DNA of 45,281 nt, taken from an uncultured bacterium. Its GTDB lineage: Bacteria > Myxococcota_A > UBA9160 > SMWR01. The number at the start of each line of letters is the position of its first letter. Position 1 is the stretch's first letter. Positions 1 through 45,281 of the stretch are shown here, one piece after another. The position numbers and the translations under genes are program-made. Location of the stretch: positions 1 through 45,281 of the forward strand of contig CALDCK010000153.1 of assembly GCA_937937315.1 (NCBI GenBank), in the 5' to 3' direction. The notes under the pieces are model-generated. The model saw nothing but the letters and a program-made list of their open reading frames with translations. It had not been told where the DNA came from and did not search any database.

Positions 1-1023
1 GACGCGCCACAGCTTCAGCGCCAGGAAGGCGGTGATTCCCGCCAATCCGACCGACATCAGCAGTGGAGGACCGTTGTAGAGGCCGCGGAAGGCGAGGAAC
101 GACACGACCCCGACGGCGACGAGGAGCAGCTCTTCCGCCGGGGTGCAGTCGTAGCGTCGCGGCGGCCGCTTCGCGCCGCGGATCCGCGTGAGCCACGCCG
201 GGGTGGAGAAACTGTAGCGCAGCGCATTCTTCGGGCAGACGCTGACGCAGTCCGTGCAGCGCATGCATCCGGGATCCACCACCATCTCGTGCACGCGCAC
301 CTCTTCGTGGACCCTCACATTGGAGGTGCAGGTGGCCGTGCAGTGGCCACATCCGTCGCAGGCATCCGTCACCCGGATGCGCACCGGCGCGAGGGGCTCG
401 ACGAGTCCGAAGATCCCGCCGTAGGGACATGCGTAGGTGCAGAAGGCCTTGTTGCCCAGGGCGTAGACGATCCCGAAGCCGCACACCGCCAGGGTGAACA
501 GGGCGACCGGCCAGGAGGGGAATCGCGCCCAGAGATCGTCGGTGGCCAGGTGGGCCCTCAGGGTGGGCAGCTCGCTGCCCATCCACAGGCGGGTGAGGGT
601 GGGGAGCACGAACATGAAGATGGCCGCGAGCAGGGGGGCGAAGACGAGCAGCCGCGAGCGGAAGGGACGAGGCCGAATGCCGACCTTTGCCAGGAGCCAG
701 CTGCAGAGGTCCTGAAGCGCGAGCACGTGACAGCCCCAGCCGCAGAAGAAGCGGCCGAAGATCAGGGTCGCGAAGGTGGCCAGGACGAAGAGGATGGCGC
801 CCGCGTTGACCAGGCCCTGTCCGAAGGTCTGGATGATCTCGCTGGGCTCGAGGGGAGTGAGGGTCGTCTTGAAGAGCTTCCAGTGGAGGATGTGAACGGC
901 GATCGCCACGTGGACACCGATCAGGGAGATCGCCCGCAGGCGCGCGCGTCGGCTGCGGCGCACATGGCCTCGGGGGCGGTCCGGCTCGGCCTCGGCGAAT
1001 CCGTCGTCGCCGACCTTGGCCAT
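1..1023 (-). CDS. NapH/CcoG-like membrane 4Fe-4S polyferredoxin (3' end outside window)
   Basis: This frame is missing from the ORF track because it runs off the window edge; I translated it by hand from the ATG at 1023 and it stays open to base 1. It starts MAKVGDDGF and has several hydrophobic helices, the motif GRFFCGWGCH, then AFCTYACPYG, then two ferredoxin-type clusters, CDGCGHCTATC and CMRCTDCVSVCP. The CGWGCH and CTYACP motifs with tandem 4Fe-4S sites are typical of the NapH/NosR/CcoG group of membrane electron-transfer proteins. It probably moves electrons from the quinol pool or handles a metal centre at the membrane, but the partner is not visible here. The C-terminus, about 340 codons in, lies beyond the window. 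The Shine-Dalgarno before the chosen ATG is weak, so the start is tentative. Confidence 0.85.
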   Translation of the reverse strand, partial: MAKVGDDGFAEAEPDRPRGHVRRSRRARLRAISLIGVHVAIAVHILHWKLFKTTLTPLEPSEIIQTFGQGLVNAGAILFVLATFATLIFGRFFCGWGCHVLALQDLCSWLLAKVGIRPRPFRSRLLVFAPLLAAIFMFVLPTLTRLWMGSELPTLRAHLATDDLWARFPSWPVALFTLAVCGFGIVYALGNKAFCTYACPYGGIFGLVEPLAPVRIRVTDACDGCGHCTATCTSNVRVHEEVRVHEMVVDPGCMRCTDCVSVCPKNALRYSFSTPAWLTRIRGAKRPPRRYDCTPAEELLLVAVGVVSFLAFRGLYNGPPLLMSVGLAGITAFLALKLWRV

Positions 1024-1125
1024 CGCCGCCCCGGCGGTCTGCCGATGAGCTCGCCTTCGACGGCTCTCCCGACCCACGGCTCCTCCCTGGGGGCGCCCGC
1101 AGCACCCCGGCGATCGGCTACCGGC

Positions 1126-1782
1126 TCAACGCAGCACGTCCCCGCAGCCCTGGAAGTCGCGTCCGTCGAGGGTGATCCGCACCTTCGACCCGAACTCGTC
1201 TCCGGTCATCGAGTCCAGACACAGGGCCTCCTCGATCGAGACGTGGAGGTGATGGCTCGCTGATGTCTGCTCGTAGGTGTGGCCGCCTTCGGAGGGGACG
1301 GGCTGGGGGAGGGGGAGGACGACGCGGTTCTCTCCGTAGTCGGTCTCGACGAGGATCTCCTCGGGGCCGATCTCGATGCGCCAGCCCGGCTCGTTGCCGA
1401 GCCCGCGATAGCGGACGCCGCGCAGGCGGGCATCCTCGCGAAGCGATCGCGGTCGGTTCTCTTCGCAGGTCGCGCCTGTCCGACCCGGCAGCTCGAGCAG
1501 GGCCGAGGGGCCCTTCATCCAGAACGTGGTCCCGTCGCTCGCGTACTTCACGCCCGAGGCCGCCGAGACCCGGGTCAGGTGGACCTGGCGGCTGGGCAGT
1601 GCGAGCAGGATCCCCCTGCCATCGAGCTCCACGAGAGCCTCTTCGCCGTCGCAGTCGTAGACTCGCGCCAGCAGGTGCGGCGGCGGCTCGACGGCGGGTC
1701 GGGGCGGTGGCCCGAACGCACAGGCGCCGAGCAACGCCGCGGTGCCGCACGACAGAAGCCTGCGCTGGAGCTTCGAGGGCAT
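1126..1782 (-). CDS. Outer-membrane lipoprotein with MliC-like lysozyme-inhibitor domain
   Basis: A 218-residue protein. The N-terminus is a lipoprotein signal: short basic stretch, hydrophobic core, lipobox LLGAC with the cysteine at residue 21. Residues about 38-95 (VYDCDG... and GTTFWMKGPSALLEL) match the pattern of the MliC domain, which inhibits C-type lysozyme at the cell surface. Residues about 120-218 contain YRGLGNEPGWRIEI, a phrase typical of COG3650-type envelope lipoproteins. This two-part order is common in uncharacterised envelope proteins. It lies 102 bases upstream of the polyferredoxin on the same strand with no obvious functional link. The ribosome site is weak (GGGGGTAAG). 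Lysozyme inhibition itself is inferred from the family. Confidence 0.75.
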   Translation of the reverse strand: MPSKLQRRLLSCGTAALLGACAFGPPPRPAVEPPPHLLARVYDCDGEEALVELDGRGILLALPSRQVHLTRVSAASGVKYASDGTTFWMKGPSALLELPGRTGATCEENRPRSLREDARLRGVRYRGLGNEPGWRIEIGPEEILVETDYGENRVVLPLPQPVPSEGGHTYEQTSASHHLHVSIEEALCLDSMTGDEFGSKVRITLDGRDFQGCGDVLR

Positions 1783-2094
1783 CGCGAGAGCTTACCCCCG
1801 CGGAGCCCCGGACTACAGATGTGATCTGCGAGCCCACCCGAGCGCTGCCAGCGCGCAGGACCCAAGGCCCGCCGCGCCCCCTGGACCTCGGGGTCCAGGA
1901 TCTCGGAGGGGCCTACGCGCCTCGACTCGCTGGATCGCGCAGCGCGGGTCGCGCATCGCCCTGCTCCCTACGCCCTACGAGGGATCCGTCGGCGGCAGGA
2001 GCTTCTGGATCTCTATCTCGAGGTGGTCCCGACTGAATCCGAAGGGACCGATGCCCGGGTTGTAGAGCACCCGCCGCGCGTTCGCGGATCCGGT
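1783..2094. other. Intergenic region downstream of the ubiquitin-like operon
   Basis: 312 bases between the end of the minus-strand ubiquitin-like operon and the lipoprotein start. No ORF here looks like a real protein. The only structured element I see is the perfect 8-bp hairpin listed separately. The region should hold the operon terminator and the lipoprotein promoter, but I cannot pick out a convincing -35/-10 pair. Confidence 0.5.
1880..1899 (-). terminator. Candidate GC-rich terminator hairpin
   Basis: CCTGGACC-TCGG-GGTCCAGG forms a perfect 8-bp stem with a 4-base loop, about 195 bases past the end of the ubiquitin-like operon. There is no T-run on either strand, so it is not a textbook intrinsic terminator. 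In a high-GC genome such a stem could still stop or stabilise the transcript end. Confidence 0.35.
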
Positions 2095-2955
2095 TCAGCC
2101 GAGCTCTCCGGCTGCCGGACTCTGGGGTCGCCGGCGGATCTGCGCGGCGACGCTCGGGCCACCGGACGCCTCCTCCAGCAGTCGCACCCCCGGCAGGGGG
2201 ACGGGTCGCATCAGGCCCTCGGCGACGTCGAAGCAGAGCTCCGGGTAGGACAGGGCGGCGCAGATGTGGAGGAAGAAGGCGTTCAGCATGGCCGAGGCCG
2301 TGGCGAGATTCGTGAACAGGATCTGCGGCACGGTGATGAGGGCCTCGGTGCAGGAGACGTCGTTCGGCAGGGCGTCGCGGGGTGATTCGATCTCGGGGTG
2401 GAAGGCGTCCAGGGGCGGGGTCTGATCCACGCCGCCGCGGCGGAGATGGATCTGGACGTTGCCGAAGGTGCCGCGCTGGACACGTCCGGACCCGTCCTCC
2501 CCTACGCCGTCGTTTCCTCCGGAGACGAGGCAGACGTCGCCCAGGCCGCGGCAGTGGTCGCTCACGAGCTTGCGGGTGGCGTGGTTGTCGACGCAGAGCA
2601 GCACCAAGTCGCCCTCGGCGACGATCCGCGCGAGGTTCTCGTCGGTCGCGTACTCCTCGACGGCCGCGATCGTGAGCGACTCCGCCTCCACGAGCGGAAG
2701 CAGGTCGTCGCGCACGACCGCAGCCTTGTTTCCACAGCGGGAGAAGAGCATGCGCTCGGCATTTCGCGGCTCGAACTCGTCACCGTCGATCAGGACGAGG
2801 CGGGTAGATTCGTCGATCGAGGCCAGGAAGGCCGTCAGGTATCGGGCGACGATGCTTCCGACACCGCCGAGGCCGATGAGCTTGATGCTGCGGGCGCGCT
2901 CGGGCTGCGGCACCAGCGCGACGCCGCGTCGCCGCCCGGACCGAGGCCCGCTCAC
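2095..2955 (-). CDS. E1-like ThiF-family adenylating protein 2 (PRTRC-ThiF-like)
   Basis: The GTG at 2955 is chosen: GTGA overlaps the upstream JAMM stop and GGGAG sits just before it, giving 286 residues. It has the E1/ThiF/MoeB nucleotide-binding fold: GLGGVG at 28-33, the acidic strand end IDGD at 56-59, then N65 and R68 in EPRNAER, K77, and CVDNHATRK at 121-129 holding the magnesium aspartate and a conserved arginine. SCTEA near residues 201-205, followed by a VPQILFTNLATASAMLNAF helix, sits where PRTRC-type ThiF proteins have a cysteine, so C202 is the candidate thioester residue. By family it would adenylate the C-terminus of a ubiquitin-like protein, most likely Ubl 2 from the same four-gene module. 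It is the last gene of the operon. The adenylation core is well supported; the substrate is inferred. Confidence 0.88.
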   Translation of the reverse strand: MSGPRSGRRRGVALVPQPERARSIKLIGLGGVGSIVARYLTAFLASIDESTRLVLIDGDEFEPRNAERMLFSRCGNKAAVVRDDLLPLVEAESLTIAAVEEYATDENLARIVAEGDLVLLCVDNHATRKLVSDHCRGLGDVCLVSGGNDGVGEDGSGRVQRGTFGNVQIHLRRGGVDQTPPLDAFHPEIESPRDALPNDVSCTEALITVPQILFTNLATASAMLNAFFLHICAALSYPELCFDVAEGLMRPVPLPGVRLLEEASGGPSVAAQIRRRPQSPAAGELG

Positions 2956-3677
2956 GATACGCTCCCGGAGTAGACGTAGGAGGCTTGCTCCTCGAGCGTG
3001 ACGCGGTCGATCCACTCCTGGGGGACGTTCCGCCTCCGCTTCCGGTAGTCGACGATCACGTCGCGAACGTCGAGATGGAAGCGCGTTCCGTCGACGACGG
3101 CCTCGACGTGGATCTCCGGCGGCTCCTTCTGGATGCGCCCGACCACGATGTGGAGCCCCGCCGCATGGGTCTCGTCGGCGACGTCGGTGCCCGAGGCGTA
3201 GGCCGCCATGTGCACGTGGCTGTGGACGTCGCCGAAGGGAATCCAGTCCACGGGGAGATCCGTGGGCGGCAGATAGTGGACCCCGATCGCGCTCCGGTAG
3301 CCGTCCCAGGCGCGGTAGACCGTCGCCGTCTGCTCCGGAACCACGAGGCGCACCCGCTCCGCGCGCCGATCCCATACGAGCATGGCGGCGGCTTCGGAGC
3401 CGTGGAGCTCGGCGATCCGATCGAAGAACCCCACCACCCGCTCGAAGAGCGAGCGCGGGATGGCGGGGAACCGGGGCGTGAGGAAGGGGGCCTGGGACGC
3501 CAGGGCGCTGGGCCCGCGCGCCGCCGGAACGCAGCTGCGGAAGAACTCGCCGTTGCGGCAGATGAACAGTCCCTCGCGGCCGACGAGGTAGAAGACGCGT
3601 TCTCCCTCGGGCCAGGGGATGTCCGGCGTGCTCTTGACCAGGACCGGCGTGGTCGGCCCGGTGGGGTTCTGGCTCAT
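2952..3677 (-). CDS. JAB/MPN (JAMM) metalloprotease 2, Ubl-processing candidate
   Basis: 241 residues from the ATG at 3677, which overlaps the upstream stop (ATGA) and has AAAGGAG upstream. The C-terminal half carries an intact JAMM zinc site: E95 in GSEAAAML, then HSHVHMAAYASGTD, which is H152-x-H154-x7-S162-x2-D165, the canonical spacing. The N-terminal 70 residues (FYLVGREGLFICRNGEFF) are extra beta-rich sequence like that in PRTRC-associated JAB proteins. By family it is a zinc isopeptidase or processing protease that trims a Ubl C-terminal tail or removes Ubl from targets. It sits directly between the divergent E2-like gene and E1 2, so Ubl 2, which has two residues after its diglycine, is the natural substrate. 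Confidence 0.9.
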   Translation of the reverse strand: MSQNPTGPTTPVLVKSTPDIPWPEGERVFYLVGREGLFICRNGEFFRSCVPAARGPSALASQAPFLTPRFPAIPRSLFERVVGFFDRIAELHGSEAAAMLVWDRRAERVRLVVPEQTATVYRAWDGYRSAIGVHYLPPTDLPVDWIPFGDVHSHVHMAAYASGTDVADETHAAGLHIVVGRIQKEPPEIHVEAVVDGTRFHLDVRDVIVDYRKRRRNVPQEWIDRVTLEEQASYVYSGSVS

Positions 3678-4576
3678 TCGGCGCTCCTTTGCGGCTGGCT
3701 GTGGAGGATGATTCGCGCGAGGTCGTCGGCGCTCGAGGCTCTGCGTCGAGTGCGCCCCATGGCCGTGATGCGCGCGGTCGCCGAGCGCAGCGTGTGACCC
3801 GAGGGCAGCCACGGCACCTCGAGGGCGAAGAGCGGATCCTCGGCACTGGCCTTCTGCCAGGACTCCACGCTGGCGATGCGCGGATCGATTCCGGCCGCCA
3901 CGGTCTCCGTGAACCAGGAGTTGAGCTCGTGGTGCTCGGAGGAGAGGTTGAACCCGGTCTCCAACAAGTGATGGAGCAGCGCGCGGAGGCCCGCAGACAG
4001 CGAGCCGCCGAGGCTGCGCTGGCGCGCGTGCTCCGCGGGCGACAGGTGCTGGGTGCAGATCCACGACAGCGGGTTCTCGGAAGCATCGGGGAAGCGGCTG
4101 CAGTTGAGCAGGGCCGGGTAGAGGAGCGGAGTGTCGAGCCCTTCCCGGTCGAGGGGCTGGTTGCTGAAGAAGCACTCGTTGCGGTTGCCGAGCCGCGGCA
4201 GCCCGCCGCGCGTGCGTTCGAAGACCGCCAGCACGATCAGGTAGGGGAGCGCGAGCCGCACGTTGCGGTAGGCGGTGCCCGGGCCGAAGGTGGCCTTCGA
4301 CTCCTGAGCGATCCAGCGGAAGCCGTAGACGCGCGGCGGGGTCTGGTGGACGATGATGTAGCCGCGCGGCGTGGGCAGCAGGCACTTCACCCCGTCCGGC
4401 AGCACGGCGTCGCGACTGTCGGGCAGGCCCGGATCCAGGCGTTCGAGCAGCTCCACCAGGGGCAGGCTGGCCGAAGCGCCCTCGGGCAGACGGGCGCGGG
4501 CCTCCTCGCCCTCGATCGTCACGGTTGCCGCTGCGGGTGCGGCGGTTCGGCGCTTGCGTGCGAGGCCCATCACCAT
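3674..4576 (-). CDS. Divergent E2-like protein (prokaryotic E2 family D / PRTRC-B-like)
   Basis: 300 residues from the ATG at 4576; a second in-frame ATG at 4570 forms a TGATG overlap with the Ubl 2 stop and may be the true start. No easily recognised catalytic domain is present. Residues about 60-180 run through a beta-strand series (GYIIVHQTPPRVYGFRW), the phrase YRNVRLALPYLIVLAVF, then FFSNQPLD, LLYPALLNC and SWICTQHL. This order resembles the prokaryotic E2 family D seen as PRTRC protein B, where the last cysteine lies where E2 enzymes have the ubiquitin-accepting residue; here that would be C174. The neighbours (Ubl upstream, JAMM and E1 downstream) are the usual partners of that family. 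The C-terminal 120 residues are helical and unassigned. The E2 call is a moderate inference from pattern and context. Confidence 0.6.
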   Translation of the reverse strand: MVMGLARKRRTAAPAAATVTIEGEEARARLPEGASASLPLVELLERLDPGLPDSRDAVLPDGVKCLLPTPRGYIIVHQTPPRVYGFRWIAQESKATFGPGTAYRNVRLALPYLIVLAVFERTRGGLPRLGNRNECFFSNQPLDREGLDTPLLYPALLNCSRFPDASENPLSWICTQHLSPAEHARQRSLGGSLSAGLRALLHHLLETGFNLSSEHHELNSWFTETVAAGIDPRIASVESWQKASAEDPLFALEVPWLPSGHTLRSATARITAMGRTRRRASSADDLARIILHSQPQRSAE

Positions 4577-4911
4577 GCACCCCCGATCACAGGCGGGGCG
4601 GTCTGGATCATCCAGCCCTTCTCGCCCGCGGGGCGGATGAAGGTGAGCATCTGGCCGGCGCGCAGGGTCGTCGTGTCGTCGACCGGGTCGCCGTCGAGGA
4701 GGGCGACGGCCTCGGGGTGGATGTCGAGCCGGTCTGCGAAGTGCGCACGGACCTGCGCGACCCGGAGGCTCGCCACCGGGAGCTGCTCCACGTAGGGACC
4801 GTGGCTCACGCTCACCATGCCCGCGTTCTCGGGGATGTCGAAGAAGTCGTCGCCGCCGGGACCGTCGTCGGTGATCCGCGCTCGCTCCTGCTGTCGATTT
4901 CGTTCCTGCAT
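4570..4911 (-). CDS. Ubiquitin-like beta-grasp protein 2 (ends GGAW)
   Basis: 113 residues from the ATG at 4911, with AGGAG five bases upstream. Residues 1-30 are polar and probably disordered. Residues 31-99 fit a ThiS/ubiquitin beta-grasp: VSVSHGPYVEQL, the helix VAQVRAHFADRL, ALLDGDPVDD, then LRAGQMLTFIRPAGEKG. The phrase LxxGqxLxFxrPxGeKG is typical of the Ubl partners of PRTRC-like E1 proteins. A 14-residue tail ends in GG at 110-111 followed by AW, so cleavage after G111 would give a diglycine terminus. Alternatively the functional end is the GEKG segment. It lies between the AAA+ ATPase and the E2-like gene and would be a modifier attached to proteins or carried as a thiocarboxylate. 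Confidence 0.82.
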   Translation of the reverse strand: MQERNRQQERARITDDGPGGDDFFDIPENAGMVSVSHGPYVEQLPVASLRVAQVRAHFADRLDIHPEAVALLDGDPVDDTTTLRAGQMLTFIRPAGEKGWMIQTAPPVIGGAW

Positions 4912-4948
4912 GAAGGCTCCTCGTGGGTGGTTGGGCCGTGGAAAGTGG

Positions 4949-6697
4949 CTAGGACGCGCGCTCGAGCTCGATGGGCAGGACCGACGCCCGGGCGACGCGT
5001 CGCACGGTGCCGACGCGCACGGCGTCGGGGAGGGTCAGGTACTGCTCGCAGTTCCCCGGCGTGAGCTGGTCGACGATGTGTCGGACCTGGGCGTCGATCG
5101 CGCGCTGGAGCCGCTCGGTGGTCAGCCCGATCGGCTCACTGCCCCGCCACTCGTCGTCGCAGGCCTCGGCGGAGGCTTGCTGCACCGCGCGGTCGACGAG
5201 TCCCGCAGTCAGGAAGTCGCGGCGGTACTTCGTCACGGCGTTGGGCTGCCCGACGTAGTTGAGCTCGACCAGACCCTCGTCTCCCGAGTTGGGGGCGAAG
5301 AGCCAGGCGGTGAGGTCTACGATCGCGCTGCGCTGCGCGTTCGCGCTTCCCACGAAGGGGCGCCCGCGCAGGTGCTTCTCGATCACCGCCCGGAAGCCGA
5401 ACCGATCCATGCGTCCGAAGGTCGCGACGGTGCCGCCGGCGCGGCGCACGAAGGCCACGTCGAGGAGGCTCGGGACGTTGGTCGTGCAGATGACCACCAC
5501 GATGCGGTTCCGGAAGACGGGCTGGGCCGGATCGAGACCGGAGAGCAGCGTCGCCTGGATGCGGTCATGGAGCGTGTCCTGGCCGCGCTGCCGCGCCAGG
5601 GCGTCGATCTCCTCGCAGATGACGAGGCAGGGCAGCTCCCACACGGTTCCGTCCGGCGCGACGAAGGTCTCGCCAGCCACCTTCGACACCTCGTCGAAGA
5701 AGCGCGCCAGATTGCGCTCCGAGCTGCCGAGCCATTTGCTGAGCACCTCGGAGGCGCGGAGCCGCAGGACCCGCTGGGGCAGATCCTCGATCGCGGCCCC
5801 CGTGATCTCGCTCATGATCCGATAGAGGCGGTGCCACAGGGCGTTGATGCTGAGGGTCTTCCCCGTGCCGGGGACTCCGGTCGCGAGAAGCAGACTGGAG
5901 CGGCGGAGGCCATAGCGCCGACCGATCTCCGGATTCACGAGCTCGCGACGTACGTGGGTGGAGATGGTCTCGATGAACGCCGGGGGCGCACCGACGTCGC
6001 GCTCGACGATCACGTTTGGCACCGGCTCGGAGCAGAGGAAGCGCAGGTGGTTGGGGCCCTTCTCCTCGGGCAGGGCGCGCCAGGCGACGAGCCGGCGCGG
6101 GCAGACGACCACGGTGCAGCCCGGCTCGGCCTCCCCGCGCTCGATCTGCTCGTGGAGCTGCGCCGTCGCGCGGCAGACGATGCGACCGACCTCGCCCATG
6201 CTCACCTCGACGTCGCCGAGGGGAAGGCAGCGCTCGAGTCGTCCCTCCTCGCCGCGCATCGCCGGATCGGGCTGGTGGGAGAGGATCGCCCGCGCCTGGG
6301 AGTCCAGCCAGACGGCGTCGCCGCAGCGGAGCTCCTGGGCGAGCTTCGGATCCGTGACGCTGGCGAACGCGATGCCGCCGTCCGGAAGGATCAGCTGCGC
6401 GCGTCGGCCGAGGACCACGGACTCGATCATCCGGTCGAAGGTCCCGTAGCGAAGCGGTCCGTCCTGGATCTGCTGGATCACTTCCGCGAGCTCCTTCGTC
6501 TTCGAGACGTAGTGCTGGCCCGCACTCGCCAGGGTGGCGGCCTCGAGGACCGTCGCGACGACCGTCTCGCTGGTCTCGTCCTCCTCGTTGCAGACCTGGC
6601 GCAGGAGCTTCTTGCGGATCTTCATGGGCACCGTCGGATCGGTGAGCGCCTTGTCGAGGGTGTCCTTCTTGACCTGCGGTGCGTTGGGCATGGACAT
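4949..6697 (-). CDS. AAA+ ATPase of Cdc48/PAN/Vps4 type, candidate unfoldase of Ubl-tagged proteins
   Basis: 582 residues from the ATG at 6697, which has AGGAG nine bases upstream and begins four bases after the JAMM 1 stop; the track start at 6715 overlaps that gene. Residues 1-95 are helical. Residues about 96-140 (LILPDGGIAFASV...LRCGDAVWLDSQARAIL) look like the small OB-type beta domain found ahead of the ATPase in PAN and ARC. The AAA module has Walker A GVPGTGKT at 274-281, the pore-loop phrase SKWLGSSERNL at 320-330 typical of Cdc48/Vps4-type enzymes, Walker B LVICEEID at 358-365 and sensor-1 N407 in CTTNVP. By family it threads or extracts proteins using ATP. Its place between the two Ubl genes suggests it acts on Ubl-modified targets. 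No proteasome subunit lies in the window. Confidence 0.9.
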   Translation of the reverse strand: MSMPNAPQVKKDTLDKALTDPTVPMKIRKKLLRQVCNEEDETSETVVATVLEAATLASAGQHYVSKTKELAEVIQQIQDGPLRYGTFDRMIESVVLGRRAQLILPDGGIAFASVTDPKLAQELRCGDAVWLDSQARAILSHQPDPAMRGEEGRLERCLPLGDVEVSMGEVGRIVCRATAQLHEQIERGEAEPGCTVVVCPRRLVAWRALPEEKGPNHLRFLCSEPVPNVIVERDVGAPPAFIETISTHVRRELVNPEIGRRYGLRRSSLLLATGVPGTGKTLSINALWHRLYRIMSEITGAAIEDLPQRVLRLRASEVLSKWLGSSERNLARFFDEVSKVAGETFVAPDGTVWELPCLVICEEIDALARQRGQDTLHDRIQATLLSGLDPAQPVFRNRIVVVICTTNVPSLLDVAFVRRAGGTVATFGRMDRFGFRAVIEKHLRGRPFVGSANAQRSAIVDLTAWLFAPNSGDEGLVELNYVGQPNAVTKYRRDFLTAGLVDRAVQQASAEACDDEWRGSEPIGLTTERLQRAIDAQVRHIVDQLTPGNCEQYLTLPDAVRVGTVRRVARASVLPIELERAS

Positions 6698-6701
6698 CGA
6701 T

Positions 6702-7781
6702 TCAGGCTCCTTCATCGAGTAGTGAGTCTTCGAAATCGTCGATCACGTAGTAGCCACGACGCACGAGCATGCCGCCGCGCTGTCCGTAGAAGGCCTCGAC
6801 GGGGCGAGATCGCGCGTCGAGGCCGAATACCTGGGAGAGCTGCCAGGGCTCTCCGGGAAATACCGCGCGACACCAGGTGCGGTCGTCGCTGCTGAGGTGG
6901 GCCGTGGTGCGCGTGCACGACTCGACATAGTCACAGGCTGCGCAGGGCGTGGCGCCCTCGAGGGGAAGGAAGTTGTGACCGTGGTGTTGACCCTGGAGCC
7001 TGTGATGGCGCGAGGGGTTCTGTTTGCGACGAGCGCGCAGGATCGCCTGGATGCGCGCCCAGGTCGGACCCGAGTAGGTGAGGGAGTACTTCGTGGCCTC
7101 GGTCTCGGCCGCCTCGAGCACGTCCGTGACCACGGAGAAGATCTCGTCCGTGTCGGGACAGACGCAGAGCGGGCCCACGAACAGTCCCCCGGTCTCGACC
7201 GGCGGCTGTGCGTCGCCACCCCTGCGCGCGATGCGCTCGGCGCGATCGCGCGCCGAACGGGTGAAGAAGACGGGATGGTGTCCCTCGGTGGTCTCGCCGC
7301 CGGCCGGCGTGGCGCGATCGAGCAGCCGTGCGAGCGGTACGCGCAGGGCGCCCGGTGCGCCGCGGCCCGGGGGGCCTTCGATCGGAGCTCCCGGCTCGCC
7401 CTCGGCCCAGGGGTCGGCGCCCTCCGCCGGCCCGAGCCCGAAGTAGTAGAGCGAGCCGGCCTCCAGACGACCCTCGGCGATCAGACGCCGTGCGCCGCGC
7501 GACGCCACGTGTTCGAGGCTCTCGCGCGTGAAGAAGCCGGAGTGGACCTCGCCGCCGGGGTTGCGCGTCTCGAGGTCGAAGCCCTCCCAGATCCGCCCGA
7601 GCTCCGGGTCGTCCCGGTGGACGGGCTTCAGCAGGGCCCGCATCTGCTCCAGGCCGAAGCCGGAGAACCCGCGGCGGAGATGGCTGTCGAACCACAGCTC
7701 CGCGAGCGGGTCCACCAGGTCGCTGGGGGTCACCGGCTCGACCGCGACGGCCTCGCCGCCCCGCTCGAGATGCAGGTGCAT
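6702..7781 (-). CDS. JAB/MPN (JAMM) metalloprotease 1 with cysteine-cluster insertion
   Basis: 359 residues from the ATG at 7781. A TTG at 7856, preceded by GGAGG at good spacing and overlapping the Ubl 1 stop, could add 25 residues and suits the tight operon better. The first 190 residues are unassigned, with strands and helices. Then comes a JAMM site: E196 in VETGGLFVG, H267-G-H269, and S297-x2-D300 in HLSSDD. The usual loop between the second histidine and the serine is 7 residues; here it is 27 and holds C280-x2-C283 and C289, with C304 just after the motif, which could bind a second zinc. By family it is a Ubl-specific isopeptidase or processing enzyme. It follows Ubl 1, whose tail after diglycine needs trimming. 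Confidence 0.82.
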   Translation of the reverse strand: MHLHLERGGEAVAVEPVTPSDLVDPLAELWFDSHLRRGFSGFGLEQMRALLKPVHRDDPELGRIWEGFDLETRNPGGEVHSGFFTRESLEHVASRGARRLIAEGRLEAGSLYYFGLGPAEGADPWAEGEPGAPIEGPPGRGAPGALRVPLARLLDRATPAGGETTEGHHPVFFTRSARDRAERIARRGGDAQPPVETGGLFVGPLCVCPDTDEIFSVVTDVLEAAETEATKYSLTYSGPTWARIQAILRARRKQNPSRHHRLQGQHHGHNFLPLEGATPCAACDYVESCTRTTAHLSSDDRTWCRAVFPGEPWQLSQVFGLDARSRPVEAFYGQRGGMLVRRGYYVIDDFEDSLLDEGA

Positions 7782-7848
7782 CGCGAGCGGGGCGGCCTTC
7801 GCCGAGGGCGCGTCCCATCGCGCGGCCTCGGGCCCGATGGACGGGGCA

Positions 7849-8151
7849 TCAGCCAAGGAGACCGCCTCCGAGGTGGCTCTTGGGCGTGATGACGACCCGA
7901 GATCCGGGCGCGATCTGATCGCCGATCGCGCCTTCGTCGTCCAGGTAGGCGCTCGAACGATCATCGCGGAGAGACCAGGCGACGTCGGTGGGCAGCGCCA
8001 TGCGGTGCGCGATGGCGTCGGTGACCGATCGCACCGACAGCGAGGGTCCCACCTCGATCGGAATCTCCTGGCTTCCGGTCACGTTGACGGCGTGGACGAT
8101 CATGGCGTCGGGCACCCCCCCGCCACTCGGGCTCGAGACTTCGGTCTTCAT
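7849..8151 (-). CDS. Ubiquitin-like beta-grasp protein 1 (ends GGGLLG)
   Basis: 100 residues; the ATG at 8151 overlaps the upstream stop as ATGA. After about 16 disordered residues the beta-grasp pattern follows: MIVHAVNVTGSQEIPIEV (beta hairpin), SVRSVTDAIAHRM (helix), WSLRDDRSSAYLDD, then IAPGSRVVITPKSHLGGG. A strand leading into a leucine and glycines at the end mirrors the Leu-Gly-Gly end of ubiquitin. Three residues (LLG) follow the GGG at 95-97, so a processing step would expose a diglycine. It sits between the unknown gene and JAMM 1, downstream of E1 1 and the E2, and is the likely modifier for that arm. Confidence 0.85.
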   Translation of the reverse strand: MKTEVSSPSGGGVPDAMIVHAVNVTGSQEIPIEVGPSLSVRSVTDAIAHRMALPTDVAWSLRDDRSSAYLDDEGAIGDQIAPGSRVVITPKSHLGGGLLG

Positions 8152-8978
8152 TCGGGTCCTCCCTTGGTGCCGGACGGGATCGCGTCCCGCGCCGGCGGTT
8201 GATTCAACAGGCGACTCTCGACGCGCTCGTCGACGACTGCGGCGAGGGCCGGCAGGGCCCAGGCAGAAGCGGTCGTGAGCGCGGCGAGTCCGATCTCGAA
8301 GAGCTGCTGGGAGCAGCGCAGCGGAGCGCCGCTGAGGTCCACCTCGGCGCGCACGCCGTCGTCGTCGATTCCGAGCCGGACCAGGCGCCAGCGCGACTGG
8401 GCCTCGAGACACAGCTCCTGAATCCACGCGCGACGCGTCGCCGACAGCGTCTCGGGGATGCGCACGACGGCCGGAGCGGACAGGCCGAGGCGCGAGGCGC
8501 TTGCCGTCAGCTCGATGGGGACGACCTGCCCTCCGGCGCGGATATGGCGGCGCGTTGGCTCGACCCACGTCTCGACCTCGTCGCGCTCGACCCCGCCGGC
8601 CGACGGCGGCGGGGTCCCGTCGGAGGTCGCCCGCGCCCAGCCGAGGAGCTCCGCCATCGGATGCTCCTCGTCCGGCTCGCCCTCCCCCTCGAAGTTGGCG
8701 ACCCCCGGCGGGATCTCGAAGACGCAGGACCAGGCGCGCCGGCGACGCCGGGCCGTCCCGCGAGACAGCGGTGCGGGCACCGCGCGCCACAGTCCCGGCG
8801 CGCCCATCAGGTCCCGGAGCGGATCTCCGGTGAAGCGTGAGCGCCGGGTCAGGACGATCCAGCGCTGCTCCTCGGACACGGCGATTCCCGAGCGGCCGCG
8901 CCCCCGCGCGGCGGGCTCGAAGCCGAGGTTATCGGCGAGCTGGGACCAGGACGTCGAGGGGCAGGGCTGAGCGCTCAA
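8148..8978 (-). CDS. Unknown operon protein, possible YbjN/type III chaperone-like C-terminal fold
   Basis: 276 residues if started at the TTG at 8978, which overlaps the E2 stop as TTGA and has AGGAG seven bases upstream; there is no good ATG. I do not recognise the family. Residues about 1-110 contain basic stretches and WIVLTRRSRFTGDPLRDL. From about residue 165 the pattern changes to IPVELTA-like strands, a helix ATRRAWIQELCLEAQSRW, strands VRLGIDDDGVRAEVDL and a helical end. That alternation recalls the YbjN/type III chaperone-like fold, a weak resemblance by eye. It is embedded by overlaps on both sides between the E2 and Ubl 1, so it is probably a fixed part of the conjugation machinery, perhaps an adaptor or target-recognition subunit. 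Confidence 0.7.
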   Translation of the reverse strand: MSAQPCPSTSWSQLADNLGFEPAARGRGRSGIAVSEEQRWIVLTRRSRFTGDPLRDLMGAPGLWRAVPAPLSRGTARRRRRAWSCVFEIPPGVANFEGEGEPDEEHPMAELLGWARATSDGTPPPSAGGVERDEVETWVEPTRRHIRAGGQVVPIELTASASRLGLSAPAVVRIPETLSATRRAWIQELCLEAQSRWRLVRLGIDDDGVRAEVDLSGAPLRCSQQLFEIGLAALTTASAWALPALAAVVDERVESRLLNQPPARDAIPSGTKGGPE

Positions 8979-9637
8979 GACGATTCTCCTCTGGCGCAGT
9001 CGCGCTTCGCATCCGCGGTCAGCGGCGCGAGGAAGGGGACACGGGAGAGGGGGATGCGGTGGAGATTCTGCTGCCACCAGTCCGCGGCCTCGGCGTTCAT
9101 GAGTCCGGCGGGATCCCGGGTGTCCAAGGTGACCGATTGCATCGTCATCGCCCCGTAGCTCGCGAGGACCGCCTCCCTCAGGGGATAGGACCTCGGCACG
9201 TTGGCGCCGAGGCAGAGCCGCTGAGACGGGCCGCTCGACACGTTGGCGTGGTGCACGTGGAAGGGCTTCAGGATCGCGACCAGCGCGTACCCGGGCAGTG
9301 GGCCGCGCAGGATCTCCTCCGGCAGATGGAGGGCCAGCTCCACCTCGTCTTCGACGACCAGGTCGGTGGCGCCGGGAGGCAGGCAGGGGACCGCGCAGCG
9401 CAGGCGAACGATCGCTCGCAGCTCGGTGCTCGGATCGATCGCGATCACCTCCATGCGTTCGCTGATCTGCTCGAGGGCGAAGAGGTCCCGAACCGTGGAG
9501 AGCTTGCAGTGGCGCCAGGCGCCCTCTCCGAGGGTCACCTCGCGCGCGCGGCGCAGGGCCTCTTCGTGCTCGGGGCGCAGCGGGACCCGGGGCAGATCGG
9601 AGAGGCCGAAGCCCTGGAGCGCGGGAGTGGACGTCAT
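8975..9637 (-). CDS. E2-like ubiquitin-conjugating protein (UBC fold)
   Basis: 220 residues from the ATG at 9637, overlapping the E1 stop (ATGA) and preceded by AGGAG. Residues about 60-145 follow the UBC order: beta strands (LRAIVRLRCAVPCL, LVVEDEVELALHLPEEI), then GYALVAILKPFHVHHANVSSG and RLCLG. Eukaryotic E2s have H-P-N, then about ten residues later the catalytic cysteine in I-C-L; here H130-A-N132 is followed by C142-L-G. The oxyanion-type asparagine and catalytic cysteine are both kept, so the enzyme looks active. The following helices (AVLASYGAM, AADWWQQNLHRI) match the C-terminal part of the fold. Placed between E1 1 and the unknown/Ubl 1 genes, it would accept Ubl from E1 by thioester transfer and pass it on with or without the RING-like protein. 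Confidence 0.85.
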   Translation of the reverse strand: MTSTPALQGFGLSDLPRVPLRPEHEEALRRAREVTLGEGAWRHCKLSTVRDLFALEQISERMEVIAIDPSTELRAIVRLRCAVPCLPPGATDLVVEDEVELALHLPEEILRGPLPGYALVAILKPFHVHHANVSSGPSQRLCLGANVPRSYPLREAVLASYGAMTMQSVTLDTRDPAGLMNAEAADWWQQNLHRIPLSRVPFLAPLTADAKRDCARGESS

Positions 9638-10905
9638 CCGGCGATCTCCTCGGGCACGCCGCTCTCGGGCAGGTCCCGGTAGATGAGGCAGGCGCCGCGG
9701 TCGCCACGCACCCGGACGCTCGCCGGCGCTCGAGCGCCGAGCTTCGCGAGGGGGCGGTCGAGCTGGCTGCCGAGGACTGCCGCGGTCACTTCCGAGAACG
9801 TGTAGAGAGGATGGACGGTCCGCGGGGTCGTGCAGCGCGGGCAGGCGCCGGCGGGACCCTCCATCGACACGAAGCGCTCCAGCACCTCGTGGGCGTGGCA
9901 GTGGCACGCGGTCAGCTTCGCAAAGCGGCGCCCTTCCACCGTGAGGGTCACGCGCTTCGGGTCGGCGTCGCCGTAGCCGGACTGCTCGAGGAGGTCGCGG
10001 GGAGTTTGCGCGCCCAGGCCGCCGGCCAGGGGAAGCAGGCGCATGCGCTGATGGTTCAGAGGGCAATCGGCCCGGCGCATCAAGTGCGATACCGTGGTCC
10101 GGAAATCGTAGGCGCAGAGCTCGATCTGTCGGCTCTCGCTGCGATCGCCGATGCCGAGCACCCGGCGCACGAGCTCGAGGGCGACGAGATTGCCCGCGGC
10201 CGCGCAGAGCGGCGCCACGCTCGCCGTCGGCGCGCGAGACGGCGCCCATGCCGACTCCAGCTCGGGGCCCCCGGCGCAGGAGAAGACCGAGCCGTCGTCG
10301 GCCTGCTGCCACTCGTCGCGGGTGAAGGCGCAGCAGAGCGACGGGCCCGAACCGTCCTCCGTCGCCGCGAGGGAGCGCACGTGGGCGACGAGCCCGGGAC
10401 CCCAGACCGATCCCTGGATGAGCTCGGCGCCCAGGTGGAGCGCGGCCTGGGCGATGCGGAGCTCCACCCGTAGACCGTCGGTCGCCACGAGCAGGTGCGA
10501 CGCCCGTGCGATCAGCGGGATCGGCAGGGCCTCGAAGGGGCCCTCGAAGACGAAGACCCGTGAGCGGGGGCTCGCGGCCTTCGCGCGCACCCCGGCCACG
10601 AGCGCCTTGGGGCGCCCGATATCCCGATGGGAGAGGCTCGCGTGGGTCAGGAGGCTCTCGGCCTTGAAGGCCGCCGGGTCGACGATGGTGAGGCTGCGGG
10701 GGCCGAGCGGGGCCACGGCCTGGATGGTGGCGAGACCGACCGAGCCGGCCCCGATCGCCACCACGTCGATCTCGCGCAGCGCCTGGCGCGCCTCGCGGGG
10801 GACGTCGAGGAATGCCGGCATTCGCGCGGCGGGATCGAGCCGGCGCGCGGCGGCGAGGGTCGGCGTCGTCTCCGCGTGGATCTCGTGCAGGCGGGGGGTG
10901 GTCAT
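9634..10905 (-). CDS. E1-like ThiF-family activating protein 1 with C-terminal CxC/CxxC cluster
   Basis: 423 residues. The adenylation fold shows GAGSVG at 52-57, D76 after the second strand, DIGRPKA at 95-101 (a classic E1/ThiF phrase binding ATP) and ATDG at 141-144. Unusually, the segment after D76 is PAAFKAESL rather than the standard N-x2-R, so the nucleotide site is divergent. Candidate thioester cysteines are C191/C192 in PSLCCAF or C210 in VFSCAGG. The C-terminal 100 residues carry C334-H-C336 and C355-x2-C358 and may bind zinc, then a small beta region. It is the second gene of the operon, four bases after the RING-like gene and overlapping the E2 gene. By family it adenylates the Ubl C-terminus and loads E2. 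Confidence 0.87.
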   Translation of the reverse strand: MTTPRLHEIHAETTPTLAAARRLDPAARMPAFLDVPREARQALREIDVVAIGAGSVGLATIQAVAPLGPRSLTIVDPAAFKAESLLTHASLSHRDIGRPKALVAGVRAKAASPRSRVFVFEGPFEALPIPLIARASHLLVATDGLRVELRIAQAALHLGAELIQGSVWGPGLVAHVRSLAATEDGSGPSLCCAFTRDEWQQADDGSVFSCAGGPELESAWAPSRAPTASVAPLCAAAGNLVALELVRRVLGIGDRSESRQIELCAYDFRTTVSHLMRRADCPLNHQRMRLLPLAGGLGAQTPRDLLEQSGYGDADPKRVTLTVEGRRFAKLTACHCHAHEVLERFVSMEGPAGACPRCTTPRTVHPLYTFSEVTAAVLGSQLDRPLAKLGARAPASVRVRGDRGACLIYRDLPESGVPEEIAG

Positions 10906-10909
10906 CGGG

Positions 10910-11527
10910 CTACTCCGGCGTGTAGACGAAGCCCGTCGTCATCGAGACGGGCCTGGCACAGTCGGGACAGGTTCCCAGGCTGGAGCACTGGAGGAGGTCG
11001 CGATCGGGCTTCGTGCCCTGCTCCTCGGCGTGCAGCACCGCGTTGCACTCGCACACGAATACCCGGGTGTCCGCGTCGAAGGAGACGCTGCACACGGGGC
11101 AGCGCCGTCCGCGATGCTCCGGCGTCGGCGGTCCCACGTAGGGCTTGCGGAAGCGGGTGACGTGGAGGACCGCGTCGCGCAGCTGCACCTGGTCGGCGAC
11201 GTCGAGGATCGCGAGGCGCGGAGTCGGCCGACCGTTGACCCGGACCTCGAGCCCCGGGGGTACGGCCATCACCAGCGCGTCGCGGCCAGCGATCTGGATC
11301 GGCTCGAAGCGGAGCGCTTCGGGGGCGACCGCCGCATCGGGCTGCACCGGCTCGAGTCTCGGGCTTGTGTCGCCCACGTCGAGCTCGACGACGCCGGGCC
11401 CGCAGGGCAGCTCGGTCAGCGCACCCGCTCTGCGCCCGTCCGCTCCACCGTTGTCGAGGGCCTCGACGAGGAGGAAGAACGAAGCAACCTTCTCGGGGGT
11501 GATGGCGTTCTCGGTGGGGGGAGTCAT
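10910..11527 (-). CDS. RING-like zinc protein with FHA-like N-terminal region, candidate E3
   Basis: 205 residues; first gene of the operon. Residues about 70-135 are beta-rich (ALVMAVPPGLEVRVNGRP, LAILDVADQVQLRDAVL), resembling an FHA-type beta sandwich by eye. The C-terminus has eight spaced potential ligands: C143-x2-C146-x12-C159-x-C161-x4-H166-x14-C181-x5-C187-x2-C190. Eight ligands, including one histidine, fit a binuclear cross-brace as in RING or other treble-clef domains; bacterial RINGs in E1-E2-JAB-Ubl operons are an established, if sparse, group. By that analogy it would bring E2~Ubl and target together. A two-zinc ribbon with a structural role is the main alternative. It starts 135 bases downstream of the winged-helix gene; the gap holds an inverted repeat. 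Confidence 0.7.
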   Translation of the reverse strand: MTPPTENAITPEKVASFFLLVEALDNGGADGRRAGALTELPCGPGVVELDVGDTSPRLEPVQPDAAVAPEALRFEPIQIAGRDALVMAVPPGLEVRVNGRPTPRLAILDVADQVQLRDAVLHVTRFRKPYVGPPTPEHRGRRCPVCSVSFDADTRVFVCECNAVLHAEEQGTKPDRDLLQCSSLGTCPDCARPVSMTTGFVYTPE

Positions 11528-11560
11528 TCGATCGCCTCTTTCGTGTGTCGGTGTGCGTCG

Positions 11561-11588
11561 AAATTCGCAAAACGAGCACCGCGAATTT
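11561..11588. promoter_or_regulatory. Inverted repeat upstream of the operon's first gene (candidate operator or stem-loop)
   Basis: AAATTCGC and GCGAATTT are perfect 8-bp inverted arms separated by 12 bases, 34 bases upstream of the RING-like start codon and unusually AT-rich for this genome. It could bind a dimeric regulator, such as the upstream winged-helix protein, or form a leader hairpin. No factor binding is shown. Confidence 0.4.
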
Positions 11589-11662
11589 GCGCCACGTCGA
11601 GGGAGTGGTCTATGAGCGCGGTGTTCGACGCAGCGATGGGTGCGGCGATGGGCGTGCGTCGA

Positions 11663-12088
11663 TCAGTTCCAGGTGGGGTCGTCTCGCGGGTCGACGATCT
11701 CGATCTTGCAGTCCGCGAGCCGGTAGCCGACACCCTGCTCGGTCAGGATGATCTCCGGAACCGGAAGATCGTCGGCGAGGGCGTTCACCGCCTTGCGAAC
11801 CGCGCGCCGGAACAAGTGGATGTACTCGCGAATCCCGAACTCCGAGAACTCACGGAGGCCCTTGATCTTCGCGTACGCGTCCGCGAGCTCGCCGACCGTG
11901 CGATAGCCGCCGACCGGGCCCGTCTCGGACTCTCGCGCTTCGGCGAGGATGCGGAGCACGATCATGGGTCCGCGTCGAATGCGAACTTCGAGGTGCCGTC
12001 CGTCCGCGAGGGTGATGAGGATGGGGATCTTGCGCGCGGGTCGATGCAGCCAGTAGATCACGTGGGTCGTGCTGTGAGGGGTGTTCAT
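11663..12088 (-). CDS. Small winged-helix transcriptional regulator (OmpR-type DNA-binding domain, no receiver)
   Basis: 141 residues. After an N-terminal beta segment (HVIYWLHRPARKIPILITLADG) the rest follows the OmpR/PhoB effector-domain order: GPMIVLRILAEA helix, RTVGELADAY helix, a long recognition helix YIHLFRRAVRKAVNAL, then the wing EIILTEQGVGYRLAD. The GVGYRL wing is diagnostic. No receiver domain is attached, so it is not a standard response regulator. It lies directly upstream of the ubiquitin-like operon on the same strand and faces a divergent HTH-like gene, so local control of one or both is likely. What signal it senses is unknown. Confidence 0.75.
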   Translation of the reverse strand: MNTPHSTTHVIYWLHRPARKIPILITLADGRHLEVRIRRGPMIVLRILAEARESETGPVGGYRTVGELADAYAKIKGLREFSEFGIREYIHLFRRAVRKAVNALADDLPVPEIILTEQGVGYRLADCKIEIVDPRDDPTWN

Positions 12089-12533
12089 CGGCGTCGAACT
12101 CCTGATGGGTCCTTGTTGGAATTACGCCATTCTGTGTCAGCGGGAGCCCGGTGCTCGCCGATCGGGCTCCACTTCGCGATCGCGATCTGCCTGTGGCTTG
12201 CGTGCGATCGGACGCAGAGCGGCCGACGCGGGATGCCGTGATCGCGGTCTTGTCGACGCACGGGTGACCTTCGCGACGGAAGAGACGGTGTTCCGATCGG
12301 GAAGAATCTTGACGTGCACGATCGGTCCAGATGGCAAGATCTGATGGGGATCGAGAATCAATCTGAGGGAATCATACCACGAAGATGTGCCAATTCCGGC
12401 GCGATAAGGCGGCTTGTGGCCCCTTCGTGCCCATGTGCTCCTATGACAGTCGTGGCATATTTACTCCTGATCTTGTGGAGATCCTTGGCCGAAAGCGTCA
12501 GAATTCTGCCACAATAATAGAGGAGGCCCTCCG
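12089..12533. promoter_or_regulatory. Divergent control region between the winged-helix gene and the HTH-like gene
   Basis: 445 bases without a credible gene; the two small ORFs here lack ribosome sites and protein-like composition. The part from about 12290 to 12520 is clearly less GC-rich than its surroundings. It holds a TTGACG at 12309-12314 that could be a -35 element for the plus strand, though no good -10 follows at 17 bases. It ends in a very strong Shine-Dalgarno (AGGAGG, 12521-12526) seven bases before the GTG at 12534. The minus-strand promoter for the winged-helix gene and possibly the operon must also lie here. Confidence 0.5.
12174..12185. promoter_or_regulatory. 12-bp perfect palindrome TCGCGATCGCGA
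   Basis: A perfect self-complementary 12-mer in the divergent control region, 86 bases upstream of the winged-helix start. It could be an operator, but GCGATCGC-like words are common in high-GC DNA, so this is weak support. Confidence 0.25.
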
Positions 12534-13667
12534 GTGACGACCTCGAAGCCTGCGTCCCACGGTCACATCGAATTTCGCCTGGGTCGGGTGCTCGGCGAGC
12601 GCGTGAAGAGCGAGGGGAGCTACGCAGCGCTCGCGCGGGCGATCACCCGTGCAAGCCGCGGGGAGCGGGCGCCCAAGGAGGGCGAGCCGGCCGATCTGAT
12701 CGACCGGCGGAAGCTGCATAGCCTGGTGACGTCCGGGAAGGGTGCGGTCCTGACGATCGAAGACCTCCACGCCCTCGACCGTTATCTCGAGCGCTACGGG
12801 GAAGGTCTCGCCTATCGGCCTCTCCTTCAGAGGCCCGACCTGATGGAGGCGCTGGCGGATGGAGGGCGGGTCACGTTCCTGCTCGGATCGAAGCCCGAGC
12901 TGGAGCGCGGAAGCGTCTCACACTGGGATGTGTTGGCGATGGCGGAGATCCAGCGCGCCGTTGGACGCTCGGAGGTGAGCGTGCGCTTCGACATCGAGAC
13001 CGTTCCACTGCTCAGTGGGCTGACCGAGACCCAGGACGCGCTGGAGGGGCACGCGGCGTCGAACTACCTCGAAGAAAGCGGACCGTCCCTCGTCTGTCTG
13101 GGCTCGTCCCGCAGCAATCCCCTCGCCGAGCTGATGCTCGCTCGCATGTTCGACTACCCCGGCTTTGCGACGGCGTCCCTCGCGGACCGGGAGAACCTCC
13201 CCTTTGGCTTCGTGTGGAACCCGTCGTTCTCCGACGTGTTCCCCAGCTACTTCCACTTTCCCCCCGACGAGATCGTTGCCGGCAACGCACGCGCCGCCGA
13301 CGAGATTCGGGGGGGCAAGGCGTCGGCGCTCTGGACGCCGGAGAAGGTCTATCTGGACCAGGTGACACCGCGGCAGTGGGGCGAGACCTTCGGGCTGTGC
13401 CTGGCGCAGCGTCGCCGGGGCGGACGGGTCTGGCTGCTCCTGCTCGGCATCACCGGCGCCGCGACCTTCGTGGCGGCGAAGCTCGCCAATCGCCTGGCGA
13501 CACGACTCCACGATTCGACCGATGAGAGCCGTCCCTCCCAGGTGTACTGGGGGATCGTGCGGGCGAGCGTCGCGGAAGAGCTGAAGGCGAACTTCTTCAA
13601 CCTGCGTCAGTTCGAGGGCGAGGAGATCGCTACCCAGGAGCCGATCTCGGTGCCGGGCTCGGACTGA
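12534..13667 (+). CDS. HTH-like protein of unknown family, divergent from the ubiquitin-like operon
   Basis: 377 residues starting at a GTG with AGGAGG seven bases upstream. Residues about 14-95 are helical and end with RKLHSLVTSGKG...TIEDLHALDRYLERYG, which resembles an XRE/Cro-type helix-turn-helix region. The remaining 280 residues form an alpha/beta domain I do not recognise: GPSLVCLGSSRSNPLAELMLARMF looks like a strand-glycine-loop-helix typical of a nucleotide or sugar-phosphate binding start, and GGRVWLLLLGITGAATFVAAKL like a later strand and helix. There are no membrane segments or signal. It could be a ligand-sensing repressor or an effector protein controlled with the operon. It ends six bases before the convergent subtilase gene. 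Confidence 0.65.
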   Translation: MTTSKPASHGHIEFRLGRVLGERVKSEGSYAALARAITRASRGERAPKEGEPADLIDRRKLHSLVTSGKGAVLTIEDLHALDRYLERYGEGLAYRPLLQRPDLMEALADGGRVTFLLGSKPELERGSVSHWDVLAMAEIQRAVGRSEVSVRFDIETVPLLSGLTETQDALEGHAASNYLEESGPSLVCLGSSRSNPLAELMLARMFDYPGFATASLADRENLPFGFVWNPSFSDVFPSYFHFPPDEIVAGNARAADEIRGGKASALWTPEKVYLDQVTPRQWGETFGLCLAQRRRGGRVWLLLLGITGAATFVAAKLANRLATRLHDSTDESRPSQVYWGIVRASVAEELKANFFNLRQFEGEEIATQEPISVPGSD

Positions 13668-13673
13668 GGCGCT

Positions 13674-15926
13674 CTAGGTCGATGCCCGTCGGCGACGGCG
13701 GTCGAGGCGTAGCGCGAGGCCGGCGATCCCGGCCACGGCCAGGGCGAGCCATGTGAGGTGAGCGCCGGAGGACGCGGGCACCTGGGGCGGGCCTACGCAG
13801 ACTCCGGCGTCGCAGCTGCCTCCCGGGCAGTCTCCGTCTCCCAGACACTCGGTGCACGAAGTGAGGGGGTCGTCGCAGAAGGGAGTGGGGGCGCTGCAGA
13901 CCGGCGGTGCGCCAGCGTCGCAGGTCCCGCCGCTGCAGATCTCGTCGCCGTTGCAGAAGAGGGCATCGTCGCAGTGGGCGTCGGCGAGGCACTCGGTGCA
14001 CGCCGCGAGGGAGTCGTCGCAGAAGGGGGTGGGGCCGCTGCAGACGGGCGGCGTACCGGGGCCGCATGCTCCGGCCGTGCAGATCTCGGGTCCGTTGCAG
14101 AAGAGGGCGTCGTCGCAGTCCGCATCGATCAGGCACTCGGGCACTGGCATCGCGGTGGCTGCTGCCAACGCTTCGGCAATACCGGCGCCCGAGTTCCGAT
14201 CGATGCCGCCCGCCTCGATGTCGAGGGCCGTCGACGTGAGTGCGGTGCGCACGTCGTCGGGGCTGGCTACGCCGGGACCGCCTCCGCGTTCGAGGAGCAG
14301 CGCAGCGATCGCCGCGGCGTGGGGAGCGGCGGCAGAGGTTCCGCAGAAGGTGGAGAAGCCGGGAGACGCGGTGGAGACGCAGTCGGCGGCGGTGAGGTCC
14401 GGCTTCTGCCGAAGCTCGCCACCGCTGCTCGAGAAGTCGCCGGGGGTGATGGCGGTGCCGTTGGCCTCGAAGAAGATGCGCCGGGGCCCGTCGGAGCTGT
14501 AGCTCTCCACGGGCTCCGTGCCGGTGAAGCCGCTCGTCTTGCCCTGGGCGGTCGTGGCTGCGACCCCCATCGCTCCCCGGGCCGTGGGGTGCCCCGAGGT
14601 CTGCCCCGCCGTGACGTGTTCGAGATCGCCCCGGTTCGCGTTCAGGTGGAGATAGCGACCCTCGCTGCCGTTCTTGCCCACGATGATCAGCTGACGGCCG
14701 CTGTCGTTCGGGGCGGCGCCGATGATCTCGAAGGGATCCCCGGATCCCGACTGGATGTCCGTCGAGGCGCCGAAGAGGACGTTGCCCGGCTTGTTCGTGA
14801 GGAAGAGGTCGTAGTCGTTGCCCGATCCGCCGAGCGGGTCGGACCAGTGGAGGGTGTACACGAAGGGCGAGCCGTCCGTGATCTCGTTCGTGATGTCGTT
14901 GCCGCCGTAGCTGTGGGCGGGACTGCCGTTGAAGGTGCGGCCGGCGGCGAAGTCGCCCTCCCAGACTCCGGCCGTACCGTCGTCGAGGTTCCCCCCGTTC
15001 CCGGCCGCGGAGAAGTAGAGCGCCCCATCGGCGACGACCTGGTCCACCGCGGCCGCGACGTCGTCGTCCTGTAAGGCGGCCTCGGCGAAGTAGCCCACAT
15101 CGTCGACGATGATGTCGGCACCGGCGTTGCGCAGCGCCACGATGTTGTTCGCGAAGGAGGCCTGGCCGCTGAAGGCGGTGGCGAAGAGGAGGCTGGCGCC
15201 GGGTGCGAGGTCGTGCACGATCTCGAGCATCGCCGAACCCTCGTTGCCCGATCCGGCCTGCCCGGGCAGGACGACCACGCCCGAGGGCAGGTCGCCCGAT
15301 GACACGAGGGAGGCGAGGGCATCGACGCCGTCCGAGAGGACGCCGACGCTGACACCGCTTCCGTCCACCCCGAGGCTCGAGCGCGCGTCGTCGGCGTAGT
15401 GGGCTCCGTCCCCTTCGGAGGTGTCGATCTTCCGGGTGAAGGCGCGGTCGGCGGGATGGATGGCGTGGACGTCCGGATGCGCCGCCAGATCCTCTGTCCG
15501 ATCGAGGGGAAGCAGGATCCGGAGCGCGCCGAGCGCGGGGACCTTCCAGCGGACGTTCCCCCCGAGCGCTTCGATCTCGGCGAGCAGCGCGTCGCTCACG
15601 TCTGCGCGCAGGTCGAGGAGCAGGCGTCCATCGGCGTCGAGCTCGATGCCGGTGCGAAGGTTGGCGATGCCCTGCGCGATCGGCAGGCCGCGCCGCATCC
15701 GGGACTCGTACACGAGCCGGGACGAGAGCTTTCGCTGGGCCGGCGTGCGCGTCCTCTTCTCCGCGAGGAGGGCCTCGATCTGTCGGGTCAGCTCCGGGTG
15801 CGGGGGCGCACCCTGGGCGCCGGCCGGGGCGGCTCCCCCCAGGGCGATCCACAGCGCGACGGCGAGGGCGGCCGGCAGGCAGCGCGTCAGGAACGGCTTT
15901 GCGGGCATTCGGGGCATCGCGATCAT
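13674..15926 (-). CDS. Secreted S8-family (subtilisin-like) peptidase with Glu in place of His, Cys-rich repeats and C-terminal anchor
   Basis: 750 residues from the ATG at 15926; the longer track start adds a non-signal extension. A signal peptide (residues 1-38, ending APAGAQG) is followed by a propeptide-like region. The S8 core has D199 in GVLSDGVD, the transition-state N310 in SAAGNGG and the nucleophile S531 in CGTSAAAPHA. Where typical subtilases have H-G-T, this protein has E229 in NEGSAMLEIVHDLAPGA, a variant that recurs in uncharacterised subtilases and recalls sedolisins. Residues about 596-712 contain repeated CDDALFCNG...C and PFCDD...C units, common on surface proteins of deltaproteobacterial lineages. 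The end is a 20-residue hydrophobic helix plus LDRRRRR, like a sorting or anchoring tail. It faces the HTH-like gene tail to tail. Confidence 0.88.
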   Translation of the reverse strand: MIAMPRMPAKPFLTRCLPAALAVALWIALGGAAPAGAQGAPPHPELTRQIEALLAEKRTRTPAQRKLSSRLVYESRMRRGLPIAQGIANLRTGIELDADGRLLLDLRADVSDALLAEIEALGGNVRWKVPALGALRILLPLDRTEDLAAHPDVHAIHPADRAFTRKIDTSEGDGAHYADDARSSLGVDGSGVSVGVLSDGVDALASLVSSGDLPSGVVVLPGQAGSGNEGSAMLEIVHDLAPGASLLFATAFSGQASFANNIVALRNAGADIIVDDVGYFAEAALQDDDVAAAVDQVVADGALYFSAAGNGGNLDDGTAGVWEGDFAAGRTFNGSPAHSYGGNDITNEITDGSPFVYTLHWSDPLGGSGNDYDLFLTNKPGNVLFGASTDIQSGSGDPFEIIGAAPNDSGRQLIIVGKNGSEGRYLHLNANRGDLEHVTAGQTSGHPTARGAMGVAATTAQGKTSGFTGTEPVESYSSDGPRRIFFEANGTAITPGDFSSSGGELRQKPDLTAADCVSTASPGFSTFCGTSAAAPHAAAIAALLLERGGGPGVASPDDVRTALTSTALDIEAGGIDRNSGAGIAEALAAATAMPVPECLIDADCDDALFCNGPEICTAGACGPGTPPVCSGPTPFCDDSLAACTECLADAHCDDALFCNGDEICSGGTCDAGAPPVCSAPTPFCDDPLTSCTECLGDGDCPGGSCDAGVCVGPPQVPASSGAHLTWLALAVAGIAGLALRLDRRRRRAST

Positions 15927-16060
15927 CTGATCTTCGAGAGGTTCGGGATGAGGAGCTGTGGGAAGTGCGGGCTGCGTCTCGAACGCCTCTTGTCGGTCGG
16001 ACGGATCCTCGACTCGAGCGCCCGCAGCATACCGGACGGGGCTGGGGGCCGGCGTCGGAT

Positions 16061-18046
16061 TCACTCGGTCAAGAAGATCGGGCTCGTCCAGCCGGTGCCG
16101 TCGTCCTCCTGGACGGCGCGGACGTAGAGGGACTCGCCGGGTCGCAGCCCATCGATCTCGCGGTGGAGTGTGACCTCGAGCCGGCCTTCGGTGAGGACGC
16201 CGTCGACCACCGCGCCGGATCGGATCAGCTCGATTCGGTGGAGGGGCTCCTGGGCGATCACCTGCACGAAGAGCGGACCGGCGAGCTCGCCGTCTTTCCC
16301 CTCGGCGGCGACGGAGATCTCCGAGCCCATTCCGTGGCCGCCGAGCGCGAAGCGCATCAGCATGCGTGGGCCGTTGGTCGCGTAGACGCGGCGCGCGCGC
16401 AGCGCATCGAGCACGCCCTCACGGGTGCGCTCCTCCGAGAGGATCGCCGCAAGTCCGCCCTGGGGAGGATCCACCTGGTACGCGCCGGGATGTCCGTCGT
16501 GGCGGTCGCCGCTCCCGATGAATCCCAGCCGATAGCCCCGACCCAGGACGTCGCGCACGAAGTGATCGGGTACGGGATCGTAGATCGGGTTGGGCGAATC
16601 GGCGGCCTCGCTGCTGCCGTGGATCGAGACGATCTCGGTGATCGGCTCGAAGTGGGGATCCGGGGGGACCTCCCAGTTCGTTGCGATCGGTCCGCCGGCG
16701 GAGTGATGGGCGAAGGTGAGTGCGGACTGGCCTTCGAGGGCCGACCAGAGCGCCTGGGGCGAGTCCGTCTCGGGAGCCACGGAATCTACGAGAGGACCCT
16801 CGTCGCCGAAGTAGAGTACGTGGCGGTGGCCGTGAATCCAGCTCGTCCACTCGAAGCCGAGGAGTGTCACGAAGCGGCCCGGCTCGTGGAAGGCGCGCGT
16901 CTGCTCCTGGATGCCCTGCCACAGGGCAGGGTGATCGACGAGAGGGAGGATGCCCCAGTGGTCGTGGTCCGTGAGGGCCGCGACGTCGAGGCCCGAGACG
17001 TCCCGCGCGTAGACGAAGTAGTCCTCGGGAACCCCGGTCCCGTCCGAGTAGTTACTGTGGCCGTGAAGGTCGCCCCAGAGCACGCGCGGTCCCTCGGCGC
17101 TGACGACCATCGGGTTGCTTTGCACCTCCCGTCCGCTCGCTCGCGCCACCAGGCGGTAGGTGCCGGCCTTCTCGGCGACGCCATGGACGCGCTGACGTCC
17201 CCCGTCTTCGGGCGCGAAGTGCACGCTGTCGGGGAGCCCGAGCTCCGGCGGGGCCTCCAGCTCGACGTCGGCCTCGATCTCGAGGCCGGTGTTCCGCCAG
17301 GCGTCGATGACGGCGAGAGTCACGGCGAAGCGCTCGCCGGGTCGGACGAGGGTCGGCACCTGGATCACCAGCCCCGCCGCCGGTCCGGGCCTGACGTCGA
17401 TCGTCGGTGAATCCACGAGGAAGCGCCGCGTTCCATCGCCGTCTCCGTCCACTGCGATCCAGAAGGCCGAGTCGCGCTCCGCGTAGCGGTCGGGCATCGC
17501 ACCGGCCATACCGGCGCCGTAGACGATCCGGATCCGATCCCCCTCGACGAGGGCGCGCCCCGTGACCTCGATGCCGAGGAGCTGACGGTCGAGGGTCTCG
17601 GCGTGGAGCTCGATCTCCGGACTCTCGGCGGTGACCTCGGTGTAGCCGCGCTGGTCCGGTCCCAGGACCTGCGGAGTGGTCCACTCCCAGAAGGGCGAGA
17701 CCTGGAAGTAGACCATGCCGCCCGGGGCGATGCCGTGGGGACCGACCTCGTAGAAGATCTCGAAGCGATCCGGGGTATTCGAGACGGCGTAGGGCTTCTG
17801 GTCGGGACCGCGCACGAGCCAGGCGCGCCCCCCGCCATCGGAGACGTCGTAGTGCGCGGATGCGGATTCGCGTAGCGCGTCGACGGTCTCCCAGAGGGCG
17901 GTGGGAGGACCGTCCCGGACCGTTTCCGGTGCGGGGCGCTCGGCCCCGAGCTCTGCGGGGTCGGGAGGGCCGTCCTCGGCGCTCCCGCAGGCGAGGGCGA
18001 GGGCGAGGACCGGCGTCGCCAGCTGGCGGAGGGACGTCGACATCAT
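16061..18046 (-). CDS. DUF3604 PHP-type metal-dependent hydrolase, lipoprotein
   Basis: 661 residues starting at MMSTSLRQLA; the N-terminus is a lipoprotein signal with lipobox LALAC. The first half is beta-rich. From about residue 320 the PHP-like site appears: WGDLHGHSNYSDG, AALTDHDHWG, AHHSAGG, and IGSGDRHDGHPG, all histidine/aspartate motifs for a multi-metal centre. This is the DUF3604 family, widespread in marine and soil proteobacteria and of unproven substrate; phosphoesterase-type hydrolysis is expected. Located in the envelope by its lipid anchor. It lies 134 bases from the subtilase start and 44 bases from the carboxyltransferase stop. Confidence 0.85.
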   Translation of the reverse strand: MMSTSLRQLATPVLALALACGSAEDGPPDPAELGAERPAPETVRDGPPTALWETVDALRESASAHYDVSDGGGRAWLVRGPDQKPYAVSNTPDRFEIFYEVGPHGIAPGGMVYFQVSPFWEWTTPQVLGPDQRGYTEVTAESPEIELHAETLDRQLLGIEVTGRALVEGDRIRIVYGAGMAGAMPDRYAERDSAFWIAVDGDGDGTRRFLVDSPTIDVRPGPAAGLVIQVPTLVRPGERFAVTLAVIDAWRNTGLEIEADVELEAPPELGLPDSVHFAPEDGGRQRVHGVAEKAGTYRLVARASGREVQSNPMVVSAEGPRVLWGDLHGHSNYSDGTGVPEDYFVYARDVSGLDVAALTDHDHWGILPLVDHPALWQGIQEQTRAFHEPGRFVTLLGFEWTSWIHGHRHVLYFGDEGPLVDSVAPETDSPQALWSALEGQSALTFAHHSAGGPIATNWEVPPDPHFEPITEIVSIHGSSEAADSPNPIYDPVPDHFVRDVLGRGYRLGFIGSGDRHDGHPGAYQVDPPQGGLAAILSEERTREGVLDALRARRVYATNGPRMLMRFALGGHGMGSEISVAAEGKDGELAGPLFVQVIAQEPLHRIELIRSGAVVDGVLTEGRLEVTLHREIDGLRPGESLYVRAVQEDDGTGWTSPIFLTE

Positions 18047-18090
18047 GCGGCGCCGGGAGCATAGCTCGCGCCGCGCGCCGGGTTCCGGCT

Positions 18091-19650
18091 TCAGGGTCGG
18101 ATCGCGTGACGGTGCTCGCCGACGTGGCGGGCCAGCAGGGGCTGGATCCATTCGATCCATTCGCACAGGCTCGGCCGGGTCCGCCGTGGATCGATCAGAT
18201 CGTTCACCCCGAAGGACTCGGCCCGGGGAAAGGCGGAGCGGCCCCGGGAGAAGCGCTCCTCGAGCTCGCGGCGAAGCGCGTCCGGGTCTTCCGCGGCCTC
18301 GATCTCGCGTCGGAACGCCACGGCGACGCCTCCCTCGATGGGGAGCGCCCCGCCCTCCGCCGACGGCCAGGACAGCACGTGGGCGCCGGGCGCGAAGTGA
18401 CCCGCCGCGGCGACGCCGTAGGTCTTGCGCACGATGACCGAGGCCCAGGGCACACTGCTCTGTACGACGGCGAAGATCGCCTCGGTGCCGAAGCGGATGG
18501 TGGCGTCCTTCTCGGCCTCACTGCCGATCATGAAGCCCGGCTCGTCGACGAAGGCCACCACGGGCAGGTGGAAGGTGTCGCAGAGGTCGACGAAGCGGCG
18601 GACCTTCCGCGCGCCATCCGCCGTCATCGATCCCGCGTAGTAGCGCGGGTCGTTGGCCCAGATGCCGACGGGCTGTCCCGCGAGCCGGGCGAGGCCCGTG
18701 ATCTGGCTGCGCCCGTAGCCGGCGCCGAGCTCGAAGAAGGAGCCCGCATCGACGACGTGGTTCACGAGCTTCCGCGCGTCGTAGACCCGGCGCCGGTTGC
18801 GTGGAACGATCGAGAGCAGCGCCTCCTCGCAGCGCTCCGGGTCGTCGTCGCAGGACGTGCGCGGCGCGCCTTCCCACACGTTCGTCGGGAGGTAGGAGAG
18901 GAAGCGGCGGACCTGCGCCATCGCCTCCTCCTCGTCGGCCACGACGTTGTCCACGACGCCGCTCCGAGCGTGGATCTTCGCGCCGCCCAGCTGCTCCTTG
19001 GTGAGCTGCTCGCCGAGGGCCCGCTCGACCACCGCGGGGCCCGCCACCAGAACCTGGGAGGCGCCCCGCGTCATCAGGGAGAAGTGGGAGGCCACCAGCC
19101 TCGCCGCGGGAAGTCCTGCCACAGCTCCGAGTCCGGCAGAGACGACCGGCGCCGTCGCCATCGCATTGGCGATGGAAAGGAAGCGATGCGGGGCATTGAC
19201 CGGGCTGCCGGCGGTCACCTGGGCGCCCTTGCCGCTCGTGCCGGCGACGCTGCCGCCCCCACCCTGGAGGAGCCGGACCAGGGGCACCCGGTACTGCACC
19301 GCCATCTCCTCGGCAAAGACGCTCTTGCGCAGACCCGCCGGCGAAGGCGAGCCTCCCCGCTGGGTGAAGTCCTCGCCGCCAACGACGACCGGGCGGCCGT
19401 CGATCCTTCCCATGCCGAGCACGTAGTTCGCCGCGGTGAACGACTGGAGCGCTCCGTCGTCTCCGAGCTCGGCGTGTCCGGCGATCGGACCCTGCTCCGC
19501 GAAGCTCTCGCGGTCGAGCAGGGCGCCGACCCGCTCGCGGATCGTGAGGCGCCCCATCGCGTGCTGCTTCGCAACTGCCTCTTCTCCGCCCAGGTCCTGG
19601 GCGGCGCGGCGGCGCTGCTCGATTCCGTCGACCTCGGGCTTCCAGCTCAT
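18091..19650 (-). CDS. Acyl-CoA carboxylase carboxyltransferase (beta) subunit
   Basis: 519 residues from the ATG at 19650 (MSWKPEVDG); the longer frame upstream is non-coding. The sequence has the two crotonase-like halves of the family: first half with AMGRLTIRERVGALLD and GGGGSVAGTSGKGAQV, second half with GIWANDPRYYAGSMTADGARKVRRFVDLCD, VDEPGFMIGSEAEK and KTYGVAAAGHFAPG. These match the propionyl-/methylcrotonyl-CoA carboxylase beta group, which moves carboxyl from carboxybiotin to an acyl-CoA. Length is normal. No biotin carboxylase subunit is in the window, so the exact acyl-CoA is open. Confidence 0.9.
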   Translation of the reverse strand: MSWKPEVDGIEQRRRAAQDLGGEEAVAKQHAMGRLTIRERVGALLDRESFAEQGPIAGHAELGDDGALQSFTAANYVLGMGRIDGRPVVVGGEDFTQRGGSPSPAGLRKSVFAEEMAVQYRVPLVRLLQGGGGSVAGTSGKGAQVTAGSPVNAPHRFLSIANAMATAPVVSAGLGAVAGLPAARLVASHFSLMTRGASQVLVAGPAVVERALGEQLTKEQLGGAKIHARSGVVDNVVADEEEAMAQVRRFLSYLPTNVWEGAPRTSCDDDPERCEEALLSIVPRNRRRVYDARKLVNHVVDAGSFFELGAGYGRSQITGLARLAGQPVGIWANDPRYYAGSMTADGARKVRRFVDLCDTFHLPVVAFVDEPGFMIGSEAEKDATIRFGTEAIFAVVQSSVPWASVIVRKTYGVAAAGHFAPGAHVLSWPSAEGGALPIEGGVAVAFRREIEAAEDPDALRRELEERFSRGRSAFPRAESFGVNDLIDPRRTRPSLCEWIEWIQPLLARHVGEHRHAIRP

Positions 19651-19715
19651 GGCTGTGAACTCATGGGGAACTCTCGCGTGCAAGGGTGGGCGACGGTCCG
19701 ATCGATCCGTCGGGC

Positions 19716-20201
19716 TCAGAAGCGCAGGACATCCGCCTCGAGGACGACAAGGTCGACGACACCGACCTGGTTGTAGCCCGCGATGTGGCCCGCGCACTCC
19801 CCGGGGTTGAAGACCAGGGCGCCCCAGTGGGCCTCGACGCGGTGGCGGTGGTCGTGGCCGTGGAGGGCGATGTCGACCTCCGAGAGCAGCGGCGGGTGGA
19901 GGTCGAGGGGATCGTGGACGACCACGATGCGCCGCTCCGCCCAGGTGAGGTGGAGCGGGGGGTCGGCGAAATGGTGACCCAGCTCGTGGCAGGTGGCCTC
20001 GAGGTCGCTGCGCTCGAGGTCGTTGTTGCCGTAGACGCCGTAGAGCGGAGCATCGAGATCCGCCAGCACGCGGAGCGTCTTCGCCTGGGTGACGTCCCCG
20101 GTGTGGACCACCCGATCGACGCTCGCCTCGTTCAGCAGCTCGACGATGCGTCGCGTGTTCGGCAGGTGATTGTGGGTGTCGCTGATGACCCCGATTCGCA
20201 T
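19716..20201 (-). CDS. YfcE/MJ0936-type metallophosphoesterase
   Basis: 161 residues with the complete calcineurin-like metal site of the small YfcE group: ISDTHNH at the N-terminus, HTGDV, YGNNDLE, a histidine near VVVHD and LHGHDHRHRV. Such proteins are manganese-dependent phosphodiesterases acting on artificial diesters in vitro; the natural substrate is usually unknown. The C-terminal strand VFNPGECAG is also family-typical. It lies 65 bases upstream of the carboxyltransferase gene on the same strand and may be cotranscribed. The 104-base gap to the divergent crotonase gene probably holds both promoters. Confidence 0.88.
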   Translation of the reverse strand: MRIGVISDTHNHLPNTRRIVELLNEASVDRVVHTGDVTQAKTLRVLADLDAPLYGVYGNNDLERSDLEATCHELGHHFADPPLHLTWAERRIVVVHDPLDLHPPLLSEVDIALHGHDHRHRVEAHWGALVFNPGECAGHIAGYNQVGVVDLVVLEADVLRF

Positions 20202-20305
20202 CCCCCTACCCTAACAGGGCCGGGCGGCCTCCCGCCCGCTCCGGGCCCCGGGCTCGCAATGGGAGGGGAACGCGCGAGAATGACGCCCCCAGGACAGGAG
20301 ACCCC

Positions 20306-21160
20306 ATGGCCTACGAAACCCTGCGCACCGAGCTCGACGATCGCATCATGACGGTGACCCTGAGTCGACCAGATCGCCTCAATGCCCTGAGTCCGACGAT
20401 GGCTCACGAACTCCTCGAGGTGATCGACGAGGTGGATCGCAACGACGAGGTGCGCGCCGTGATCGTGACCGGGGAGGGGCGCGCATTCTGTGCGGGGGCG
20501 GATCTCGGCGGAGGTGGCGGCTCCTTCGACCGGGGCGAGGAATCCGGCGCAAGGGAGTTCCGCGACGAGGGCGGAATCCTGACCCTCCGTCTCTTCGACA
20601 GTGTGAAGCCGTGGATCGCCGCCTTCAACGGGCCGGCCGTCGGGGTCGGAGTGACGATGACCCTCGCCATGGACGTGCGTATCGCCAGTGAGCGCTCGAA
20701 GTTCGGACTGGTGTTCGCGCGCCGCGGAATCGTACCCGAGGCCTGCAGCAGCTGGTTCCTGCCGCGAGTGGTCGGTATCGGTCGCGCGATGGAGTGGGTC
20801 GCCACGGGTCGCATCTTCGGTCCCGAGGAGGCCCTCGAGGGAGGCCTGGTCACGCGCGTGCTTCCGCCGGAGGAACTTCTCCCGGCCGCGCGCGTCCTCG
20901 CCGGCGAGATCGCGGATCACACCAGCGGCATCTCGGTGGCGCTCTCGCGACAGATGCTCTGGAAGATGCTCGGCGCCGATCACCCGATGGAGGCGCATCG
21001 CATCGACTCCGCGGGTGTCCACGCCATGGGTCGCTCTGCCGACGGCTACGAGGGCGTGAAGAGCTTCCTCGAGAAGCGCCTCCCCGAGTTCGAGATGAAG
21101 GTCTCGACGGACATGCCCGAGTTCTTTCCCTGGTGGGAGGAGCGGCGCTTCCGCGACTGA
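20306..21160 (+). CDS. Enoyl-CoA hydratase/isomerase (crotonase family)
   Basis: 284 residues with AGGAG ten bases upstream of the ATG. Crotonase hallmarks: SRPDRLNALSPTMAHEL at the N-terminus, the oxyanion loop GRAFCAGADLGGGGG, then AAFNGPAVGVGVTMTLAMDVRIAS and GIVPEACSSWFLPRVVG, where the glutamate in PEACSS is the usual catalytic position. The C-terminal helices and length are normal. By family it hydrates or isomerises an enoyl-CoA in fatty-acid or side-chain degradation. The gene stands alone between opposing neighbours. Confidence 0.92.
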   Translation: MAYETLRTELDDRIMTVTLSRPDRLNALSPTMAHELLEVIDEVDRNDEVRAVIVTGEGRAFCAGADLGGGGGSFDRGEESGAREFRDEGGILTLRLFDSVKPWIAAFNGPAVGVGVTMTLAMDVRIASERSKFGLVFARRGIVPEACSSWFLPRVVGIGRAMEWVATGRIFGPEEALEGGLVTRVLPPEELLPAARVLAGEIADHTSGISVALSRQMLWKMLGADHPMEAHRIDSAGVHAMGRSADGYEGVKSFLEKRLPEFEMKVSTDMPEFFPWWEERRFRD

Positions 21161-21187
21161 GCTCGAGCCCCGGTCCTGCCGCCGCTG

Positions 21188-22027
21188 CTACCCGGCGCGA
21201 TAGGTCGGTGCGAGGGGCGCTCGGGAGGCCAGGGCGATTCCGGCGAGCACCGCGACTCCCCCCAATGCCTGGAGGGGACCGACGGGCTCACCCAGGATCG
21301 TCCAGGCGAGCCCGGCCGCGGCGATGGGCTGGGCGAGGAGCGCGACCGAGGCGAGGGTCGCGGGCAGGAAGCGCATCGACCACACGATGCCCAGCACCCC
21401 GCCGAGCTGAGAGACTGCGGCGGCACCCGCCATGGCCGCCCAGGCGCTTCCGGGAAAGCCCTGGAATGCATCGCCGCGCAGGACGGCGGTGATGCCGAGC
21501 ACGACTGCGGCGCCGCAGGTCACGAGGAAGAGGGCCGAGATCGTGTCGAGATCGCGTCGCGCCTCGCCGATCACCAGCAGGTAGCCGGCGTAGAACACCG
21601 ACGCGCCGAGGGCGAGTAGAGCGCCGCGCAGGTCGTCGGCACCGCCCCCTGGCGAACCGAGCAGCACCGCGCAGCCCAGGAGCCCCAGACCGGCACCGAG
21701 CACGAAGCGCCGGTGCAGGGGGCGTCGCAGCACGATGCGGGTGTAGAGGCCGACGTGGAGCGGCGTGATGTTCACCAGCAACGTCGATGTCGCGACGGTG
21801 GTGAGTACGATCGAGGTCTGCCAGAGCGCGTGATCCGCTCCGAAGAATGCGCCGGCTGCGACGGCGAGCCCCGCGCCCCGTCCGCGCCACACGACGCGTC
21901 GGCCCCGGGCGAGCTGCCAGATTCCCATGGCGATCGCTGCGAAGGCCATGCGGTAGAAGGCCACGACCACCGGTGGCGCCGGCTGGGCCAGGCGGATGAA
22001 GATCCCCGCGAAGGCGATGCCCAGCAC
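21188..22027 (-). CDS. EamA/DMT-family transporter
   Basis: 279 residues if started at the GTG at 22027, the only start codon in frame outside the upstream gene apart from an ATG at 22243, which would overlap that gene by 145 bases. About ten hydrophobic helices arranged as two EamA repeats are visible: AGIFIRLAQPAPPVVVAFYRMAFA opens repeat one and AGYLLVIGEARRDLDT opens the second. The RLA-aP-vvaFyRm phrase is typical of DMT metabolite exporters. Substrate unknown. Because the first helix appears to begin a little before the GTG, a non-standard start slightly upstream is possible. Confidence 0.82.
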   Translation of the reverse strand: MLGIAFAGIFIRLAQPAPPVVVAFYRMAFAAIAMGIWQLARGRRVVWRGRGAGLAVAAGAFFGADHALWQTSIVLTTVATSTLLVNITPLHVGLYTRIVLRRPLHRRFVLGAGLGLLGCAVLLGSPGGGADDLRGALLALGASVFYAGYLLVIGEARRDLDTISALFLVTCGAAVVLGITAVLRGDAFQGFPGSAWAAMAGAAAVSQLGGVLGIVWSMRFLPATLASVALLAQPIAAAGLAWTILGEPVGPLQALGGVAVLAGIALASRAPLAPTYRAG

Positions 22028-22098
22028 ACCGAGGGGGAATATCAGCAGGGCGAGGCGGGGCAGGCGGACTCCGGCGGCCCTGCGCAGGCGCGCGAAAG

Positions 22099-24489
22099 CT
22101 ATCGGCTTCGCGCTTCGCCTCGGGGCTCGGGCGCAGCATCGGCGCTGGGCGGTGCGGCTGCAAGCGAGGTCCGCCCCGCCCCGGTCGGTGTGGCTGCAAG
22201 CGGCGCCTGGCTCGCCCAGGGCGCGACGCCGGTGTCGGGCCAATCCGTGGCGACGCCGAGAAGGTCGGCAACGGCTCGTGAGACCCCTCGGATCGCCGGC
22301 GTGCCTTCTGCTCGCCCCGGCGGCGCACCACCGCCAACGGCGACGAAGAAGCTCTCCCGTGCGTGCTCCATGGCCGTGCGGATACCGTGGTCCGACATGA
22401 CGATGAGGACGTCGTCTTCATCGAGGGCGGTGTCGATCGCCGCCAGGCGCGCGTCGATGTAGCGGTAGACGTCGTAGAGCAGGCCGCGACCGTCGTCCTG
22501 CCCCTCGGCTGCGATCACTCCGAAGTGGGCATGGGTGAGGATGTCGAGGGGCTCGATCCGCACGGCGGCGAAGTCGATCCCGTCCTCGCGCAGCACCATC
22601 TCGGTGGCGTCGAACTCTGCGGCGATGGTGCGGACGTAGAGTCGGTCCCGATCGCTTCCGGGATTCGCGAGGCCCGGCCAGCGCTCGCGCTCCTTCGGGT
22701 CGAGGTCCCGGGCGGTGCGGCCGATCTCGACTCGCCGACGCCCGCCGTTCGGTCCTGACACCTCTCCGTGTCGACCCGCCCGGATCCCGCCGTGAGAGAG
22801 GAGCAGGTTCGCCGCCGAGCGCCCGCCGGCGGCGAGGGTGGAGAAGAGGTCGTCGCTCTCGGGCAGCACCCAGGCGATCTCTTCGAAGGGGTTCTCGCCG
22901 ACGGACGACAGCCCGGCGAGCTCTCCGCCCATGCGGTGCACCAGGCCGAGCAGGGATGCGTCGCCCCGCCGCAGGGGCCAGACCAGCGCCTCGAGGGCGG
23001 CGGCGGTCAGCGGAGGATCGCTGTCGAGCACCGCCCGGTGGCCGTCCCGCAGTAGCGCGGCCAGGACCGGCAGCTCGCCCCGTGCCATCAGGTAGCGGAT
23101 GATTCGCCAGTCTCCGCAGTCGAGGAGCAGGAGCAGGACCCGCCGCCGGCCGTCGCCCGGCGGCCTCGCGCGAAGGTGGGGCGTCGGAATCCGCGCCTCT
23201 TCGCGCATTGCGATCTCGACGGGACGCGCGTCGCCCGCGATGGGGTGGGCCACGCCGGAGCCGAGGACCCGATCGCCGGTTCGCACCACCCAGCGCGGTG
23301 GGGCTTCGCCCTCGGTGCGCTCCAGGGCCAGGAGGCCGCCGGCGGGAGGTTCGAAACGCTCGTAATCCGCATCGACCGGTGCGTCCGCGTCGGGAGACAC
23401 CAGGAGGACTGCGTCCTCTGGCAGGTCGGTCAGCTGGAAGACGAGGGCGCCGCGCCGGGCGGCGGCCGGCGCCCGGGACAGGAGCTCTGCCCGCGCCGCA
23501 CGCTCGAGCTCCTCGCGCTGGAGTCCGTCGCTCGGGAGGGCGTCGCGGTAGCGATCGTAGAGCGCGAGAGCCTCTTCGAGGCGCTTCGCACTCGCGAGGG
23601 AGAGCACCAGGCGCACGACCAGCCCTTCGCGGAGCTTCATGTCCGGCGAGACTTCGTTGGCCTCGAGCGCTTCACGCAGGAGGGTGATGGTGTCGCGCTC
23701 CGGGTCCGTGAGGCCCGCGATGCTGAGGGCGAGGGCGTAGCGCGCACGCAGCTCTGCCGGATCACCGCCAGCCGCGCCCCACTCGGCGATGGTGCGCCGA
23801 ACGCCGCGCAGGTCGTCCGCCATCGCAAAAGCGACGGCGCGGGTGTCGAACCAGAGAGAGGCGCCGGTACCGCTCGCACCCGGCGGCAGCGTCGGTCCGA
23901 GCACCTTCAGTGCCGCGCCGGGATCTCCGGCGCGCAAGTGCCGTTGGGCGAGGACCGAGCGAAGCTCCGCCGCGCGCAAGCCGTCGGAGGGCAGGCGGAG
24001 TGCGAGCTCGCGCAGCACCTGGTTCTCCATCTCGACGCTCGCGCGCGCATCGAGCTCGAGGGCGAAGAGCCTCGAGTCGTTTGGATAGGCGCGCCCCGCG
24101 CGAGCGGCCAGGGTCGCTGCCTCGTGGGTGCGTCCCATCGCACGGCGCGTCGCAATTGCGTGGGCGGCGAGATCCGCCGACGGCATCCAGTCCGCGCCGG
24201 CGGGCTGGACCCACACCGATTCGAGCAGCTCGGCGCAGGCGAGTCGGTTGCCGCGGGCGAGCAGTGCGCGGCAGCGGCACTCGGCCGCGGCGCGACCCGT
24301 GTCACTCGGCCCGACCCGCTCACGCGTGAGCGCGAGGGCGCGCTCGAGGTCGCCCCGCTCGACGGCGTCGCAGGCTTCGATCACGGCGAGCTGCGTCTGG
24401 CTCGAACGGATCGATACGAGGCCGACCCCTGCCGCCAGGGTGACGAGGGCCAGTGCGAGGCAGAGGCGACGCGCCGTCGACGCGATCAT
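22099..24489 (-). CDS. Membrane-anchored protein: TPR-like helical region plus alkaline-phosphatase/nucleotide-pyrophosphatase domain
   Basis: 796 residues from the ATG at 24489, which overlaps the upstream stop as ATGA. An N-terminal hydrophobic helix (residues about 8-26) anchors or exports it. Residues about 40-330 are alanine/leucine-rich helical pairs like degenerate TPRs. From about residue 455 the alkaline-phosphatase superfamily fold begins: RRVLLLLLDCGDWRIIRYLMARGELPVLAALLRDG, later LDILTHAHFGV and VLIVMSDHGIR with metal-binding D and H. The nucleophile position usually holds Thr/Ser; here SDPPLTAAALEALVWP offers T as the candidate. Predicted periplasmic phosphodiesterase or phospho/sulfo-transferase of unknown substrate. 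It is coupled to the lipoprotein gene upstream. Confidence 0.75.
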   Translation of the reverse strand: MIASTARRLCLALALVTLAAGVGLVSIRSSQTQLAVIEACDAVERGDLERALALTRERVGPSDTGRAAAECRCRALLARGNRLACAELLESVWVQPAGADWMPSADLAAHAIATRRAMGRTHEAATLAARAGRAYPNDSRLFALELDARASVEMENQVLRELALRLPSDGLRAAELRSVLAQRHLRAGDPGAALKVLGPTLPPGASGTGASLWFDTRAVAFAMADDLRGVRRTIAEWGAAGGDPAELRARYALALSIAGLTDPERDTITLLREALEANEVSPDMKLREGLVVRLVLSLASAKRLEEALALYDRYRDALPSDGLQREELERAARAELLSRAPAAARRGALVFQLTDLPEDAVLLVSPDADAPVDADYERFEPPAGGLLALERTEGEAPPRWVVRTGDRVLGSGVAHPIAGDARPVEIAMREEARIPTPHLRARPPGDGRRRVLLLLLDCGDWRIIRYLMARGELPVLAALLRDGHRAVLDSDPPLTAAALEALVWPLRRGDASLLGLVHRMGGELAGLSSVGENPFEEIAWVLPESDDLFSTLAAGGRSAANLLLSHGGIRAGRHGEVSGPNGGRRRVEIGRTARDLDPKERERWPGLANPGSDRDRLYVRTIAAEFDATEMVLREDGIDFAAVRIEPLDILTHAHFGVIAAEGQDDGRGLLYDVYRYIDARLAAIDTALDEDDVLIVMSDHGIRTAMEHARESFFVAVGGGAPPGRAEGTPAIRGVSRAVADLLGVATDWPDTGVAPWASQAPLAATPTGAGRTSLAAAPPSADAAPEPRGEARSR

Positions 24490-25670
24490 CGAGCCCATCC
24501 CCCTCGGCCTTCCGCCTCGAGCTCGACCCGGAGCGTCAGCGCGTCGTCACGGCGTCCTCCTCGGGCGGTCAGGCGCCGCCAGGGCCAGCTCGCGACTGCC
24601 GAAACGGCCTCCGGCCCGATCCGGCTCGCCAGGTGCAGGTCGACCTCGCGGAGTCGGGCCAGATCCAGCTCGATGCGACCCGGGTCGGCGTTGGTGCTGC
24701 GGGACGTTCCGGGCTCGAGGGCGTGGCGCAGGCTCGCCGGATTCCAGGCGAGCACCAGGGCGCGCTCGGTCGCCTGGTAGCAGGGTGCGAGATCCGGCAG
24801 CAGCCGCAGGCCCAGCAGACACGCGCCGGGGTCGCCTCCCGGTGGAAGCGGTGTGCGCGACACGGACCAGTGCGCCTCGACGTCGCCGATCAGGCGATCC
24901 GCGGCAGCGGCGGCAGCCGACTGGAGCCGTACGCCGAGGGCGATCGCGACGCGGGGTGAGTCGGAGCCTCGCTCCGGCGCGTAGAGGGCGGCCTCCCAGG
25001 TGCCGTCCAGGATCGCGGCGCCCAGCAGCTCGCTGCGCAGGCGGAAGAGATCGTCGCCCTGACTTCCCGCCGGCACCAGGCCGGCCAGGTCCAGGGGGCC
25101 GTCGACGCGCACCCGGACGTGGAAGAGTCGCTCGCCGGCGGACAGCACGTCCGGACCCGAGGGTTCGGCGCCCGGCAGGAGAGCCCCCAGGGGGGGCTCG
25201 GGATCGGGCCAGCGCAAGTCGAGCTGGAGGCCCCCAGCCGCGGTGTGGGCGACGAGTAGCAGCCGGGGCGCGTCTTCCCGGATCGGCAGGGCGAGGGACG
25301 CGACGGCGTCGCCCCGATGGGAGCGGAGGCCGGGCAGGGCCGGGGGAGATCCGACGCAGCGCAGTCCGGCGATCAGGCCTTCGGGCCCCTCCGCGATCGC
25401 CTCCACCTCCGTGCAGTCGGGCAGGGCCTCGCGCAATCGGCCGGCGTGGCGCGCCAGGGGGGTTCCCTGCAGTCGCTCGAGCTCCGCGAGCAGGGAGTCG
25501 AGGGCGTCGGTCCGCGCCGAGAGCAGTGCGCCCGCCGGCCAGGAGGCGTCGGGCGGGGGCGGCCGCGACTCTCCGCAGCCGGCAGTCCAGGCGATCAGCA
25601 GGCCGATGCAGACGGAGAGGGCTGCGGCACAGCGGCGCCGCCGCGGCGGCAGCGGCTGGAACTCGATCAA
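24486..25670 (-). CDS. Hypothetical lipoprotein coupled to the phosphatase-fold gene
   Basis: 394 residues if started at the TTG at 25670, which has GGGAGG six bases upstream; the longer track frame has no ribosome site and runs into the divergent promoter. N-terminal basic residues, a hydrophobic stretch and lipobox TAGC mark a lipoprotein (CIGLLIAWTAGCGES). The rest is a mixed alpha/beta sequence with repeated FHVRVRVDGPLDLAGLVP-like strands and helical phrases, resembling DUF3352-style proteins by eye only. I assign no function. The ATGA overlap with the following gene suggests the two products work together in the envelope. Confidence 0.7.
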   Translation of the reverse strand: MIEFQPLPPRRRRCAAALSVCIGLLIAWTAGCGESRPPPPDASWPAGALLSARTDALDSLLAELERLQGTPLARHAGRLREALPDCTEVEAIAEGPEGLIAGLRCVGSPPALPGLRSHRGDAVASLALPIREDAPRLLLVAHTAAGGLQLDLRWPDPEPPLGALLPGAEPSGPDVLSAGERLFHVRVRVDGPLDLAGLVPAGSQGDDLFRLRSELLGAAILDGTWEAALYAPERGSDSPRVAIALGVRLQSAAAAAADRLIGDVEAHWSVSRTPLPPGGDPGACLLGLRLLPDLAPCYQATERALVLAWNPASLRHALEPGTSRSTNADPGRIELDLARLREVDLHLASRIGPEAVSAVASWPWRRLTARGGRRDDALTLRVELEAEGRGGWAR

Positions 25671-25776
25671 TGGTGGCCTCCCGGGACAACCATCGGCGCC
25701 GAAGACGCGGGCCTTTAGGCGCGCCGATTGCGCATCGCTGCTCAGCTCCGGACCGGGCCGAGCCGATACGGGGTGG

Positions 25777-26598
25777 ATGGAATGCGCCGCTGCCGACACG
25801 TCCCTGCCTCCGGTCGCGAGGAAGCGCTCGGCCGTCATCGGACCGATGACCTCCCGGCGGGTCCTGGGTCAGCGGGTCGACGTCACCAGCTATGCCAGCG
25901 CCGCCGACGCCATCCTCGCCCTGGCCGAGGCGCGGGCTGGGGGCATGACCTGCGTGTCTACGGTCCACATGGTGATGGAGGGTCACGACGATGCGGAATT
26001 CCGTCGGCTGGTGAACGCGGCGGATCTCATCACCTCCGATGGGATCCCCCTGGTGTGGATGCTGCGCGCGCTGGGCGTCGCCGATGCGAGTCGCGTCTAC
26101 GGCCCGGATCTCACCCCCTTCGTCTGCCGTGTCGCAGCGGAGCGGGGCATCTCAGTCGGCTTCTACGGATCGACACCGGAGGTGCTCGACGACCTCGCCC
26201 GGAACCTGCTGGCCCGCATCCCGGGGCTCTCCATCGGCTTCCGCTGGAGTCCGCCCTTCGGACGCAGCTCGCCCTCGGAAGAGGAGGAAGTGGTCGAGGC
26301 CATCCGGGACTCGGGGATCGGCGTGCTCTTCGTCGGACTCGGCTGTCCGAAGCAGGAGCGCTGGATGGCCCTGCACCGCGACCGGCTCGACTGCGTGCTC
26401 GTCGGAGTGGGAGCCGCCTTCGACTTCGTGGCGGGCTTGAAGCCGAGGGCTCCGGGGTGGATGCAGCGGTCCGGGCTCGAGTGGCTGTTCCGTCTCGCCT
26501 GCGAGCCGCGGCGGCTCTGGCGGCGCTACGCCCGGCACAACCCGCGCTTCGCGCTCCTCGCCCTGAGGCAGCTGTGGCGCGAGGGACACCCCGCATGA
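25777..26598 (+). CDS. WecG/TagA/CpsF-family glycosyltransferase
   Basis: 273 residues from the ATG at 25777; an ATG at 25846 (MTSRRVLG) is an alternative. The GT26 pattern is clear: VSTVHMVMEGHDDAEFRRLVNAADLITSDGIPLVW, then RVYGPDLTPFVC, ISVGFYGSTPEVLDDLA, LFVGLGCPKQERWM and GVGAAFDFVAGLKPRAPGWMQRSGLEWLFRL. In this family D in TSDG is the likely base. These enzymes add ManNAcA, ManNAc or glucose to a lipid-linked first sugar in surface polymer synthesis. It is the first gene of a five-gene plus-strand operon and overlaps the next gene by four bases. Confidence 0.92.
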   Translation: MECAAADTSLPPVARKRSAVIGPMTSRRVLGQRVDVTSYASAADAILALAEARAGGMTCVSTVHMVMEGHDDAEFRRLVNAADLITSDGIPLVWMLRALGVADASRVYGPDLTPFVCRVAAERGISVGFYGSTPEVLDDLARNLLARIPGLSIGFRWSPPFGRSSPSEEEEVVEAIRDSGIGVLFVGLGCPKQERWMALHRDRLDCVLVGVGAAFDFVAGLKPRAPGWMQRSGLEWLFRLACEPRRLWRRYARHNPRFALLALRQLWREGHPA

Positions 26599-27542
26599 GC
26601 GGAGCGGCTGCGCCGACGGTGGCGATCTGCATCGCGACCCGTCGAAGACCCGACGGGCTCTTCGCCCTGCTCGGCGCTCTCGACGCCCAGTGCTTCGAAG
26701 GCGCGATTCCCGGAATCCGCGTCGTCGTGGTGGACAACGACGACACCGCCTCGGCGCGCTCCATCTGTGAGGAGGCGCGCACCTGGCTGCGCTGGTCCCT
26801 CACCTACGTCCATGAGAAGCGCCAGGGCATTCCGATGGCGCGCAACGCGTGTGTTGCGGCCGCCTGGAGCGCCGACTGGATCGCCTTCATCGACGACGAC
26901 GAGATTCCCGAGCCGGGCTGGCTCGAGGCGTTGCTGCGTTCCCAGCGCGTCCGGAGCGCCGACGTCGTCGCGGGTCCGGTCGTACCGCGCTTCCGGGTCG
27001 ACCCCCCGGCCTGGATCGTTGCGGGTCGCTTCCACGAGCACGAGGGCTACGCGGTAGGGGCCCGCTCCGCGCGGACGGGCAATCTGCTCGTTCGCACGGC
27101 CAGCCTCGCCCGGCTTTCCGCGCTCTTCGACGAGCGCATGACGCCCCTCGGTGAGGATCGTGAGCTCTTCGAGCGGCTGACTGCCGCTGGAGGGCACATC
27201 GTGTGGGCCGCCGACGCGATCGTCGTCGAGGAGGTTCCGCCGGAGCGGGCGACGCTGCGCTGGATCCTCCAGCGGGGCTTCCGGGTGGGCGTGGCGTCGA
27301 CGCGCATCGCCTGGATCCGCCGCTCGCGCTGGCGCGCGGCGCCGCGGGTGCTGGCCCACGGCCTGTGGTGCGTGCTGCGGGGGCTCCTCGAGGCCTCCCT
27401 GGCGCCGCTGCGAGGTGCCGCCCGGGGCGCGGCGGGTCTGCGTCTGGCGGCTTTCGGTCTCGGGCGATGGGCGGGTCTCGCGGCGGGGCCGCGGATCGGG
27501 GTTCCCGAGCGAAATCAGGGGCCTGGAGTCGCTTCTGCCTAA
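26595..27542 (+). CDS. Family 2 glycosyltransferase
   Basis: 315 residues, ATG overlapping the previous stop (ATGA). GT-A features: VAICIATRRRPDGLFALL, VVVDNDDT, RQGIPMARNACVAAA, WIAFIDDDEIPEPGW (the DxD-type metal site is DDDE) and GEDRELFERL as the acceptor-side acidic motif. The C-terminal third is a helical, basic, partly hydrophobic region (VLAHGLWCVLRGLLEASL) likely lying on the membrane. It resembles the second GT2 in this operon (same ICIATxRRP start and FxDDDE site), suggesting old duplication. Adds a sugar to the growing glycan from a nucleotide donor. Confidence 0.9.
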   Translation: MSGAAAPTVAICIATRRRPDGLFALLGALDAQCFEGAIPGIRVVVVDNDDTASARSICEEARTWLRWSLTYVHEKRQGIPMARNACVAAAWSADWIAFIDDDEIPEPGWLEALLRSQRVRSADVVAGPVVPRFRVDPPAWIVAGRFHEHEGYAVGARSARTGNLLVRTASLARLSALFDERMTPLGEDRELFERLTAAGGHIVWAADAIVVEEVPPERATLRWILQRGFRVGVASTRIAWIRRSRWRAAPRVLAHGLWCVLRGLLEASLAPLRGAARGAAGLRLAAFGLGRWAGLAAGPRIGVPERNQGPGVASA

Positions 27543-27600
27543 AGCTCCCGGGTCTGGTCGCCGATCTTCGAAGGGGGGCGCGGGTGCGTCCGGGGAGGCG

Positions 27601-28983
27601 GTGTTGGGATCCGGACTCGGCAGGCTGCGCGCACTTCACATCGGCACCGACGCGGTGCTGGTATCCCTCGGGTGGCTCGCGGCCTACTGGGTGCGCTTCG
27701 CCCTGAACGAGCCCCTCGGCAAGCCGATCAATCCCTTCGACTGGTACGTCCGCGCGCTGCCCGTGGTCGTGGTTCCGTGGATCGTCGTTGGCTGGCTCTT
27801 CGGCATCTACCACGGCCCGCGCATGAAGACCGGGATCGACGAGCTCCAGAAGGTCGTCCGCGGCGCGGCCCTTGGACTCCTCGTGCTGGGATCGATCAGC
27901 TTCTTCTTCCGGGAGTTCCACTTCGGGCGTACTGTCGTCGCGCTCTCCGCCGTCTTCAGCCTGGGTCTCCAGGGCATGAGTCGACTGGCGTTCCTCCAGC
28001 TCGAGCGCCGCGCGCGGCGTCGGGGTGGTTGCGACGTGCCGGTGCTGATCATCGGCACGGGCGTCTCGGCGATCCGCCTGCTCCAGAAGCTCCAGGATCA
28101 CCCGGAGACGGGCTATCGCGTCGCGGGCTTCCTCGTCGACGCGGAGGATCTGCCGGAGAAGGACGTGGCCGGTCACCCGGTGCTGGGACGCGTGGACGAT
28201 CTGCGGACGATCGCCAGCGCAAACAACGTGGAGGAGGTGTTCGTCGCGCTCCCTTCGCTCGATCACACGCGCATGCTCTCCCTGGTGCTCGAGTGCGAGG
28301 ACCTGGGCATCACCTTCCGGGTCGTCACGAACCTCTTCGAGGTGCTCACCGCCGGCACCCAGATCGACCTCGTCGACGATCTGCCCCTCGTGCGTCTGGG
28401 GCGCGAGCGCGTGCACGCCCTCTACGCGCCGCTGAAGCGCGTCTTCGATTTCGCCGGTGCGCTGATGGCCCTTCTGGTCGTGTCGCCTCTCATGGGCTGG
28501 GTCGCGCTGCGGCTGCGATCCCAGGGGCTGTCGCCCTTCTTCGTGCAGGAGCGCGTGGGCCAGGACGGCCGGACCTTCCCCATGGTGAAGTTCCGCACCC
28601 TGAGTCCCGACGTCGATCCCTACGCCGTGGCGCCCCGGAACCGCCAGGATGCGCGGATCACGCCCTACGGTCGTTGGCTGCGCGCTACCAGCATCGACGA
28701 GCTTCCCCAGCTCTGGAACGTGCTCAAGGGAGAGATGTCCCTCGTGGGTCCCCGACCCGAGATGCCCTTCATCGTCCAGCAGTACGACGAGTGGCAGCGG
28801 CGGAGGCTCACGGTGAAGCCCGGCATCACCGGGCTGTGGCAGATCCTCGGTCGCAAGGATCTGCCCATGCACGAGAATCTCCAGTACGACTTCTACTACA
28901 TCCGGAATCGCTCCCTCGCTCTCGATGCGTCGATCCTGCTGCGAACCGTCGGGGCGGTTCTGTCGCGCCGCGGAGCCTTCTAG
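27601..28983 (+). CDS. Undecaprenyl-phosphate sugar-1-phosphate transferase (WcaJ/ExoY type)
   Basis: 460 residues starting at GTG 27601 or TTG 27604, both just after GGGGAGG; the longer ORF start lies inside the previous gene. Order: N-terminal helices (TDAVLVSLGWLAAYWVRF and others), a CoA-binding-like Rossmann segment (VPVLIIGTGVSAIRLLQKL... VAGFLVDAEDLPEKDVAGHPVLG), a further helix, then the catalytic bacterial sugar transferase domain with KRVFDFAGALMALL, FVQERVGQDGRTFPMVKFRTL, TSIDELPQLWNVLKGEMSLVGPRPE and VKPGITGLWQ. This is the full polyprenyl glycosylphosphotransferase architecture. It transfers the first sugar phosphate to the lipid carrier and so starts synthesis of the repeat. Confidence 0.94.
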   Translation: MLGSGLGRLRALHIGTDAVLVSLGWLAAYWVRFALNEPLGKPINPFDWYVRALPVVVVPWIVVGWLFGIYHGPRMKTGIDELQKVVRGAALGLLVLGSISFFFREFHFGRTVVALSAVFSLGLQGMSRLAFLQLERRARRRGGCDVPVLIIGTGVSAIRLLQKLQDHPETGYRVAGFLVDAEDLPEKDVAGHPVLGRVDDLRTIASANNVEEVFVALPSLDHTRMLSLVLECEDLGITFRVVTNLFEVLTAGTQIDLVDDLPLVRLGRERVHALYAPLKRVFDFAGALMALLVVSPLMGWVALRLRSQGLSPFFVQERVGQDGRTFPMVKFRTLSPDVDPYAVAPRNRQDARITPYGRWLRATSIDELPQLWNVLKGEMSLVGPRPEMPFIVQQYDEWQRRRLTVKPGITGLWQILGRKDLPMHENLQYDFYYIRNRSLALDASILLRTVGAVLSRRGAF

Positions 28984-28985
28984 GG

Positions 28986-29894
28986 ATGGGCGTCGACGTC
29001 TCCATCTGCATCGCGACCTGGCGCCGACCGGAAGGTCTCGCGCGGCTGCTCGCGAGTCTGGAGCGGATGAAGAGCCCCGCCGATCTGGCGCTCGAGATCG
29101 TGGTGGTGGACAACGACCCGGACGCGGACTCTACGCGGACGAGCCGCGCTCTCGTCGCCGACTGCTCGCTCCCGGCCCACTGGATCCACGAGCCGCGACG
29201 CAACATCGCCCACGCGCGCAACGCAGGAGTCGAGGCGGCCCGGGGCCGCTGGATCGCTTTCGTCGACGACGACGAGGTCGTGCGCGAGGACTGGCTCGAG
29301 GCCTGCTGGAGCGCGGTCCAGCGCTTCCAATGCGATGGCTGCTTCGGTCCGGTGATCCCTCGCGCAGTGGCGTCGGGTCCGGCGTGGATCGACGTCGAGA
29401 CCTTCTACGCGCGACCCCGCTTCCCGACGGGAACGCGCCTGGAGCGCAGCGGGACACGCACGAGCAACGCCTTCCTGCGACGTGGGACGATCGGCGCTCT
29501 GCGCTTCGACCCGGCACTGGGTCGGAGCGGCGGATCCGACGTCGAGCTCTTCGGCCGACTGCTCGAACGCGGCGCCGACCTGCGCTGGTGCGACGAGGCG
29601 ATCGTCGAGGAGCTCGTTCCCCTCGAGCGGCAGTGCCTGGCGTGGCTGATGCAGCGCGCCTTCCGCGGTGGATGCGTCGCGGCGCATCTCGAGATGGGAG
29701 ATGCGAAGGGTGCGGGCAGGTCGTGGCGAGTCGCCCGGGCCCTGCTGGGTCTCGCCGGCTATGGCGCTCTGGCGCTGGCCGCGCTGACCCGAGGCCGACG
29801 CGCAGCCGTGCAACCCCTGCGTCGCGCCTGCGTGCAGGCGGGACGGCTCTACTTCTACGGCGGCGGCTGGTACGAGGAGTACAAGGACCGATGA
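28986..29894 (+). CDS. Family 2 glycosyltransferase
   Basis: 302 residues, starting two bases after the sugar transferase stop. GT-A motifs: VSICIATWRRPEGLARLLASL, EIVVVDNDPDAD, RNIAHARNAGVEAA, WIAFVDDDEVVREDW (DDDE metal site), and GGSDVELFGRLLE. The C-terminus has a short hydrophobic helix and ends in GGGWYEEYKDR. It shares the N-terminal plan and the WIAFxDDDE site with the GT2 at 26595, so the two are probably paralogues adding different residues. Cytoplasmic, at the inner membrane. Confidence 0.9.
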   Translation: MGVDVSICIATWRRPEGLARLLASLERMKSPADLALEIVVVDNDPDADSTRTSRALVADCSLPAHWIHEPRRNIAHARNAGVEAARGRWIAFVDDDEVVREDWLEACWSAVQRFQCDGCFGPVIPRAVASGPAWIDVETFYARPRFPTGTRLERSGTRTSNAFLRRGTIGALRFDPALGRSGGSDVELFGRLLERGADLRWCDEAIVEELVPLERQCLAWLMQRAFRGGCVAAHLEMGDAKGAGRSWRVARALLGLAGYGALALAALTRGRRAAVQPLRRACVQAGRLYFYGGGWYEEYKDR

Positions 29895-31048
29895 GGATCG
29901 CCATCTTCCACAACCGCTATCGCCTGCGCGGAGGCGAGGATGCCGCGGTCGATGCCCAGGTCGAGCTGCTGGCGAAGGCGGGTCACGAGGTGCGTCTGTT
30001 CGCCGTCGACAACCGCGACGAGATCAAGGGCGTCGGGGGAGCGCTGCGCGCCGCGCGGCACGCGCGTTGGAATCCGACGATGTCGGCGCGAGTCGCTCGC
30101 TGGCTGGAGGACTTTCCCGCCGACGTGGCTCACGTGCACAACTTCTTTCCTCTGCTCTCTCCGTCGCTGCACCACGCCCTCGCGGGTCGCGGCGTGCCCG
30201 TCGTGCAGACCCTTCACAACTACCGCTTGCTCTGCGGGAACGCGCTCCTGCTGCGGGATCATCGCCCCTGTCGCGAGTGTGTCGATCGGAGCCCCTGGCG
30301 CGCGGTTCGTTACGGCTGCTACCGGGGCTCCCGCGCCCAGACCGCGGTCTGGGCGGATGCGATCACCCATCACCGACGTCGCGGCACCTGGCGCGACTGT
30401 GTCGATCGCTTCGTCGTGCCCAGCGAGACCGCGGGTCGGGTCATGATCGCCGGGGGTCTGCCCGCCGACCGGATCCGGGTGCTGCCGAACCCGGTCGCGG
30501 ATCCCGGCCCCCCGGTGTCGCCGGGAGACGGAGCCGTGGTCGTGGGGCGTCTCGCGCCCGAGAAGGGGGTCGATCTGCTCCTCGAGGCCTGGCGGGCGCT
30601 GGGTGAGGTGAAGCTCACGATCGTCGGCACGGGCCCCGAGGAATCGAGGCTGCGCGCCCAGGCGGCGTCCCTGCCGAACGTGCGCTTCCTGGGAGACGTC
30701 TCTCACGATCGCGCTCTCGACGCGATGGCGGCGGCGTCCTTTGCGATCGTGCCTTCGCGGGCCATCGAGGTGTTCGGCATGACCACGGTCGAAGCGATGG
30801 CCTGCGGCCGACCGATCGTAGTGCCGCGGGGGAGCGCGATGGCGGAGCCCGTCGAGTCCGGACGGACGGGTGTGGTCTTCGAGTCGGGGGATGTGACGTC
30901 CCTCGCCGACGCGAGCCGCGCCCTCGCCGAGGATCCCGAGCTCGCGACGCTGATGGGCGAGGAGGCGCGGCGGATCTACGAGGACCACTACGCCTCCGAC
31001 GCGGTCTGCGAGGCCCTCGAGTCCCTCTACGAGTCGATCCGACGCTGA
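29891..31048 (+). CDS. Family 4 glycosyltransferase
   Basis: 385 residues, ATGA overlap with the preceding gene. GT-B fold: N-terminal RIAIFHNRYRLRGGEDAAVDAQVELL, VAHVHNFFPLLSPSLHHAL and TLHNYRLLC with a CRECVDRSPW loop carrying paired cysteines; C-terminal VLPNPVAD, GRLAPEKGVDLLLEAWR, IVGTGPEESRL, and the E-x7-E type donor site SRAIEVFGMTTVEAMACGRPIV. Last gene of the plus-strand glycan operon. Its last 22 bases overlap the convergent GT4 gene, so no terminator fits between them. Confidence 0.92.
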   Translation: MRIAIFHNRYRLRGGEDAAVDAQVELLAKAGHEVRLFAVDNRDEIKGVGGALRAARHARWNPTMSARVARWLEDFPADVAHVHNFFPLLSPSLHHALAGRGVPVVQTLHNYRLLCGNALLLRDHRPCRECVDRSPWRAVRYGCYRGSRAQTAVWADAITHHRRRGTWRDCVDRFVVPSETAGRVMIAGGLPADRIRVLPNPVADPGPPVSPGDGAVVVGRLAPEKGVDLLLEAWRALGEVKLTIVGTGPEESRLRAQAASLPNVRFLGDVSHDRALDAMAAASFAIVPSRAIEVFGMTTVEAMACGRPIVVPRGSAMAEPVESGRTGVVFESGDVTSLADASRALAEDPELATLMGEEARRIYEDHYASDAVCEALESLYESIRR

Positions 31049-32223
31049 ACCGCCGCCGCGTGGACGATCGCGCGCCGCATGCCGGCCGCCATCTGCTCCG
31101 GCGCGAATCGCTTCGCGGTGTCCCGGGCGATCGATCCCATGCGCTCGAGATCGCGAGAGCGAAGCGCCTCGGTCAGGGTCTGGGCCGCCTCGGTCCCGTT
31201 CGTCGGGTCGAAGAGCCAGCCGTTGTGCCCCGGCTCGAGAATGTCGTCGGCACAGCCCGCGAGGCGCGAGCACACCGCCGGCAGTCCGCAGGCGAAGGCC
31301 TCGTTCACGACCAGGCCCCAGGGATCGCCGAGGCTCGGAAAGACGAGGAGATCCGAGGCGGCGTAGATCTCCGCCATGCGCTCCGGCGCGACGGCCGGGA
31401 GATGGACGATCTCTCCGGGATGGGCAGTGGCTGCCTCGTGAATCTTCGGCTCGAGGGGCCCATCGCCGACGAAGACGAGAGACCATCCCTCGCGCGCGGC
31501 CGCGGGAACCTGCGACCACTGCTCGAGCAGGGCGGTCGTCCCCTTCGCTTCGACCAGTCGGCCGACCACGAGGGCCAAGTTCTCCCGGGCGCCGGTCAAG
31601 GCGCGGAGTGCGTGGCGCGCCGCGAAGGGCTCCACGTCCGCCAGCGCGGTCTCGAGCACCTCGTGGTCGTGGGAGTTCGGTGCGTCGAAGATCCGGGACG
31701 GCGGGACGCCGTAGGACATGAGCACCTCCCGGGCCTGGCGACCCATGCCCACCACGGCGTCGGCTCGCGAGAGCAGAGCGCGGCGCAGTACCCGCTGGAA
31801 GGGACCGACAGCCCCCGCCGCACTGCGGGCGTGATAGCTCCAGATCACCAGGGGCACATTCAGGAGCGCTGCACAGGTCGCCGCGATGGCGCTGCGGGCG
31901 CCGAGCTCGGAGGTCAGGATGACGTCGGGCGCGAAGCGCCGCAGCGCCTTGAACGTTCCCAGGGGCAGGTGGGTCTCGACCCGCTGGGCCGACTCCGTCT
32001 CGCGATGCATCGAGACCCGCCGTCGCAGGGTGAGTGTCTTCGAGAGCTCGACGTCCAGCTCGTCGCAGCCGCGCTCGTAGGCGCGGGCGTAGGCGTCGGA
32101 CCAGTGGAACTCGGTTCGCACGTTGACGAAGACGCGCAGCGACCAGCCCGGCGTGGTGGCGAGATCTCGAAAGACGGGAATCCGGTAGGGACTCAGGACG
32201 TTCGTGAGGAGCGCGACGCGCAT
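31027..32223 (-). CDS. Family 4 glycosyltransferase
   Basis: 398 residues from the ATG at 32223, which forms TGATG with the upstream stop; the longer track ORF is a frame shadow. GT-B motifs: VALLTNVLSPYRIPVFRDLA (typical for enzymes like PimB/WaaG relatives), VILTSELGARSAIAA, PNSHDHEVL, LVVGRLVEAKGTTALLEQW, FVGDGPLEPKI and PSLGDPWGLVVNEAFACGLPAVCSRLAG, with the E-x7-E-like donor site. Last gene of the seven-gene minus-strand polysaccharide operon. Adds a sugar to the lipid-linked glycan in the cytoplasm. Confidence 0.92.
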   Translation of the reverse strand: MRVALLTNVLSPYRIPVFRDLATTPGWSLRVFVNVRTEFHWSDAYARAYERGCDELDVELSKTLTLRRRVSMHRETESAQRVETHLPLGTFKALRRFAPDVILTSELGARSAIAATCAALLNVPLVIWSYHARSAAGAVGPFQRVLRRALLSRADAVVGMGRQAREVLMSYGVPPSRIFDAPNSHDHEVLETALADVEPFAARHALRALTGARENLALVVGRLVEAKGTTALLEQWSQVPAAAREGWSLVFVGDGPLEPKIHEAATAHPGEIVHLPAVAPERMAEIYAASDLLVFPSLGDPWGLVVNEAFACGLPAVCSRLAGCADDILEPGHNGWLFDPTNGTEAAQTLTEALRSRDLERMGSIARDTAKRFAPEQMAAGMRRAIVHAAAVQRRIDS

Positions 32224-33941
32224 CAGTTCGAGACTCCGTAGCTCGGATAGAAGGAGATGGGGGACCTGGAGGGCGCATCGCGCAGGGAGAGGACCAGCAG
32301 GCCTTCTCCGGCGCCTCCCTCGAGACGCGCCACGTGGGTGCCGGCGGAGAGGTCCGCGATCGCACCTGGAGCGAGGGACACGCCGTCGACCTCCAGGGAT
32401 GCGTCGAGGTCCCGGGGCAGCCAGCGATAGGGCCCGGCGACGATCAGATCGAGGGCCTGGGCCTCGCCGCTCTCGGCCCGAATGCGTCGGCCCGCGACGA
32501 AGACCGAATCCCGGTAGGGCTGGTAGTGCTCCGCAAAGAAGCGGCGCAGCTCCAGCGGAAACTGATTCAGGCGGAAGGACTCGACCAGGTAGTGCACGGG
32601 CCTGACCCGGAAGTGTTCCTTCAGCCAGGCGATCTGATGCTCGCGATAGGGACCTTCGAAGCGGCGGTAGAGGGTCTGGGAGAGCCACACGCCGAGGGGC
32701 TGGGGGGAGCCGCAGAAGACGGCCCCTTCGGGCTGGAAGCCCTCGTGGGTCGGCGCGAAGTTGCGGTGGACGAAGGCCAGGCTCTCGCGCTGGACGGCCT
32801 GGGTGTCCCGCAGCAGAAGGCCCTGGGCGGCGATGGCGGGAAGCGCGAGCCCGAGCCAGAGGGCGGCCAGGGCGGGGCGTCGCCAGTCGGGTCGGAGGGC
32901 GAAGAGGCGCTCGGAGACCGGGCCGATCGCCAGGGCGCCCGCGACGGCGGGGAAGAGCCCGAGGGTCATCCAGAAGTAGGAGAAGGCGGCGGCGTGGAAC
33001 AGCCCGACCGCCGTTCCGAGGGCGAGCACGGCCCAGGCCAGGGCCAGCCAGCGCTCTCCCCGACGCTCGCGCCAGGCGAGCAGCGATGCGGCGACGAGGC
33101 CCGCGCCGAGGGCCAGGTGGGGCACGAGGGTCGGCAGCAGGGCGGCGTACTGGCTGTAGCCGATCGTGTGGCGGTAGTAGGGGAAGACGATCTCCCGGGC
33201 CGACGAGAGCTGCGGCGCCACCAGGTGCTTCGCCGCGTGGGTCTCGGGCAGGGTGAAGAGCCACATCGAGAGAGCGCGGTAGCCGAGCACCACGGCTCCG
33301 AAGCCGGCGACCGTGAGGACGCCGCGCCAGGCGTCGCGCCGCACCACGAGGGAGCCACTCACGAAGAGACGTCCCGCGGCGAGCAATGCCATGAGCGCCC
33401 CGCCGTAGGCGAGCTTCTGGGATCCGAGCCAGCCGATGCCGAAGGCCAGCCCCGCGGCGAGGGCGAGGCCCGGGGCCCGTTCCGATCGCAGCAGGGCCAC
33501 GCCGCCCCAGGTGGCGCCGAGGAGCGCCACGTGATCCGTGCGCACCTGGATCGACCATTCCAGGAAGACCGGGAGCAGGGCCAGGAGTCCCACGCCGAGG
33601 GCCGCATCGTGAAAGCGGTGCGCGCGATCGCGTAGCAGCTCCGCGAGGGCGACGAAGAGGCCTGCCAGGATTGCGAAGGTGAAGACGAGCCAGAGCCATC
33701 GCGCGCTACGGCCGACGCTCATCTCGTCGAGGCAATCCTCGACCAGGGGCATGACCAGGATCTGGGCCAGGCCCGGCCGACCGCCGCTGCGCAACACGCC
33801 GTCGGAGAGCGTGCGCGCCACCGAGTCGAAGAAGGCGAACTCGTCCCAGTTGAAGGCCGCCCGTTGGAGGGTCATCGCCCGCACCCCGACGAGCAGTGCG
33901 AGGCCGGCGACGACGAGCGCGATCCGGCTCCGGGTCGTCAC
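32223..33941 (-). CDS. GT39/PMT-like integral membrane glycosyltransferase
   Basis: 572 residues from the GTG at 33941, overlapping the upstream stop (GTGA). There are roughly ten hydrophobic helices through residue 400, with the acidic extracytoplasmic motif NWDEFAFFDSVARTL after helix one, as in ArnT/PMT/GT39 enzymes where the first-loop acidic residues are catalytic. Next come HAAKHLVAPQ...YYRHTIGYSQY and a soluble C-terminal portion (VHYLVESFRLNQFP...YQPYRDS) and a beta-rich end. Enzymes of this fold use polyprenyl-phosphate sugars on the periplasmic side, suggesting modification of the glycan after lipid transfer. Family placement is by pattern. Confidence 0.8.
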   Translation of the reverse strand: MTTRSRIALVVAGLALLVGVRAMTLQRAAFNWDEFAFFDSVARTLSDGVLRSGGRPGLAQILVMPLVEDCLDEMSVGRSARWLWLVFTFAILAGLFVALAELLRDRAHRFHDAALGVGLLALLPVFLEWSIQVRTDHVALLGATWGGVALLRSERAPGLALAAGLAFGIGWLGSQKLAYGGALMALLAAGRLFVSGSLVVRRDAWRGVLTVAGFGAVVLGYRALSMWLFTLPETHAAKHLVAPQLSSAREIVFPYYRHTIGYSQYAALLPTLVPHLALGAGLVAASLLAWRERRGERWLALAWAVLALGTAVGLFHAAAFSYFWMTLGLFPAVAGALAIGPVSERLFALRPDWRRPALAALWLGLALPAIAAQGLLLRDTQAVQRESLAFVHRNFAPTHEGFQPEGAVFCGSPQPLGVWLSQTLYRRFEGPYREHQIAWLKEHFRVRPVHYLVESFRLNQFPLELRRFFAEHYQPYRDSVFVAGRRIRAESGEAQALDLIVAGPYRWLPRDLDASLEVDGVSLAPGAIADLSAGTHVARLEGGAGEGLLVLSLRDAPSRSPISFYPSYGVSN

Positions 33942-35989
33942 GACGCGACCCCGCGGATCGCGCGCACCAGGGGATTCGGAAGCCAGGGGCGGTCGAGCCG
34001 ACTCGGTCCGCGCCACAGGCCCGCACGGGCGGGTCGGGGCGTCTCGGAGAGATCCGTCAGCAGGTCGAAGAAGGCCACGGCGCGCTCGCGCGCGTCGAAG
34101 CGTGCCCGGACTCGCGCGACGGCCGCCGTCGAGCAGCGCTCCAGCAGCGTGCGATCTCGGGCCAGCTGTGCGATCGCGTCGGCGAAGGATGTCGCGTCGC
34201 CGACCGCAGCCAGAAAGCCGCTTCTCCCCGGCTCCACCGCCTCGCGGACGCCGCTCGCCAGGTTCGAGGAGACGGGCACGACTCCCGCGGCCATGGCTTC
34301 GAGAAGAGAGAGGGGGAGCCCTTCGGCGCGTGAGGGGAGCACGAAGACGTCCTGCTCGACGAGATGATCCGCGACCTCCGCGGGAGTCAGTGCGCCGGCG
34401 AAGCGGACGCGGGGACATCCGTCGAAGGCCCGTCGCAGCGCGGCCTCGTCGGGGCCGGCTCCGATGAGCGTCCACTGGACCTGCCAGCCCGCGGCCAGGA
34501 GGTGGCCGTCGATCTCGGGCAGGTCGAGCACGCCTTTGCTGCGATCGAAACGCCCGCTGTAGACGAGACGCAGGGGCCCTCCCGTCGCGTGGCGGGTGCG
34601 CTCGGGAATCGGCACGCCGCTGGGAAGCTGGTGGATCTGCTCTTCGCGCTCCGGGAGGCGTCGGCGCAGCTCGTCGCGAATGCGGGCGCTCACCGCGACG
34701 AAGGCATCGACGTGGGCGCCGTAGCGCTCTGCCAGGCGGTAGTGGGTCTCCACGTCGCCGTGGAGGATCTGCACCACGGCTCGGCCCGGGTCCCGCCACG
34801 CGGCGAGAGCGAGACCGAAGAAGTCGCTCGCCACCAGGACGCCGGGCCCCGGCGGCGCGGCGCGGCGAACGCGGCGGAGCACCGAGAAGAGATTCTCCGC
34901 AGGCCAGTCGTGCTCGACGTGAACGCTGCGATCCACCGCGAGGTCGAGGGCTTCGGGACGGCTCGCGTGGCGCGAGCCGCGCCGCTCGATCCAGCAGGCT
35001 TCGATCGGGAGCGCATCGTCGGGTCGCGCCGTCGCGAGGTGGGAGACGAAGCTCGCCACCCCTCCCAGGGCATCCGGCAGGACGAAGCGGGCCGTCGGGC
35101 GAGTCGTCGCCCGCGGAAGGACCCGCTCGAGACCGCGAGCCAGCTTGCGGCCGAGGAGTGCGCGGGCGATCGATCCGCGGTGTGCTCGGGGAAGGGCTGC
35201 GCGCGGGCTCTCCGCCAGGGCGCACCAGACGTTCTCCCGGGCCCGATCGCAGGCCCCCGCGGCGAACTGGGCCCCGGCCCAGTGCATCCGCACGTGACTC
35301 CGGAGCGGTGGGTCGAGGGAGAAGAGGTGTCGCTCCGCAGCTCTCCAGGCGGCTGCCCTCGCCTGGTCCGCGCGTCGCGCCGTCAGTGAGGATCCGTGGT
35401 CGCGATATCGATAGAGCACGTCGTGCACCGCGGCGAAGCGGAACTGGCTCGAGGCGCGCAGCCAGAAGTCGTAGTCCTCGGCGAGGAAGAGGCTTTCGTC
35501 GAAGCCCCCGAGCTCCTCGTGCACCTCGCGCCGGTAGAGAAAGCAGGCGCCGATGACGTTCCGCAGCGGGAGCGCGGCGATGGGCCCGACCCGCACGCGG
35601 CGCTCGCTCTCCCCGTCGAAGCGGAGATAGTCGGCGTAGACGACGTCGGCGGTGGGTGTGCCTTCGAGACGCTCGAGCATGCGCTCGATCGCCCCGTCGT
35701 CGAAGAGGTTGTCGTCGCTGGTCCAGGTGAAGTGAGCGCCCCGCGCCGACCGGAACCCCGCGTTGAGAGCCGCGGGGAGTCCGCGATTCGGCGTCAGTGC
35801 GATCAGGCGGATCCGGGCGTCGCGCCGCGTCCAGTCGCGCATCCGCTCCGGCGTCTCGTCCGTCGAGCCGTCGTCGACGAGCAGGAGCTCCCAGTCCTTT
35901 TCGGTCTGGGCGACGACGGAGCCTACGGCCTCGTCGAGGTAGGTGACGCCGTCATGGCACGGCAGCACGATGGAGACGAGGGGCGTCAT
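33938..35989 (-). CDS. Bifunctional GT2-GT4 glycosyltransferase fusion
   Basis: 683 residues from the ATG at 35989. Residues 1-230 form a GT2 domain: VSIVLPCHDGVTYLDEAVGSVVAQ, LLVDDGSTDETPE, FTWTSDDNLFDDGAI (TSDDN metal site) and LAEDYDFWLRAS. Residues about 310-680 form a GT4 GT-B domain: FVLPDALGGVASFVSHLA, QILHGDVETHYRLAERYG, PSGVPIPE, RLVYSGRFDRSKGVLDLPE, GAGPDEAALRRAF and PSRAEGLPLSLLEAMAAGVVPVSS. The helical middle links them. Both sites look intact, so one chain may add two successive sugars. Overlaps genes on both sides by four bases. Confidence 0.9.
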   Translation of the reverse strand: MTPLVSIVLPCHDGVTYLDEAVGSVVAQTEKDWELLLVDDGSTDETPERMRDWTRRDARIRLIALTPNRGLPAALNAGFRSARGAHFTWTSDDNLFDDGAIERMLERLEGTPTADVVYADYLRFDGESERRVRVGPIAALPLRNVIGACFLYRREVHEELGGFDESLFLAEDYDFWLRASSQFRFAAVHDVLYRYRDHGSSLTARRADQARAAAWRAAERHLFSLDPPLRSHVRMHWAGAQFAAGACDRARENVWCALAESPRAALPRAHRGSIARALLGRKLARGLERVLPRATTRPTARFVLPDALGGVASFVSHLATARPDDALPIEACWIERRGSRHASRPEALDLAVDRSVHVEHDWPAENLFSVLRRVRRAAPPGPGVLVASDFFGLALAAWRDPGRAVVQILHGDVETHYRLAERYGAHVDAFVAVSARIRDELRRRLPEREEQIHQLPSGVPIPERTRHATGGPLRLVYSGRFDRSKGVLDLPEIDGHLLAAGWQVQWTLIGAGPDEAALRRAFDGCPRVRFAGALTPAEVADHLVEQDVFVLPSRAEGLPLSLLEAMAAGVVPVSSNLASGVREAVEPGRSGFLAAVGDATSFADAIAQLARDRTLLERCSTAAVARVRARFDARERAVAFFDLLTDLSETPRPARAGLWRGPSRLDRPWLPNPLVRAIRGVAS

Positions 35990-38973
35990 CGGGTGACGTC
36001 CCCTCGCACCCGTCCGCGCCAGGCGACGAACAGCCCGTCGGGCAGATCCGGGCCGGCGATGTCTTCGACGCTCACCGAATCGCAGGCCTCGCCCAGCCAG
36101 CGCTCGACCTGGGAGCGATCGAGCCACTGCTCCCAGGCGGCGGTCTCGAGGGCGCCGGCGCGGCGCGCGTCCTTGTCGACGATCACGACGTGGCCCCCTG
36201 GACGGACGACCCTCGAGAGCTCGCGCACGGCGGCCCGGGGGTCCACGGCGTGCTCGAGGACTTCGACGCCGAACGCGTAGTCGAACTCGCCGTCGGCGCA
36301 GGGGAGATCGAGGATGCTGCCCCGGCGCTTCTCCAGGGAGTCTGGGGCGTGTGCCAGGAGCGCGTCCGAGAGGTCCACCCCCACGAGGCGGGCGTCCGGT
36401 CGCTGCTCGGCGAGGGCCCGGGCGAAGCGCCCCTTGCCGCAACCGGCGTCGAGGATGCGCGGAGCGTCGAGGTCGGGCATGCCGCGAAGGACCGCCGCGA
36501 GACGCGGGTCCCGCGGGTCGATCCGGTCGGGGAAGCGCGCGACGTCGTGATCGAAGTCGCGGCGGATGTGCCAGGCGGCGGCGTCGAGGAAGAACTTCGC
36601 GGCCCAGGTGATCTCGGCCTCCGGGAAGTAGTTGGCGCGACGTCCACTGGAGCCCCGGAAGCCTCCGCTCGGTCGCTGGATCGATCGCAGGTAGGCGAGG
36701 GCCCTGTCCGCTGGGGCGCGGTCGTCGAGGGCGTACCAGGCGACGGCGTACTGTGCGACGGCCGGTGTGCACACCCAGCGCGCGTCCGGATAGGCGGGCA
36801 GGGCGCCGTCCTGGCGCTGGCGCCAGGCGATCTCCCGAAGCCCCCGTCGCGCGAGCTCGGGCTCTCCGAGATCGACCCACGCCTCCACGACGTAGGCGTG
36901 GAAGTGGGAGAGGGTGTCGAAGTCGACGAGGCCCGGTCTCTCGCTGTAGTGGCGGACGGCCCGGGCGACTCCGTCCCGGTAGCTCGGAACGCCGAAGCGG
37001 TCTGCAGCGATCCGCAGGGGCTCGAGGGCGTAGAGGTGGATGGAGTCCGGCACCCGGCGACCGCCGGGGAGCGCCCAGTAGCGGGTGTCCGGCGTGTCGA
37101 CCCGACCGTCGGGGCCGATCCGGGTGAGCAGCCAGTCGCAGCCGCGGCGCACCGACTCCTCGAATCCGTCGGCGCGCGCGTCGGTGGCCAGGAGTCCCTT
37201 GAGGATCTGACCCGTGTCGAAGGTGTAGGGAGTCGTCGAGCCCGGAGCCGACCAGGATCCGTCGTCGTTCTGGATCGTCACCAGCCAACGCGCCAGCTCC
37301 TGGGCGAGCTCGTGCTGTCCCCAGGCGTGGAGCGTCGGGATCGCATAGCCCGTGACCTCGGGGTAGGGCGTGGGGTCGACGTCGCTGACCGCGAGGCCGC
37401 CGTCGGGCTGCTGACGTGCGCGCAGCCAGGCGACGGCGCGGGTCAGCCCCTCGTGCAGGTCGGGCTGGTGCGCAGTGCGGTCGCGCTGCAGCGCCCGCCG
37501 TACCCTTCGCACGACGCGTCCTGCCCGAGCACGTGCACGCTTCGGAAGAGCGGCCGGATCGAGGGCGCGTATGCGGCACTCGGTGCGCAGCCGGCGCGAG
37601 AGCGGGGCCCGCGAGAGGACCAGCAGGGGCCGTCCGTAGTCGCCGCTGGTGGCGATCGTCTCCCGGTGGCCGAGGCCGAGCACCCGCTGGATCTCGTCGA
37701 TCTCCGCCGCGAGGCTTCCGCGCTCGGGGTAGAACCGGTCCTGGCTCGCCATCTCCGCGATCAAGACCTCCGGACCGATGCGAGCGAGGTCGGCCAGGAA
37801 GGCGTCCTTCGACTCGATGTGATGGTGGACCGAGAGCAACGTCACGACGTTGGCGTCTCCGATCTCGCCGGCAAGTGCATCGCGGCCGCACACCTTCACG
37901 TGGAACTCCGCATCCGATCCCTCGACGAAGGCCAGAGCGCGCGCGGCGTCGACGAATGGGGCGGCCCCTTCGACGCCGACCGAGCGGTCCACGCACGCCT
38001 CCCGCGACGCGGCGATGCAGAAGGCGCCGAGGTTCGCACCCACGTCGAGGTGATGGATCGGTCCCAGATCGCGGGCGAGTCCGCGCAGCAGGATTCGCAG
38101 CCAGTCGAGGCGCCGGTCTTCCGCGGGCCGCTGTCCCGCAACCTCGACGTCTCCGACCCGGACCGATTGATACACCCGGGGGTCCGGCTCCTGGAGCGGG
38201 TCGCGATTGAACTCGCAGTCCCGGTCGTAGGCGCAGCGCGCGAGCAGCTCGGGCAGGCGCTCGCTCACGCGATCGCGGAAGACCTGCTCGAGGCGGGCGA
38301 GGCAGGTCCAGCGCGGCTCGTAGTGATCCGACTCCGGATAGGCTCCCAGATTTCCGAGGGACGTCTCGCCGCAGGCGTCGAGGGAAGCCTCGAAGGGACC
38401 CGACTGGGCCAGGCGTCGCGCCTCCTCGAAGTCGACGATCACGATCCGGTCTCCGCGGAAGCAGAGATTGTGCTCGTGGAGGTCGGTGTGGACCACGCCC
38501 TGGTCGAAGAGAGCCCGGGCAGCGGCGCGCAGGTCCTGCCAGGCCCGCAGGAGGGCCGCCGCATCGAGGCGCTCGTTGGCAGTCTCGAAGGGTTCGAGCC
38601 ATTCGAGGGCCAGGAGCTGGAAGCCCGCCTCTTCGTCGAAGAAGCGCACCCGCGGAAGCCACTCCCCGGAGAGGCTCGTCAGGAAGTCGACCTCGTTCGA
38701 GAGGGAAGGCTTGCGCGGAAACCCGGGCTCGCCCTCGAGTGCGCTCTCGACCCAGACGGTCTCGTGCTTGATCTTGAGGAGCATCTGCTCCGGCCCGGCG
38801 TCCACGCGAAACAGCGTGGAGCCGCCGCCGGGCTCCCAGCTGCGCGGCAGGTGGGCGACCTCGTAGGAGGTGCGGAGGTTGCGACGCAGCACCTCGTCCA
38901 CGATCCAGGGCAGCTCGAGCACCCGGTCGAGATGGGCCTGCTTGTTGCTCAGGGCTTCCGGATCGAAGCGCAT
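35986..38973 (-). CDS. Four-domain fusion: kinase-like, methyltransferase, cyclase-like alpha-barrel, methyltransferase
   Basis: 995 residues. Residues about 50-190: protein-kinase/LPS-kinase fold, with MLLKIKHE (lysine 67 or 69), E94, the catalytic loop VHTDLHEHNL (D164, N169) and IVDFEE in place of DFG. Residues about 295-440: a SAM-dependent methyltransferase beginning HLDVGANLGAFCIAA, with SVHHHIESKDAF. Residues about 500-800: alpha/alpha repeats with QPDGGLAVSD, QNDDGSWSAPG and QRPSGGFRGSSG, like the barrel of squalene-cyclase/prenyltransferase-type proteins. Residues about 835-990: a second methyltransferase, ILDAGCGKGRFARAL and GVDLSDALL. Beside Wzm/Wzt, the kinase-plus-methyltransferase set recalls WbdD, which caps O-antigen chains with methyl phosphate. 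Capping is inferred; the barrel domain's role is unknown. Confidence 0.88.
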   Translation of the reverse strand: MRFDPEALSNKQAHLDRVLELPWIVDEVLRRNLRTSYEVAHLPRSWEPGGGSTLFRVDAGPEQMLLKIKHETVWVESALEGEPGFPRKPSLSNEVDFLTSLSGEWLPRVRFFDEEAGFQLLALEWLEPFETANERLDAAALLRAWQDLRAAARALFDQGVVHTDLHEHNLCFRGDRIVIVDFEEARRLAQSGPFEASLDACGETSLGNLGAYPESDHYEPRWTCLARLEQVFRDRVSERLPELLARCAYDRDCEFNRDPLQEPDPRVYQSVRVGDVEVAGQRPAEDRRLDWLRILLRGLARDLGPIHHLDVGANLGAFCIAASREACVDRSVGVEGAAPFVDAARALAFVEGSDAEFHVKVCGRDALAGEIGDANVVTLLSVHHHIESKDAFLADLARIGPEVLIAEMASQDRFYPERGSLAAEIDEIQRVLGLGHRETIATSGDYGRPLLVLSRAPLSRRLRTECRIRALDPAALPKRARARAGRVVRRVRRALQRDRTAHQPDLHEGLTRAVAWLRARQQPDGGLAVSDVDPTPYPEVTGYAIPTLHAWGQHELAQELARWLVTIQNDDGSWSAPGSTTPYTFDTGQILKGLLATDARADGFEESVRRGCDWLLTRIGPDGRVDTPDTRYWALPGGRRVPDSIHLYALEPLRIAADRFGVPSYRDGVARAVRHYSERPGLVDFDTLSHFHAYVVEAWVDLGEPELARRGLREIAWRQRQDGALPAYPDARWVCTPAVAQYAVAWYALDDRAPADRALAYLRSIQRPSGGFRGSSGRRANYFPEAEITWAAKFFLDAAAWHIRRDFDHDVARFPDRIDPRDPRLAAVLRGMPDLDAPRILDAGCGKGRFARALAEQRPDARLVGVDLSDALLAHAPDSLEKRRGSILDLPCADGEFDYAFGVEVLEHAVDPRAAVRELSRVVRPGGHVVIVDKDARRAGALETAAWEQWLDRSQVERWLGEACDSVSVEDIAGPDLPDGLFVAWRGRVRGDVTR

Positions 38974-40005
38974 TCAGACGTCTCGCGATCCGAAGAGCGC
39001 GTTGCGCAGGAAGTCCACCTGGCTCTCCCACTCATGCTTCATTCGCGCCGCGTCGAGGGCGACCGGGCATTCGAGAACGTCGCCTGCGCCAACCCGCTCG
39101 AACATGCGCAGGCGTGGAACCGCCGCCCCGAAGAGCTGGGCTCGCCCGCCGAGAGCGAGCGCCGCGATGCAGGCGTGGATGCGATCGGTGTAGGTGACCC
39201 GGGCATTCGCGTAGAGGGAGAGATGGTCCGAGGGCAGGTCCGAGATCAGGGTGGCGGGCCTCGTGAAGGCGTCCATCGGCTCCGGGAGGGTCGCGTGATG
39301 GGCGCGCACCACGTGGAGACCGCCCGCGTCGATCGCCGGGGGTGTGTAGGCGGGAGCAGATCCGCGCAGGAGGCGGCGCAGTCGCGTGCGAAGGTTGGGG
39401 CGTCGCCACCCGGCGCCACCCGCTGCCCCGACCTGCGCGGGCTCCTGAGCATTTCGAAGCGGAGGCTCTGCCATCGAGTCGAAGCAGAGCGCGACGTAGG
39501 GGCGGTCTACGAAACGCAGCGGGTCGACCGCACGACCCACGAAGAACGCGCTGTCGACTCCGTCGTGGGCGTGGGTCGCGCAGTCGCGGTAGCGCTCGAA
39601 GGAGTAGGTGTCCCGGGATGCGAAGGCGTGGATGGGGAGGTCGCGGAGGATTTCGCGCACTGCGGCGACCTCGGCATCGTCGTACCGCTCTGCACCTCCT
39701 CCGGCGATTACGATGCGTGCTCCCCGATCGAGGAAGCCGCGAAGGTTCGGCTCGGCACTCCGCAGGTGCTCGACGCTCTGGGTCATGCCCCCCATGACGA
39801 CGTAGTCCGCGTCGATCCAGTCGCCGAGGTGGAAGTCGTTCTCGGGGCGGCCCTGGCGACGCGAGAGATAGGAGGACATACCGCCGATGTGGGCGACCTC
39901 GCCGCGCTCTCCTACCGCCGCGCGCAGCGTCGCGAGTGCGCCCAGGTTGACGAAGGCATTGCCGATGTTCGTGGGCCAGCAGCTTCCGTAGAAGACGACT
40001 CTCAT
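38974..40005 (-). CDS. Polysaccharide pyruvyl transferase family protein
   Basis: 343 residues, immediately abutting the four-domain gene and overlapping Wzt by four bases. The family plan is visible: VVFYGSCWPTNIGNAFVNLGALATL at the N-terminus, VVMGGMTQSVEHL, RIVIAGGGAERYDD, HAFASRDTYSFERY, HDGVDSAFFVG, ISDLPSDHLSLYANARVTYTDRIHACIAALALGG. These enzymes transfer pyruvate from phosphoenolpyruvate to make pyruvate ketals on sugars. The middle, RRPNLRTRLRRLLRG, is a basic insertion. In context it would decorate the exported glycan and add negative charge. Some family members have other roles, so the reaction is inferred. Confidence 0.8.
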   Translation of the reverse strand: MRVVFYGSCWPTNIGNAFVNLGALATLRAAVGERGEVAHIGGMSSYLSRRQGRPENDFHLGDWIDADYVVMGGMTQSVEHLRSAEPNLRGFLDRGARIVIAGGGAERYDDAEVAAVREILRDLPIHAFASRDTYSFERYRDCATHAHDGVDSAFFVGRAVDPLRFVDRPYVALCFDSMAEPPLRNAQEPAQVGAAGGAGWRRPNLRTRLRRLLRGSAPAYTPPAIDAGGLHVVRAHHATLPEPMDAFTRPATLISDLPSDHLSLYANARVTYTDRIHACIAALALGGRAQLFGAAVPRLRMFERVGAGDVLECPVALDAARMKHEWESQVDFLRNALFGSRDV

Positions 40006-41267
40006 GCGGGGCTCTCCGCGTCCGACTTCGCGGACTCGATCGACCAGGATTGATGCAGCAGGCAGCGGCCCCCCCAGCCCTCGGGTGGCAGGCGGCCGGT
40101 GCCGAAGAAATCACCCCCTTCTACGAGGAGGGGCGCGGCTCGGCGCTCGAAGAGCAGACACTCCGAGCCGGCGAGGACCTTCAGCTCGAGGGTGTAGGCG
40201 CCGGGAACCAGGGGCAGCTCGCGGACGAGGCACTGCACCCGGTGGGTGCCGGGCTGGAGGTCCGACTCGGCTCCCGCCACCGCGCTGCTCAACACGGCGA
40301 CCCGCGCGCCGAGGGCGTCGTTCACCGCGAGCTGGATTCCGATGCGGCGCAGGGGCGCCGCGCAGGCGAGGTCGAGGCGCAGCGAGAATGATCGGCCCGA
40401 TTGAACGGCGCCGAGGGGCAGGTCATCCCGATCGACCAGCTCGATAGTGGTGACTTCGAGGCCTCCGTCGGCGCTGCGAGCGATGGGCCCGTCGGGGGTC
40501 GGTCCGACTGCCGCGCGGGCGAGGTACTCGGCGATCACGCTGCGCACGTCGCCGCGGGCCGCGACCTGGCCTCGATCCAGCAGCAGGGCCCGGTCGCACA
40601 GGCCCTCTACCGCCGCCATGTTGTGGCTCACGAAGAGCACGGTGCGACCGCTGTGAGCGACCTCGCTCATCTTGCCCAGACAACGCTGCTGGAAGGCGAC
40701 GTCGCCGACGGCGAGAACCTCGTCGATGATCAGGATCTCGGGCTCGAGGTGCGCCGCGACCGCGAAGGCGAGGCGCATACGCATTCCCGAGGAGTAGCGC
40801 TTGACCGGGGTGTCGAGGAACGCCTCGATCCCGGCGAAGTCGACGATCTCGTCGAAGCGCTGTGCGATCTCGCGGCGACCCATGCCGAGGATGGCGCCGT
40901 TCAAGCGCACGTTCTCGCGACCCGTGAGCTCCGGATGGAAGCCGGTGCCGACCTCGAGCAGGCTGGCGACACGCCCGCGAATCTCGGCCCGACCCCCCGT
41001 GGGTGTCGTGATGCGCGAGAGGATCCTGAGCAGGGTGCTCTTCCCGGCGCCGTTCGCGCCGATGATGCCGAGCACCTCTCCCTCGGCGACTTCGAAGGAC
41101 ACGTCGCGGAGCGCCCAGAGCTCGTCCGGAGCCGCATGCTGGCGACGCGTGCGCCCGAGCAGCGCGGCTGCGGCGCCGACCAGACTCTCGCGCAGGTTGC
41201 CGCTGCGCGTCTCACCCAGGGTGAAGCGCTTCGAGAGCTCCTCGACGCGGATGATGGGTGGTCTCAT
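40002..41267 (-). CDS. wzt: Polysaccharide ABC transporter ATP-binding subunit with C-terminal glycan-binding domain (Wzt type)
   Basis: 421 residues. N-terminal ABC domain: WALRDVSFEVAEGEVLGIIGANGAGKSTLLRIL (Walker A GANGAGKST), the signature YSSGMRMRLAFAVA, Walker B ILIIDEVLAVGD and the H-switch FVSHN. Residues about 265-420 form a beta-sandwich C-terminal domain (TTIELVDRDDLPLGAVQSGRSFSLRLDLAC... GAYTLELKVLAG), the Wzt-C type that binds the finished chain end. Wzt with this domain usually couples export to chain capping, fitting the kinase/methyltransferase gene two places downstream. Four bases separate it from the permease gene. Confidence 0.93.
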   Translation of the reverse strand: MRPPIIRVEELSKRFTLGETRSGNLRESLVGAAAALLGRTRRQHAAPDELWALRDVSFEVAEGEVLGIIGANGAGKSTLLRILSRITTPTGGRAEIRGRVASLLEVGTGFHPELTGRENVRLNGAILGMGRREIAQRFDEIVDFAGIEAFLDTPVKRYSSGMRMRLAFAVAAHLEPEILIIDEVLAVGDVAFQQRCLGKMSEVAHSGRTVLFVSHNMAAVEGLCDRALLLDRGQVAARGDVRSVIAEYLARAAVGPTPDGPIARSADGGLEVTTIELVDRDDLPLGAVQSGRSFSLRLDLACAAPLRRIGIQLAVNDALGARVAVLSSAVAGAESDLQPGTHRVQCLVRELPLVPGAYTLELKVLAGSECLLFERRAAPLLVEGGDFFGTGRLPPEGWGGRCLLHQSWSIESAKSDAESPA

Positions 41268-41271
41268 GTCC

Positions 41272-42147
41272 TCACACCCAGTCCGCGAAGACGCGTTCCA
41301 TGCGGCGGAAGTAGATCGCGCCGCCGACGAGGAGGACGACCACGGCGATGCTCGAAGCCAGGAGCGCCCCTGTGGCCGGCGCGGGTCCGCCGATCAGCGC
41401 CCAGCGGAAGCCCTCGACGACGCCCACCATCGGGTTGGCGGCGTAGAGCCAGTGGGCCCAGGGCGGTGCCTCCCCGAGCACGCTCGCGGTGGTGTAGACG
41501 CAGGGCGTGACGAAGAACCAGAGCTGGGTGAGGAAGGGCAGGGCGTAGCGGACGTCGCGATAGAGGGCGTTCAGCGCGGAGAGCCAGAGCGAGACCGCGA
41601 GCGCCGTGGCGAGCGCCAGGACGACGAAGAAGGGAAGGAGTGCGATTGCTGCGCCGGGGACGATGCCGTAGGCGAGCATCATCAGGAGCAGAACGGCGAA
41701 GGCGGCGCCGAAGTCGACGAGGGCCGCGATGATCGGCGCGATGGGGAGCACGAGGCGCGGGAAGTAGACCTTCGTGACCAGGTTCTGGTTCTGGACGATG
41801 CTGTTGCCCGAGAACGAGAGGGCGGTGGCGAAGAGCTGCCACGGCACCAGGGCGCAGAAGGTCGACACGGCGTAGGGCACGCCTTCGACCGTGGGCTTTC
41901 CCTCGGCACCCATCAGGAAGCCGAAGAGCACACTGAACACGACCATCGTGAGCAGGGGCTGGAGCACCGCCCAGGAGACGCCGAGCGCCGCCTGCTTGTA
42001 CCGGACCTTCACGTCCCGCAGGGCCAGGAACCCGATCAGCTCCCGGAAGCGCCAGAGCTCCGCCAGGTCGACCGTGCCGAGGCCGCGAGGGGGCGTGATG
42101 ACGATGCCGTCGATCCGCCCGGATCTGCTCTCGTCCGGTTCCGTCAT
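41272..42147 (-). CDS. wzm: Polysaccharide ABC transporter permease (Wzm type)
   Basis: 291 residues with six hydrophobic helices. Family phrases: LAELWRFRELIGFLALRDVKVRYKQAALGVSWAVLQPLLTMVVFSVLFGF at the N-terminus, FCALVPWQLFATALSFSGNSIVQNQNLVTKVYFPRLVLPI in the middle and FLTQLWFFVTPCVYT near the end, all typical of ABC-2 exporters of O-antigen or teichoic-type polymers. It forms the inner-membrane channel with Wzt. First gene of the minus-strand polysaccharide operon; 135 bases separate it from the upstream gene and should hold the promoter. Confidence 0.93.
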   Translation of the reverse strand: MTEPDESRSGRIDGIVITPPRGLGTVDLAELWRFRELIGFLALRDVKVRYKQAALGVSWAVLQPLLTMVVFSVLFGFLMGAEGKPTVEGVPYAVSTFCALVPWQLFATALSFSGNSIVQNQNLVTKVYFPRLVLPIAPIIAALVDFGAAFAVLLLMMLAYGIVPGAAIALLPFFVVLALATALAVSLWLSALNALYRDVRYALPFLTQLWFFVTPCVYTTASVLGEAPPWAHWLYAANPMVGVVEGFRWALIGGPAPATGALLASSIAVVVLLVGGAIYFRRMERVFADWV

Positions 42148-42282
42148 GCCTGAACCCTTCCGCCCCTGCCGCGTCGCGAACCGCGTTCATGCGCCCGCAA
42201 CTTCCGTCCCTTCCATCGGTCGGAACGGACGCTTTCTTGAAGGGGCGGAGGGGCTCCCGGGGCGCTCACGCCGGGGGAGGGA

Positions 42283-42687
42283 TCAGTGGGAGAGCTGCAC
42301 CTGCGGGTGGCCTCCCCGCTCTACCTCGATCGGTCCCAGCGACCGGATCTGGACCGCACAGGTCCGAGGGACCCAGGCCCGGACGCGGACCCCGGGGGAG
42401 CTATGGAGCCACCCGAGCCAGGGCTCCGCAGCGCCGGTCAGCACCACGTCGCGGCCCTCTACATGGGCGTCGAAGTGGACGCCGCTGGCGCCGATGCCGC
42501 GCGAGACGGCCTCGAGCCGGATCTCACTTCCTTCGTGGGTCTGAACTGCAACACTTCCGAAGTCCAGGGCGATGCGCAGCGTTCCCCCGCCGGCGGCTGG
42601 AAACGTGCGGTCGAGCTCGCCGCCGTTCGCAGCGGCGGCGAGCCCGATCGCGAGACCGAGGAGGGTCCCGATCGACTTGATCCGCAT
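42283..42687 (-). CDS. Small secreted beta-rich protein (DUF4097-like)
   Basis: 134 residues from the ATG at 42687 (MRIKSIGTLLGL), giving a signal peptide ending near AAANGG; the track start seven codons earlier is less signal-like. The mature part alternates short strands: LRIALDFGSVAVQTHEGSEIRLEAVSRG, VHFDAHVEGRDVVLTGAAE, VRAWVPRTCAVQIRSLGPIEVERGG. This resembles the parallel-beta DUF4097 'putative adhesin' pattern but is shorter than usual. The role is unknown. It stands alone upstream of the transporter operon. Confidence 0.65.
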   Translation of the reverse strand: MRIKSIGTLLGLAIGLAAAANGGELDRTFPAAGGGTLRIALDFGSVAVQTHEGSEIRLEAVSRGIGASGVHFDAHVEGRDVVLTGAAEPWLGWLHSSPGVRVRAWVPRTCAVQIRSLGPIEVERGGHPQVQLSH

Positions 42688-42907
42688 GTCGACCGAGAGA
42701 GCAAGCACCGTGCCACGGGTCGCGGGCGGGCGACGGAGGGCACCGGGTCGGCCCGGATCTACGGAGCCTCATGAGTTCGGGGACTTGCACGAGCCCCGTA
42801 GCTCGGGGTGCCGGCTCGGGACCTCCGCCCGAGCGCAGCCGCATTAGGCATGCCGTGTCATGATGCCCCTCCGCGGTGGGGCCAATCGCCGGTTATCCTT
42901 CCGGGCG

Positions 42908-43564
42908 ATGTGGGGTTGGGCGACCGCGGCAGCGCTCGGGGCCCTGGGCGCGTGGGGGTGCGCCCGGATCTTCGTCGGCTATCCGCCTCCGTCCGGGTCT
43001 CCCCAGGCGCTCCGGCGCCGGGAGCTCGCCACTCTCGCCGCCGTCGCCGAGGCCCTCTTCCCACCCGGCGGAGAGATCCCACCTTCGGGGTCCGATGCGG
43101 GCATCGCGGCCTACGTCGATCGGCTCGTCGCCGCGTCCCAGCCGAGACAGCGTCAGCTGATGCGGGCGCTCTTCTTCCTGATCGAGCACGGCACCCTCGC
43201 CTTTCCCGCACCGGGGGGCCTCTCGGGCCTGCGGCGCTTCTCGGGTCTCGACGCCTCTCAGCGGGAAGCCGTCCTCGACGCCTGGCAGCACAGCGGCTGG
43301 TTCGTGCGGCGGCTCGTCTTCACGAGCCTGCGAGCGCTCTGCACCCTCGGTTACTTCGCCGACCCGACCGTGTTGCGACGCCTGCGCCTCGCGCCCTACG
43401 CGATCGACACTCCCGTGTGTGAGGCCGACCTGCGCTACCCGCGGATCGGAGCGGCCGCGAGCTCGATCCCGTACACGGCGGACGACCTCACCCCGCCGAG
43501 CGACGGCGCGCCCATCGACCTCGACGGCCCGTGGATGGCGGGATTTGCGGAGGACGCGGATTGA
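42908..43564 (+). CDS. Gluconate 2-dehydrogenase subunit 3-like partner of the GMC oxidoreductase
   Basis: 218 residues from the ATG at 42908 (MWGWATAAALGALGAWGC); an ATG at 42860 would add 16 residues. The N-terminus is a hydrophobic anchor with a cysteine, AWGC, possibly a lipoprotein site. The rest is helical with ELATLAAVAEALFPPGGEIP, SDAGIAAYVDRLVAA and LMRALFFLIEHG, matching the plan of small subunits that accompany GMC dehydrogenases. The stop overlaps the TTG start of the next gene, so the two are translationally coupled. It probably assists export, maturation or electron transfer for the flavoprotein. Family assignment rests on pattern and context. Confidence 0.72.
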   Translation: MWGWATAAALGALGAWGCARIFVGYPPPSGSPQALRRRELATLAAVAEALFPPGGEIPPSGSDAGIAAYVDRLVAASQPRQRQLMRALFFLIEHGTLAFPAPGGLSGLRRFSGLDASQREAVLDAWQHSGWFVRRLVFTSLRALCTLGYFADPTVLRRLRLAPYAIDTPVCEADLRYPRIGAAASSIPYTADDLTPPSDGAPIDLDGPWMAGFAEDAD

Positions 43565-45087
43565 GCGAGGGGGACCTGCGCGTCTTTGCGGGCTACGACC
43601 GCGACTTCACCGAGGAGGCGGACGCGGTCGTGGTGGGCTCCGGGCCCGGCGGTGCGATCGTTGCCGGCGAGCTCACCCGGGCGGGATACCGGGTCGTGCT
43701 CGTCGAGGAGGGCCCCCCCTTCACGCCGGGCGACTACGAGGTGGACGGGGGGCTGTCGATGGCCCGGACCCTGCGGGAGGGAGGGCTGCGGACCACCGTC
43801 GGAACGGTCATGCCCACGATGCAGGCCGTCGCCCTCGGTGGCGGCTCCCTCGTCAACTCTGCGATCTGCAACCGGGCGCCGGAGTTCGTGCTCGATCGCT
43901 GGTGCGAGGACTTCGATCTCTCCGACACGCACCTCTCGGACCTCGATCCCCACTACGACGCCGTCGCCGAGACGATCGGGATCTCGCCCACCCCGGAAGC
44001 CGTCCAGGGTCGCCGCAACCTCCTCTTCCGGGACGGGTGCGACGCCCTCGGCTTCTCGAGCGAGCCGATCGCGCGCAACGTGCGCGGTTGCCGGGGCAGT
44101 GGAGAGTGCTTCACCGGCTGCCGGTCCCGCGCGAAGCAGTCGATGGACATCACGACGGTGCCCGCGGCGCTGCGCGGCGGCGCCACGGTCCTTACCTCGG
44201 CGCGGGTGGAGGCGGTGGAGACCTCCGGCGATCGCGCGATCGGCGTGATGGGACGCATCGTTGCGCCCTTCACCGGACGTCCCTCGCACCGCTTCCGGGT
44301 GCGCGCCCGGGCGGTGGTGCTGGCGGCGGGCTGCATGGCCACGCCGGTGCTGCTCCAGAAGAGCGGGGGCATCGCCAATCGCTCGGGTCAGGTCGGGCGC
44401 AATCTCCAGTTCCATCCCGGGGTGGGGGTGATGGGAATCTTCCCGGACCGGGTCGAGCCCCAGTTCGGCGCAACCCAGGGATACCAGTCCCGGGAGTTCC
44501 TCGAGGCGGGCTTCAAGCTCGAGACCCTGTGGGCACCGCCCGCCCTGCTGGCGGTCCGACTCCCCGGATCGGGCCTCGACCTCAAGCGCCGTCTCGCGGA
44601 CGTGCCGTACTCCGCCGTGTGGGACGCCATCGCGAGCTGCGACCGCTCCCTCGGTCGGGTCGAAGCGCGACGCAGCGGCTTCGATCCGAAGATCACCTGG
44701 CGATTGAATCCCGACGACACGCCGATCCTGGCCGAGGCGGTCTACCGCCTCGCAGAGATCTTCTTCGCCGCCGGCGCCCGTTCTGTTCTCTGCGGGGTTC
44801 ACGGCTTCCCGGACGAGATTCACACCCTCGAAGAGGCGGAGATCCTGCGCCGCCGCACCCTGCGTCCGTCGGACCTGGTGCTCGGCGGCAATCACGCCTT
44901 CTGCACGACGCGCATGCACGGGGACCCCACCCGGGGCGTCGTAGACGAGCTCGGCCGCTGCCACGACCTCGAGAACCTGTGGATCGCCGACAGCGGCGTC
45001 TTTCCGCGCTGCCCGTCGGTGAATCCCATGTGGACGATCATGGCCCTGGCCCGCCGGACCGCTCTCGCACTGGCAGAACGGCTGTAG
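43561..45087 (+). CDS. GMC-family FAD-dependent oxidoreductase
   Basis: 508 residues starting at TTG 43561, which overlaps the previous stop (TTGA) and has GGAGG seven bases upstream; the ORF-track start lies inside the previous gene. FAD site: DAVVVGSGPGGAIVAGELTRAGYRVVLVEEG. Then VALGGGSLVNSAICNRAPE, the cysteine loop CRGSGECFTGCRSRAKQSMD, ARAVVLAAGCMATPVLLQKSG, and the C-terminal flavin-domain phrase RCHDLENLWIADSGVFPRCPSVNPMWTIMALARRTA. This group includes cholesterol oxidase-like and gluconate dehydrogenase-like enzymes oxidising an alcohol. The substrate is not evident. Confidence 0.9.
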   Translation: MSEGDLRVFAGYDRDFTEEADAVVVGSGPGGAIVAGELTRAGYRVVLVEEGPPFTPGDYEVDGGLSMARTLREGGLRTTVGTVMPTMQAVALGGGSLVNSAICNRAPEFVLDRWCEDFDLSDTHLSDLDPHYDAVAETIGISPTPEAVQGRRNLLFRDGCDALGFSSEPIARNVRGCRGSGECFTGCRSRAKQSMDITTVPAALRGGATVLTSARVEAVETSGDRAIGVMGRIVAPFTGRPSHRFRVRARAVVLAAGCMATPVLLQKSGGIANRSGQVGRNLQFHPGVGVMGIFPDRVEPQFGATQGYQSREFLEAGFKLETLWAPPALLAVRLPGSGLDLKRRLADVPYSAVWDAIASCDRSLGRVEARRSGFDPKITWRLNPDDTPILAEAVYRLAEIFFAAGARSVLCGVHGFPDEIHTLEEAEILRRRTLRPSDLVLGGNHAFCTTRMHGDPTRGVVDELGRCHDLENLWIADSGVFPRCPSVNPMWTIMALARRTALALAERL

Positions 45088-45201
45088 AACCGCTCGAATC
45101 CGCGAGGCTTTCTCCGGAAACGGGGGTCTCCCTTCACTCTCCGGCACGTGCTGCCGATAGATCAGGAGACCGCAGCCCCTCGCGCGGAGGGGGAGGGCTC
45201 G

Positions 45202-45281
45202 ATGCGTCACGTCGCCACGCTGCTCCTGGGACTCGTACTCCTGACTCCATGCCTCGCCTCGGCGGGGAACGGGCAGGGCAG
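45202..45281 (+). CDS. Start of a secreted protein (3' end outside window)
   Basis: An ATG at 45202 preceded by GGAGGGGGAGGG opens a frame to the window end: MRHVATLLLGLVLLTPCLASAG, a clear signal peptide. Only 26 residues are visible, so no family can be given. It is too short for the ORF track. Confidence 0.6.
   Translation, partial: MRHVATLLLGLVLLTPCLASAGNGQG

What the first reader, a model, noticed from the sequence alone, without database searches (positions are those of the whole stretch)
35986..38973. Kinase-methyltransferase-cyclase-like-methyltransferase fusion beside Wzm/Wzt: a WbdD-like chain terminator with extra domains
All four domains show intact motifs (VHTDLHEHN; DVGANLG; repeated DGG/DGSW; LDAGCGKG). 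WbdD caps O-polysaccharide with methyl and phosphate, and Wzt with a C-terminal glycan-binding domain, present here, reads such caps. The inserted alpha/alpha barrel and second methyltransferase are unusual and may bind or measure the chain, or make a further cap.
Basis: partly seen in the sequence, partly recalled or inferred. Interest (0 to 1): 0.65.

Follow-up and report, generated by a model that had tools for sequence, protein, structure and literature searches.

The report
Four-domain sugar-chain capping enzyme
A single 995-residue bacterial enzyme in a sugar-chain export operon joins a WbdD-like kinase and methyltransferase to a separate, apparently undescribed barrel-plus-methyltransferase module that recurs in other bacterial sugar-chain loci and, as neighbouring genes, in viral contigs; it probably caps and methylates the chain before export.

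Summary
The ORF is real (35986-38973, minus strand, 995 aa): kinase, methyltransferase 1 (MT1), (alpha/alpha) toroid, methyltransferase 2 (MT2), in a tight operon with Wzm and Wzt (Wzt_C). The WbdD analogy is partly supported. MT1 alone matches only WbdD in the PDB and keeps three of four residues essential for WbdD methylation (the fourth depends on the alignment), but its overall similarity to WbdD is no better than that of unrelated methyltransferases. The kinase looks intact but generic; the coiled-coil ruler is absent and domain order reversed. The extra domains are not an insertion: toroid-MT2 is a conserved module found alone or in other fusions in six other genomes, usually near a WecB-type epimerase and one GT2 family. 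Distant toroids adjoin methyltransferase genes in viral contigs. The toroid model (pLDDT 87.5) is closest to MmpH, a methylmannose-polysaccharide hydrolase. In a syntenic relative the fusion is missing; the Wzt C-domain is 31% identical while the rest of the chassis is 50-72%. I read it as a cap-forming enzyme (methyl-phosphate end, inferred) plus a glycan-methylating module: a new variant of a known kind.

The parts
35986..38973 (-). four-domain fusion protein, 995 aa
   Evidence: ORF and translation; coding GC pattern
38269..38973 (-). domain 1 (aa 1-235): APH/protein-kinase-like kinase; catalytic HTDLHEHN at aa 162-169 (38467-38490), Mg-binding VDFEEA at aa 180-185
   Evidence: Pfam APH E 3.4e-7; alignment to WbdD kinase z 5.1, to generic kinases z 12-16
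37564..38268 (-). domain 2 (aa 236-470): MT1, WbdD-like methyltransferase; Y268, H384, H385 and (alignment-dependent) R448 opposite WbdD Y16, H132, H133, R203
   Evidence: only PDB match is WbdD, E 0.0014; residue correspondence
37462..37563 (-). basic amphipathic linker (aa 471-504), net charge up to +9 in 18 residues
   Evidence: possible membrane contact is inference
36538..37461 (-). domain 3 (aa 505-812): (alpha/alpha) toroid with YPEVTGY motif (aa 537-543) and conserved residues at the starts of the inner helices
   Evidence: AlphaFold2 model pLDDT 87.5, pTM 0.89; Foldseek top hit MmpH 7qsj; alignments A1-A3
35986..36537 (-). domain 4 (aa 813-995): MT2, class I methyltransferase with EVLEH and IVDKD...WEQW signature shared with toroid-MT2 relatives
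   Evidence: Pfam Methyltransf_11 E 1e-24; alignment A2
38974..40005 (-). polysaccharide pyruvyltransferase-like protein, directly upstream in the operon
   Evidence: Pfam PS_pyruv_trans E 2.9e-6, 30 residues matched
40002..41267 (-). Wzt: ABC exporter ATPase with C-terminal glycan-binding Wzt_C domain
   Evidence: Pfam ABC_tran and Wzt_C
41272..42147 (-). Wzm: ABC-2 exporter membrane subunit
   Evidence: Pfam ABC2_membrane
33938..35989 (-). GT2-GT4 glycosyltransferase; its GT2 half belongs to the GT2 family that accompanies (and in L012 is fused to) toroid-MT2; its start overlaps the fusion's stop
   Evidence: Pfam; blastp; coordinates

Best explanation
It is a cytoplasmic enzyme that finishes a lipid-linked surface polysaccharide before ABC export. 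The kinase phosphorylates the non-reducing end and MT1 methylates that phosphate, as in WbdD; the resulting cap is what the Wzt C-terminal domain reads. The C-terminal toroid-MT2 module is a separate unit: the toroid holds the glycan in its central cavity and MT2 methylates a sugar, probably one added by the GT2 encoded next door. Fusing the two couples sugar methylation to end capping. Shown here: domain make-up, operon context, conservation and modularity of toroid-MT2, intact kinase motifs, retention of WbdD methylation residues (three firmly, one depending on alignment). Inferred: methyl-phosphate chemistry, action at the chain end, recognition by Wzt-C, glycan binding by the toroid, and what MT2 methylates.
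For: Operon wzm-wzt-pyr-fusion-GT2/GT4 with overlapping or abutting genes; E. coli O9 has the order wzm-wzt-wbdD-wbdA. MT1 alone finds only WbdD among 177,635 PDB sequences even at E up to 10. MT1 has Y268/H384/H385 opposite WbdD Y16/H132/H133, and R448 opposite R203 in the alignments; mutation of any of these residues abolishes WbdD methylation (PMC3482155). None of 31 control methyltransferases keeps all four and only one keeps three. MT2 lacks the HH pair. The kinase keeps HxD...N and DF motifs. Another methyl-phosphate terminator, K. pneumoniae O7, also uses an AmiN-like kinase (PMC11231755). Toroid-MT2 recurs in glycan loci. Syntenic relative G336 shares the chassis (wbaP 72%, wecG 68%, wzm 65%, Wzt-NBD 66%) but has no fusion and a Wzt C-domain only 31% identical, as expected if that domain tracks the cap.
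Against: WbdD scores equally with MT2 and with an unrelated methyltransferase, L018, so MT1's overall similarity is weak evidence; R203 falls on a leucine in one alignment scheme and the tail alignment itself is not significant by shuffling. The kinase is not specifically WbdD-like and the kinase-MT1 structure model failed. No coiled-coil ruler. No second genome with kinase-MT1 was found, so this half has no comparative support. A Wzt C-domain may diverge with any change of cargo, so 31% does not identify the cap.
Confidence: 0.42

Rival explanations
1. The enzyme decorates sugars along the repeat unit (phosphomethyl and O-methyl groups) rather than capping the end; the Wzt C-domain reads some other feature.
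For: Toroid-MT2 occurs with no exporter in the sequence seen around L051 and L053, beside WecB and GT2 genes, which suggests ordinary sugar modification; no ruler is present.
Against: Position beside wzt, and divergence of the Wzt C-domain where the fusion is absent (two loci only); WbdD-type residues in MT1.
Confidence: 0.3
2. The toroid is an active glycosidase-like or lyase-like enzyme that trims or resets the chain end, as MmpH does for methylmannose polysaccharide, and the methyltransferases mark the trimmed end.
For: Best structural match is MmpH (E 2e-10, TM up to 0.77) and an unsaturated glucuronyl hydrolase is also close; MmpH works in a gene cluster with sugar methyltransferases (PMC9883506); conserved residues sit at the starts of the inner helices.
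Against: Fold similarity only, 19% identity; the conserved acid E539 is lysine in L052 and D586 is asparagine in distant relatives, so no catalytic pair is constant.
Confidence: 0.13
3. The toroid acts on an isoprenoid, as its squalene-cyclase-type QW repeats suggest, and the protein modifies the lipid carrier or a terpenoid.
For: Sequence profile hits to squalene-hopene cyclase and structural hits to class II terpene cyclases.
Against: No DxDD motif anywhere in the protein; relatives lie in glycan loci and, in viral contig L067, among glycosyltransferase genes next to a capsid gene, where a terpene role is implausible.
Confidence: 0.06

Closest known systems
WbdD of E. coli O9a / K. pneumoniae O3 (methyltransferase-kinase chain terminator)
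   Same: kinase plus methyltransferase in one protein, encoded after wzm-wzt; MT1 keeps Y16, H132, H133 and possibly R203
   Different: reversed domain order; generic kinase; no coiled-coil ruler; extra toroid-MT2 module
K. pneumoniae O7 terminator ORF6-N (PMC11231755)
   Same: methyl-phosphate terminator that combines a methyltransferase with an AmiN-like kinase and other modules in one protein
   Different: the O7 protein has a CBM, coiled coil and GT2 modules and no reported toroid; its sequence was not compared here
MmpH, methylmannose polysaccharide hydrolase (PDB 7qsj)
   Same: closest solved fold to the toroid; MmpH functions together with sugar methyltransferases
   Different: 19% identity; the MmpH catalytic residues could not be mapped; MmpH is a stand-alone hydrolase
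Class II terpene cyclases / squalene-hopene cyclase C-terminal domain
   Same: QW-type repeats and toroid fold
   Different: no DxDD; glycan-locus context

Membership tests
WbdD-type chain terminator | kinase and methyltransferase fused in one protein | tested here: met
WbdD-type chain terminator | methyltransferase residues Y16, H132, H133 (mutation abolishes methylation) | tested here: met
   Y268, H384, H385 identical in the alignments that cover them
WbdD-type chain terminator | R203, not conserved in the related methyltransferases NodS and RebM | tested here: inconclusive
   R448 in the alignments, leucine in the free-end alignment
WbdD-type chain terminator | WbdD-type kinase domain | tested here: inconclusive
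   z 5.1 against WbdD kinase but 12-16 against generic kinases; structure model failed
WbdD-type chain terminator | domain order methyltransferase then kinase | tested here: not met
   kinase is N-terminal
WbdD-type chain terminator | C-terminal coiled-coil molecular ruler | tested here: not met
   no heptad window in this protein; the WbdD positive control gives several (simple home-made scan)
WbdD-type chain terminator | encoded beside Wzm/Wzt with a cap-reading C-terminal domain | tested here: met
WbdD-type chain terminator | adds methyl-phosphate to the non-reducing end | not testable with these tools
   needs biochemistry
Class II terpene cyclase | catalytic DxDD motif | tested here: not met
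   no DxDD in the 995 aa
MmpH-type glycoside hydrolase | (alpha/alpha)6 toroid fold | tested here: met
   TM up to 0.77, E 2e-10
MmpH-type glycoside hydrolase | catalytic acid D47/D50 and base E262 | not tested
   Foldseek output gives no residue pairing; E539 and D586 are candidates but not constant in the family

The most novel reading that the evidence does not exclude
A ruler-free terminator: the (alpha/alpha) toroid replaces the coiled-coil ruler of WbdD, gripping or counting the chain end, while kinase-MT1 caps it and MT2 adds a second mark; toroid-MT2 is an interchangeable glycan-end module used across bacterial phyla and, as separate genes, by viruses that modify their own virion glycans.
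Probability: 0.14. Interest if true: 0.75.

Novelty: new variant of a known kind. Interest (0 to 1): 0.5.

Why it matters
Chain-end caps decide polysaccharide length and export in the ABC pathway, and the known terminators reviewed in PMC11231755 carry a coiled-coil ruler. This protein has the cap-type enzymes without the ruler and carries a module with no PHROG family and only a weak terpene-cyclase label in Pfam. If the toroid binds glycans, a group of proteins now labelled squalene-cyclase-like would be relabelled as glycan enzymes, and viral glycan cassettes would gain a testable function.

Tried and rejected
Insertion of extra domains into a WbdD-like enzyme: rejected, because toroid-MT2 exists alone (L010, L011) and in other fusions. 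Terpene cyclase: rejected for lack of DxDD and for context. MT1 as WbdD family on overall similarity: not accepted, since MT2 and L018 score equally. Single-sequence structure of kinase-MT1: model useless (pLDDT 40). Search for further kinase-MT1 proteins: only single-domain hits, no viral contig match. Toroid relatives in isolate phage records: none; no PHROG. Plasmid search gave only single-domain matches. Paper searches for a toroid-methyltransferase module found nothing to the point. The organism of the window was not identified.

Full report
OBSERVATION. The ORF 35986-38973 on the minus strand is a continuous 995-codon frame with a coding GC pattern. Pfam gives APH, SQHop_cyclase_C and Methyltransf_11 above threshold. 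Approximate domains: kinase 1-235, MT1 236-470, a strongly basic linker 471-504, toroid 505-812, MT2 813-995. The own genome (a 486-contig assembly, 84.5% complete) holds no second copy; other hits are to MT2-type methyltransferases only.

CONTEXT. Minus-strand order is wzm (41272-42147), wzt with Wzt_C (40002-41267), a pyruvyltransferase-like gene (38974-40005), the fusion, then a GT2-GT4 protein (33938-35989), a membrane protein without Pfam match and a GT4. Genes abut or overlap, so translation is probably coupled (inference). On the plus strand lie WecG/TagA, two GT2, an initiating sugar-phosphate transferase and a GT4. This is an ABC-exported polysaccharide locus. E. coli O9 (strain HS) has wzm-wzt-wbdD-wbdA in the same order (WbdD sequence).

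MT1 AND KINASE AGAINST WbdD. MT1 alone against 177,635 distinct PDB sequences returns only WbdD entries (best E 0.0014). Mutations Y16F, H132A, H133A and R203A abolish WbdD methylation (PMC3482155). In MT1 the first three fall on Y268, H384 and H385; R203 falls on R448 in the alignments but on a leucine in the free-end alignment. Of 31 control methyltransferases (hits of WbdD, MT1 or MT2 taken from other genomes), one keeps three of the four residues, 13 keep two, none keeps four. Against this, WbdD's overall score with MT1 (104, z 13.8) equals that with MT2 (98, z 14.0) and L018 (97, z 14.5), and the tail alignment that carries R203 is not significant by shuffling. The kinase aligns to the WbdD kinase at z 5.1 and to generic Kdo, Ser/Thr and related kinases at z 12-16 (those controls were themselves found with this kinase as query, so the comparison is biased towards them). 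A simple heptad scan finds no coiled coil here but several windows in WbdD. In the K. pneumoniae O7 terminator the kinase is AmiN-like and differs from WbdD's (PMC11231755), so a kinase unlike WbdD's does not exclude the chemistry.

TOROID-MT2 IS A MODULE. Searching 379 genomes of the same phylum with aa 1-815 gave two further genomes, both with toroid-MT2 alone in about 493-501 aa (L010, L011). In another phylum, reached from L012 (a contig titled Mailhella sp.; the bin assignment was not checked), the toroid profile hit 12 of 247 genomes, four with the full module: GT2-toroid-MT2 (L012), GT4 fragment-toroid-MT2-MT (L050, cut at the contig end), MT-toroid-second region-MT2 (L051) and toroid-MT2-MT (L052). 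Alignment A2 of seven modules shows 36-42% identity to the window protein and many invariant residues, including Y537, P538, D586, H690, C735 and, in MT2, D933, K934, W947, E948. A WecB-type epimerase adjoins the module in L010, L011/L053, L012 and L052 and lies one gene away in L051; one GT2 family adjoins or is fused in the window, L012, L051, L052 and L053. The window has WecG but no WecB. Wzm and Wzt accompany the module in the window and in L052 (45% identity for both proteins), not in the sequence seen around L051 and L053. In the phylum of L013, 399 genomes gave no full module, only four distant toroids, three of them fused or adjacent to a methyltransferase (L072, L073, L074).

VIRAL CONTIGS. 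Eleven IMG/VR contigs carry a distant toroid; in eight of them (L062, L064-L069, L071; several near-identical) a methyltransferase gene lies immediately upstream. In L067 the pair lies between a Phage_capsid gene and a head-tail connector gene, among GT4, GT2 and Methyltransf_24 genes. No match was found in isolate phage records or PHROGs.

TOROID STRUCTURE. AlphaFold2 on alignment A3 gives pLDDT 87.5 and pTM 0.89, a barrel of paired helices. Foldseek's best PDB match is MmpH (7qsj, E 2e-10, TM up to 0.77), then drimenyl diphosphate synthase, squalene-hopene cyclases and unsaturated glucuronyl hydrolase. Conserved residues cluster at the starts of the inner helices, the usual active-site mouth of such barrels (one search read; inference). 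No DxDD motif exists. MmpH hydrolyses methylmannose polysaccharide and is encoded with sugar methyltransferases (PMC9883506). The putative catalytic residues of MmpH could not be mapped; E539 and D586 are candidates but vary in relatives.

SYNTENIC RELATIVE. G336, same family as the window genome, keeps wecG 68%, wbaP 72%, a GT2 50%, two GT4 55-57%, wzm 65% and Wzt-NBD 66%, but has a two-GT4 protein after wzt and no trace of the fusion, and its Wzt C-domain is 31% identical. The fusion therefore belongs to a variable, cargo-specific section. The window's Wzt C-domain is related to that of L052 (z 8.8) but not detectably to that of E. coli O9 (z 0.2), so it need not read the same cap as O9.

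CONCLUSION. The protein is best read as a cap-forming enzyme coupled to an independent glycan-methylating module. The first half works plausibly like WbdD but fails two of its defining features (order, ruler), so I do not file it as a WbdD. The second half is a recurrent module for which I found no description in the libraries and papers searched.

Noticed in passing
L067 3199-11891 (viral contig): Glycosylation cassette (GT4, GT2, methyltransferase, toroid, Methyltransf_24, GT2) placed around the major capsid gene and before the head-tail connector gene of a tailed virus.
   Followed up: partly
L116 8260-9570 (same protein as L018): Methyltransferase (related to MT1, 37% over 110 aa) fused to a P-loop kinase-like C-terminal half (VVSGPTAAGKTTF).
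   Followed up: no
L113 8990-10249: Syntenic Wzt in relative G336 whose C-terminal match was reported with one in-frame TGA; the surrounding chassis is conserved with the window.
   Followed up: partly
L050 5706-7637: Methyltransferase joined to a CDP-glycerol glycerophosphotransferase-like domain beside the toroid-MT2 gene.
   Followed up: no
window 42860-45087: Gluconate 2-dehydrogenase subunit 3-like gene followed by a GMC oxidoreductase, next to the exporter operon on the opposite strand.
   Followed up: no
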